This document shows positions 1 to 49,898 of a DNA stretch of 49,898 nt, piece after piece. Position 1 is the stretch's first letter, and each line of letters opens with the position of its first letter. The stretch is taken from assembly GCA_003022535.1 (NCBI GenBank), contig PXTT01000055.1, forward strand, positions 3,235 through 53,132, read 5' to 3'. The notes under the pieces are model-generated. The model was not told the DNA's origin. It searched no databases and was given only the letters and a program-made list of their open reading frames with translations. A program made the translations under genes and the position numbers. This DNA is from Bacteroidetes bacterium QS_9_68_14. Lineage in GTDB: Bacteria > Bacteroidota > Rhodothermia > Rhodothermales > Salinibacteraceae.

Positions 1-539
1 CCGTCGAGGCGGGCGCTTTCGAGCTCGGCGCCTTCGAGGTTGGCTCCGGCCAGGAGCGAGCCGCCGAGCGCGGCCCGCCGCAGGGTGGCCCCTTTGAGCG
101 TGGCGCCCCAAAGGTTCGAGTCGCCCAGCTGCACGTTCTCGAGGCTGGCGCCTTCAAGGTAGGCCTCCGGCAGCTCCAGCCCCTTGGTCACGCCGCTGCG
201 GTTGAGCCGCCGCACGTTGCTGACGATACGGTGGGAGGCCACCGGCGAGTGCCAGCCGAGGGCGTCTTCGATTTCCTCGCGGTAGCGGTTCTTGCGCTCG
301 CGCCGGTCGGCCACGTGGCTCAGCCACAGGAGCAGCCAGCCCAGGATCAGCAGATCCAGCAAGATGCCGTAGGACTCGGCCACGAGGTTGACCTTGAGCT
401 CATCGACGGCCGAGGAAAAGAAAAACGGTAGCGATACCGGCACGACCAGCGCGGCGGTGAGCAGAAACACGATGAACACCATCAGCACCGGGCTCTCGGC
501 CGCGAGCTGCTCGAACTTGTCTTGGAGCCGCTTTTTCAT
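1..539 (-). CDS. pentapeptide-repeat protein with N-terminal transmembrane segments (3' end outside window)
   Basis: Reverse strand from ATG at 539 reads MKKRLQDKFEQLAAESPVLMVFIVFLLTAALVVPVSL...; C-terminal part is A(N/D)LxGAxLxxAxL-type repeats (YLEGASLENVQLGDSNLWGATLKGATLRRAALGGSLLAGANLEGAELESARLDG). Confidence 0.8.
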   Translation of the reverse strand, partial: MKKRLQDKFEQLAAESPVLMVFIVFLLTAALVVPVSLPFFFSSAVDELKVNLVAESYGILLDLLILGWLLLWLSHVADRRERKNRYREEIEDALGWHSPVASHRIVSNVRRLNRSGVTKGLELPEAYLEGASLENVQLGDSNLWGATLKGATLRRAALGGSLLAGANLEGAELESARLD

Positions 540-982
540 GAGAGGGGAGAAAAAGGATGAGTGAGTACCAGAAGGGAGAACGCACACCGCAGGCGAACGT
601 GCCGGGCCGAGACGAAACGGTACGTGCCGGTCATTCCACGCGGAGGGCGCCCCGCCCGAGGGCGGCGGCCGAGGGGCTGCTGGGAAACGTAGGACGACCG
701 AGTGAGATCAAAAACCCGGCCACATTGCGCGGGCCCCTCGTGTAGACTTGCGAGATTGGACATGCGAGATTATTTGCAAGATGCGCGCGGGCGGCCTCCC
801 GCCTGGCGTGGCCACCTCGCAGAGACGCGAGAGGGCCCAAGGTCGTGCCCCGGAGCGCTCGCGTGCGCCTGGGAAACGTGATCTTTACAAAACCGGTGGC
901 GGCTGCCCCGTATGCTTACGAAAGCGTCGCCCCGCGACGCCCTTTTCGCGCTGTAGCTTTTTTTCCCGACGGTCACCTTGTC

Positions 983-1253
983 ATGAATACGTACTTTCTC
1001 GTCTACCTGATCGGGTATGGGCTCATGATCGTCGCCGTGTGGCTGGGCCTCGATGCGGCGGGCGTTTCGCAGACCTGGAAGCTCGTGGCGGCCGCCTTCC
1101 TGCTGGGGCTGGGCATGTGGCGGCGGCCCGCGGCAGGCCGGGGGGGCCTCTCCACAGCAGCAAGGCAACCCGCAGCAAGGCGGAGCACAGCAGCAAGGCA
1201 GCGGGGGCACGCAGGGCAACGCTCCGCAGCAAGAGGGTTCCTCACAAAATTGA
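983..1253 (+). pseudogene. small membrane protein with Q/G-rich tail, frame-shifted at a G7 tract
   Basis: MNTYFLVYLIGYGLMIVAVWLGLDAAG... in frame 2 continues as SPQQQGNPQQGGAQQQGSGGTQGNAPQQEGSSQN* in frame 3 after the G run at 1140-1146. Confidence 0.5.
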
Positions 1254-1438
1254 CGCCCCGAAGGGGGCAGCGCTGACTGGACCGCGGGCGGGCGGAAACT
1301 CTGCCCGGCCAGGTCGTTGGCAAGGGGGCGTGCCCGTTCGCTCCCTGCCGGGATCGCTCTGCGCCTGTGCGTAGGAAAGACGCGGCGCCTCGCGCTCTCC
1401 CCCTCCTCTCGTCCTGCGGACGCTGTAGGCCACGCGGC

Positions 1439-3286
1439 ATGTGGGACTCGATCCGCGACGGGCTGGTGACGCTGGCCGAGCAGTACGGCGTCAACCCGGT
1501 CGTATTCGTGGCCATCTACCTGAGCACGATCCCGCTCTACGTGGCGGCCATCGGCTGGGTGGTGCGGCGGCTGTTGCGCGGGCGCTCCTATCTGGTGCCG
1601 GCCACGCTGGCGGCGGGGCTTTACCTGTCTTCCTACATCTACGTGCTCGTGGAGGGGCGCAACCTGCCGCTCTGGGTCTACGGGGCGATGGTCGTCATGA
1701 TCGGCGGGGGCGGCTACTTTACGATCCAGAACATCCGCAAGCGCGCGGGGATGAGCCCGAAGGACTGCACGCACGACCTCATCGTGATTGGCGGCGGGGC
1801 GGCGGGGCTCACGGCGGCGCGCTTCGGGGCACGTATCGGAGCCAAGACGCTGCTGGTCGAGCAAGGCCACGTTGGCCAGGTCGCCGAAGGGGGCACGCCT
1901 CAGCTGGGCGGCGACGCGACGTGGAAAGGGTGCGTGCCGTCCAAGACGCTCTTGCGCAGCGCGCGAGCGGCCCACCAGCAACGCCACGCCTCGCGCTACG
2001 GCCTCGAAGACCGCGAGCCGGAGGTGGACTTCGCAACCGTCATGGAGCACGTGCGCTCGGTGCGCCAGCAGGTCTTCGACGAGCGCAGCCACCCGGACCA
2101 CCTCCGAGCGCTGGGAGCAGAGGTGCGCGCGGGGCGGGCGCGCTTTCTGGGGCCGCACACCGTCGAGATCGAGCAGGGCGACGGTGTGCACACTGCCAGC
2201 GCGCGCTACCTCATCGTCGCCGGCGGGGGCGCCCCGAAGCCCCCGCCCATCGAAGGGCTCGACCAGACGCCCCACCTCACCAGCGCGTCGCTCTTCGAGA
2301 TCAGCCGCCGGCCGAGGCGCCTGCTGATCCTGGGCGCCGGCTCCATCGGGACGGAGATGGCGCAGGCGTTCCAGCGGCTGGGCTCGCAGGTAACGGTCGT
2401 GGAAGAAAGCGAGCGCATGCTCTCGAAAGACGACCCCGAGATGACCGGGCGCTTGCGCGAGCGGCTCGAAGCGGAGGGCGTGCGCTTCCGGCTTGGCGTT
2501 TCCGTGGAGCGCGTCAGCGAGCACGGCGCGGAGGAGGGCCTCGCCAGCGCCGTTTTCGCGGACATCCACCCCCGCGGTGACGGCGGCGAGCCCGAGCGCA
2601 TCGAGGCTGACGCGCTGCTGGTGGCGACCGGGCGCAGGGCAGCCCTCGAGGCGTTGCACCTAGAGGCCGCCGGCATCGAGCATACCGACCGCGGCGTGAC
2701 CGTCAGCAGCCGGTGCCGCACCAGCCAGCGCCACATCTACGCCGCCGGCGACGTGACCGGGCGCTACCAGTTTACCCACATGAGCGAGCATATGGCGCGC
2801 GTGGCCGCCGTCAACGCGCTCCTGAAGGTGCCCCTGACCCTCGACACCGACCACGTGCCCTGGGTTACCTTCACCGACCCCGAGCTGGCGCACGTCGGCG
2901 CCACGCGGCAGCAGCTCGACGATGAGGGGACCGACTACGAGGTGCACCGCTTCGACTACGAGGGGCTCGACCGCGCCGCCGCCGAAGGCGAGCCGGAGGG
3001 CCTCATCAAGGTGTACGCCACCGAGTGGCGTGGCAAGGTCCTCGGCGCCACGGTGCTGGGCGCGCGCGCCGGCGAGCTGATCTGCGAGTACGCCGTGGCC
3101 ATGAAGCACGGCGTGAGCCTGCACCGCCTGGCCAACACGGTGCACCCGTATCCCACTTACGGCCTCGCCGCCCGCCGCGCCGCCGACCGCTGGTACGCCA
3201 GCAAGCACACGGGCCGCATCGCCGGCTGGATCAAGCGCATCTTTGACTACAAAGGCGAAGTCACCGACCCCGAGCACCTGGCGTAG
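1439..3286 (+). CDS. membrane-anchored FAD-dependent pyridine nucleotide-disulfide oxidoreductase (mercuric reductase/dihydrolipoamide dehydrogenase-like)
   Basis: N-terminal TM segments, then VIGGGAAGLTAARFGA, GCVPSKTLL, LLILGAGSIGTEMAQAFQRLG, IYAAGDVTG and C-terminal HPYPTYGLAARRAADRWY motifs. Confidence 0.9.
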   Translation: MWDSIRDGLVTLAEQYGVNPVVFVAIYLSTIPLYVAAIGWVVRRLLRGRSYLVPATLAAGLYLSSYIYVLVEGRNLPLWVYGAMVVMIGGGGYFTIQNIRKRAGMSPKDCTHDLIVIGGGAAGLTAARFGARIGAKTLLVEQGHVGQVAEGGTPQLGGDATWKGCVPSKTLLRSARAAHQQRHASRYGLEDREPEVDFATVMEHVRSVRQQVFDERSHPDHLRALGAEVRAGRARFLGPHTVEIEQGDGVHTASARYLIVAGGGAPKPPPIEGLDQTPHLTSASLFEISRRPRRLLILGAGSIGTEMAQAFQRLGSQVTVVEESERMLSKDDPEMTGRLRERLEAEGVRFRLGVSVERVSEHGAEEGLASAVFADIHPRGDGGEPERIEADALLVATGRRAALEALHLEAAGIEHTDRGVTVSSRCRTSQRHIYAAGDVTGRYQFTHMSEHMARVAAVNALLKVPLTLDTDHVPWVTFTDPELAHVGATRQQLDDEGTDYEVHRFDYEGLDRAAAEGEPEGLIKVYATEWRGKVLGATVLGARAGELICEYAVAMKHGVSLHRLANTVHPYPTYGLAARRAADRWYASKHTGRIAGWIKRIFDYKGEVTDPEHLA

Positions 3287-3533
3287 CGCGGCGAGGGCGC
3301 GCAGCGCGACCAGGGCGGTAGGGGCGGTGACGCTTCGAGTACTCAGAGCGATTTCCCTGCGCCCCGCCGGCCCCGAGGCAGCAACCCTGAGGCAGCAAGC
3401 GCGTGGCTTTTTGCAGGCGCCGTGCGCTCGCGTCGCGCTGCCGTGCCTTCGCACCCCGGCCCCGCGAACGCCGCGGGCGCCTCGCCGTTGGCTCAGGTCC
3501 GCGCACTGGTCTTCCCTCTTCCCCGCTCCCGAG

Positions 3534-3878
3534 ATGCCGACCGCCCCCGGCCCCGCCACTGACGGAACCGCGACTGAGCCGCAGAACGTGCTCGGCGACG
3601 CCCTCCAGCCGTGCAGCCAGGACCCCGTGACCGGCTTCTACCGCAGCGGCGCCTGCGAGACGGGGCCGCAGGACTTGGGCGCGCACGTCGTCTGCGCTCA
3701 GATGACCGAGGACTTCCTGCGCTTCACGAAGCGGCAGGGCAACGACCTCTCCTCGCCGCGCCCGCGAATGGGGTTTCCGGGCCTCGACCCTGGCGACCAG
3801 TGGTGCCTGTGCGCGGCGCGCTGGCAGGAGGCGCTGGACCTGGAGGACTTGCGCAGCCACGCGGTAGAGGCGGAGTGA
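3534..3878 (+). CDS. DUF2237 family protein
   Basis: NVLGDALQPCSQDPVTGFYRSGACETGPQDLGAHVVCAQMTEDFLRFTKRQGNDLSSPRP...FPGLDPGDQWCLCAARWQEAL is the characteristic DUF2237 signature. Confidence 0.92.
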   Translation: MPTAPGPATDGTATEPQNVLGDALQPCSQDPVTGFYRSGACETGPQDLGAHVVCAQMTEDFLRFTKRQGNDLSSPRPRMGFPGLDPGDQWCLCAARWQEALDLEDLRSHAVEAE

Positions 3879-3910
3879 CCTCCGCGTGGGCGGAGTCGTG
3901 GGCCCGCCTT

Positions 3911-3950
3911 CGCTTTCGGCGTAGCGCCCACGCTTTCGGCATAGCGCCCA
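3911..3950. repeat. 2 x 20-bp tandem duplication
   Basis: CGCTTTCGGCGTAGCGCCCA followed directly by CGCTTTCGGCATAGCGCCCA (19/20 identical). Confidence 0.9.
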
Positions 3951-3965
3951 AGCCGGCCGTTGCGC

Positions 3966-5423
3966 TCACGAACGGACCGCTCTGCACGCTTCCGCCACGC
4001 GTCCGTGCAGGCGCTCGACCTCGTTTTCGTGCTCGGGCTTCATCAAGACGCTGCGCAAGACGGCGGCCTCCTCTTGGTCGGCCTCGAGGTCGGGGAAGTG
4101 AGCGCGCAGCGTCTCGGCGCTCACGCGGTAGAGGCTCAGAAACACCGGGTCGTCGTCGCTCGCCATCAGCCGGTCGAAGACGCGCCGGCTGGCACGATCT
4201 ACCGCCGAGAGCGTGGCGGCACGCGGCTCGGGGAAGAAGCAGAGGATGTCCGTCTCCGGCGCAGAAAGCAGCCGCAACGCGCCCGACGCCTCGATGCGTG
4301 TGGCCCAGCGCCGCGCCGCGCGCAGGCAGGCGCCCAGCACCGGGCCCAGCCCGTCGCGCGCTTCGAGCGGCAGGCAGCGTAGCGTCAGCCAGAGCGCCCC
4401 GGCGGCGGCCCCGGCGCGCGAGCATTCGAGGCTGATTTCGCCAAGGTGAAGCGCGTCGGAGGTGAAGTAGGTGTACGGTGAGTCGTGCTGGTAGAAGCGT
4501 CCCACGTCGGGATCGCGGAAAAGCACCGCCCCGCACCCGTAGGGCTGGAGGCCGTGCTTGTGCGGGTCGATGGCGACGGAGTCGCACGCCGCCAGCGCGC
4601 GGAAAGGCGCTTTGGGGAAGCCCTCCGGCGCCACGGCATCTTCCCCGGAGAGCAACGCAAAGAAGCCGCCGTAGGCCGCGTCGGCGTGGAGGCGCGCCCC
4701 GTACCGGCGGCAGAGCGGCACGATCTCCGACAGGGGGTCTACCGCGCCGCGGCCCGTCGTGCCGGGCGTGGCCACGACCGTGCCGACCGCTCCGTCCGCG
4801 AGCGCGTCTTCGAGCGCGCCGAGGTCCATGCGCCCGGCGTCGTCGGTCGGGAGGGCGAGCGTCTCGACGCCCAGCACGCCGGCCATACGCGAGTGCGTGT
4901 AGTGCGCCGCCTCGCTGACGGCGATTTTCTGCCTCGGCGCGGCCAGTTCGCGGGCCACCCAGAGGGCTTCGAGGTTGGCCACGGTGCCGCCGCCGGTGAG
5001 GTGGCCCAGCGCCTCGGAAGGCAGGCCGAGCATCGCGGCGAGATCGCCGATGACTTCTTGTTCCATCTGTCCGGTCGGTGGGCCGCCGTCGAGGGCATGG
5101 TTGTTGGGGTTGATGCGCTGCGCCGCCGCGTAGGCGGCCGTGGCGACCGGGTGCGGGGGCTTGAGCATCTGCCCGGCGTAGCGCGGGTGGAAAAACGGAT
5201 AGTTGCCCGGCGCCTGGCCCTCGGGGTCGGCCGTGAGGCGATCCAGGTAGGCGCCCATTGCCGCGTCCAGGCGCTCCGGCGCCACGCCGAGCGACGGGTG
5301 CGGGTCGTAGTCGGCCCAGCCGGCTTCCCAGTCGTCAATGGCGTCCATCGCGCGGGCGAGCAGGGCGCGAACATCGGGGACACGGGCGTCGTCTTCTTCG
5401 GACATGAGAGCGTCTTCGGGCAT
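3966..5423 (-). CDS. pyridoxal-dependent amino acid decarboxylase (group II, aromatic-amino-acid/glutamate decarboxylase-like)
   Basis: LTGGGTVANLEALWVARE, HADAAYGGF, DSVAIDPHKHGLQPYGCG (PLP lysine motif); start assigned at MPEDALMSEEDD. Confidence 0.9.
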   Translation of the reverse strand: MPEDALMSEEDDARVPDVRALLARAMDAIDDWEAGWADYDPHPSLGVAPERLDAAMGAYLDRLTADPEGQAPGNYPFFHPRYAGQMLKPPHPVATAAYAAAQRINPNNHALDGGPPTGQMEQEVIGDLAAMLGLPSEALGHLTGGGTVANLEALWVARELAAPRQKIAVSEAAHYTHSRMAGVLGVETLALPTDDAGRMDLGALEDALADGAVGTVVATPGTTGRGAVDPLSEIVPLCRRYGARLHADAAYGGFFALLSGEDAVAPEGFPKAPFRALAACDSVAIDPHKHGLQPYGCGAVLFRDPDVGRFYQHDSPYTYFTSDALHLGEISLECSRAGAAAGALWLTLRCLPLEARDGLGPVLGACLRAARRWATRIEASGALRLLSAPETDILCFFPEPRAATLSAVDRASRRVFDRLMASDDDPVFLSLYRVSAETLRAHFPDLEADQEEAAVLRSVLMKPEHENEVERLHGRVAEACRAVRS

Positions 5424-5593
5424 GGGGGTGCGGGGGTGCAAACGAAACCTGGGAGCCACGCCAGACTTCCACAACATCGACCGCTTGGCCGATCCTTCAA
5501 CACGGACCGCGAACCACGAACCGACGGAACTTCTGGGTCGCTCGCGCGAAGGGCATACCTGTCAAGTCGCTTGCAGTATCCCTCCCGAAGTAG

Positions 5594-6874
<1,281 letters not shown>

Positions 6875-6922
6875 GGTTTTTCGTGTTCCGTTGGCCGTCC
6901 ACTCGCTTCGCTCGTTGAGCCG

Positions 6923-7821
6923 TTGATCGTGTCTCGGACGGAAACGAGGTTGTCGCAAGAGGAAGGACATTCGTCGTTTGGCGAAGGGGTGCTGGCGCCG
7001 CTGGCGCCGCTCTTCCGGGAGATCGTCAATCTGAAGCGGGTGCGCCCGGCTCGCACGACTCCTCACAGCTTGGCGGAGCGGCTCTTTCTGCGAAGCTGGG
7101 CGGCGCTGGCGGAGGGCGAAGGGGCTGAGGCCGTGATGCGGCGCGAGGGGGCCGGGGCGCTGGTGGCCACGCGCCTGGCGGGGGTCGACGCGGGCGTCAT
7201 GAAAGAGCACGACCTGCCGCCCGACCGGCAGCGCGACGTGCTTTCGCGCGCCTTCGAGGTCGCCGCCGCGCCCGTCGAGGACGGCCTGGCCGACCGGCTC
7301 GAAGACGCGTTGCTCGAGGGTCCCAGCGATGCCTCAGAAGACGATAAGCGTGAAAGCGACGCCCCGGCCCCCGCTCGCGCGTTGCTCGACCAGCCGCGCG
7401 CCGGCGTCACCTGCCCGGGCAAGGAGCGCCTCGTGCTCGCCCCGCCCGAGAGCCACGCCGACCACTGCGCCGCCGTCGCCGTGATGGCCGCGCTGCTGGC
7501 CCCTGCCGCCGGCGCCGATCCCGCTGAAGCCTTCTTCACGGGGCTCGTGCACCACCTCCACAACGCCACCCTGCCCGATGCGGGCCACGCCGGCGACGTG
7601 CTCCTCGGTGACGCAAAAGACACGCTTACCGGAGCGGCCCGCGAGCGTGCCTTGAAGGCGTTGCCGCCGCCGCTGGCGGGTCGCGCCGAGGCGGCCCTCG
7701 CCCCCGTAGATCGCCCGCCCGAGGGCGAGCGCGCCACGCCGCTGGCGAGGGCCTTCCATGCCGCCGACGCCCTCGACCGCAGCAGGCCGTGCTGGCCGAC
7801 GCCGACGTGGCGGGCTGGTAG
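6923..7821 (+). CDS. HD-domain-like hypothetical protein; 3' end probably frame-shifted
   Basis: HADHCAAVAVMAALLAPAAGADPAEAFFTGLVHHLHNATLPDAGHAGD; the ORF overruns into the next gene, whereas the shifted frame gives QAVLADADVAGW* ending at 7821. Confidence 0.6.
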
Positions 7822-7898
7822 ATGGGGGCTGCCGCGAACAAACGACACAGCAACGCGAAAACGCCCGGGCCGAAGAACCATCCGCCATCCACAGTCAA

Positions 7899-8942
7899 GT
7901 GAGCGAAGTGAACGGACCGTCCACCAACACCCGCTGGGCGCTCGTCGGCTGCGGGTGGGTGGCGCGCGACTTCGTGGCCCCAGCGCTGCGCGCTTCGGGC
8001 AGGACCCGGCTCGCCGCCGCCTGCGACCCCGACCCCGAAGCGCTCGCTACGGTCGCGCCGGAGGGCAGCAGCACCGCGCACTTCGCCGAGCTGGGCGCGC
8101 TCTTGGCGGAAACCGACGTGGACGCCGTCTACGTCGCCACGCCCAACCACACGCATTCCGCTCTCGTGCGGGAAGCCGCCGAGGCGGGCGCCCGGGGCAT
8201 CCTTTGCGAAAAGCCGATGGCGCGCACGCCCGCCGAGGCCGAGGCGATGCTCGCGGCGTGCGAGGAGGCGGGCGCGACCTACGCCACCGCCTTCGACCAG
8301 CGCTTTCACCCGGCGCACCGGCGCCTGCGCGAAATGATTGCCGAAGGCGCGCTGGGCACGGTCACGCAGGTGCGCATCCACTACGCCTGCTGGACGCCGC
8401 CGGAGTGGACGCCTGACCCCGACCACCCGCACGACAACTGGCGCGCCGACCCTCAGCGCGCCGGCGGCGGGGCCTTCCTTGACCTCGCCCCGCACGGCCT
8501 CGACCTCACGCAGATGCTCCTGGGCGAAAAGGTCGCCGAGGCGACCGCATTTTTGCAGCACCGCCGCGTGCACGACTACGACGTGGACGACGCGGCCACG
8601 CTCGCCGGGCGGACCGCGAGCGGCGCGCTCCTCTCGCTCGATGTGGCCTACAACTGCCCCGACGCCTACCCGCGCCGCCGCCTCGAAGTGATCGGCACCG
8701 AGGCGCGTGCTTTCGCCCAGAACACAATGGGCCAGGACGCCGGCGGCACGCTCACGCTGACCCGCCCCGACGGGAGCGAGCAACGCGTGGCCTTCGACCG
8801 AGAGCGCGAGCCCTTCGCCGGCCAGATCGAGGCATTTACGCAAGCCCTCCAGGCGGGCGAGCCGTTCGGCTTTCCTCCCGAGCGCGACCTGCACACGATG
8901 CGGCTCTTGGCGGCGGCCCCCAGCAACGCGACCGTTTCCTGA
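7899..8942 (+). CDS. Gfo/Idh/MocA family oxidoreductase
   Basis: WALVGCGWVARDFVAPAL (Rossmann), DAVYVATPNHTHSALV, GILCEKPMARTPAEAEAM. Confidence 0.93.
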   Translation: MSEVNGPSTNTRWALVGCGWVARDFVAPALRASGRTRLAAACDPDPEALATVAPEGSSTAHFAELGALLAETDVDAVYVATPNHTHSALVREAAEAGARGILCEKPMARTPAEAEAMLAACEEAGATYATAFDQRFHPAHRRLREMIAEGALGTVTQVRIHYACWTPPEWTPDPDHPHDNWRADPQRAGGGAFLDLAPHGLDLTQMLLGEKVAEATAFLQHRRVHDYDVDDAATLAGRTASGALLSLDVAYNCPDAYPRRRLEVIGTEARAFAQNTMGQDAGGTLTLTRPDGSEQRVAFDREREPFAGQIEAFTQALQAGEPFGFPPERDLHTMRLLAAAPSNATVS

Positions 8943-8962
8943 AAACGAACCACGAACAACGA

Positions 8963-11428
8963 ATGCTCACACCCTATTGCTGCACGCGCTGCGGCTTCTG
9001 GCAGCAGCACTTCGCCGAGCCGCCGAGCTGCCCCGTCTGCACCGACCTGCGCCACCCGCTTCCCACGAACGGGTGGGACTTCCGCACGCCCGAGGAGATC
9101 GGGGCCACGGTCGAGACGCGCTGGCGCGAGGTCGGCGACGGCATTTTTCTTTTCGAGAACGAGCCGGCCGTCGGCATCGGGCCGTGCGGGTACCTCGTTC
9201 AGCGGCCCGCGGGCAACGTGGCCTTCGAGGGCGCCAGTTGGTACTCGGGCGCGGCGCTGGATTTCATCGCAGAAAAGGGCGGCGTGGACGCCCTAAGCGC
9301 GTCGCACGCGCATGTCTACGGCGCGCTTTGGCAGCTGGCCCGGCGCTTCCGGCCGGAGATCGTCTTTCAGAAAGACGCGTTGCCGTTCGCGCAGCAGCAC
9401 TTCGGGCAACGCTCCGACCGAATGGGAGGAAGTACTCCTGGGGGGCGCGACGCGCGCTTTCGCAAAAAAGGCGACGGTGAAGGCTACATCCCGCCCGTTT
9501 CGTGGCCCTTCGACGAAACCGCGGAGCTCACCCCCGGCGCGGTGCTGCACCACACCGGCGGCCACACGCCCGGCCACGCCGTGCTGCACCTCGAAGACCA
9601 AGAGGCGCTCTTCTGCGGCGACGCGCTCAAGTTCACCCTCGCCGGCGAGCACGGCCAGCGCCTCGACCCCGACGAAGGCGAGCGCGTTGGGCAGGCGGCA
9701 GGGATCTCCTGCCACACCGCCTTCGACGCGCACCTGCCGCTCTCCTCCGACCAGGTGCGGGGCTACCGCGAGGTCTTCGAGCCGCTGGCCTTCGACCCGG
9801 TGTACACGCCGTGGGAGGTCGTGCAGCCGGGCCAGAACAAGCGCGCCGCGCTGCGCCTCTTCGAGAAGCAGCTTTCGGGCAAGCCCTTCGCCGGCTTCAT
9901 GCCGCTGCAAACGGGAACGGGCGAGCCCGCCGCCGAGACGCCCGCGCCCCTTCGCCGCTACCGGCCCCTGGCCACGCCGGGGGAGCGCGTCTTCGAGTTT
10001 CCCATCACGGAGCTCGACCACACCGGCGTGCCCGTGTGGACGGTTCTCCAATGGCAGCCCGACGGCGAGGCGCTCAGCGGCGTCGGCTACGGGCCGACGG
10101 AGGAGCGCGCCCGCATCGGCGGCTGGGGCGAGATGGCCGAGCAGGTCCTGTGCCACCGCGCGCTCGAGCGCCTGGAGCGCCGCACGGCGAGCTACGCGGA
10201 CTTGGAGAACGAAGGCATCCCGGCGCTGAACCCGCTGAAGCTGCGCCTCCCGGTGACGACCGATTACACGCACGAGCGTGAATTGCAATGGGTCGAGGCC
10301 ACGCGCTGGCGGCCCGGCGACGGGGCGGGCGAGGGCGTCTGGGTGCCCGTCGAAGCGGCGGCCGCGCACTTCTTCGACCTCGGCGAAGGCGGGCCGGCGG
10401 ACCCGCTTTTCACGCCCATCACGAACGGGCTGGGCGCGGGGCCATCGCTCGAACACGCGCTTCAGCACGGGCTGCTGGAGCTCTCGCAGCGCGACGGCAA
10501 CAGCGTGCACTACCGTGCGCTCGACCGCAAGGTCGGCCTCACCCTCGACAGCGTGGCCGACCCGCAGGCGCGCCGCCTCCTCCGCCGCTACGACGAGGCC
10601 GGAATCGACCTGCGCGTGAAGCTCGCCGACGACACGCTCGGCATGACGAACCTCTACGTCGTCGGCGCCGAGCGGGACCCGGAGCGCGCGCCGCACCCCA
10701 TTCAGCTCACCGGTTGCGGGGAGGCCGCCCACCCCGACCGCGAGAAAGCCCTCCGCAAGGCGCTTCTGGAATACGCCGCCTCCCGGGCGCGCAAGCGCTT
10801 CAACCACGGCCCCATCGCGCCGATGCGCGAGCTCCTGCCGGCCGGCTACCTGGAACGTTTTGAGGAAAACCTGCCCTCCGTCGAGGAAAACCGTTCGCTG
10901 GCAGCGATCCGCGAGTGGATGGCCCTCTCGCCGCAGGAGACGATGCAGCGCGTGGCCGACCCGTACCTAAAGGTCGAGACCGAGCGGCGCTTCTCCGCCC
11001 TCCCGAGCGTGGCGCCGGGCTCGCTGGCCACGCCGGAGGCCACGCTGCGCGCCACCGCCGAGCGGATCGAGGAGGCGGGACTGGAGATCTACTTCGTGGA
11101 CTTCACGCCGCCGGAGCGCGAGTGGCCGGGCGACGGCCCACCGCCACATGCGCTGAAGGCCATCGTGCCGGGGCTGGAGGTGGAGACGATGACCTACGAC
11201 CGCGTGGGCCCGCGCAACCTGCGCCGCCTCTTCGCAATGGGCGCCGGCTTCGCCGGCCGCGGCAAGCCACCCAAGGGAGCAGAGCGCGTCCCGATGACGC
11301 CCGAGGACGAAGAGGCGCTCGGCGGCCCGGCGTGGTTCAGCCCCGAAGGCGCCGAGCGGGCGCTGGGCAACTACTACGGCCTCTACCGCGAGCCAGACTT
11401 CCACGTGGCGGCGCTGGCGGGGCGTTGA
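8963..11428 (+). CDS. fusion: N-terminal zinc-knuckle + metallo-beta-lactamase-fold domain, C-terminal YcaO domain
   Basis: N-term CCTRCGFWQ..PPSCPVCTD, SHAHVYGALW, HHTGGHTPGHAVLHLEDQEALFCGDALKF (MBL); C-term PVWTVLQW...GGWGEMAEQVLCHRALERLERR...NGLGAGPSLEHALQHGLLELSQRDGNSVHYRALDR...QLTGCGEAAHPDREKALRKALLEYAASRARKRFNHG (YcaO). Single uninterrupted frame. Confidence 0.85.
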   Translation: MLTPYCCTRCGFWQQHFAEPPSCPVCTDLRHPLPTNGWDFRTPEEIGATVETRWREVGDGIFLFENEPAVGIGPCGYLVQRPAGNVAFEGASWYSGAALDFIAEKGGVDALSASHAHVYGALWQLARRFRPEIVFQKDALPFAQQHFGQRSDRMGGSTPGGRDARFRKKGDGEGYIPPVSWPFDETAELTPGAVLHHTGGHTPGHAVLHLEDQEALFCGDALKFTLAGEHGQRLDPDEGERVGQAAGISCHTAFDAHLPLSSDQVRGYREVFEPLAFDPVYTPWEVVQPGQNKRAALRLFEKQLSGKPFAGFMPLQTGTGEPAAETPAPLRRYRPLATPGERVFEFPITELDHTGVPVWTVLQWQPDGEALSGVGYGPTEERARIGGWGEMAEQVLCHRALERLERRTASYADLENEGIPALNPLKLRLPVTTDYTHERELQWVEATRWRPGDGAGEGVWVPVEAAAAHFFDLGEGGPADPLFTPITNGLGAGPSLEHALQHGLLELSQRDGNSVHYRALDRKVGLTLDSVADPQARRLLRRYDEAGIDLRVKLADDTLGMTNLYVVGAERDPERAPHPIQLTGCGEAAHPDREKALRKALLEYAASRARKRFNHGPIAPMRELLPAGYLERFEENLPSVEENRSLAAIREWMALSPQETMQRVADPYLKVETERRFSALPSVAPGSLATPEATLRATAERIEEAGLEIYFVDFTPPEREWPGDGPPPHALKAIVPGLEVETMTYDRVGPRNLRRLFAMGAGFAGRGKPPKGAERVPMTPEDEEALGGPAWFSPEGAERALGNYYGLYREPDFHVAALAGR

Positions 11429-11466
11429 TGGTCCGCTCGCGGCGCTCGCTCAATGGCGGGTGGTAA

Positions 11467-11498
11467 ATGGTTGCCGCTCAGCATGGTTGCCGCTCAGC
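11467..11498. repeat. 2 x 16-bp perfect tandem repeat in intergenic gap
   Basis: ATGGTTGCCGCTCAGC twice, back to back. Confidence 0.95.
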
Positions 11499-11552
11499 AG
11501 CGCGCTGCCCTCTAAAAAACCATCGACCATCTACAACCCACCGCCTACCAAA

Positions 11553-12404
11553 ATGCCTCTGCGATACGCCTACAACACCAACGGCTGCGCGAACCACCGC
11601 CTGGGCGACGCCCTCGCGTTGATCGCCGAGGCCGGCTACGACGGCGTGGCCCTCACGCTCGACCACCACCACTTCGACCCGTTCGCGCCCGACTTCGACC
11701 GCCGCGCGGGCACCCTCGACGCACGCCTGCGCGAGCTGGGCCTCGGCCTCGTCGTGGAGACGGGCGCGCGCTTCCTCCTGAACCCGCGCCAGAAGCACGA
11801 GCCGACGCTGCTGCACCCCGACCCCGACGCCCGCGAGCGGCGGCTCGACTTCCTCACCCGCGCGCTCGACGTGTGCGAAATCTGCGGGGGCGAGGCCGTC
11901 TCGTTCTGGTCGGGAACACCGCAGGAAGGCGTGGCCGAAGGCGACGCCTGGCAACGCCTCACCGACGGCGTAGCGACCGTCGTGGAGCGGGCCGAGGAGC
12001 GCGGCGTCACGGCCGCCTTCGAGCCGGAGCCGGGCCACCTCACTGAGACGGTCGCCAGCTACGAGCGCCTCGCCGACGAGGTGCCCGGCCTCCGCCTCGC
12101 TCTCGACACGGGCCACTGCCTCGTCACCCAGCACGTCGCCCCCAGCGAAGCCGTGCGCCAGCAGGCCGGCCGCCTCGGCACCGTCGCCATTGAAGATATG
12201 CGGCGCGGCGTGCACCGGCACTTGCCCTTCGGCGAAGGTGACATGGACGTGCCCGCCGTGCTACAGGCACTGCGCGAGATCGGCTTCGACCGCCTCGTCT
12301 GCGTCGAGCTCTCCCGCGCCTCCCCCACCGCCCACGAGACGATCCCGCAGTCGCTCGCGTTTCTGAAAGAGGCCGAACGCGAGTTGACGGGCAGCGGGCC
12401 GTAG
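11553..12404 (+). CDS. sugar phosphate isomerase/epimerase-like (xylose isomerase-like TIM barrel)
   Basis: MPLRYAYNTNGCANHRLGDALALIAEAGYDGVALTLDHHH...; AAFEPEPGHL, LRLALDTGHCLVTQH, VAIEDMRRGVHRHLPFGEGDMDVPAVLQALREIGFDRLVCVEL. Confidence 0.88.
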   Translation: MPLRYAYNTNGCANHRLGDALALIAEAGYDGVALTLDHHHFDPFAPDFDRRAGTLDARLRELGLGLVVETGARFLLNPRQKHEPTLLHPDPDARERRLDFLTRALDVCEICGGEAVSFWSGTPQEGVAEGDAWQRLTDGVATVVERAEERGVTAAFEPEPGHLTETVASYERLADEVPGLRLALDTGHCLVTQHVAPSEAVRQQAGRLGTVAIEDMRRGVHRHLPFGEGDMDVPAVLQALREIGFDRLVCVELSRASPTAHETIPQSLAFLKEAERELTGSGP

Positions 12405-12490
12405 AGCCGTGAATGGTGAACGGTCCTCGGCCGGCAACGCGGCCCCGACTGGCAGCGCGTTTCTACCTCAAACCCCCCTCACACCCAGCC

Positions 12491-13726
12491 GTGCGCATCT
12501 GCTTCATCAGCCGCCGCTTCTTCCCCACTGTCAGCGGGATGAGCGTCTACGCGATCAACCTGATCCGTGAGCTCACCGCCCTGGGCCACGACGTGACGAT
12601 GATTTCGCAGTACCGCACCGACGAGAAGGGCAAAGCGATCTACGGCGGCGGCCCGCCCCCCGACGTCGACGGCGTGCGCGTAATCGGCCTCGAGTCGAAG
12701 GGCGAGCAGTCCAGCGGCGACTTCGAGCGCGACATCGACGAGATGGTAGACGTGGCCGCGCAGGAGCACCGCGAGCAAGGCCCCTTCGACGTGGTGCACG
12801 CGCAGTACGGCTACCCGACGGGCCTCGCCGCGCTGATGGCCGCCGAGCAGCTGGGCGTGCCCAGCGTCGTGAGCATCCAGGGCGGGGACGGGCACTGGGT
12901 CGGCGACTGCTGCTCGACGCACCGCGAGGCGATGCTCGCCGTCCTCAGCCACGCCGACGCGCTTTTGATCGGCGCACGCTCCTTTGCGAATGAAGTCACC
13001 GAGCGCCTCGGCACACCGCCGGAGCGCTTCACCATCGTGCCCGGCGCGGTGGACGTGGACCGCTTCCATCCGCCAGAGGACCGGGAGCCCGGCGACCTGC
13101 AGGAGCCGCCTGTCTTTCTCTACCATGGCCGCATCGACGCGCGCAAAGGCGCCCTCGACACGCTCGACGCGTTTCGCGCGTTGCTCGACGAAGGGCACGA
13201 CGCGCGCCTGCGCATGAGCGGCATCGGCCCCGACGCCGACGCCGCACGCGAGAAGATCGACGCGCTGGGGCTTTCGAGCCACGCCGAGATGACCGGCGCG
13301 GCAGACTATGCCGACGCGCCTGCCGTCTACCGCGAGGCCGACGTGTTTCTCAGCCCCACCTACGCGGAGGGCTTCTCCAACACCATCCTCGAAGCGATGG
13401 CCACGGGGCTGCCGGTCGTCAGCTGCCGCGCGGTGGGCGTGGTGGACTGCCTCACCGGCGGCGAGGACGCGCTCCTCACCGAGCCGGGCGACACGGGCGC
13501 GCTCGCCGAGGCGATGCAACGCCTCCTCACTGACGAAGCGGTGCGCCGCCGCCTTGCCCGCGCGGCCCTCGCCGAGGCACGCACCGACTACGCCTGGAGC
13601 ACCCGCGCCGAGCAAATCGCCGCCCTCTACGCCGAGCTCAAAGGCACCGCGCCGGACACGAGCTGGACCGCCCCCGCGATGCCACCGGACGACTGCCGCT
13701 TCCGCGACGAGCCGGCGCTGCTTTGA
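12491..13726 (+). CDS. glycosyltransferase family 4 protein (GTG start)
   Basis: RICFISRRFFPTVSGMSVYAINLIRELTALGHDV..., FLYHGRIDARKGALDTLDAF, SPTYAEGFSNTILEAMATGLPVVS (EX7E). Confidence 0.92.
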   Translation: MRICFISRRFFPTVSGMSVYAINLIRELTALGHDVTMISQYRTDEKGKAIYGGGPPPDVDGVRVIGLESKGEQSSGDFERDIDEMVDVAAQEHREQGPFDVVHAQYGYPTGLAALMAAEQLGVPSVVSIQGGDGHWVGDCCSTHREAMLAVLSHADALLIGARSFANEVTERLGTPPERFTIVPGAVDVDRFHPPEDREPGDLQEPPVFLYHGRIDARKGALDTLDAFRALLDEGHDARLRMSGIGPDADAAREKIDALGLSSHAEMTGAADYADAPAVYREADVFLSPTYAEGFSNTILEAMATGLPVVSCRAVGVVDCLTGGEDALLTEPGDTGALAEAMQRLLTDEAVRRRLARAALAEARTDYAWSTRAEQIAALYAELKGTAPDTSWTAPAMPPDDCRFRDEPALL

Positions 13727-13790
13727 GTGAAGCGCGGAAGGTTGAAAGGAGAGCGTTTCCCCTCCGGCTGGAAAACCTTCATCCCGAAAA

Positions 13791-14633
13791 ATGCCCCACA
13801 CGTTGTTCCTATCGCCTCACCTCGACGACGTGGCCTTCTCGTGCGGGGGGGCGCTCTTCGCGTTGCTGGCGCAAGGCGGGGACGCGACAGTGGCGACCGT
13901 CTTTACCGCCTCGGTAGCGGAGCCGACGGGCTTTGCGCTCCGGTGCCAGACGGACAAGGGCCTCGCGCCGAGCGTGGATTACATGCGCCTGCGCCGCGCC
14001 GAGGACGAGGCCTTCGCCGAGGCGCTGCGTGCGGCGTTGCCACCGGGGGCAGGCCGGCTGCGGCTGCGCCACGGCCCCTTCGAGGAAGCGCCGCACCGCG
14101 GCTACGAGTCGCCCGAGGCGCTTTTCGCTGGCGTGCGCCCCAGCGACGACGTGGGGCCCAGCGTGCGGACGTGGCTGGCGTCGCTGCTAGGCGAGACGGA
14201 CGCCCCGCTGCTCTTCGCCCCGCAGGCGCTGGGAGGCCACGTGGACCATGTGCACGTCGCACGGGCTGCGCGCGCGCTCCTCCAAGACGCGGGCGAGGCC
14301 CCGCCGGGGGCGTGGTACCGCGACCTGCCGTACGCCCTCCGCGAGCCGGAGGCCACGCCGTGCCGATGGGTGCCCGAGCGCGCCGAGGAGCGCGCCGTTC
14401 CGCTCAGCGAGGCGGCCCGGGAGGCGAAACAGCGGGGCGCGGCGGCCTACAGCTCGCAGCTCGGCTTCCAGTTCGGCGGGGAGAAATCCATGCGCGAGAC
14501 GCTCGCACGATTCGCACGCGAGGAGGGCGCGCGCTTGGGCGCCGGCGGCCCAGCCGAGGCCGTGCGCTGCGACCGGACGGCCGAGCGTGCGCGCCGGGAG
14601 GCGCCGTTAATGCAGTCGTTAACGCAAGGGTAA
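13791..14633 (+). CDS. PIG-L/LmbE-type deacetylase
   Basis: FLSPHLDDVAFSCGGALFAL and GGHVDHVHVARAAR zinc motifs. Confidence 0.9.
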   Translation: MPHTLFLSPHLDDVAFSCGGALFALLAQGGDATVATVFTASVAEPTGFALRCQTDKGLAPSVDYMRLRRAEDEAFAEALRAALPPGAGRLRLRHGPFEEAPHRGYESPEALFAGVRPSDDVGPSVRTWLASLLGETDAPLLFAPQALGGHVDHVHVARAARALLQDAGEAPPGAWYRDLPYALREPEATPCRWVPERAEERAVPLSEAAREAKQRGAAAYSSQLGFQFGGEKSMRETLARFAREEGARLGAGGPAEAVRCDRTAERARREAPLMQSLTQG

Positions 14634-14767
14634 TGGGCCGGTAATGATCCGATAACAAAGCAGCGAGGCGCGTGCGCTATTCTTACGGACGTGTCGCCTG
14701 AGAGCTCGCTTGGTAACCCCGCGCGGTGCTTCTCGGCCCCTCCGCAGAATGACCGCCTCGCGCTCAC

Positions 14768-17700
14768 GTGCGTCCACTCCTCTTTTCGTTCAGCCCCCCT
14801 TTTCCCCGGACGGGAGCGCGCCGTTGGCCCGCGTTGCTCGCCGCCTGCGTGCTGATGGCCGGTGCGATGGCGGGGTCGCCGCCTGCACAGGCGCAAGAAG
14901 AAAGGAGCGAGACAGGCGCCCTTACCGGCGTGGTCGTGGACGGGGAGACCGGCGAGACGCTCCCCGGCGCCAGCGTCTTGGTCGCCGGCCCGCAGCAGGG
15001 CGCCTCGACGGGCGTGGACGGGCGCTACCGCATCGAGAACCTCGCGCCGGGGACCTACGAGGTGGAGTTTTCCTTCGTGGGCTACCGGGCGAAGACGGTA
15101 ACGGGCGTGGAGGTCGCCGGCGGCGAGACGACCGCGCTCGACGTCACCCTGAGCACGGAAGCGCAGGAGCTCGACGAGGTCGTCGTGACCGCCGAGACGG
15201 CGCGCAACACCGAGGCGGGCCTGCTCAAAGAGCGCCAGGGCGCCGCGGCCGTCAGCAACGCCATCAGCGCCGAGAGCATCAGCGAGTCGGGCGCCTCCGA
15301 TGCCGCCGGCGCGATGAAGAACGTCACCGGCGCGGCTGTCACGGGCGGGAAGTACGTCAACATTCGCGGCCTCGGGGGGCGCTACGTCAACACCACGCTC
15401 AACGGGGCGGCCCTGCCCGGCGCCGACCCCGATCAGAATGCCGTGCCGTTTGACCTCTTCCCCGCGGGGCTGTTGGAGAATATCGTCGTCTCGAAGACGT
15501 TCACGCCCGACAAGGCGGGCCACTTCACGGGCGGCAGCGTGGACATCGGCACCGTGGCCTTCCCCGACGAGCTCAACCTGACGGTGTCCAGCTCGGTCGG
15601 ATACAACACCGAGACGAGCTTCACCAGCGAACGCTTCAGCTTCGTGGACGGGCTCGGCGGCGTGCCGGGCACGGTGCCCGCCAGCGGGCCGCCCTCCTTT
15701 ACCGACTTCGAAAACACGCCCGAAGAGAAGCGGCAGCTCGACGCGATCACCGAGTCGTTCGGCACGGCGCTGGCCCCGGCCGTGGCGAGGATGCCCGTCG
15801 AGCAAAGCTACGAGGCCTCCTTCGGCAACGAATTTACGCTGCCGGGCGAGCGGCCCCTTGGCGTGGTCGTGACCGCCTCCTACGACCGCAACGTCTCGGG
15901 CTACACCGGCGGCACGACGGCGCGCTTCCCGCTGCTCAGCCCCGGGGCCGCGTCGCTCAGCCAGGAGCTTGCGCTCAGCGACGAGTCGAGCACGATGGAG
16001 GACCTGTACAGCGGGCTCGCCAACGTGTCCTTCCGGCCCTTCGAGGGGCAGGAGATCGGCGTGAACCTGCTCTACACCCGCAGCAACGAGCGCCAGGGGC
16101 GCTTCCAGGAAGGCGTCGGGAGCGAGCTTTTGCAGAGCGGCGACCTCTTCCGCACGCGCACGATCCGCAAGACCGAGCGCACCGTAGTGAACGGGCAGGT
16201 GCGCGGAGAGCACACCTTTGGTCAGGGGCTCTTGGAACGCGCGTTCGGGTCCCGCCGCGGGGCGCGCCTCACGTGGAACGCGGCGCTGAACCGCACCGAC
16301 CAGAATGAGCCGGACTACCGCCAGTTCGCCAACGAGATCGACAGCTCCGGCGCCTTCCGTGGCATCAGTACGGCCGGCTACAGCCCGCCCTCGCGCTTCT
16401 TCCGCAACTTTGGGGAGGACGGGCGCTCGGCTGAGGGCGCGCTGGAGATCCCGCTCGCCGCGGTGGCAGACGTGAAAATTGGCGCCAGCTACGTTCGCAA
16501 AGAGCGCGCCTTTCGGCAACGCCGCTTCATCTACGAGGTGGACGAGAGCGTCGACTACAACGAGAACCCGGCGGAGTTTTTCGGGGAGCAGGGCGGCATC
16601 GTCGGTACGGGGCCGGACGGCGAGCCGGTGCTGGGCACCTTCGTGCAGGAGAGCTCGCGCGCCACCAACAACTACAACGGCGAGCGCACCGTCCGCGCCG
16701 GGTTCGCGATGGCGGACGTGCGCGTCGGTCCCCTGATCGAGGCGCTGGGCGGCGGCGAGGCGTCGGTGCCGGTCCTCAGCCGCCTGCGTGTGATCGGCGG
16801 GGTGCGCCGGGAGCAGACCGACCAGTCGGTCAACGTCTTCGCTCCGGCCGCGGATCTGGTCTATCCACTGGCCGACTCGCTCTTCGTACCGGCCGGCCAG
16901 CTGACGGACGCGGCGCCGGGCGACGGCCGCATCGACCGGGCCGACTGGCTCCCGTCGCTCAACCTGGTCTACAACGTCACCGACGCGATGAACGTGCGCG
17001 CCGCCTACGGCAAAACGCTGGCGCGCCCGAACTTCCGCGAGTTTGCGCCGGCGCGCTTTAGCCGCTACATCGGGGGCTACGACCTCATCGGGAATCCGGA
17101 GCTGCGGCTCACCACGGTCGACAACTTCGACGTACGCTGGGAATGGTTTCCCAATCCCGGCGAGGTGCTGGCCGTGAGCGGCTTCTACAAACGCTTCACC
17201 GACGCCATCACGCGTACGTTCGTCCCGGTCAACAACCCGAACATCACGTTCATCAACGCGCCGCGCTCGCGCGTCTACGGGGCGGAGCTGGAGGTCAGCC
17301 AGCGGCTGGGCTTCCTGGCCGAGGCGTTGCGCGGCTTGCAGGCCGGGGCCAACCTTACGCTGGCGCGCTCGAACTCGGAGGTGCCCGTGGCCGGCACCAG
17401 CGGCGACACGACCTTCGTGGACCGTCCGTTTCAGGGGCAGTCCGACTACCTCGTCAATGCGGACCTCGCCTACGACGCGCCCGAGACGGGCACCAGCGCG
17501 AGCCTCTACTACAACGTCTTCGGCGAGCGCCTCACCGAGATCACCCGCGATGCCGGGCCCGACCGCTTCGAGCAACCCCGCCATACGCTCGACTTCGTCT
17601 TCGCGCAACGCCTCGCGCCGCTGGGCCTGCTGCGCGGCCTGAAGGTGAAGCTGAAGGCCAAAAATCTGCTGGGAGCCGACTACGAGGCGGCCCGCACGTA

Positions 17701-17776
17701 CCGGGGCGAGACCTACGCGGTGCGGCGCTACGAGCGGGGCCGCTCCTTCACCCTCGGTCTCGAGTACAGCCTGTGA
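14768..17776 (+). CDS. TonB-dependent receptor with carboxypeptidase-regulatory-like N-terminal domain
   Basis: GALTGVVVDGETGETLPGASVLVAG...YEVEFSFVGYRAKTV; YVNIRGLGGRYVNTTLNGAALPG; C-terminal beta-barrel ending YERGRSFTLGLEYSL. Confidence 0.93.
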   Translation: MRPLLFSFSPPFPRTGARRWPALLAACVLMAGAMAGSPPAQAQEERSETGALTGVVVDGETGETLPGASVLVAGPQQGASTGVDGRYRIENLAPGTYEVEFSFVGYRAKTVTGVEVAGGETTALDVTLSTEAQELDEVVVTAETARNTEAGLLKERQGAAAVSNAISAESISESGASDAAGAMKNVTGAAVTGGKYVNIRGLGGRYVNTTLNGAALPGADPDQNAVPFDLFPAGLLENIVVSKTFTPDKAGHFTGGSVDIGTVAFPDELNLTVSSSVGYNTETSFTSERFSFVDGLGGVPGTVPASGPPSFTDFENTPEEKRQLDAITESFGTALAPAVARMPVEQSYEASFGNEFTLPGERPLGVVVTASYDRNVSGYTGGTTARFPLLSPGAASLSQELALSDESSTMEDLYSGLANVSFRPFEGQEIGVNLLYTRSNERQGRFQEGVGSELLQSGDLFRTRTIRKTERTVVNGQVRGEHTFGQGLLERAFGSRRGARLTWNAALNRTDQNEPDYRQFANEIDSSGAFRGISTAGYSPPSRFFRNFGEDGRSAEGALEIPLAAVADVKIGASYVRKERAFRQRRFIYEVDESVDYNENPAEFFGEQGGIVGTGPDGEPVLGTFVQESSRATNNYNGERTVRAGFAMADVRVGPLIEALGGGEASVPVLSRLRVIGGVRREQTDQSVNVFAPAADLVYPLADSLFVPAGQLTDAAPGDGRIDRADWLPSLNLVYNVTDAMNVRAAYGKTLARPNFREFAPARFSRYIGGYDLIGNPELRLTTVDNFDVRWEWFPNPGEVLAVSGFYKRFTDAITRTFVPVNNPNITFINAPRSRVYGAELEVSQRLGFLAEALRGLQAGANLTLARSNSEVPVAGTSGDTTFVDRPFQGQSDYLVNADLAYDAPETGTSASLYYNVFGERLTEITRDAGPDRFEQPRHTLDFVFAQRLAPLGLLRGLKVKLKAKNLLGADYEAARTYRGETYAVRRYERGRSFTLGLEYSL

Positions 17777-17979
17777 TGGGTGGAGGGGAGATGGGAGATG
17801 GTTTCGCCTCGCTGAGGCTCGCTTCAGGCCCTCTCGTTTCGACCCGCACGACCTGCAACGCCGAACAGAATAGCCGAACAGGAAGCCTCTCCGAGCGCCG
17901 CTTCCTCGCCTTTTTCTCCAAGTGCGCTCCTGCTTGCTCCGTTTTCTCCCTCCAACGCCTCCGCAGCGGACTTTACGCC

Positions 17980-19821
17980 ATGAACCTCTTTCCCCATCGG
18001 TTGCTTTCGTGGGCCGTCGCGCTCGCGGCCACTTCGGTGCTCGTCTTCGCCGCCGGCTGTGACAGCGACGACAGCGGCTCCGAGAACACCGCCCCGACCG
18101 CTCGATTCTCCGTCTCCGACGCCGAGGACAGCGACCCGCTTACCTTCGCCTTCGATGCCAGCCAGTCGGAAGACGAAGAGGGGAGCATCGCCTCCTACGA
18201 GTGGAACTTCGGCGACGGCAACACGGACACCGGCCCGACCGTCACGCACCGCTTCTCCAGCGGCGGCCAGTACGGCGTGACGCTGGAAGTGACCGACGAC
18301 GAGGGCCTCTCTGCCACGTCCGATCCGCGGACCGTCACGCCCATGCGCCCCGATCCCGTGCAGTCGGTCAACTACGACACGACCCAGGCCGGCGGCAACA
18401 CGTTCGTCACCATCACCGAAACCGACGCGCAGGAAGGCATCGTGCCCATCGACTCAGACGGCAACGAAATCAATACCGGCGGCGATGACCCCGACGGCGC
18501 GGTGACGTGGACGAGCGACTACATCTACGTGCTCGACGGGCGCACCTTCGTCAACGAGGGGCAGACGCTCAACATCGAGCCAGGCACGGTCATCCAGGGC
18601 ACCGCCGAAGGGATCGACCCGCAGGGCACGGGCACGCTCATCGTAGCGCGTGGCGCAACGCTCGACGCCGCGGGCACGGCGGACGCCCCGATCATCTTCA
18701 CTGCCGAAGGGGACGACGACCCGTCTTCGCTCACGTCCTCGAACTTCGAGGACCGCGGCAACTGGGGCGGCGTCATCCTCCTCGGCCACGCGCCCAACAA
18801 CATCGGCACGGGCGGCGAGGCGGGCGTCAACAACATCGAGGGCCTTGAAGACCTGGAGCGCACCGAGTACGGCTGTAACGACGACGAATTCGACTGCGAC
18901 GCGGGCGACAGCTCTGGCACGCTACGCTACGTTTCGGTGCGCTTCGGCGGCTTCGAGATCGACGACGGCGACGAGGTCAACGGCGTGACGCTCGGCAGCG
19001 TCGGGGCTGGCACTACGCTGGAGTACGTAGAGGCCGCCTCCAACTCCGACGACGGCTTCGAGTGGTTCGGCGGCACCGTCAGCGGCAACCACCTGGTGTC
19101 CTCGTTCGTCGGGGACGACGCCTTCGACATCGACCAGGGCTTCGGGGGCGACTTCGACGGCACGCGCGGCAGCCTGCAATACCTGCTGGCCGTGCAGGGC
19201 TTCGACGGCGGCAACCGCGCCGGCGAGCACGACAGCGGCGACAGCAGCTTCGGCGGCGAGGACAGCGAGCCGGTCGGCCGCCCGCGGATCTGCAACGCCA
19301 CCTACATCGGCGCCCCCGCCGGCGACGTGGCCTTGAAGCTGCGCGACAACTTCGGGGGAAGCTACTACAACTCCCTCTTTACCGACTTCCCCAACGGGCT
19401 GGTGGAGATCGAGGACGTGGACGGCGACGGTGACTCGTTCAACGAGTTCCAGGAAGGGAACCTGCGCATCGAGAACAACCTCGCGTTCGGCTTCGGCGAC
19501 GTGGACGGCGACGGTGACACCGACTTCGAGGATCTCGTCGAAAACGGCGGCGACACCGGCAGCACCATCGCCGACTACCTCGCCGACGAGAACGCCCGCC
19601 AGGCGAGCCTCGACGGGTTTGGCCTTGCCACGAACGACATGGGGACGCTGACGGACGTAGACCCGTTTCCGGCCCCCGGCAGCGCCGCCTACGGAAGCGA
19701 CATCGCGGGCGGCTCGAGCTGCGCGGAGGACACCGACTACCTTGGCGCCTTCGCCGACGGGGAAAACTGGATCGAAGGCTGGACGGCGCTCAGCCAGTCC
19801 GGCGTTCTGGGCGACAACTGA
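17980..19821 (+). CDS. PKD-domain lipoprotein / beta-helix-like surface protein
   Basis: Lipobox LVFAAGC; PKD: TAPTARFSVSDAEDSDPLTFAFDASQSEDEEGSIASYEWNFGDGNTDTGPTVTHRF; YVLDGRTFVNEGQTLNIEPGTVIQG...GNWGGVILLGHAP; DVDGDGD loops. Confidence 0.85.
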   Translation: MNLFPHRLLSWAVALAATSVLVFAAGCDSDDSGSENTAPTARFSVSDAEDSDPLTFAFDASQSEDEEGSIASYEWNFGDGNTDTGPTVTHRFSSGGQYGVTLEVTDDEGLSATSDPRTVTPMRPDPVQSVNYDTTQAGGNTFVTITETDAQEGIVPIDSDGNEINTGGDDPDGAVTWTSDYIYVLDGRTFVNEGQTLNIEPGTVIQGTAEGIDPQGTGTLIVARGATLDAAGTADAPIIFTAEGDDDPSSLTSSNFEDRGNWGGVILLGHAPNNIGTGGEAGVNNIEGLEDLERTEYGCNDDEFDCDAGDSSGTLRYVSVRFGGFEIDDGDEVNGVTLGSVGAGTTLEYVEAASNSDDGFEWFGGTVSGNHLVSSFVGDDAFDIDQGFGGDFDGTRGSLQYLLAVQGFDGGNRAGEHDSGDSSFGGEDSEPVGRPRICNATYIGAPAGDVALKLRDNFGGSYYNSLFTDFPNGLVEIEDVDGDGDSFNEFQEGNLRIENNLAFGFGDVDGDGDTDFEDLVENGGDTGSTIADYLADENARQASLDGFGLATNDMGTLTDVDPFPAPGSAAYGSDIAGGSSCAEDTDYLGAFADGENWIEGWTALSQSGVLGDN

Positions 19822-19883
19822 CCGCCTGAGCGCAGGGCGCCGGGAGCGTGGCGCTCGGCGTTACTCGCCGTGCTGACGGCCGC

Positions 19884-19935
19884 GCCTCGGCCCCGCTTAC
19901 GCGCAGGACGGGTTCCTGCCGGGCGGGGCCGAGGC
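19884..19935 (+). terminator. long nested stem-loop, candidate terminator
   Basis: Perfect 13-bp inverted repeat GCCTCGGCCCCGC (19884-19896)/GCGGGGCCGAGGC (19923-19935) enclosing GCAGGA-cgggt-TCCTGC; followed by ATTTCTATTT. Confidence 0.65.
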
Positions 19936-20077
19936 ATTTCTATTTGGAGTTTGCGATTGCACGCTAAAAACATTTCCGTTCCTCGGCCGGGAGGCGGGTT
20001 TTGAACTGGGCAGGCAGGCGGCACAGGGGCACGCGAGCACCATTCGGCTCTCCCGCTATCGCCTGCGAAGCATTCCC

Positions 20078-20295
20078 ATGCGCGTCGCTGTAGACGTGCC
20101 GGAGGAAATGGGCGAAGCGCTCCAGCGCCGCGCGTTCTCGGCCGCGCTACGCGCATCGCGCACGGCATGGGCCTGGCGAGGGCCGACGCGACGATTGCCG
20201 CCTCGCTTGAAGAAGCAGGTTGCGGGCGTGTCCACGCCACCGACCCCGACTTCGAAGACTACGAGGGACCGATGGAGGTCACTTGCCTCACGTAG
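20078..20295 (+). pseudogene. decayed VapBC-like toxin-antitoxin remnant (PIN-domain C-terminus)
   Basis: MRVAVDVPEEMGEALQRRAFSAAL in one frame, then TRIAHGMGLARADATIAASLEEAGCGRVHATDPDFEDYEGPMEVTCLT* in another; the latter resembles a PIN-domain C-terminus. Confidence 0.45.
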
Positions 20296-20411
20296 CCGCC
20301 CGCAGCGTTGCGCGAGGGGCGCGGCGTTGCCTACCTTAACAAATCCCGCGGCACGTCGCTCACTTCTCAGGCGGGCCGCCTCGAGACTTTGCTGCGTCGC
20401 CTCCCCGCTGC

Positions 20412-21647
20412 ATGTCACTTCGCTGCCTTTTCGTCGTGCAGGGGGAAGGGCGCGGTCATCTCACTCAGGCGCTGGCGCTCAAGAAGATCCTGGCGAATGC
20501 CGGCCACGAGGTGCCGCGCGTGCTGCTGGGGCGCAACCCTAACCGCAAGGCGCCGCCCTTCTTCCTCGAAAAAATCGGCGCGCCGGTCGAGCGGATCGAC
20601 AGCCCCAGCTTCTTTATGGACGGGCGCCGCCGCGCGATGGCCACGCTGGGGCGGACCATTCTTAAAAACGTCCCGCTGATCGGACGCTTTCGCGAGGGGC
20701 TGCGCCGCGTGGACCGCGCCATCGAAGAGGTGCAGCCCGACGTGGTCATCAACTTCCACGAGGTGCTGGCGGGCGTGCACTACGCGCTGCGCGGCGGGCT
20801 GGTGGGGCGCGCCCCGGCAGGGCTGCCGCCGCTGGTGTGCGTGGCGCACCAGTACCTGTTCCAGCACCCGGCGTACCCATCCTTCCCCGAAGGCGCCGCG
20901 TGGGACCGCTGGTGGCTACGTTTCTTCGTGGGCGCGACGCAACTGGGCGCGACGAAGCGGCTAGCACTCTCGCTCTACCCGACCGCGCACCGGCGCGAGG
21001 AGGGCCTCGTCGCAATGCCGCCGCTCCTGCGCGAGAAGCTGACCGACCCGCCGAGTGGCGATCCCGTCGAGGAAGAGCCCTTCTTTCTAATATACCTCCT
21101 CAACAGCGGCTACGCCGAGGAGGTCATCCGCTGGCACCGGCGCAACCCCGGCGTGCGGCTACACTGCTTCTGGGGCCGCCCGGGCGCGGCGGACGAGGAG
21201 CGCTACGACGACACGCTGACCTTCCACGCCCTCGACGACGAGAAATTCCTGTCGATGATGAAGCGCTGCCGCGGGCTGGCGACCACAGCCGGCTTCGAGT
21301 CGGTCGGCGAGGCGCTCTACCTGGGCACGCCGGTCTTGATGGTGCCGGTGGAGGGCCACTTCGAGCAGCGCTGCAACGCCGTCGACGGCCAGCGCGCCGG
21401 GGCGGGCGTGGCCGCGCGTAGCTTCGAGACGGGCTTGAGCAAGCTGCGGTCGCTCACCGGGCAGGGGCGCGGCGCTTCGCGCCACGCGCCGGGCGCCCAG
21501 CAGCGCTTCCGCCGCTGGGTCGACGGGGCCGCCGGGCGCTTCGTGCGCGAGATCGAGGAGGCCGCCAGGGCGGAGCGCGCGTCGGCGCCGGTCCCCCCAC
21601 CAGAGGGCGATGGCGTGGCCAAGGGGGCGACGATTCGGGCCGCGTAG
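20412..21647 (+). CDS. glycosyltransferase family protein (MurG/UGT-like fold)
   Basis: LFVVQGEGRGHLTQALALKKILANAGHEV...; CRGLATTAGFESVGEALYLGTPVLMVPVEGHFEQRCNA. Confidence 0.85.
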   Translation: MSLRCLFVVQGEGRGHLTQALALKKILANAGHEVPRVLLGRNPNRKAPPFFLEKIGAPVERIDSPSFFMDGRRRAMATLGRTILKNVPLIGRFREGLRRVDRAIEEVQPDVVINFHEVLAGVHYALRGGLVGRAPAGLPPLVCVAHQYLFQHPAYPSFPEGAAWDRWWLRFFVGATQLGATKRLALSLYPTAHRREEGLVAMPPLLREKLTDPPSGDPVEEEPFFLIYLLNSGYAEEVIRWHRRNPGVRLHCFWGRPGAADEERYDDTLTFHALDDEKFLSMMKRCRGLATTAGFESVGEALYLGTPVLMVPVEGHFEQRCNAVDGQRAGAGVAARSFETGLSKLRSLTGQGRGASRHAPGAQQRFRRWVDGAAGRFVREIEEAARAERASAPVPPPEGDGVAKGATIRAA

Positions 21648-21792
21648 GGGAGCGTGGTTCGTGTTGCATGGTCTGCGAGAGCGCGGGGCGATTCGCGCTT
21701 GCCCGGTTGCAGACGCCACGCCCCGAGCACACCTCCTCTCCCCCTTCGCGTGGAGAGCCAGAAACACGCGCCACGCATTACGCGCTTCAGTG

Positions 21793-23038
21793 CTACGCAC
21801 TACGCGCCCCCGCCCCGAGCTGTGCGACGACGCGGTGCGAGCCGCAGATCAGGAGCGTGTTGCCCGCGCCGGCGTCGGCGAGGAAGCGTTGCCGGTGCGT
21901 CTCGGCGTCGCCGGTCGGGCCGACGGGGACGCCCTGGGCCTTCAGCACCTCTGCTAGCGCACCGGGCGGGCGAGCGCGCTCGGTGTCCAGCCGGACGGGC
22001 CAGGCCTCCGCGCCGGCCTCGGCGAGGAAGCGCGCGAAGCCAGTGGCGTCCTTGTCGCGCATCAGCCCGCAGGCGACGGTGAGGCCGCCCGGACGCCCGG
22101 GAAAGTGTTCGCGCAGCGCGCGCAGCGTGGCCGCGAGGCTGTCGGGGTGGTGCGCCACGTCGGCTACGACGAGGGGGGAGCCCTGCGAAGGCCGCGAGAG
22201 CACCTCGAAGCGCCCGCGCAGGCCCGCCAGGCGGCGCACCCCGGCGAAGGCGTCGCGGACCGGAGCCACGCTCGCGCGCACCTCATCGTAAAAGAGCTCG
22301 GCGAGGCGCGTGGCAGTGGCGGCGTTGCCAGCCTGGTGACGGCCGTAGAGCGGGAGGCGCAAATCGCGGTAGCGGCGCAGCGGGGTCTCGAGGTCCAACT
22401 GCAGGCCGTCTTCGTCGAAGGTGGCGTCGCGCAGCGTGGTCTCCTCGCGGGCCACGTGGAGCGGCGCCCCGGCCCCCTCGGCCCCGTCGCGGAGCGCCAC
22501 CAGCGCCTCGGGCGGCACCGGGCCGGCGATGGCCGGGACGCCTTCGCGGAAGATGCCTGCCTTCTCGCGCGCGATTGCGGCGAGGGTGTCGCCGAGCAGG
22601 TCGGTGTGCTCGAGGCTCACGCCGGTGACGGCGCACGCGGCGGGGGCGCGTAGTGCGTAGGCCGATGCGCTCGATGTCGCCGGCATGGCGCTCGATGGCC
22701 TCCGCGAGCCACGCGTCGGGGGCGGCCTCCCCCCCCATGCGCATCCGTTCGTTCACCGCGAAGAGGTGCGGCGACGTGTGCAGTCCGGTGGCGCGCCCGG
22801 CGGCGGTGCCGACAGCGGCCACGAGCGCAGCGGTGGTGCCCTTGCCGTGGCTCCCGGCCACCAGTGCGCTTCGGAATTGCTGCTGGGGGTTCCCCATCGC
22901 CTCCAGCAACGCACGGATGCGCCCGAGGCCCGGCTTGAACGCCTCGCCCTCGCGCCCGGCAAAGCGCGGCAGACGGAGGAGACTTTCGATTTCGGATTTC
23001 GGGTTTCGGATGGCGCGTTGCTCGCTTCGTTGCATCAC
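21793..23038 (-). pseudogene. folC: folylpolyglutamate synthase/dihydrofolate synthase, interrupted by frameshift with internal deletion
   Basis: N-part LPRFAGREG...ALVAGSHGKGTTAALVAAVGTAAGRATGLHTSPHLFAVNERMRM...AIERHAGDIERIG in one frame; C-part PAACAVTGVSLEHTDLLGDTLAAIAREKAGIFREGVPAI...VADVAHHPDSLAATL...VACGLMRDKDATGF in another; the intervening conserved block is missing. Confidence 0.8.
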
Positions 23039-23041
23039 AGC

Positions 23042-23560
23042 TCACGTTCTCTCCCCCTCCCCGCCCTCTTTCTCCCGCACCGAAACGCGCCGGCGCCGCT
23101 CGCTTAGGTGCTCCAGCCGCAGCCGAAGCGCGCCCGCGGGCAAGAGCGACGCGATGCGCCCCGGCCACTCGACGAGGCACACGCCCTCCCCGAAAAAGTA
23201 GGTTTCGTAGTCGACGGACGCGAGCCCCTCGGGGCCGCCCAGGCGGTAGGCGTCGAGGTGGAAGAAGCGCGCCGCCGCGCCGGCCCGGGCGTGGCCCTGG
23301 GGCCAGCGCCCGTCGTACTCGCGCGCCAGGACGAACGTGGGGCTGCGTACGCTCCGCTCCGCGACGCCGAGGCCGCCGGCTACGCCCTTCGCCAGCTGCG
23401 TCTTGCCCGTGCCCAGGTCGCCGCTAAGGGTTACCACGGCGCCGGGCTCAAGCCACGCCGCCAGCCGTCGCCCCAGTGCGCGCGTGGCTGCCGGCGAGTT
23501 CGTCTCGACGGGGAAAAGCGATTTTGGATCTTGGATGGCGGATTCGGGACTGTTTTCCAT
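23042..23560 (-). CDS. tsaE: tRNA threonylcarbamoyladenosine biosynthesis ATPase TsaE
   Basis: VVTLSGDLGTGKTQLAKGVAGGLGV, SPTFVLAREY, FFHLDAYRLGGPEGL, CLVEWPGRI. Confidence 0.93.
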   Translation of the reverse strand: MENSPESAIQDPKSLFPVETNSPAATRALGRRLAAWLEPGAVVTLSGDLGTGKTQLAKGVAGGLGVAERSVRSPTFVLAREYDGRWPQGHARAGAAARFFHLDAYRLGGPEGLASVDYETYFFGEGVCLVEWPGRIASLLPAGALRLRLEHLSERRRRVSVREKEGGEGERT

Positions 23561-23599
23561 CAGCAACGCCACCTCGGCACAAAAGCCCACCCCCCGCAC

Positions 23600-25174
23600 T
23601 CACGAGCGCGAGCGAAGTGTCAGCGCTGGCAAAATCATTTCTTCCATCGAGACGCCGCCGTGCTGCATCGTGTCGCGGTACTTGCGCTGGTAGTGGTGGT
23701 AGTTCGTCGGGTAGACGAAGTAGTAGTCCTCCTTGGCGATGATGTAGTTGGTGTTCATCCCCTGGCTGGGTAGGCCGTACGTCTCGGGTTCTTTGACGAA
23801 AATGGCGTGCTCGTCGTTGCACTTGAGGTTGCGCCCGTATTTGTAGCGCAGCGCCGTGGAGGTCTCGCGGTCGCCGATGACCTCCGTGTCACGCAGGCTG
23901 CGGATGGCCCCGTGGTCGGTGGTGACGACGCAGGTGGCTCCGGCCTCGGCGAGCGTCTTGAAGGCGTCCAGCAGCCACGAGTGGGCGAACCACGTGCGCG
24001 TCAGGTCGCGGTAGGCGGGCTCGTCGGGGGCAATTTCTTTCAAAACGTCGTTGTCGGAGCGGGAGTGGGCCAGGAGATCCACGAAGTTGACCACCACCGC
24101 CGAGAGGGGCTGCTGCGCGAGGTCGGCCGCGCGGCTGGCAAAGTCTTGCCCGTCCTCCCCGCTAATAAGCTTCTCGTAGTGAGCGTCCACCCCCGCCTGC
24201 TTGCGGTCCAGCAGGTCTTGGAGAAGCTCCGCTTCGTGCTGGTTGCGGCTGTGCTCGCTCTCCTCGCCGGTGGCCCAGACTTCGGGGTAGCGCTCGGCGA
24301 TCTCGACCGGCAGGAGACCGCTGAAAATCGCGTTGCGCGCGTAGGGCGTGGCCGTCGGTAGCAGGCCGTAGTGCCAATCCGTCTGGATCTCGAAGAGCGG
24401 CTGCAAGAAGTCCTCGAACTCCAGCCACTGGTCGTACCGCATGCAGTCGATCACGAAAAGGACGACGGGGCCGCCGTTCTCCTCGAGCTCCGGCAGCACG
24501 AACTGCTCGATGGCCTCGTGGCTGAGGGGCGGGCGCTCTTCGTCGGGCAGCTGCTCGGGAGCCCCTTCGATCCACTGCGGGTAACTGCGCTCGATGAAGC
24601 GACCGAAGGCGCGGTTGGCCTCCTGGCGCTGGTCGTCGAAGATCTGGCGGGCGCCCTCGTCGTCGGCGTCCAGCTCCTTGTCGTAGCCGACGAGCTCGCG
24701 GTAGAGGTCCGTCCACGCCCCATGCTGCATCGGGGCAGAGAGGCGGCGCGAGATCTCATTGAACGATTGCAGGTACGTCTCCGACGCCTTCTCGCTCTGC
24801 AGGCGCTCCTGCTCGAGCAGGCGCTTGACGGTTAGCAGGATCTGGCTGGGGTTGACCGGCTTGGTCAGGTAGTCGGCGATGCGCCCGCCGAGGGCTTCCT
24901 CCATCAGGCGCTCCTCCTCGCTTTTGGTCACCATCACGACGCGCGCGCCAGGGCGGGCCTCCTTGATCGCTTCGAGGGCCTGGAGGCCGTCCATGCCGGG
25001 CATCTGCTCGTCGAGCAAGACGACCTCGTAGGGACGCGCCTGCACCTCGTCGACCGCGTCGCTGCCGTTGGCGGCGCTCTCGACGGCGTAGCCTTTTTCT
25101 TCGAGAAAGAGGATGTGCGGGCGGAGCATCTCAATCTCGTCGTCCACCCAGAGGATGCGACCGTTGTCGGGCAT
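23600..25174 (-). CDS. porX: PorX-type response regulator with PglZ/alkaline-phosphatase-superfamily domain
   Basis: Receiver ILWVDDEIEMLRPHILFLEEKGY...VLLDEQMPGMDGL...YLTKPVNPSQIL; then VVLFVIDCMRYDQWLEFEDFLQPLFEI...VVTTDHGAIRSLRDTEVIGDRETSTALRYKYGRNL. Confidence 0.92.
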   Translation of the reverse strand: MPDNGRILWVDDEIEMLRPHILFLEEKGYAVESAANGSDAVDEVQARPYEVVLLDEQMPGMDGLQALEAIKEARPGARVVMVTKSEEERLMEEALGGRIADYLTKPVNPSQILLTVKRLLEQERLQSEKASETYLQSFNEISRRLSAPMQHGAWTDLYRELVGYDKELDADDEGARQIFDDQRQEANRAFGRFIERSYPQWIEGAPEQLPDEERPPLSHEAIEQFVLPELEENGGPVVLFVIDCMRYDQWLEFEDFLQPLFEIQTDWHYGLLPTATPYARNAIFSGLLPVEIAERYPEVWATGEESEHSRNQHEAELLQDLLDRKQAGVDAHYEKLISGEDGQDFASRAADLAQQPLSAVVVNFVDLLAHSRSDNDVLKEIAPDEPAYRDLTRTWFAHSWLLDAFKTLAEAGATCVVTTDHGAIRSLRDTEVIGDRETSTALRYKYGRNLKCNDEHAIFVKEPETYGLPSQGMNTNYIIAKEDYYFVYPTNYHHYQRKYRDTMQHGGVSMEEMILPALTLRSRS

Positions 25175-25367
25175 GGTCGGGGGGAAAGGAGAACAGAAAA
25201 AAGGATGGACAGGACCTCCTTACGGAACGGCGGGCCGTTTTCTCCGGCGTGAGACGGAACGCGCGTAGGTTCGCAGGTTTGTAGGGAGGCGGGTTATCGA
25301 ATTGCTCCCGCGTCTACCCCGTGGCTTCCCTCTCCGCCTACAGACTTACGCACTCTCCTACCTAAAC

Positions 25368-26033
25368 GTGTCCAATCGCTCCCACGGCCTCTCCGACGCG
25401 CTTCACGGCTATCTGGTAGAAACGGGTGTGCGCGAGTCGCCGACCTTAGCGCGCCTGCGTGAGGAGACGCGCCAACACCCGCGCTCGCAGATGCAGATCG
25501 CCCCCGAGCAGGGCCAGTTCATGCGCCTGCTGGCGAGGGTCGTCGGCGCGCGGCGCACGCTCGACGTGGGCGTCTTTACCGGGTACAGCGCGCTCGCGGT
25601 AGCGCTGGCGCTGCCGGAGGGGGGCCGGGTCGTCGGCTGCGACGTCTCGCCGGATTACACGTCCGTCGCCGAGCGTTTTTTCGAAGAGGCCCAGGTCCGC
25701 GAGCGGCTCGACCTGCGCATCGGCCCGGCCGTGCAAACGCTCGACGCGCTCCTGGACGACGGCGAGGCGGAGAACTTCGACCTCGCCTTCATCGACGCGG
25801 ACAAAAAGCAGTACGACGCTTACTACGAGCGGAGCCTGTGCCTCGTGCGCCCCGGCGGGCTGGTGCTGATCGACAACGTCTTTCGCGGCGGGGACGTGGC
25901 CTGTTCCCCCGACGACGTGGACGAAAGCGTGCGCGCCGTGCGCCGGCTCAACGAAAAGGTCCACGGCGATGAGCGCATCGACCTCTCTATGATCCCGGTC
26001 GGCGACGGGCTGACGCTCGCGCGCAAGCGGTGA
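25368..26033 (+). CDS. class I SAM-dependent (catechol/caffeoyl-CoA-type) O-methyltransferase (GTG start)
   Basis: RTLDVGVFTGYSALAVALALPEGGRVVGCDVSPDY, FDLAFIDADKKQYDAYYE, LVLIDNVFRGGDV, DGLTLARKR. Confidence 0.92.
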   Translation: MSNRSHGLSDALHGYLVETGVRESPTLARLREETRQHPRSQMQIAPEQGQFMRLLARVVGARRTLDVGVFTGYSALAVALALPEGGRVVGCDVSPDYTSVAERFFEEAQVRERLDLRIGPAVQTLDALLDDGEAENFDLAFIDADKKQYDAYYERSLCLVRPGGLVLIDNVFRGGDVACSPDDVDESVRAVRRLNEKVHGDERIDLSMIPVGDGLTLARKR

Positions 26034-26101
26034 GCGGATCTGGGGAGAGCGTTGCGGGGCGTGCCAGGAGAGAGAGGGGCGCGCGAAACGAGGCAACGTC
26101 G

Positions 26102-27610
26102 CTACCGCCGCCTGCGCCGTTCGCCCCAACGGCTGCGTTGCTTCCGCGCGAGCGCCCCGTCGCCCTCGTCCTCTTCGGCGAGCGCGTCCGGCTTCTGCGC
26201 GTGGCGAAAGAGCACCGCCGCCACTGCCGCGTCGCGCTCGAACTGCGGGTCCTCGGTGAAAAGCTGCTCCGGGTCGAAGTGCTCCTCGACGAAGTGTGTC
26301 GAAAAATCGCCGCTGCGGAAGGCCTCGTGGCGCATCGCGTAGCGGCAGAACGGGATCGTGGTGATGACGCCGGCGATCTCGTACTCCGCCAACGCGCGCT
26401 CCGAGCGGCGGATGGCCGCCTCGCGCGTCGGGCCCCAGCAGACGAGCTTCGAAATCATCGGGTCGTAGTGGACAGGCACCGTCTCGCCTTCCTCGACGCC
26501 CGCGTCCACGCGCACGCCGGGGCCGCTGGGCGGCGCGTGGCGCACCAGCGGGCCGGGGTCGGGGAGGAAGTTCTGCGCCGGGTCCTCGGCGTAGACGCGG
26601 CACTCGACGGCGTGACCATCGATGGAAAGATCCTCGGCGGCGCGGTAGCCCAGTTCTTCGCCCTCGGCCACGCGGAGCTGCTCGGCCACGAGGTCCAGCC
26701 CCGTGACCATCTCGGTGGTCGGATGCTCGACCTGGAGGCGCGTGTTCATTTCCATGAAGTAGAAATCGAGATTCGCGTCCACCAGAAACTCGACCGTGCC
26801 GGCGTTTTCGTAGCCGACCGCCTCGGCGGCGCGCACGGCGGCGGCGCCCATTTCGGCGCGCTTCTCGGGCGGGAGGACTGACGACGGGGCCTCTTCGATC
26901 ACCTTCTGGAGACGGCGCTGGATGGAGCACTCGCGCTCGAAGAGGTGCGTGGTGTGGCCGTGCCGGTCGGCAATAATCTGGAACTCGACATGACGCGGCT
27001 GCTGGATGTACTTCTCGACGAAGACGCGCCCGTCGCCGAAGGAGGACTGCGCCTCGCTCTGCGCGCGCTCCATCGCGCTCTCGAAGTTCTCGGGGTCGTG
27101 GACGACCCGCATCCCCTTGCCGCCGCCGCCCGCTGCCGCCTTCACCAAGACCGGGTAGCCTATTCCAGAGGCCACGCGGGCGGCCTCCTCAGGGTCGGCA
27201 ATGGCATCGGTGGTGCCGGGGGCCATCGGGACGCTCGCCTCCTCCATCAAAGCGCGCGCGGCGGTTTTGTCACCCATCCGGCGGATCGCCTCCGGCGGCG
27301 GACCGATCCACGTGAAGCCAGCCTCGCGCACCGCCTCGGCGAAGTCGGCGTTCTCCGAGAGAAAGCCGTAGCCGGGGTGGATGGCGTCGGCCTCGCTTGC
27401 GCGCGCGGCCTCGAGGATATTCTCGAAGACCAGGTACGACTCGCCCGCGGCAGGCGGGCCGACGGCGTACGCCTCGTCGGCGCGGCGCACGTGCAGGGCC
27501 GTCGCGTCGGCCTCGCTGAAGACGGCGACGGCAGTGAGGCCGCGCTCGTGGCAAGCGCGAATGACGCGCACGGCAATCTCGCCCCGGTTGGCGATCAGGA
27601 CCTTGTCCAT
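26102..27610 (-). CDS. accC: biotin carboxylase (acetyl-/acyl-CoA carboxylase biotin carboxylase subunit)
   Basis: MDKVLIANRGEIAVRVIRACHERG, HPGYGFLSENADFAEAV, KAAAGGGGKGMRVV, FERECSIQRRLQKVIEEAPS, FMEMNTRLQVEHPTTEMVTGLDLV. Confidence 0.95.
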   Translation of the reverse strand: MDKVLIANRGEIAVRVIRACHERGLTAVAVFSEADATALHVRRADEAYAVGPPAAGESYLVFENILEAARASEADAIHPGYGFLSENADFAEAVREAGFTWIGPPPEAIRRMGDKTAARALMEEASVPMAPGTTDAIADPEEAARVASGIGYPVLVKAAAGGGGKGMRVVHDPENFESAMERAQSEAQSSFGDGRVFVEKYIQQPRHVEFQIIADRHGHTTHLFERECSIQRRLQKVIEEAPSSVLPPEKRAEMGAAAVRAAEAVGYENAGTVEFLVDANLDFYFMEMNTRLQVEHPTTEMVTGLDLVAEQLRVAEGEELGYRAAEDLSIDGHAVECRVYAEDPAQNFLPDPGPLVRHAPPSGPGVRVDAGVEEGETVPVHYDPMISKLVCWGPTREAAIRRSERALAEYEIAGVITTIPFCRYAMRHEAFRSGDFSTHFVEEHFDPEQLFTEDPQFERDAAVAAVLFRHAQKPDALAEEDEGDGALARKQRSRWGERRRRR

Positions 27611-27701
27611 TTCGGATTTCGGATGGGGGATTTTCGATGAGGCTGCTCTCGCGCTCCCGTTCTCCCTCCCTACGCGCACATGGCACGATCTGTGCAGTTA
27701 G

Positions 27702-28835
<1,134 letters not shown>

Positions 28836-28861
28836 AGAATGGCGGACCGCGGTCTTTCAGC

Positions 28862-28879
28862 CGGAGGCGTTTGCCTCCG
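28862..28879. terminator. short hairpin between convergent genes
   Basis: CGGAGGC-GTTT-GCCTCCG perfect 7-bp stem between the DnaJ end and the 3' end of the opposing oxidoreductase; no T-run. Confidence 0.4.
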
Positions 28880-28955
28880 AGAACGACGCGTTGCCCCATA
28901 AGATGCGCTGCGCACTGCGCCCTCGGCACGACCGCAGGCACACGCGCCGCCCGTG

Positions 28956-30437
28956 TCATCCGCGCCGCCAGTCTCGCAGCGCGACCTGCGCCGCCAGGTG
29001 GCCGCTCATCCCATGCACGCCTCCGCCCGGCGGCGTCGAGGCCGAGCACAGGTAGACTCCCTCGACGGGGGTGCGGTAGGGCGTGAGGCTCAAGGTGGGC
29101 CGCGCCACGAGCTGCGCGAGGTCCATCGCCCCGCCGTTGATGTCGCCGCCGACGAGGGCGGCGTTCTGATGCTGGAGGTCCGCTGGCGCGCTGATCGTCT
29201 GCTGGATCACGCAGTCGCGGAAGCCGGGGGCGAAGCGCTCGATCTGGTCGGTGAGGCGCGTGGCCATCTCACTACGACTCGCTTGGCGGGTGCCGTCCCA
29301 GCCGTTGGGCACGTGGCTGTAGGCCCAGGCGGTGTGCTTCCCGGCGGGCGCGCGGGTGTCGTCGAAGCGGCTGTGCTGCGCCAAAAGCACGAACGGACGC
29401 TCCGGCGCGTGGCCGGCGGCGACGGCCTGCTCGCTGGCGGCCACCTCGGCCGCCGTGCCGCAGACGTGGACCGTGCCGGCGTTCCTCACGTCTTCGTTGG
29501 CCCACGGAATCGGATCCGACAGAGCAAAGTCCATCTTAAAGGCGGCCGGCCCGCGGCGGTAGTTTTGCAGGCGGCGCCGGTACCGCGCCGGGAGCACCCC
29601 CGAGGCGATCCGCGCGAGCTGGCGCGGGGCCGTGTCGAAGAGCACCGCGCGGGCCGGTGGCACGTCCGCCACGAGCGAGCGCACGCGGCGGCCGGTCTGG
29701 ATCTCGCCGCCGAGGCTGCGCAGGTGCCCAGCGAGCGCGTCGCTGAGGGCTTGCGCGCCACCGCGTGGGAACGGCCAGCCCACCGCGTGGCCCAGCACCG
29801 CCAGCACCAGCCCGAAGGCCGCCGACCCCGGCGCGCTGAGCGGCAAGTTCGAATGCGCAGCGTGGCCGGCAAACAGCGCGCGCGCCGCCTCGCCCTGAAA
29901 GAGCGCCTTCCCCAGCCACGCGGCTGGCCACACCGCCCGTAGCCCGAAGCGCGCCAGCGCGACCGGGGCGCGCGGCACGTGCAGCACGGGCTGGAGGATT
30001 TCTCTGAGCGCCTTCCGCCAGTCGCGCACGAGCGGCGCCATCAGACGGCGGTAGTTCGCGCCGTCGCTCCCGAGCGCGGCGGCCGTCTCGCTGAGGGCGT
30101 GGTACTGGAGTACGGCCCGCCCGCCGGGGAGCGGATGCGCCGCTGGCACCTCCGGCCAGATCCATTCGAGCCCGTGCTCCTCCAGCGGCAGCCTGCGCAG
30201 AACGGGCGAGGCCACGCCCAGCGGGTGAATTGCCGACCCCAGGTCATGCTGGAAGCCCGGCTCCGTGAGCGCGCCCGTGCGTGCCGCGCCGCCGATGGTC
30301 TCGTTCGCTTCCAAAACGAGCACCGAGCGGCCTGCCTCCGCCAGCGTGACGGCAGCGGCCAGCCCGTTCGGCCCGGCCCCGACGACGACGGCGTCGTGCT
30401 CGGCGTGGCGTGCGTGCGGACCGTGCGAGGGCGGCAT
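28956..30437 (-). CDS. phytoene desaturase-family NAD(P)/FAD-dependent oxidoreductase
   Basis: HDAVVVGAGPNGLAAAVTLAEAGRSVLVLEANETIGGAART...; C-term GVYLCSASTPPGGGVHGMSGHLAAQVAL. Confidence 0.92.
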   Translation of the reverse strand: MPPSHGPHARHAEHDAVVVGAGPNGLAAAVTLAEAGRSVLVLEANETIGGAARTGALTEPGFQHDLGSAIHPLGVASPVLRRLPLEEHGLEWIWPEVPAAHPLPGGRAVLQYHALSETAAALGSDGANYRRLMAPLVRDWRKALREILQPVLHVPRAPVALARFGLRAVWPAAWLGKALFQGEAARALFAGHAAHSNLPLSAPGSAAFGLVLAVLGHAVGWPFPRGGAQALSDALAGHLRSLGGEIQTGRRVRSLVADVPPARAVLFDTAPRQLARIASGVLPARYRRRLQNYRRGPAAFKMDFALSDPIPWANEDVRNAGTVHVCGTAAEVAASEQAVAAGHAPERPFVLLAQHSRFDDTRAPAGKHTAWAYSHVPNGWDGTRQASRSEMATRLTDQIERFAPGFRDCVIQQTISAPADLQHQNAALVGGDINGGAMDLAQLVARPTLSLTPYRTPVEGVYLCSASTPPGGGVHGMSGHLAAQVALRDWRRG

Positions 30438-30723
30438 GGAGCCGGGCGTTCTTTTCGGAAAAAGGAGGCTACGCTCACGGGGCGCGCTCCTCATCACGGC
30501 GGCGCTCCCGCTTCTCCAGTAGCTCCGCCGCGCGCTCGTTGACCCGCTCCGCCGTATCGCGCGGGCCGCTGCCGAGAAGGGCGACGGCTGGGCCGCGGCC
30601 ACCGACGTGGCCATCAGCCTCGCCATCCTGTTGGCGACGATCCTCTGGTGGCTGGAGAGCTTCCCGCCCGATTGGGAGCACTTCGGGGACGGCGGGCGAA
30701 CGGCAAGAGCCACGCCGCGCTCG

Positions 30724-30924
30724 TCAGTCGTCGTCTTCGAGCGTGAAAAGCGTCTCGACGGGCACGTCGAACGCCCTGGCCAGCTTGAGCGCCAGCACCG
30801 TAGAGGGCGCGTAGTCGCGGCGCTCGATGGCACAGATCGTCTGACGCGAGACGCCGACGCGCTCGGCCAGCTCGGCCTGCGTCCAGTCCTTGCGCGCCCG
30901 CTCGACGCGAACGGTGTTTTTCAT
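30724..30924 (-). CDS. Cro/C1-type helix-turn-helix transcriptional regulator
   Basis: MKNTVRVERARKDWTQAELAERVGVSRQTICAIERRDYAPSTVLALKLARAFDVPVETLFTLEDDD. Confidence 0.93.
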   Translation of the reverse strand: MKNTVRVERARKDWTQAELAERVGVSRQTICAIERRDYAPSTVLALKLARAFDVPVETLFTLEDDD

Positions 30925-31311
30925 GCTTCGGCGGGCTCCTCCTTCTGGAGTTTGCGGCGCGCAGAGTGAAACTTGGCCAAGTGAAAGCACAGCAGCGCAA
31001 TCATCAGCCCCGTCCCGCCGTAAAGGTCGGCATCGCCTCTAAGAAGGAAAGATCCCGTGTTGATACCGACGAGGAGCCCGACGCCGATCATGCCCGCCCA
31101 GTAGGCCGCCTCCAGGCGCAGTTTGCGCGTCAGTTCGTCTTCGTTGCGCTCGCGGCTGAAGACCGCCAGCGCTAGGCCCAGCATGGTCGCCATGCCGCCG
31201 GCGTAGCTTGCGAGCGCCTCGCCCGCCCCGGACCCACTTGTAGACTGGGGGCAACAGGCTGCGCGCCCGCGCCACGTCATCGAGCTGCTGGTAGTCGTCG
31301 TAAGAGGCCAT
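30921..31311 (-). pseudogene. small membrane protein upstream of the HTH gene, apparently frame-shifted
   Basis: MASYDDYQQLDDVARARSLLPPVYKW... in one frame, then GEALASYAGGMATMLGLALAVFSRERNEDELTRKLRLEAAYWAGMIGVGLLVGINTGSFLL...KLQKEEPAEA* in another; ATGA overlap with the HTH gene. Confidence 0.5.
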
Positions 31312-31408
31312 GAGTTGCTGGGAGGCTTGGAGGAGGCAGGGGCGCAAGTAAACTGGCGCCGTCAAGTTGACAAGTTTGCTTTACAAAAGCAAGGGCGGAA
31401 GCGTGTAG

Positions 31409-31442
31409 AAAAGCGCGTTGCCTCGCCGGAGAAGCAACGCGC
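31409..31442 (-). terminator. rho-independent terminator (minus strand)
   Basis: GCGCGTTGC (31413-31421) / GCAACGCGC (31434-31442) 9-bp perfect stem followed on the minus strand by TTTTCT. Confidence 0.7.
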
Positions 31443-31461
31443 CCTTCCGTGTTACTGTGTT

Positions 31462-31720
31462 CTACGGCCGCTTCGCCGCGCCGAGCCCTTCCAGGTACGC
31501 TGGATTGGTTGAAAGATCTTCAAGCCTGCTCCCTGAGCCGATCAGCCCGCTTGCCCGGTCGTGCGCTAAGCGCGCGCGTCGTTCCGGCGCCTCGGGGTTG
31601 GAAGCCGTGAAGCGGCCGGCTTTTCGCCGCTCGATCTCGCGGTAGAGCCGCCGTCGTCCCGGCTCGGGCAGCGCGGCAATGACGGCGGTGATCTTTTCGA
31701 CGCTCAGGAGCCCGGCGGGG
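31462..31720 (-). CDS. small hypothetical protein downstream of the acyl-CoA dehydrogenase (start uncertain)
   Basis: LLSVEKITAVIAALPEPGRRRLYREIERRKAGRFTASNPEAPERRARLAHDRASGLIG...; followed by the terminator at 31409-31442. Confidence 0.4.
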
Positions 31721-31768
31721 GGCCGTGCGAACAGGTGGTCCGCCGCGTCGCCGCTGTACGCGGCGGGG

Positions 31769-33855
31769 CTACTTCGCCTCCTCCGGCGCCGCGCCCGGCC
31801 CCTCGGCGGCGTCGCGCGCGCCAACGGTCGCTTCGGACGCCGCCCCATCGCCGCTGGGCGCTCCGTCACCGCCGACCTGTTCCTCCTCGAAGCCCTCGCC
31901 CGGAAACTGCTCGATGAAGTCGGTCGGGAGGTCGCGGCCGGTCCCCTCCTCGGGGCTGGCCTCGTGGATGTAGTAGTCGCTGTTGGGCAACGTGTCGTTG
32001 TGCGCGAGGGCCGCCTCGGCGGCGGAGCGCATCGCGTCGTCGGCGTTGTTCTTCAGCTCCCCGAAGCCCTGGTGGATGCGCACCTCGAAGAGCGAAAAGA
32101 GGTAGTCCAGCGCCGCGCGGTCGCGCTCGAACTCGGAGCCGCTCTCGCCGCGGCGCAGCTGGTCGTCGTACTTCGAGAGGCTGCACGCCAGCGCAAACAG
32201 CATGATCGCGTTGTCGGCCACGCGGGCCTGTTGCACCTGCCGCTGCACGATCTCCTCGCGCTCCCACTTGCTGGCGAGCTTGAAGTAGTGTGAGTGCTGC
32301 TGCACCAGCTTCGAGAGGCGCTTCGCGTACGCGTCGAGCGACGGGTGCAGGCCCTCCACGTCCGGCCGCGGCGGCTTGATGCCCAGGAAGAGCTGCAGGC
32401 CCAGCGGAATGGCGCGCCTGAGGATCTCCACGTTCGTCCCGGCCGCGAGGATGCGCTTGAAGTTGCGCTCGGCGCTCTCGTCGAAGTCCCAGAGCAGTCC
32501 TTCCTGCACCGAAATCATCTGCTCGGCGAGCTGCTTGCCGCCGTAAGCAAAGACGAACGACCGCATCACGTCGTTGGAGCCCTCGACGATGCGGTGAATC
32601 CGGTTGTCCCGCCAGATGCGCTCCAGTTCGTGCTCGGTCATGTAGCCTTCCCCGCCCATGATCTGCATCGCGTCGTCGATAACCTCCCAGCCGTAGCGCG
32701 AGCAGAAGACCTTGCAGATCGCCGTCTCGACCATGATGTCCTCGTCCCCGCGGTCGAGCATGCCCGTCACCATGTAGAGCATCGCGTCCATGGCGTAGGT
32801 GTAGGCGCTCATTTGCGCGACCTTCTGCTGCACCAGCTCGAAATCGGAGATCGGGCGGTCGAACTGATGGCGCGTCTGCGCCCACTTGGTGCTCTGGTTC
32901 ATCGCGCATTTGGCCGCGCCGGTGATGCCCGCGCTAAGCGTGCAACGCCCGTAGTTGAGGCACGAGAGCGCCACGTTGAGGCCGCGCCCGCGCTCGTGGA
33001 GCAGGTGCTCCTTCGGCACCTTCACGTCGTCGAACCGGATGCGCGCCTGCTGCGTCCCGCGAATGCCGGTCTTCGAGCGGTTGTGCTCGAAGATCTCGAC
33101 GCCCTCCATGTCCGGCGTGCAGATCAGCGCGTTGACGCCCTTTTGCTCCAGCCCGCCGTCGCCATCGGGCACCATGTTTTTGCTCATTACCGTGAAGAGC
33201 GCCGACCACGCCCCGCTGGTGGACCACTTCTTCTCACCGTTGATGATGAAGTGCTCCCCGTCCTCGCTTTCCACGCAGGTCGTCTCCTGGTTGGCCGCGT
33301 CACTGCCCACGTTCGGCTCCGAGAGGCAGAAGGCCGAAAGCTCTTCCTGCGCGACGGTCGGCAGGTACTCCTTCTTTTGCTCCTCGTTGCCGAACATCAC
33401 CAGCGCCTTGCAGCCAATGCTTTGGTGCGCCGACACCATCACCGCCGTGGAGGAGCAATGGTAGCCGATCAGTTCGAGAGCGCGGTTGTAGCTGGTCACG
33501 CCCAGCCCCAGGCCGCCGTATTCCTCAGGGATAATCATGCCCATCACGCCCATGTCAAAGAGCCGGTCGATGACCCACTGTGGGATGACCTGCTCCTTGT
33601 CGATCTGGATCGCGGGGTGCTCGTTTTCGAGGTAGTCCTCCAGCTCTTCGAGCAGTGCGTCGGCCTTTTCGCGCTCCTCGGGGCCCTCGTGCGGATAGGG
33701 AAACACCGAGTCGCTCTGGAAGCGGCCCCAGAACATATTCTTGACGAAGCCCATCTCCGAGGGCTCCGGCCCCATCATCGTCTCGATGTCCTCGATCATC
33801 TGCTGATCTTCCTTCGAGACGCCTTTGATGTCGGAGAGTCCTTGCTGGTCGGCCA
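31769..33855 (-). CDS. acyl-CoA dehydrogenase
   Basis: IIPEEYGGLGLGVTSYNRALELIG, FCLSEPNVGSDAANQETTCVESEDGEHFIINGEKKW, QIMGGEGYMTEHELERIWRDNRIHRIVEGSNDVMR. Confidence 0.95.
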
Positions 33856-34029
33856 TGGAAAGTCGGGGGACTGACGGAAGTGAAATGGGAAGTGGCGCGC
33901 TTGCTCCATGCACGCGCCACCGCCGTTTTTGTTGTGAGACGCGCTTCTGAAAGCGCAAAGGACGGTACCTTGGCAGGGACGCTCGGTTCCTCTGCGGCAG
34001 CCCCGCGCCAGATTGTTGAGGAGATTTCC

Positions 34030-34071
34030 CGGTTGGCGGTTGGTTTTGGGGGATTGGCTTTGGTGAGTTGG
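34030..34071. repeat. degenerate heptamer tandem repeat (6 units)
   Basis: CGGTTGG|CGGTTGG|TTTTGGG|GGATTGG|CTTTGGT|GAGTTGG. Confidence 0.85.
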
Positions 34072-34137
34072 TTCCCCAGCGGGCGGGCGCGTGGCCGGAG
34101 AGAACGCCCCGCTTTCCCTTACTCCCGCCCCCAGCAC

Positions 34138-34986
34138 GTGCCCGCTGCTTTCCTCGATCGTCTCGCCGCCGTCCAGCAGGAGAAGCAGTCGCGCCTGTGC
34201 GTGGGGTTGGACCCCGACCCAGCGCGCTTCCCGTCCGCGCTGCTGGAAGACCACTCGATGGCCGCCGCGGCGATGCGCTTCAACGCGGCGATCATCGAGG
34301 CGACCGCGCCGCTGGCCTGCGCCTACAAGCTGAACCTGGCCTTCTACGAAAACTTTCCTCGCGAAGGGCCACGCGTGATCGACGAGACGCTCAGCCGCAT
34401 TCCCGAAGACCCTCTCGTCATTGCCGACGGGAAGCGTGGGGACATCGGCAACTCCGCACGCTTCTACGCGGCGGCGACCTTCAAGCGCCACGCCTTCGAT
34501 GCCTGCACGGTCAGCCCGTACATGGGCCGCGACGCGGTCGCGTCGTTCCTCGGCTACCCCGGCAAGGCGGTATTCGTCCTCGCGCGCACGACCAACCCCA
34601 GCGCCGACGCCCTCCAGAAGCTCACGCTCGAAGACGGGGAGCCGCTCTACGAGCGCGTGGCCCGCGAGGTGGCCGGCTGGAACGCGGAGGCCGACGGCGC
34701 GGCGGGGCTCGTCGCCGGTGCGACCGACCCGGAGGCGCTCGGCCACCTGCGCGAGGCGTGCCCGGAGCTGCCGTTTCTGGTGCCGGGCGTCGGGGCGCAG
34801 GGGGGCCGGGCCGAGGAGGTGGTCGAGGCGGCCGGCAGCGGGCCGGTTCTCGTCAACAGCAGCCGCTCGATTCTCTACGCCTACGACGGCGCGTACAGTG
34901 GCGGTGTGGCCGAGGCGGCGCGTGAGGCGGCGCGTGGCCTGCGCGACCGGCTCTGGCCAGAAGGGCGGGGAGGAGAGAGCGGGTGA
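34138..34986 (+). CDS. pyrF: orotidine 5'-phosphate decarboxylase (GTG start)
   Basis: RLCVGLDPDPARFPSAL, AYKLNLAFYENF, VIADGKRGDIGNSARFYA, FLVPGVGAQGGRAEEVV, VLVNSSRSILYAY. Confidence 0.94.
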   Translation: MPAAFLDRLAAVQQEKQSRLCVGLDPDPARFPSALLEDHSMAAAAMRFNAAIIEATAPLACAYKLNLAFYENFPREGPRVIDETLSRIPEDPLVIADGKRGDIGNSARFYAAATFKRHAFDACTVSPYMGRDAVASFLGYPGKAVFVLARTTNPSADALQKLTLEDGEPLYERVAREVAGWNAEADGAAGLVAGATDPEALGHLREACPELPFLVPGVGAQGGRAEEVVEAAGSGPVLVNSSRSILYAYDGAYSGGVAEAAREAARGLRDRLWPEGRGGESG

Positions 34987-35092
34987 ACGGGTGTCGCTCG
35001 AAATGTAAAATCGGGAAGGCTGGCGTTATGCGCAAGGCCGGCGGCTGTCTCGAGGCGGTGAGAACGCCTCTTTGCCGCTGCTCGCGTTGCCC

Positions 35093-36496
35093 ATGCCTTC
35101 GAGGAAACCGCCCGACGCTGCCTCGTCCGCCTCTGCGCCCGAGGCCTTGCCGTCCTACGGCGAGGCGGTAGAGGGCGGAGAAGATAGCAACGCGCCCTGC
35201 GATGGTGAGGAGGGGGAGGCGGCGAGCACGAAAGCTACGCTGCGCGAGCCGGAGGCGGCGCGCCGGCCTGTGCCCGAGGCGCTCCTGCACGATTTGTGGC
35301 GCCAGCAACGCTTCGACGCGGGGGCGCTTCGCACCACCGGCGGGCGCCCCGTCGCGGTGCTGTTCGCCCACGACCATCACCGCGACGCTCGCTACAATGC
35401 TGTGGCGCTGCACGTCACCCTCTACACCGACCGCTGGACCGGCGGGCTCGTGCGCGAGGACGGCAGCCCGCTCCCCGAGTTGGTGCTGGCCCCGCACCTG
35501 ACGGACCCGCTGCGCGAGCTGTTGTACGACTTCCGCACGCGTGCCGAGGAGGCCATCTTTTGCGCGCCGCGCTGGGCAGAGGTGCCGGAGGAGGTGCGCG
35601 CCGGCTGGGTTGAGGAAATGGCCGAGGAGCGCCTGGACGAAAAGAAGACGCGCCTCGTGGACCGCTACTTCGCCACTCCGGACGTGGAGGCGCTCTTGCA
35701 GGAGCGCCTGTTCGCCGGTCTCGGCTACTCGAAGAACGACGAGGCGATGAGCGACCTCGCGCGGCGCGTGCCGCTGGGACGCGCGCGCCGCATGGCCCGG
35801 CAGAGCCACGCCGACCTCGAAGCGCTCTTGCTGGGCCTGGCCGGCCTGCTTCCCGAGCCTTCCGACCTGCTCGATGCCGACCGCGCCACTGCCGACTACG
35901 CCACGGGGCTTGCCGAGCGCTTCGAGCGCGTGCGAAGCAAGCACGACCTGGCCGCGCCGATGGAGCGCGAACGGTGGCAGTTCTTTCGCCTGCGCCCGGC
36001 CAACTTTCCGCCGCTCCGTATCGCGCAGGCGGCGGCCCTGCTTGCGCCGGGCGGCCTCCTTCACCACGACCCGCTGGGGCGGCTGCTCGATGCCGTCCAT
36101 TCGGGAAAGCCGGCCCGCGCGTTGCGCGACGTGTTCGAGGAGGGAGCCACGCCGCCCGACTTCTGGAAGACACACTTCCGCCTGGTGAAGGCCACCGAGG
36201 AGCGCGACCCGTCTGTGGGGCGGGGACGCGTGGACACGCTCATCACCAACGCCGTGGTACCCGTGCTCCTGCTCTGCGCCGAGCAACGCGACGACGACCG
36301 GCTCGCCGCCGCCGTGCGCGCCTTGCTGCGCGACCTGCCGGCCGGGAGCGACCGCATCACGCGCCGCTTTCGGGACCTGGGTACGCGCCCGCAGGACGCC
36401 TTCGAGGCGCAGGGCCTCCACCAGCTCTACCGCACGCGCTGCGCCGAGGGGCGGTGCCTGGAGTGCCGCATTGGGCAACACCTGCTTGAAGGTTGA
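35093..36496 (+). CDS. DUF2851 family protein
   Basis: ALLHDLWRQQRFDAGALRTTGGRPVAVL..HHRDARYNAVALHVTLYTDRWTGGLVREDGSPLPELVLAPHL...LRPANFPPLRIAQAAALLAP...CRIGQHLLEG. Confidence 0.8.
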   Translation: MPSRKPPDAASSASAPEALPSYGEAVEGGEDSNAPCDGEEGEAASTKATLREPEAARRPVPEALLHDLWRQQRFDAGALRTTGGRPVAVLFAHDHHRDARYNAVALHVTLYTDRWTGGLVREDGSPLPELVLAPHLTDPLRELLYDFRTRAEEAIFCAPRWAEVPEEVRAGWVEEMAEERLDEKKTRLVDRYFATPDVEALLQERLFAGLGYSKNDEAMSDLARRVPLGRARRMARQSHADLEALLLGLAGLLPEPSDLLDADRATADYATGLAERFERVRSKHDLAAPMERERWQFFRLRPANFPPLRIAQAAALLAPGGLLHHDPLGRLLDAVHSGKPARALRDVFEEGATPPDFWKTHFRLVKATEERDPSVGRGRVDTLITNAVVPVLLLCAEQRDDDRLAAAVRALLRDLPAGSDRITRRFRDLGTRPQDAFEAQGLHQLYRTRCAEGRCLECRIGQHLLEG

Positions 36497-36599
36497 GGTG
36501 CTCGGGCGGTATGGTGTAGTGGCTCACGTCCTTCCGATTCCCCAAACCTGCCACCCCTTGAGCTCCCCCGCGCCGCAGCACCTGGTTCGCCTCGTGCGC

Positions 36600-36881
36600 A
36601 TGACCTTCCGGCCCAAGGCGCGGGCGGCGTTTCTGGAGCACTTCGACGCCGCGGCCCCGCGCATCCGTGCCTTCGAGGGGTGCCGGCACCTGGAGCTCTG
36701 GGAGAACGAGCGCTTCCCCAATGTCTGCACGACCTACAGCCTGTGGGCGAGCGAGGAAACGCTGGCGCGCTACCGGGAGAGCGCCCTTTTCGGCGAGACG
36801 TGGGCAAAGGCCAAACCTCTCTTCGCCGCCGCGCCGGTCGCGCGCAGCCACCGCGTGCTACGCGAGGCGCAGGGGGCATAA
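36600..36881 (+). CDS. antibiotic biosynthesis monooxygenase (ABM)-like small protein
   Basis: RLVRMTFRPKARAAFLEHFDAAAPRIRAFEGCRHLELWENERFPNVCTTYSLWASEETLARYRESALFGETWAKAKPLFAAAP. Confidence 0.82.
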   Translation: MTFRPKARAAFLEHFDAAAPRIRAFEGCRHLELWENERFPNVCTTYSLWASEETLARYRESALFGETWAKAKPLFAAAPVARSHRVLREAQGA

Positions 36882-36912
36882 GCGCTCACTTCCCTGGGAA
36901 ATGCCCCGCGCG

Positions 36913-39210
36913 CTAAAGCGTGAGCTTAAAGCCGACCCGGAACTCACGTCCCGGGCCCGGCAGGCCGAGCTGGAGAAGGCGAAGCTCGTCGGTGAGGTTG
37001 TTGACACGCGCAAAGACTTCGCCGCCGGCCAGGCCCAGCTCCGCAGGATCGAACGAGTAGCTGAGGCGAGCGTCGAAGATCAGCGCGTCGGGGAGGCGTG
37101 TGAAGGTGTTCGCCTCGGTGCGCGCGTAGACGCCGCCCAGGTACTCCGACTGCGCCATCGCTCGTAGTCCGAAGGGCAGGTCGTAGGTGGCCGTCAGCAG
37201 GCCGATCCAGGCGGGCTTCTCGTCGAGTGGGCGCGCCTCCCCGTCCACGAAGCCGCGCGGGCGCATCCAGGTCAGGTGCCCGTCGAGGGCGAGCCGGTCG
37301 GTGGGGCGGGCCGCCGCGCGCGTCTCGATCCCGTAGACGCGGGTCCCTTCGAGGTTGATGCGTTGCTCCTTGCCCTCGTTCGGCCCGCTCTGAAGGGTGC
37401 GCTTGTCGATGGTGTCGTAGGTGCGGTTGAAGAAGGCGGTCGCCTCTGCGCTGAGCGCCGCACCGCGCCACGAGGCGCCCGCCTCCGCCTTCAGCGCCGA
37501 GACAGGCCGTAGGCCGGGGTTGGGGACGAACTTGCCGAGGGCCGCGCCAAAGAGCTCGCGCGGGGTCGGGAAGCGCGGCTTGCGCCCGGCGGCGGCGTGG
37601 AAAGAGAGCTGCTCCGACCAGGCGTAGGTCAGCCCGGTGGTGATGCTGTACCCGTAGATGGGGTCGCGGGCGGGAAAGGGGCCCGTTTGGGGCGTGGCCG
37701 TCCCGTCGAAGCTGGCGCCGGCGGTCATGCCGAGGCGCTCCGTCAGCGGCCAGTCGTATTCGGCCCCGACGCTGAAAAGGTGTTGGCGATAGACGGAAAC
37801 CGAATCCGGCGCGGGGTCGCCCTCTTCGTAGAGGACGTTGTTCTGCCGGTGCCGCGTGGTGAGGGTGTTGATGGTGAGGTCGAGCGCGCCCGGCCCGGCG
37901 GGCACGATTCCGATGAGGCGCGCCCCGGCCGTGTAGTCGAGGTCGTTCTGCACCTCTTGCAGGCGGTCGTAATCGACGCTCTCGTGCTGGTGGATGTCCT
38001 GTGCGAAGCGGCTTCCCCAGACGGCCCCGCGCAGCCGCGGGCCGCCCGCCGGGCCGAGCGGCATCTCCCCGTTTACGACCAGCATGGACTTGCGCCAGGT
38101 GGGGTAGCGCCAGAAGCGTACCCCAGTGACAGCAGGGTTGAGGTTGCTCTCTGGCGCGGCGCCTTTTTCGGAGTCCACGTGCAACAGCGAGGCACTCAGG
38201 CGCGCGCCTCCGTCGGAGCGGTATTCCCCATGAAGGAAAGCATTGGCAACGCGGCGGTCGGTATTGGTGCGCGTCTCGCCGGAGGGCTGGCTAAACGGGA
38301 GGTCCGTCCCGTCCGGCAGCGCGTAGTCGGAGCGTGCGGTGACGCCGGCTTCGGCCGTGTAGCTCCAATCGCCCTGGCGGCCCATGTGCAGAACTGAGCC
38401 ACTCCCGGCCGCCGGGGTACCCGCCGAGGCGCGCATTTCCGTGCGGAAGCCCGGTTGGCGCAGCGAGCGCGCGGTGAAGTTGACCGCCCCGCCGGGCACG
38501 TTGGTCCCGTACCGCACCGAGGGAACGCCCTTCGAGGCGGTCACGTCGTTGAGCATAGAGGCCGGGAGCACACCCAGGTCCACCCGGTCGTCCCAGGGGA
38601 CGTTCAGAAGTGCCCCGTTGAAGAACTGCCTCATCTGGCGGTCCGCCGAGCCGCGGAAGTAGAGGATCGTCTGCCCGCGCGAGTTGGTCGCTACGTGGGC
38701 GGCGGGCAGCAGGCGGGCCACGTCGGCCACGGTAGCGGGGTCCTGCCGCACGATCTCGGCCGTCGAGAGGCGTTGCACGGTAGTCGGCGTCGCTTCCTGC
38801 GAGCGGGTGGAGCGCACGACGATCTCGTTCAGCTCCTGCGCTTGCCGCTCCAGACGGAAGCGAATCGAGCGGGTCTGCCCGTCTTCGAGGCGCACCCGCT
38901 CGGTGGCCGGGGCGTAGCCGACAGCCGTAGCGCGCACGACGTACTCCCCCGCGGCGAGCCCCTCGACGCGAAAGGCCCCGCCGACATCCGTCGCGCCGCC
39001 GCCGGCTACGTTCCCGTCCGCCTGCGCGGCCACGTTGACGCCCGGCAGCGCCTCGCCCGTCTCCGCGCTGACGACGACGCCTTCGACGGCGGCGGTCTGG
39101 CCGTAGGACAGGCTCAGCGGAAGCATGAAAAGAGCAGCGATGAAACGCAGGCTTCTCAAAGCGCCCGAAGGATTGAGGGGGGCAAAAAGGGCGTCGCTCC
39201 GGGCGGACAT
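36913..39210 (-). CDS. TonB-dependent receptor
   Basis: AAVEGVVVSAETGEALPGVNVAAQAD...; ELNEIVVRSTRSQEATPTTVQRLSTAEI; SASKGVPSVRYGTNVPGGAVNF-like plug; C-terminal barrel GPGREFRVGFKLTL. Confidence 0.92.
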   Translation of the reverse strand: MSARSDALFAPLNPSGALRSLRFIAALFMLPLSLSYGQTAAVEGVVVSAETGEALPGVNVAAQADGNVAGGGATDVGGAFRVEGLAAGEYVVRATAVGYAPATERVRLEDGQTRSIRFRLERQAQELNEIVVRSTRSQEATPTTVQRLSTAEIVRQDPATVADVARLLPAAHVATNSRGQTILYFRGSADRQMRQFFNGALLNVPWDDRVDLGVLPASMLNDVTASKGVPSVRYGTNVPGGAVNFTARSLRQPGFRTEMRASAGTPAAGSGSVLHMGRQGDWSYTAEAGVTARSDYALPDGTDLPFSQPSGETRTNTDRRVANAFLHGEYRSDGGARLSASLLHVDSEKGAAPESNLNPAVTGVRFWRYPTWRKSMLVVNGEMPLGPAGGPRLRGAVWGSRFAQDIHQHESVDYDRLQEVQNDLDYTAGARLIGIVPAGPGALDLTINTLTTRHRQNNVLYEEGDPAPDSVSVYRQHLFSVGAEYDWPLTERLGMTAGASFDGTATPQTGPFPARDPIYGYSITTGLTYAWSEQLSFHAAAGRKPRFPTPRELFGAALGKFVPNPGLRPVSALKAEAGASWRGAALSAEATAFFNRTYDTIDKRTLQSGPNEGKEQRINLEGTRVYGIETRAAARPTDRLALDGHLTWMRPRGFVDGEARPLDEKPAWIGLLTATYDLPFGLRAMAQSEYLGGVYARTEANTFTRLPDALIFDARLSYSFDPAELGLAGGEVFARVNNLTDELRLLQLGLPGPGREFRVGFKLTL

Positions 39211-39420
39211 CGCTCCGGGCGAACAAAAAACCGGCCAGGGCTGAGGGACCGACCAGGTGTGCCAGGGCGAAACCGTCGCCCAGAAGGCGTAGCGAAGAAC
39301 GGCGTCGCCCGACGAAGAGCAACGCCCCGTCCAGCACGCGAGCGACGATCTGCCCTCCCGATCCTCGACGCGCAGGGAAGGCCGTTCACCGCACGACTGG
39401 AGGGACGCAACGGCGGGGGA

Positions 39421-42400
39421 TCAGTTGGCAAGCGTCGTCGGGACGGGCGGCACGTCCAGATCCTCAACGCGCTCATTGAAGGCCTGCACGTCCTGCTCGA
39501 CCGCCTCGTTCAGGCGGCTTCGGACGCGCGCCCACTGCTCCTGCAGGTCCTGGTAGCGTTGCCGCGCGCCGTCGGTCGGCGGCCCCTCCGGCTCGGCCAC
39601 GTGGCCGTACAGATAGGCGATCTGGTTGTCCAGCTGCGGCGGGTAGTTGATCATGTCCTGCCCGCTTTCGTTGCGCGTCTGGATCATCGCCTGCTCGATG
39701 GCGCTGAGCTTCTCGGAGAGAGCCACGGCCCGGTCGACTAGGTCGTCGCTGTAGCCGGCCCGCTCGGCCTGCCCGGCGACCGCGAGCATGTGTTCTCGCA
39801 TCAGGCGCACCCGCTCGATGGCGGCGTAGACCTCCTGCAAGGTGCCCGCGATGTCGGTGGCGAGGGTGAACTGCTCCCGCAACCCTTGCTGGGTCACGTC
39901 GGTGAGGCGCGGGTCTTTCTTGACCTCGAAGGAGCGCGTCTGCGTCTCTCCGTTCACGGTCATCCGCACCTCGTAGGTGCCCGGCACCGCCTTCACGCCG
40001 CCCGTGTAGCCCCAAGTGACGGATCGGTCGGGCGTGGCGAGCGGCGGGGTGCGCAGGTTCCACACGTACTGGTTCATGCCGGCCTGCTTCGTGAGCGGCC
40101 CTTCCTCCTCGTTCACGAATTGCTGGTCCTCGAAGCGCTCGGCCGCGGCGGCCTCGGTGTGCACGCGCTTCGCCTCGAAGCGCTGGCGCTCGGCAACCTC
40201 CATCCCGGCCATGCGATAACCCGGCGGCCCGACCGTCTTCGTCGAGTCGCTCGTCAGGCGGCGCATCACCGTCCCGTCGGGCGCGACGATCTCCATCGTG
40301 ACCTCGCCCTCGGGCCGCTCGTCGAAGCTGTAGAAAATCGACGCGCCGTTGGGCGGGCCCTCCGGCCAGCGCCCCTCGCCCCCGGGGTTTATGCTGACGC
40401 GGTGCGCGGCGGCGGGCTCAAACAGGTGCCGCTCGCTCTCGCGCACGTCCTCGGTGAGCTGGCGCAGCGGGCCCAGCTCGTCGAGCACCCAGATGGAGCG
40501 GCCCTGCGTGGCCACGACCAGGTCGCCTCGGTGTACCTTCAAGTCGGTGATCGGCGTGGTCGGCAGGTTGAGCTGGAGCGGCTCCCAGGTGGCCCCGTCG
40601 TCGGTGCTAAAGAACATGCCGAACTCGGTGCCGGCGTAGAGCAGGCCCTCGCGCTCAGGGTCCTCGCGGACGACGCGCACAGGGTAGTTGGCGGGAATCC
40701 CGTTTTCGCCGTCGGCGAGGGGTTCCCAGCTTGCGCCGTAGTCGTCGGTGTGGAAGAGGTACGGGCTGTAATCGTCCTCGCGGTAGCGGAAGACGGCTGC
40801 GTACGCCTCGCCCGGCTGATGCGGGCTTGCCTCAATGCGGTTCACCGTCGCCCCCTCGGGCAGGTCAGCAGGCGTGACCTCCGTCCATTCGCCGCCGCCG
40901 TCGCGCGTGATGTGGATGCGCCCGTCGTCGGTACCGGCCCAGAGCGTACCCTGCTGGTGCGGCGACTCGGTGAGCGCGAAGATGGTGCCGTACACCTCCA
41001 CGCCGGTTCCTTCGTTGGTGAGCGGCCCGCCGCCGAACTCCTGGTGCATCGGGTTGTCGGTCGTCAGGTCCGAGGAGATCGTCTCCCACGTCATCCCACC
41101 GTCGCGGGTGCGGTGCAGGCGCTGAGACGCGTGGTACACCGTGCTCGGGTTGTGCTGCGACACCTGGATCGGCGAGACCCACTGAAAGCGCTCCTTGAGG
41201 TCCTTCGGGGCCTGCCCGAGTTGGAGCTGCGGGTACACCATGACGTTGCGTGTCTGCTGCGTCTCGCGGTTGTGGCGCGCGATGACGCCGCCGTAGCAGC
41301 CGGCGTAGACCGTCGAGGGGTCGTCGGGGTCGAGCGAGATGGGCCCGGTCTCGCATCCGCCGACGGCCTCCCAGTACTGCTTCGGTGAGACACCGCCCGA
41401 GTTCCAGTTGGGCAGACTGATCGTGGAGTTGTCCTGCTGCGGCCCGTAGACGTGGTACGGGAACTGGTTGTCGACCGTCACGCTGTACATCTCGGCCGTC
41501 GGCTGGTTGTACATCGTCGACCAGCTTTCGGCGCGATCGACAGACACTTGCCCGCCGCCGTCGTTGGCCACGACCATCTCGGTCGGGTCATTCGGCCGAA
41601 TCCACAGGTCATGCACGTCGCCGTGCGGCACCTCATAGCTTTCGAAGCTCTCCCCGCCGTCGACACTCTTATACATGCCCGTGTTGAGCGCGTAGACGGT
41701 GTTCGGGTCCTGCGGGTCGGCCTGGATGTGCATGTAGTAGTACGCGCGCTGGCGCAGCTTGCGGTTGCGGTTGACGCGCTTCCACGTGCGCCCGTGGTCG
41801 TCGGAGCGGTAGATTCCGCCTTCTGGCTCCTTCGCCTCAATGATCGCCCACACGCGGCTCGGGTCCGCCGGCGAAACGGTCACGCCCGACTTCCCGACGA
41901 GCCCCTTCGGCAGGCCGTTCGAGAGCTTCCGCCACTCCTCGCCGCCGTCGGTCGTTTTGTAGAGCCCGCCGTCTTCCGAGCCGCTGTAGATGGCCCACGG
42001 CTTGCGCACGCCGCTCCACATCGAAGCGTAGATCTCGCGGGGGTTGTTCGGGTTCATCGACAGGTCCACCGCGCCGGTCGAGTCGCTGACGTGCAGGACG
42101 CGCTCCCATGTCTCGCCGCCGTTTTCCGAGCGGTAGACGCCGCGCTCCTCGTTATGGCCGAAGGCGTGGCCCAGCGCCGCCACGTAGACGAGGTCGGGGT
42201 CCTCGGGGTGGATCTGAATGTCCCCGATCTGGCCGGCCTCGGGCAGGCCCGCGAACTGCCAGCTCCGCCCGCCATCGGTGCTTTTGTAGACGCCGTGGCC
42301 CGTCGAGGTATTGCCGCGAATGCAGGCCGAGCCGGTGCCGACGTAGATCACGTTCGGCGCGGCCTTCGAGGCGTTGACTGCTCCGATGGAGCCGCCGAAG

Positions 42401-42699
42401 TACCCGTCGGAGATGTTCGTCCACGACTTCCCGAGGTTGGTAGTGCGCCAGACGCCGCCGCCGGTGGTGCCCATCAGGTAGGTGTGCGGACGGCCCGGCA
42501 CGCCTGTCACCGCTGTGGACCGGCCGCCGCGGTAGGGTCCGACCATGCGGTAGTCCATGCCCTGGAAGTAGGACGAGTCCACCTGCGTGCCGGGGCGCGG
42601 CGCGTCGGGCTCGCCCGTCTGCGCGAAGGCCTGCTGCCCGGCAGGGGCGCACCCGGCGGCGAGAAACAGAACGGCGAGAAGAACGGGAAAAAAGCGCAT
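39421..42699 (-). CDS. lipoprotein with BNR/sortilin-type beta-propeller repeats (WD40/YVTN/BNR-like glycosyl hydrolase superfamily)
   Basis: Lipobox LFLAAGC; repeated GGVWRTTNLGKSWTNIS, GVYKSTDGGRSWQFAG, GVYRSENGGETWERV, GLYKTTDGGEEWRKL, FFSTDDGATWEPL. Confidence 0.9.
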   Translation of the reverse strand: MRFFPVLLAVLFLAAGCAPAGQQAFAQTGEPDAPRPGTQVDSSYFQGMDYRMVGPYRGGRSTAVTGVPGRPHTYLMGTTGGGVWRTTNLGKSWTNISDGYFGGSIGAVNASKAAPNVIYVGTGSACIRGNTSTGHGVYKSTDGGRSWQFAGLPEAGQIGDIQIHPEDPDLVYVAALGHAFGHNEERGVYRSENGGETWERVLHVSDSTGAVDLSMNPNNPREIYASMWSGVRKPWAIYSGSEDGGLYKTTDGGEEWRKLSNGLPKGLVGKSGVTVSPADPSRVWAIIEAKEPEGGIYRSDDHGRTWKRVNRNRKLRQRAYYYMHIQADPQDPNTVYALNTGMYKSVDGGESFESYEVPHGDVHDLWIRPNDPTEMVVANDGGGQVSVDRAESWSTMYNQPTAEMYSVTVDNQFPYHVYGPQQDNSTISLPNWNSGGVSPKQYWEAVGGCETGPISLDPDDPSTVYAGCYGGVIARHNRETQQTRNVMVYPQLQLGQAPKDLKERFQWVSPIQVSQHNPSTVYHASQRLHRTRDGGMTWETISSDLTTDNPMHQEFGGGPLTNEGTGVEVYGTIFALTESPHQQGTLWAGTDDGRIHITRDGGGEWTEVTPADLPEGATVNRIEASPHQPGEAYAAVFRYREDDYSPYLFHTDDYGASWEPLADGENGIPANYPVRVVREDPEREGLLYAGTEFGMFFSTDDGATWEPLQLNLPTTPITDLKVHRGDLVVATQGRSIWVLDELGPLRQLTEDVRESERHLFEPAAAHRVSINPGGEGRWPEGPPNGASIFYSFDERPEGEVTMEIVAPDGTVMRRLTSDSTKTVGPPGYRMAGMEVAERQRFEAKRVHTEAAAAERFEDQQFVNEEEGPLTKQAGMNQYVWNLRTPPLATPDRSVTWGYTGGVKAVPGTYEVRMTVNGETQTRSFEVKKDPRLTDVTQQGLREQFTLATDIAGTLQEVYAAIERVRLMREHMLAVAGQAERAGYSDDLVDRAVALSEKLSAIEQAMIQTRNESGQDMINYPPQLDNQIAYLYGHVAEPEGPPTDGARQRYQDLQEQWARVRSRLNEAVEQDVQAFNERVEDLDVPPVPTTLAN

Positions 42700-42803
42700 G
42701 GGCTGCGGGCTGCTTTCAGAGGTGATGTGCGGAATAAGACGCTCAAGTCAGGAGACGCGTGCTCCTTCAGTGCTTAGACCTGCCGTGGAGACACGGCCGC
42801 AGA

Positions 42804-44081
42804 TCAAAAGTTCGGGTTTGCGTCGCGCTCGGCCTCACTGACGGGAAACACCGTACCCGGCGCCTGCACAGTAGGAGCGTTCTCGTTCCACCGCGGGGCT
42901 TGTTCCCCGAAGCGATACAGGTCGTGCAACCGCCGTCCCATCATGAATAGATTAGCTTTGCGCTCGTACTCAAGCATCTGTGCAACCGAAAGCTCGCTCG
43001 TCGCTGGGCCGTAAGAGGGAAGTTCGCTTGTCTCGCGGACGAGGTTGATATGGCGCACAGCTTCCTCCTGATCGCCCTCAACGAGAGCGGCCTCTGCCAG
43101 GATGAGGTGCATTTCCTGACTAGAGGTGTAGGTGATCGGTGCGTATTGCCCCTCCGTGAAGCGTTCGACGAGAGCGGCAGTGCGTGGGTCAGGCTCGCTG
43201 CTGACCGGATCAGTAAGGTTGGCGTATATGTCTGTAACTGCCATTTCCTGGCGATTGTTAACCTGGTCAGCCACGTAATTTACGACGCTACTCGGACCGA
43301 AGAGAAACTGGTATTCCTCGTCGGCGGTCTCCTCGACGAGCTCAAAGTAGCTTCGCGCGTCTGCCACGGCCCCTTCCGGGCTTACGTACGACCTGTCAGG
43401 AATCTCACCAGGAGGGTTTAGCACCTCCCATACAGCCCGCCCGTGTTTGGCCCGGGCGCGCGTAGCCAACACCATTTCTTCCATGTCGGTGGCATTTTGG
43501 CTCCGCGCAATTTGTAGTGCATTGTCGAGGTACCCAATAGCCGTATCGTAGAGCTGCTTCATGTTTGCAGGCCCGATAGGCTCGCCCGCCTCCCCTTTCG
43601 AAGAGAGGGCAAAGTTCTCGAAGAAGTCGCCAACGAGCAAGTAAGACAAAGCGCCATAATGGTAGGCCTGCGCTAAAACTAGGTCGTCTTCGAGCTCGCC
43701 GTTTTCCCGGAACTCTTCGATTCGGTCGATGGCGTTGTCGGCCGTCCAGCGCGCCTCTCCCACGAATGGAAAGGCCACGCCTACGAACTGATTGAGCGGA
43801 TTGTTGATAAACCCGAAATCCATCTGGTTCCAGGCATCGTAGGAACCGATCCAGTACAGTTCGTCGCTGGCTATGCCGTGAAGCGCGTACATGTAGCCGT
43901 AAGCGCGCGAGGTAGTAACGATTGACCCATTGGTCAGAGCACGGGCCGACGTGGGATCTTCGAGATCCTCTTCGATGAGGTCGTTCGGATTGTTGGTCGA
44001 CAGCAGCCCGTCGCAGCCTGCCAGCGCGCACGCCGCAAGGAGAATGGCAGCGGTGAAGGCTTTCGCCGGTGATCTTAGCAT
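42804..44081 (-). CDS. RagB/SusD family nutrient-uptake outer membrane lipoprotein
   Basis: LLAACALAGCDGLLSTNNPNDLIEEDLEDPTSARALTNG...; C-term MLEYERKANLFMMGRRLHDLYRFGE...PVSEAERDANPNF. Confidence 0.93.
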   Translation of the reverse strand: MLRSPAKAFTAAILLAACALAGCDGLLSTNNPNDLIEEDLEDPTSARALTNGSIVTTSRAYGYMYALHGIASDELYWIGSYDAWNQMDFGFINNPLNQFVGVAFPFVGEARWTADNAIDRIEEFRENGELEDDLVLAQAYHYGALSYLLVGDFFENFALSSKGEAGEPIGPANMKQLYDTAIGYLDNALQIARSQNATDMEEMVLATRARAKHGRAVWEVLNPPGEIPDRSYVSPEGAVADARSYFELVEETADEEYQFLFGPSSVVNYVADQVNNRQEMAVTDIYANLTDPVSSEPDPRTAALVERFTEGQYAPITYTSSQEMHLILAEAALVEGDQEEAVRHINLVRETSELPSYGPATSELSVAQMLEYERKANLFMMGRRLHDLYRFGEQAPRWNENAPTVQAPGTVFPVSEAERDANPNF

Positions 44082-44211
44082 AGGTGGGGGGTGCATTCGA
44101 AAGTCACTCGTGGCTTCGTTGGGAGCAACGACGAAAGCGTTCGCTCCGCCGAGCGGCAGCCTCTGCGTCTCGTCGCAAGACCACCCCGGCACGAAAATGG
44201 GACCTCAGCGC

Positions 44212-47200
44212 TCAGAACTGGATGCGCAGCGTAGCAGAGTATCTACGCTGCAGTGGAAAATTGTACACGTCGTTGCCCATCAGAAAGTTATTCTGAAGGT
44301 CGGTCCCACCCCCCCGACCGATGGAGTTGACCTCAGGGTCGCCGCCGCTGTATTTCGTCCACAGCGCCAAGTTGCGAGCGCCCAACGTGAACGAAGCGCC
44401 CCTGAGCACCTCTCCGCTCAGCCCGTCGAGCAACGACTCGGGGAGCTGGTAGGTAAGGCTCAGTTCACGCCACCGCACGAAGTCAGCACTTTCGACCGTG
44501 TTCACACCGCTGAAGGGAGCCAGCGCCAAATACTCGTTGACCCACTCCTGGGCCGCTTCGAAGCGCACTTCAGGATCGTCCAGGGGATTGTAGTTTTCGT
44601 CGACCCCCCCAGTGATGTAATCGCGCTGTAGCCGCGCAGCGCCCGGCGTGTTGCGCCCGACCGCCTCGCCGGACCTGCGAAAAGCATCCGTGAGGTTGCT
44701 CACGTAGTAATTCCCCGTCTTGTACTCGAAGAGCGTTTCCAGCCGGAAGTTTTTGTAAGAGAACGACCCCCCGAAGCTTCCCTTCCAGTCGGGCACAGGC
44801 TTGCCGAGATAGTGGTCCAGGAAGTCGCCGTCGCCACTTTCGTCGGCCCGCAGCACGTAGCTGTTGAGCTCGCTCAGGAGCGAAGTCGAGGGGGTGTCTG
44901 GGTCGATCTTGTCAAAGAAGCTGATCAGTTGTCCACGCGTGTCGGGCTGGCCGTCTTCATTTGTGTCGAAGGGAAAGCGGCCCTCGGGAGCATCGAGTAT
45001 CTTGGCTCCGAAGAAAGCGCCCGGTGTATACCCCTCTTTGATAAAGTTGCGCGTGCGCGGGTAGCTTCCTCCCACCTTGATGGACGACGCGCCGCCCAAT
45101 GAAGTGACTTGCTGCCACAGGTACGAGGCGTTTGCGAAAAGCTGCACGTTGAAGTCGTCGGTATTGAGCAGCGCCGCATCTAAAGCAAGTTCTAGCCCTT
45201 GCCCTTTCAATTCTCCTATGTTGTCGAGTTGGGGAGCGCGAAAGCCGCCTGTGAGGGGGAACTGTCGAGACACGAGAGCACTGCTCACCGTTCTGTTCCA
45301 GTAGGTGGCCTCGAGAGCGTATCGGTCGTCGTAAAAGGCGCTCTCCAGCCCTACCTCCCACTCCGTAGATTCCTCCGGCTGCAAGTCTGGGTTGCCCAAG
45401 TTTGACGGCACGATGCCTGCCCCGAACTCGGACGAAAGGGGGGCATATGTCGTAAGGGCATCGAAAGCTCCAGGCTGCAGGCCCGATTGTCCCCATGCCA
45501 CTCGAACACGCAGTGAGGAGAGCGGGTCGGTACCCTCCTCCGACCAGAACGGTGCGTCCGTCAGCGGGAGGGACCCCTGAATTTTAGGGTAGAATGCCGC
45601 ATTGAAGTCTTGTCCGAAAGCGCTATTGGCATCAAGGCGCCCTCCGAGTGTGAGAAAAACCCAGTCATTGTATCCCAACTGTTCCTGTCCAAACACGCCC
45701 AGCGTGATCACTTCTTGTCTAAACTCGGTAGCGTCGCGCTGATCTGCCGCCTCCACGACTCCGAGACCCGGCCCCGGGAAGTTAACCCCCTCGGTTCCGC
45801 TGGCGTGCAGATCCGAGAAGAACCCCTGTGAGCCGACGACAAATGAACTCTCAAAGCTGCCGAACTCGTTTTCGAGGGTGCCTTTCACGTCGTAGGTGAG
45901 TTCCGTATTGTTGCGGTCGCCCGTGTAGCGAGCCCCTCGCGGAGTCTCTTGGGAAAACCCATCGATATTGTACCCGAAGGGCCACGTCTCCACGTCCTCC
46001 TGATTGCTGAAGTCTGCCCCGAAGGTAGCGTCGAGCGTGAGCATGTCGAGAGGATAGTAGCTTATGCCAACGCTCCCGTTGTAGTGCTGCACGCTCTGCG
46101 TAGTAGTGATCTGAAGCACTTCGTCTGGGGTCGCGAAGACGGGGCTGCCCGTCAGGTTGTTTTCGCTGATGAGCCGTGGTTGCCCGAAGACGGTGAGGGG
46201 GAGCGGGGCGTAGATGTTGTTGCTGTTCTGGAAGGTCTCGTTGGAGCGGTCTGTGTAGCTCGTCGTCGCGGTGATTTCCAACTTGTCGCTCGGCGTAATA
46301 CTGAGGTTGGCGTTGAACTGACCAAGCTGCTGAGTATCTGCGGTGAGCGTAGACTCCCCGGCTCCGTAACCGCGGTCTCCCTTCGCCCCGAAAGGGCCGT
46401 CTTCCTGCGACCACCGACCGGCGAGAAAGTAGGTCACCGCATCGTTTCCCCCAGAGGCTGAGAGCGAGTATGTTTGGTAGCGCCCCGTTTCGTAGAGGTC
46501 CTCAACGAAGTCAGCCTGCGCGACTTCGTAGGCCTGGTAGTCCCCCTCCATGTTGCTGCTAATTCGGGCAGCGACCTCTTGGGCTGACTGCTCGAGCTCG
46601 CCCTGGCTGTTGTAGATATTACGCCCGAAGCCGGCAATAGGCTCATATACGTCAGGATACCGGCCAATTCCTTGCCGTGTCTGAAAGGAAAGCTTCAAAG
46701 GGCCGGCGCTTCCTTTCTTGGTAAAAATCTGAATCACGCCGTTGGAAGCTTCGCTCCCGTAGAGCGTGGCGGCTGCCGCCCCCTTCAGCACTTCCACGCG
46801 ATCGATCGCCAGAGGGTTGATGTCGTCGAGGCGGGAAGGAGTCCCTCCCCCGCCAGCTCCGACTGTACCCGAAAATCCCCCACCTGCGTCTACTCGCACA
46901 CCGTCTATGTAAACGACGGGCTCGTTGCTCTGCGAAAGGCTGGCAGAACCGCGAATACGGATGCGCGACCCCTCCCCCGTCGTGCCGCTCGAAGGCAGCC
47001 CTTCCAAGCCGGGCTCGCGCCCCTGTAGCATGTTGGAGAAGTTCTTTACGGGCGCCGTCTGAAGGTCAGCGGCATCGATAGTCCCGATGCTATTGCCGAG
47101 TTTGCGTTGCTCGACGGGGCCTCCCGTACCCGTGACAACAACCTCATCGAGATTGATGGCGCTCTCCTGTAGCGTGAAATCAATCGAAGTCGTCTCGCCA

Positions 47201-47523
47201 GAAGTTAAAGTAACTTGCTTTGATTTGGTGCGGTAGCCGACGAAACTGGCTTCAACGGTGTGCTCTCCAGCAGGCACACTTTCGAGCGTGTATTTTCCTT
47301 CAGGCCCTGTCACACTTCCGATCTGCAGGTCTTTGATGGCCACCTGCGCGCCGGGCAGTGTCGTGCCATCTGTGTTTTCTACAATACCTGCTATTCGTCC
47401 TTCCTCGTTGTTCTCTTGCGCAACAGCCGCAAAAGGAATCTGAAGAAGGAGCATCATCAACATCGAAGCAAGCATCCACCTTGCTCCTTTCACGGCCCGC
47501 TGCTTCGTACTTCGGTTCACCAT
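44212..47523 (-). CDS. SusC/RagA family TonB-linked outer membrane protein
   Basis: GRIAGIVENTDGTTLPGAQVAIKDLQIGSVTGPEGKYTLESVPAGEHTVEASFVGYRTK; INLDEVVVTGTGGPVEQRKLGNSIGTID; IRGSASLSQSNEPVVYIDGVRVD; LKGAAAATLYGSEASNGVIQIFTKKG. Confidence 0.96.
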   Translation of the reverse strand: MVNRSTKQRAVKGARWMLASMLMMLLLQIPFAAVAQENNEEGRIAGIVENTDGTTLPGAQVAIKDLQIGSVTGPEGKYTLESVPAGEHTVEASFVGYRTKSKQVTLTSGETTSIDFTLQESAINLDEVVVTGTGGPVEQRKLGNSIGTIDAADLQTAPVKNFSNMLQGREPGLEGLPSSGTTGEGSRIRIRGSASLSQSNEPVVYIDGVRVDAGGGFSGTVGAGGGGTPSRLDDINPLAIDRVEVLKGAAAATLYGSEASNGVIQIFTKKGSAGPLKLSFQTRQGIGRYPDVYEPIAGFGRNIYNSQGELEQSAQEVAARISSNMEGDYQAYEVAQADFVEDLYETGRYQTYSLSASGGNDAVTYFLAGRWSQEDGPFGAKGDRGYGAGESTLTADTQQLGQFNANLSITPSDKLEITATTSYTDRSNETFQNSNNIYAPLPLTVFGQPRLISENNLTGSPVFATPDEVLQITTTQSVQHYNGSVGISYYPLDMLTLDATFGADFSNQEDVETWPFGYNIDGFSQETPRGARYTGDRNNTELTYDVKGTLENEFGSFESSFVVGSQGFFSDLHASGTEGVNFPGPGLGVVEAADQRDATEFRQEVITLGVFGQEQLGYNDWVFLTLGGRLDANSAFGQDFNAAFYPKIQGSLPLTDAPFWSEEGTDPLSSLRVRVAWGQSGLQPGAFDALTTYAPLSSEFGAGIVPSNLGNPDLQPEESTEWEVGLESAFYDDRYALEATYWNRTVSSALVSRQFPLTGGFRAPQLDNIGELKGQGLELALDAALLNTDDFNVQLFANASYLWQQVTSLGGASSIKVGGSYPRTRNFIKEGYTPGAFFGAKILDAPEGRFPFDTNEDGQPDTRGQLISFFDKIDPDTPSTSLLSELNSYVLRADESGDGDFLDHYLGKPVPDWKGSFGGSFSYKNFRLETLFEYKTGNYYVSNLTDAFRRSGEAVGRNTPGAARLQRDYITGGVDENYNPLDDPEVRFEAAQEWVNEYLALAPFSGVNTVESADFVRWRELSLTYQLPESLLDGLSGEVLRGASFTLGARNLALWTKYSGGDPEVNSIGRGGGTDLQNNFLMGNDVYNFPLQRRYSATLRIQF

Positions 47524-47669
47524 AGTAGGGCTGTCAAAACTGAGTGTAAGCCACGCGATTGAAGACTGGAAAGGCACTTTAATCATGTGCCGAGGAGAAA
47601 ACGCTCTTCTGTAGTGGGACGATTTTCTTTTCCTTCATCTTACGGCTTCTTGCCCTGAGACCGGCGCGC

Positions 47670-48010
47670 TTATGCCGAGGCCGCCGCCCGCGGCTCGCTG
47701 GCTGCTTGCGCTGGGACGCCTGTTTCCGGCTGCGCCCCATTCCCGGAATCGCTTGTCGCAGCCTTCGACGGCGTGGTGCCGCCCTGCTCGTGGGGCACCA
47801 AGACGTGCCGAGACGACGGCCGAGGCCGCACCGTCGCGCCGTAGATCCTGATGACGGCCCCGCTGGGGTGGATCGAATGCGGGATGTCGTAAAACCTTGT
47901 ATTCCGCCAGTCCGGGTTTTCAAGCTGCCGTCGGTAGGGGTTCAGGTTCGGAAGCGGGTTCTTTGGTGGGGAGCCAGCGGCAGAACTCCTCCCCCTTTGA
48001 GGTAGCGCCT
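47670..48010 (-). pseudogene. unassigned C-terminal coding fragment without a usable start
   Basis: Minus strand reads PKNPLPNLNPYRRQLENPDWRNTRFYDIPHSIHPSGAVIRIYGATVRPRPSSRHVLVPHEQGGTTPSKAATSDSGNGAQPETGVPAQAASEPRAAASA*. Confidence 0.35.
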
Positions 48011-48227
48011 GCCAGCAAGGCCACTCCTCGTGCTGCTCGGCGCGGAGCGCACCCCGAGGGGGCCGCCAGACCGACCGCTGGTTCTGAAAGACATGGACGA
48101 CGCTCTCGCGCCGTCCGATACACCGATTCGGGCCTCAATTTTCCGTTGACTCGGTTCGATTGTGCCCTCATCGTAACAGGTCTTACGTTCAACGTCAATC
48201 AAAATTAGGAAACTGTTCTTCTTTAGG

Positions 48228-48287
48228 GCCGAGTCGCACCATCTGGGGGCTGAGTCGTACCAGCCGGGGGCCGAATCGTAGATCAAG
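48228..48287. repeat. 21-bp tandem repeat, ~2.6 copies
   Basis: GCCGAGTCGCACCATCTGGGG / GCTGAGTCGTACCAGCCGGGG / GCCGAATCGTAGATCAAG. Confidence 0.8.
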
Positions 48288-48363
48288 ATGCCCAATGCTA
48301 ATCAGGGGTTGAGCGCGAGCAGCAGTAGCGTCGCGGCGGCCGGTCGCCCGGAACGCACGAGCG

Positions 48364-48403
48364 AGCCGTTCCCAGCAGGAACAAGCCGTTCCTGGCAGGA
48401 ACG
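48364..48403. repeat. two tandem 20-bp units, each a GTTCC-N5-GGAAC palindrome
   Basis: AGCCGTTCCCAGCAGGAACA / AGCCGTTCCTGGCAGGAACG. Confidence 0.85.
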
Positions 48404-48818
48404 CCCCTTCGAGGCTCGCTGGACGCCGCTGGTCTTCTCGCCCGGGGTCCAGTCGAATAGCTTGAATAGCGACGCAACCGGCTGCCGCCCGCTACTGACG
48501 GCCTTCGAGAATAGCTTACCGGCAGCCGAAAGGTGGACGGTCAGCACCGCCTCGTCCCAGTGAAGCCGGGCCTCGTCGGTGAAGCCGGGCCTGGAGCGCT
48601 TGCAGACGAACAGGTGGGTAGATCCGGGCGAGCGTGGAACCGGAGTCCGTGTCGCCAGCGGCGGCTTTCGGGGGAAGCAGCGTCAGAAGACGCCGCGAGG
48701 GAAAGAGGCTCATAGGCCGAACGGCAGTATGGCCGCCGCGGCAGGGGGGCATGCGCGAGGCGCCACGCGAAAGAAAGAAGCGTTGCTCTCCTTTCCCCTC
48801 CCGTCAGATCCTACTCCA

Positions 48819-49898
48819 TCAGAGCAACTCCTGGATGGCTTTCTCCAACCCGTCGAGCGTGAAGGGCTTGCTCATCACGCGGTCCACGTCGGCGCCGGCT
48901 TCGAGGTCGGCGTCGCCGGTGAGCAGCACGATGGGTAGGTGCGGGGTGCGGCGGCGCAGGGCGCGCGCGAGCTGGCGGCCGTTCATGGCGGGCATCCCAT
49001 AGTCGGTAAAGACGATGTCGAAACCGCTGTTCTCGGTGAGGGCCAGCGCCTCGGCCCCGCTGGTGGCCTGCTCGACGGTGTGGCCCTTCAGCCCCAGGAG
49101 CTTGCCGAGGACGGAGCGCACGCGCTTCTCGTCGTCTACGATCAGGACGCGCGCGCGGCGCGAGGGGGGGGCGCTCTCTTCGGGAGCCCCGTTGCCGGCG
49201 GGTTCTTCCTCAACGGCGGGGAAGAAGAGCGTGAAGCGCGTGCCGCGCCCCAGCGCGGAGTCGACCTGAATGTGGCCGCCGTGCTCCTGGACGATCCCGT
49301 AGCTCACCGACAAGCCCATACCGCTGCCGTGCTCACCTTTGGTGGTGAAAAACGGTTCGAAGACGTGCTCGCGCACGTCGGCGCTCATCCCTGCACCGGT
49401 GTCCTCAACTTCCGCGCGCACGCCGCGTCCTTCGTCGTAGCCAGTGCGCAGCGTCAGGCGCCCGCCCTCGGGCATGGCCTGCACGGCGTTGAGAATGAGG
49501 TTCACGAAGACCTCGCGCAGCTCGGTGGCCACGCCGCGCACCGGAGGCGTGACGTGCAGGTCGCGCTCCAGCTCAATGGCGATGCCCTGGCGGCGCGGCT
49601 CGTTGTACCAGTAAGGCCGCGTGAGCGTGAGGCACCCCTCAATGAGCGCCGAGAGGTCGAGCGTCTCGAACTCCGACTGGCCTTCCCGTCGGCTGTACCG
49701 CTGGATCTTCTCGACGAGGGCGGCCCCATCGACGGCCACCTGCTCGATGGTCTGGACGGACTCGCTGAGCGCGTCGGCATCGCCGCGCTGCTCGACGCGC
49801 TTCTGGAGAAGCTCGGCGTGGCCGAGGAGGGCGCTCAACAGGTTGTTGAGGTCGTGAGCCACGCCCATCGTCATGCGGCCCAGCGCCTCCATGCGGTG
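48819..49898 (-). CDS. hybrid sensor histidine kinase with C-terminal receiver domain (5' end outside window)
   Basis: GVAHDLNNLLSALLGHAELL (H-box), NLILNAVQAMPEGG (N-box), GSGMGLSVSYGIVQEHGG (G-box), RVLIVDDEKRVRSVLGKLL...DIVFTDYGMPAMNG...MSKPF (receiver). Confidence 0.95.
   Translation of the reverse strand, partial: HRMEALGRMTMGVAHDLNNLLSALLGHAELLQKRVEQRGDADALSESVQTIEQVAVDGAALVEKIQRYSRREGQSEFETLDLSALIEGCLTLTRPYWYNEPRRQGIAIELERDLHVTPPVRGVATELREVFVNLILNAVQAMPEGGRLTLRTGYDEGRGVRAEVEDTGAGMSADVREHVFEPFFTTKGEHGSGMGLSVSYGIVQEHGGHIQVDSALGRGTRFTLFFPAVEEEPAGNGAPEESAPPSRRARVLIVDDEKRVRSVLGKLLGLKGHTVEQATSGAEALALTENSGFDIVFTDYGMPAMNGRQLARALRRRTPHLPIVLLTGDADLEAGADVDRVMSKPFTLDGLEKAIQELL

Follow-up and report, generated by a model that had tools for sequence, protein, structure and literature searches.

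A fused MBL-YcaO protein encoded in a conserved bacterial operon of cyclitol and sugar genes

YcaO enzymes use ATP to phosphorylate the oxygen of an amide, and a nucleophile then displaces the phosphate. Searches for peptide natural products use them as hooks. The 6-thioguanine YcfA is a YcaO-type enzyme that acts on a small molecule, a nucleobase, instead of a peptide, and is found without a cyclitol operon. To our knowledge, there is no precedent for a YcaO enzyme acting on a carbohydrate. Clusters of ebo genes serve the export of a scytonemin precursor in Nostoc, and sedoheptulose-7-P has been proposed as the substrate of their cyclase EboD (PMC6282210). The open-access literature yielded no description of an operon that combines YcaO with genes of the inositol, cyclitol, dehydroquinate-synthase-like or MBL kind. 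Both domains of the protein analyzed here are of known kinds, and their pairing and operon were not found described in that literature.

The window is a stretch of 49,898 nucleotides from Bacteroidetes bacterium QS_9_68_14 (contig PXTT01000055.1). The original prediction placed a zinc knuckle, an MBL-fold region and a YcaO region in one frame of 821 codons, and its coordinates are right (Table 1). A Pfam search with the translated ORF matched PF00753 at residues 108-223 with 30.6 bits (cut-off 22.7) and PF02624 at residues 375-739 with 167 bits (cut-off 25.7). The motifs CxxC...CPVC (C7/C10 and C23/C26), SHAHVYG, GGHTPGH, GDALKF, and ELSQRD are all read in the translation as predicted. An AlphaFold2 model of the fused protein, obtained with a 58-row family alignment as input, shows a mean pLDDT of 92 and a pTM of 0.67. 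With Foldseek against PDB, one half finds YcaO structures (6PEU, 6PE3, 4V1V, and 6CIB; e-value 6.7e-22 for 6PEU), and the other half finds MBL-fold structures with 2p97 first (e-value 1.5e-8).

Table 1. Features of the MBL-YcaO operon and of the fused protein (positions in the window).
Feature	Position	Strand	Basis and remarks
MIPS (inositol-1-phosphate synthase), first operon gene	5594..6874	+	PF07994/PF01658
HD_3-type phosphohydrolase gene	6923..7818	+	Homologues in nearly every related operon; start codon uncertain
Gfo/Idh/MocA dehydrogenase	7899..8942	+	PF01408/PF22725; E-K pair conserved
Fused MBL-YcaO protein, 821 aa	8963..11428	+	One ORF, no internal stop
Zinc knuckle CxxC...CPVC, N-terminal	8978..9040	+	Cysteines 98-100% conserved in 72 homologues
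MBL half, residues ~1-312	8963..9898	+	PF00753, ligand conservation, fold match to 2p97
Linker between MBL and YcaO	9899..9985	+	Model partly of low confidence, residues 318-325 below 50
YcaO half, residues ~342-821	9986..11425	+	PF02624, Foldseek, conservation
TIM-barrel sugar isomerase/epimerase-like (AP_endonuc_2)	11553..12404	+	PF01261; homologous to TIM protein of actinobacterial ebo clusters
GT4 glycosyltransferase	12491..13726	+	PF13692/PF00534; EX7E conserved
PIG-L (LmbE-type) deacetylase	13791..14633	+	PF02585, 44 bits; H/DD and HxDH residues conserved

The fusion is not a product of an assembly error joining two genes, because the same fusion is found independently in a relative from the same family and another genus (G013; 780 codons, on a 3.58-Mb contig), in two Hymenobacter loci and in two loci from Verrucomicrobiota MAGs, alongside relatives with split genes. 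The Hymenobacter and Verrucomicrobiota cases are the fused ones among 80 further loci, drawn from 84,980 species genomes in a wider survey; the remaining loci with an MBL gene keep it as a gene of its own. Two relatives (G056 and G217) encode MBL and YcaO as two genes between the same flanking genes as in the window. There and in most phyla, the separate halves usually overlap by 4 nt, and an overlap is observed in 57 of 63 pairs. In one Hymenobacteraceae genome, which shares 82-85% identity with a fused one, there are instead two ORFs that overlap. Mapped on the YcaO tree, fusion takes 4 label changes and a single fused clade is rejected (p-AU 1.6e-68), with the reservation that this is a quick tree with long branches that supports "fused more than once" and no more. 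Judging from these sequences, the fusion appears to have arisen repeatedly, on more than one branch. It is a minor variant of a more general arrangement, in which a conserved operon carries MBL and YcaO as two translationally coupled genes.

The order of the operon, based on gene calls and BLAST, is cyclase - HD - (methyltransferase) - Gfo/Idh/MocA - MBL - YcaO - TIM - GT4 - PIG-L. The window and about 65 of the 80 loci show this order, either in full or truncated at a contig end, and it is distributed among eight phyla: Actinomycetota, Pseudomonadota, Bacteroidota, Verrucomicrobiota, Planctomycetota, Myxococcota, Acidobacteriota, and Armatimonadota. The operon is common among the Actinomycetota loci found. 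Median intergenic gaps range from -4 to +2 nt, with exceptions at fused genes and in operons lacking the methyltransferase. The distribution is patchy (with the YcaO half as marker, 4 of 245 genomes of the class; 1 of 289 genomes in Verrucomicrobiota and 2 of 151 in Hymenobacteraceae), and copies are on plasmids in Hymenobacter volaticus and Roseomonas haemaphysalidis. Thus, horizontal spread is suggested. YcaO homologues are also on Methylobacterium plasmids. A methylobamine/UVA compound lead, which came from a match to a Methylobacterium aquaticum plasmid, was dropped; no gene link was found in the literature on it. In one genome, the YcaO gene has moved away from an operon otherwise in the usual order (L084/L124), and in Actinomycetospora, a PIG-L-GT4-TIM block lies ~16 kb away (L125). 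Another genome has the operon elsewhere (L126), with L063 as its second copy. A second, divergent YcaO follows PIG-L in operons from Verrucomicrobiota and Armatimonadota (L031:13515-15035 and L032:13101-14570). The operon on the R. haemaphysalidis plasmid p546-2 (L112) adjoins two spore photoproduct lyase family genes and partition genes.

The neighbors had been described as sugar and small-molecule genes and not obvious RiPP genes, and this description agrees with the operon content. Within 1.5 kb of 67 operons, the only short ORFs with wide conservation are the N-terminus of the cyclase and the strand opposite to it. Neighbor clustering, with identities judged by sequence and part of them scanned, revealed no other gene family recurring close beside the operon. 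No E1-like partner was seen with the fused YcaO or in the operon, and the operon's YcaO is the only one in 14 of 20 sampled genomes.

The operon MIPS is a bona fide family member, and its Sphingomonas orthologue matches the solved MIPS structure 7NWR with 265 bits. The nearest structures to the Gfo orthologue are those of 1,5-anhydrofructose reductase, and the nearest solved ones to the GT4 orthologue are Tll1590 and BshA. The PIG-L protein would imply an N-acetyl sugar. Candidate catalytic residues are conserved throughout these other operon enzymes. For the model of the HD protein, Foldseek finds similarity to human HDDC2 and to a predicted phosphohydrolase (probabilities 1.0 and 0.98), with weak e-values. 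The protein scores near the HD_3 cut-off, and its role as a phosphatase is therefore a guess. In the window, the 3' end of the HD gene shows an out-of-frame deletion of ~100 nt compared with relatives, near 7780: the frame changes after AFHAADALDR (7740-7830), and ~33 codons are gone relative to G013. This is either real decay of the copy or an assembly collapse in the 56%-complete MAG. Thus, at this gene the pathway as present in the window may be in decay or wrongly assembled.

In 72 MBL homologues, the metal-ligand positions H115, H117, H201, D220, and H251 and the lysine after GD are 100% conserved, and the key residues of the knuckle cysteines, HxH, GGH, GD, the following lysine, and SxH are 98-100% conserved. 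The HxHxDH motif of dinuclear MBL hydrolases is absent. Its D-H pair is replaced by Y-G, with mostly Y and then always G, while the other ligand positions H, D, and H are kept. Five of what we take, from general knowledge of the fold, to be seven glyoxalase-II-like ligand positions remain, and a mono-metal site would therefore be the simplest reading. The four-cysteine knuckle looks structural. A standalone knuckle-MBL relative of 280 aa, ~32% identical, is encoded in genomes where the operon-type YcaO was not found (L022, L012, and L013; G075 and G076).

The ATP-site motifs of the YcaO half are GWGEMAE, TNGLGAG, ELSQRD, and CGEAAHPD. In 86 YcaO homologues, conservation is 98-100% for both E of GExxE, for N of TNG, and for R of QRD, and Q of QRD is present in 86 of 86; the typical motif is ExxERD, and MJ1094, MkYcaO, and TruD align with E at this position. 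SHAHVYG in place of HxHxDH had been called degenerate, and ELSQRD had been read as ExxER-like. Both readings are correct as letters, but decay is not the explanation: HxHxYG and QRD are (nearly) invariant across the homologues and therefore mark a specialised family. The E-to-Q change could mean altered or lost ATP chemistry. The predicted lack of PxPxP at the C-terminus holds, and the ending reads LYREPxxH. The fold is closest to the MjYcaO/MkYcaO/LynD group with Foldseek. The scores are 97 bits for TIGR03604 (SagD, TOMM cyclodehydratase; cut-off 219) and 88 bits for TIGR03266 (methan_mark_1, McrA thioamidation; cut-off 365).

YcaO homologues without MBL adjoin sugar-type ABC importer permeases in L024 (an archaeal MAG), L044, L048, L054, L055, L056, and L096. 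No close MBL was found in these genomes, one of which has two distant matches, and the HD gene is absent from the MBL-less YcaO genomes searched. The permeases, together with the lack of a close MBL or HD, therefore point to a sugar-like substrate. We read these loci as importers of the metabolite or a precursor. The MBL is thus not needed in every setting. Some of the standalone loci also carry a polysaccharide-deacetylase-like gene.

A 3-dehydroquinate-synthase-like cyclase (NF004852) replaces MIPS in four loci (L030, L031, L032, and L035; two Verrucomicrobiota, one Armatimonadota, and one Planctomycetota), a small sample that includes close relatives. The TIM gene is absent from all four and present in 51 of 51 tabulated loci with MIPS and GT4. 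This cyclase is 54-57% identical to the ebo-cluster cyclase of four Rhodothermia genomes (L137-L140), in whose ebo stretches no MIPS or TIM match was found. Relatives of the TIM protein, 46-48% identical, are encoded in Nocardioides and Arthrobacter by ebo clusters with a MIPS-like cyclase (L122 and L123; EboE 400-428 bits, EboA domain 138-141 bits). That this exchange recurs in both pathways suggests that MIPS plus TIM yield building blocks equivalent to those from the EboD-type enzyme, or a cyclitol intermediate shared with it. EboA, EboB, EboC, EboE, and EboF are present in L122/L123 and largely in L137-L140. None of them is among the recurrent neighbors of the YcaO operon, and neither YcaO nor MBL was found in the ebo stretches compared. 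In Arthrobacter, one ebo-cluster protein combines the TIM barrel with an EboA domain as a fusion (L123:7282-8790).

The preferred reading, to which we assign a probability of about 0.6, is that the fused protein is the two-domain form of a knuckle-MBL and YcaO pair in a widespread non-RiPP cyclitol/amino-sugar operon, with YcaO as the activator. Since YcaO and MBL sit in such an operon in eight phyla, the protein probably helps to build an undescribed sugar-like metabolite, not a peptide. We infer the step order, the substrate, and the chemistry of both domains as follows. MIPS, or an EboD-type cyclase in some phyla, would make a cyclitol from a sugar phosphate, and the HD protein would remove the phosphate. 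The Gfo/Idh/MocA and TIM-barrel proteins would oxidise and isomerise the cyclitol, which the optional methyltransferase may cap. GT4 would add a sugar, whose amine PIG-L would free. YcaO with ATP would phosphorylate a carbonyl or amide oxygen of the intermediate for attack by an N, S or O nucleophile. The MBL may be a mono-metal hydrolase beside the YcaO site, releasing the nucleophile, or opening or clearing the intermediate; the gene overlap and repeated fusion suggest that the hydrolase acts where YcaO does, either generating the nucleophile or taking off a group. The specific role in nucleophile supply is doubtful, about half as probable as the reading as a whole. The fuller proposal, in which YcaO was recruited to an undescribed cyclitol/amino-sugar pathway with the MBL as hydrolysis partner in the same protein or complex, and bacteria that lack the pathway retain YcaO alone and take up the metabolite from outside, is tentative and falls somewhat short of even odds. 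Coupled hydrolysis/redox and ATP-dependent chemistry on one substrate had been proposed; hydrolysis with ATP is still the best functional guess, and redox coupling is unsupported apart from the four-cysteine knuckle, which looks structural.

A RiPP maturase forming azoline, thioamide or amidine, with its precursor peptide encoded elsewhere and its product glycosylated by the sugar genes, would be in line with the peptide substrates of most studied YcaO enzymes, with the 97 bits for the SagD model, though far below its cut-off, and with a 2021 study that, for Actinobacteria, reported nothing to indicate YcaO functions outside RiPPs (PMC8442711). It is nevertheless unlikely: the operon content is cyclitol/sugar, its flanks within 1.5 kb are without a widely conserved short ORF other than parts of the cyclase locus, the E1-like partner domain and PxPxP are both missing, and MBL-less relatives adjoin sugar-type ABC permeases. 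The closest structures, MjYcaO and MkYcaO, and the 88 bits for TIGR03266 would instead fit a YcaO that modifies a protein or cofactor, like the McrA thioglycine enzyme, and is co-transcribed with sugar genes by chance. The other enzyme genes, however, are inherited together as one block in different phyla and also on plasmids, and a TfuA-like gene was not noted among recurrent neighbors, so this explanation is highly improbable.

The operon might also make a UV- or desiccation-protective cyclitol, for example a mycosporine-like or other imine/amidine compound, with YcaO activating a vinylogous amide of the ring. An apparent link to sun-exposed or dry habitats, through hosts such as Geodermatophilus, Hymenobacter, Rubrobacter, Sphingomonas, Roseomonas, and Methylobacterium, the spore photoproduct lyases beside the Roseomonas plasmid copy, and the ebo clusters, which have the same cyclase logic and in Nostoc serve the export of the scytonemin precursor (PMC6282210), all favor it. 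Against these stand GT4 and PIG-L, which lack a counterpart for MAA, and an ATP-grasp gene, which was not noted in the operon; the chance of this explanation is small. A non-catalytic MBL half that serves regulation or metal storage, in a fusion without functional meaning, is likewise improbable. The incomplete HxHxDH and the existence of standalone YcaOs could be explained in this way, but not easily the full conservation of five metal-ligand positions and the lysine in 72 homologues, nor the apparently repeated fusion.

If the preferred reading of a non-RiPP cyclitol/amino-sugar operon is true, a large YcaO branch has been misfiled, and ATP-dependent carbonyl activation reaches sugars or cyclitols. 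The operon is compact and present in the culturable genera Sphingomonas, Geodermatophilus, Streptomyces, Roseomonas, and Hymenobacter, and is thus directly testable.

Among known systems, the YcaO enzymes for McrA-glycine thioamidation in methanogens (MJ1094, 6PE3/6PEU; M. kandleri, 6CI7) are the nearest solved structures, alike in the YcaO fold and, by alignment, in the ATP-site layout. The window protein differs from them in QRD instead of ERD, the YREPxxH ending, the fused or coupled MBL, the sugar operon, and a score far below the TIGR03266 cut-off. TOMM/azoline cyclodehydratases (SagD, LynD, and TruD) have the YcaO domain in common, whereas the window YcaO is without an E1-like/RRE partner domain and PxPxP, is below the TIGR03604 cut-off, and has no precursor peptide seen. 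The MBL half shares the fold and the GGH and GD core motifs with PqsE, Ava_3068 (2p97), and glyoxalase-II-like MBL hydrolases, and is distinguished by HxHxYG instead of HxHxDH and by the N-terminal zinc knuckle. Mycothiol/bacillithiol biosynthesis follows a similar logic of inositol phosphate synthase, GT4, and PIG-L (MshA/BshA and MshB/BshB), to which the window operon adds Gfo, TIM, HD, MBL, and YcaO, and a MshC/BshC-type ligase was not noted; membership in it was rejected, as all scores are below equivalog cut-offs (92 vs. 462 bits for MshA, 22 vs. 224 bits for MshB). The ebo metabolite-traffic cluster differs in its EboA, B, C, E, and F and in the lack of YcaO and MBL in the stretches compared, and has in common with the YcaO operon either an EboD-type cyclase or MIPS with a homologous TIM barrel. 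This swap between EboD and MIPS plus TIM is a handle on the unsolved chemistry of the ebo cluster.
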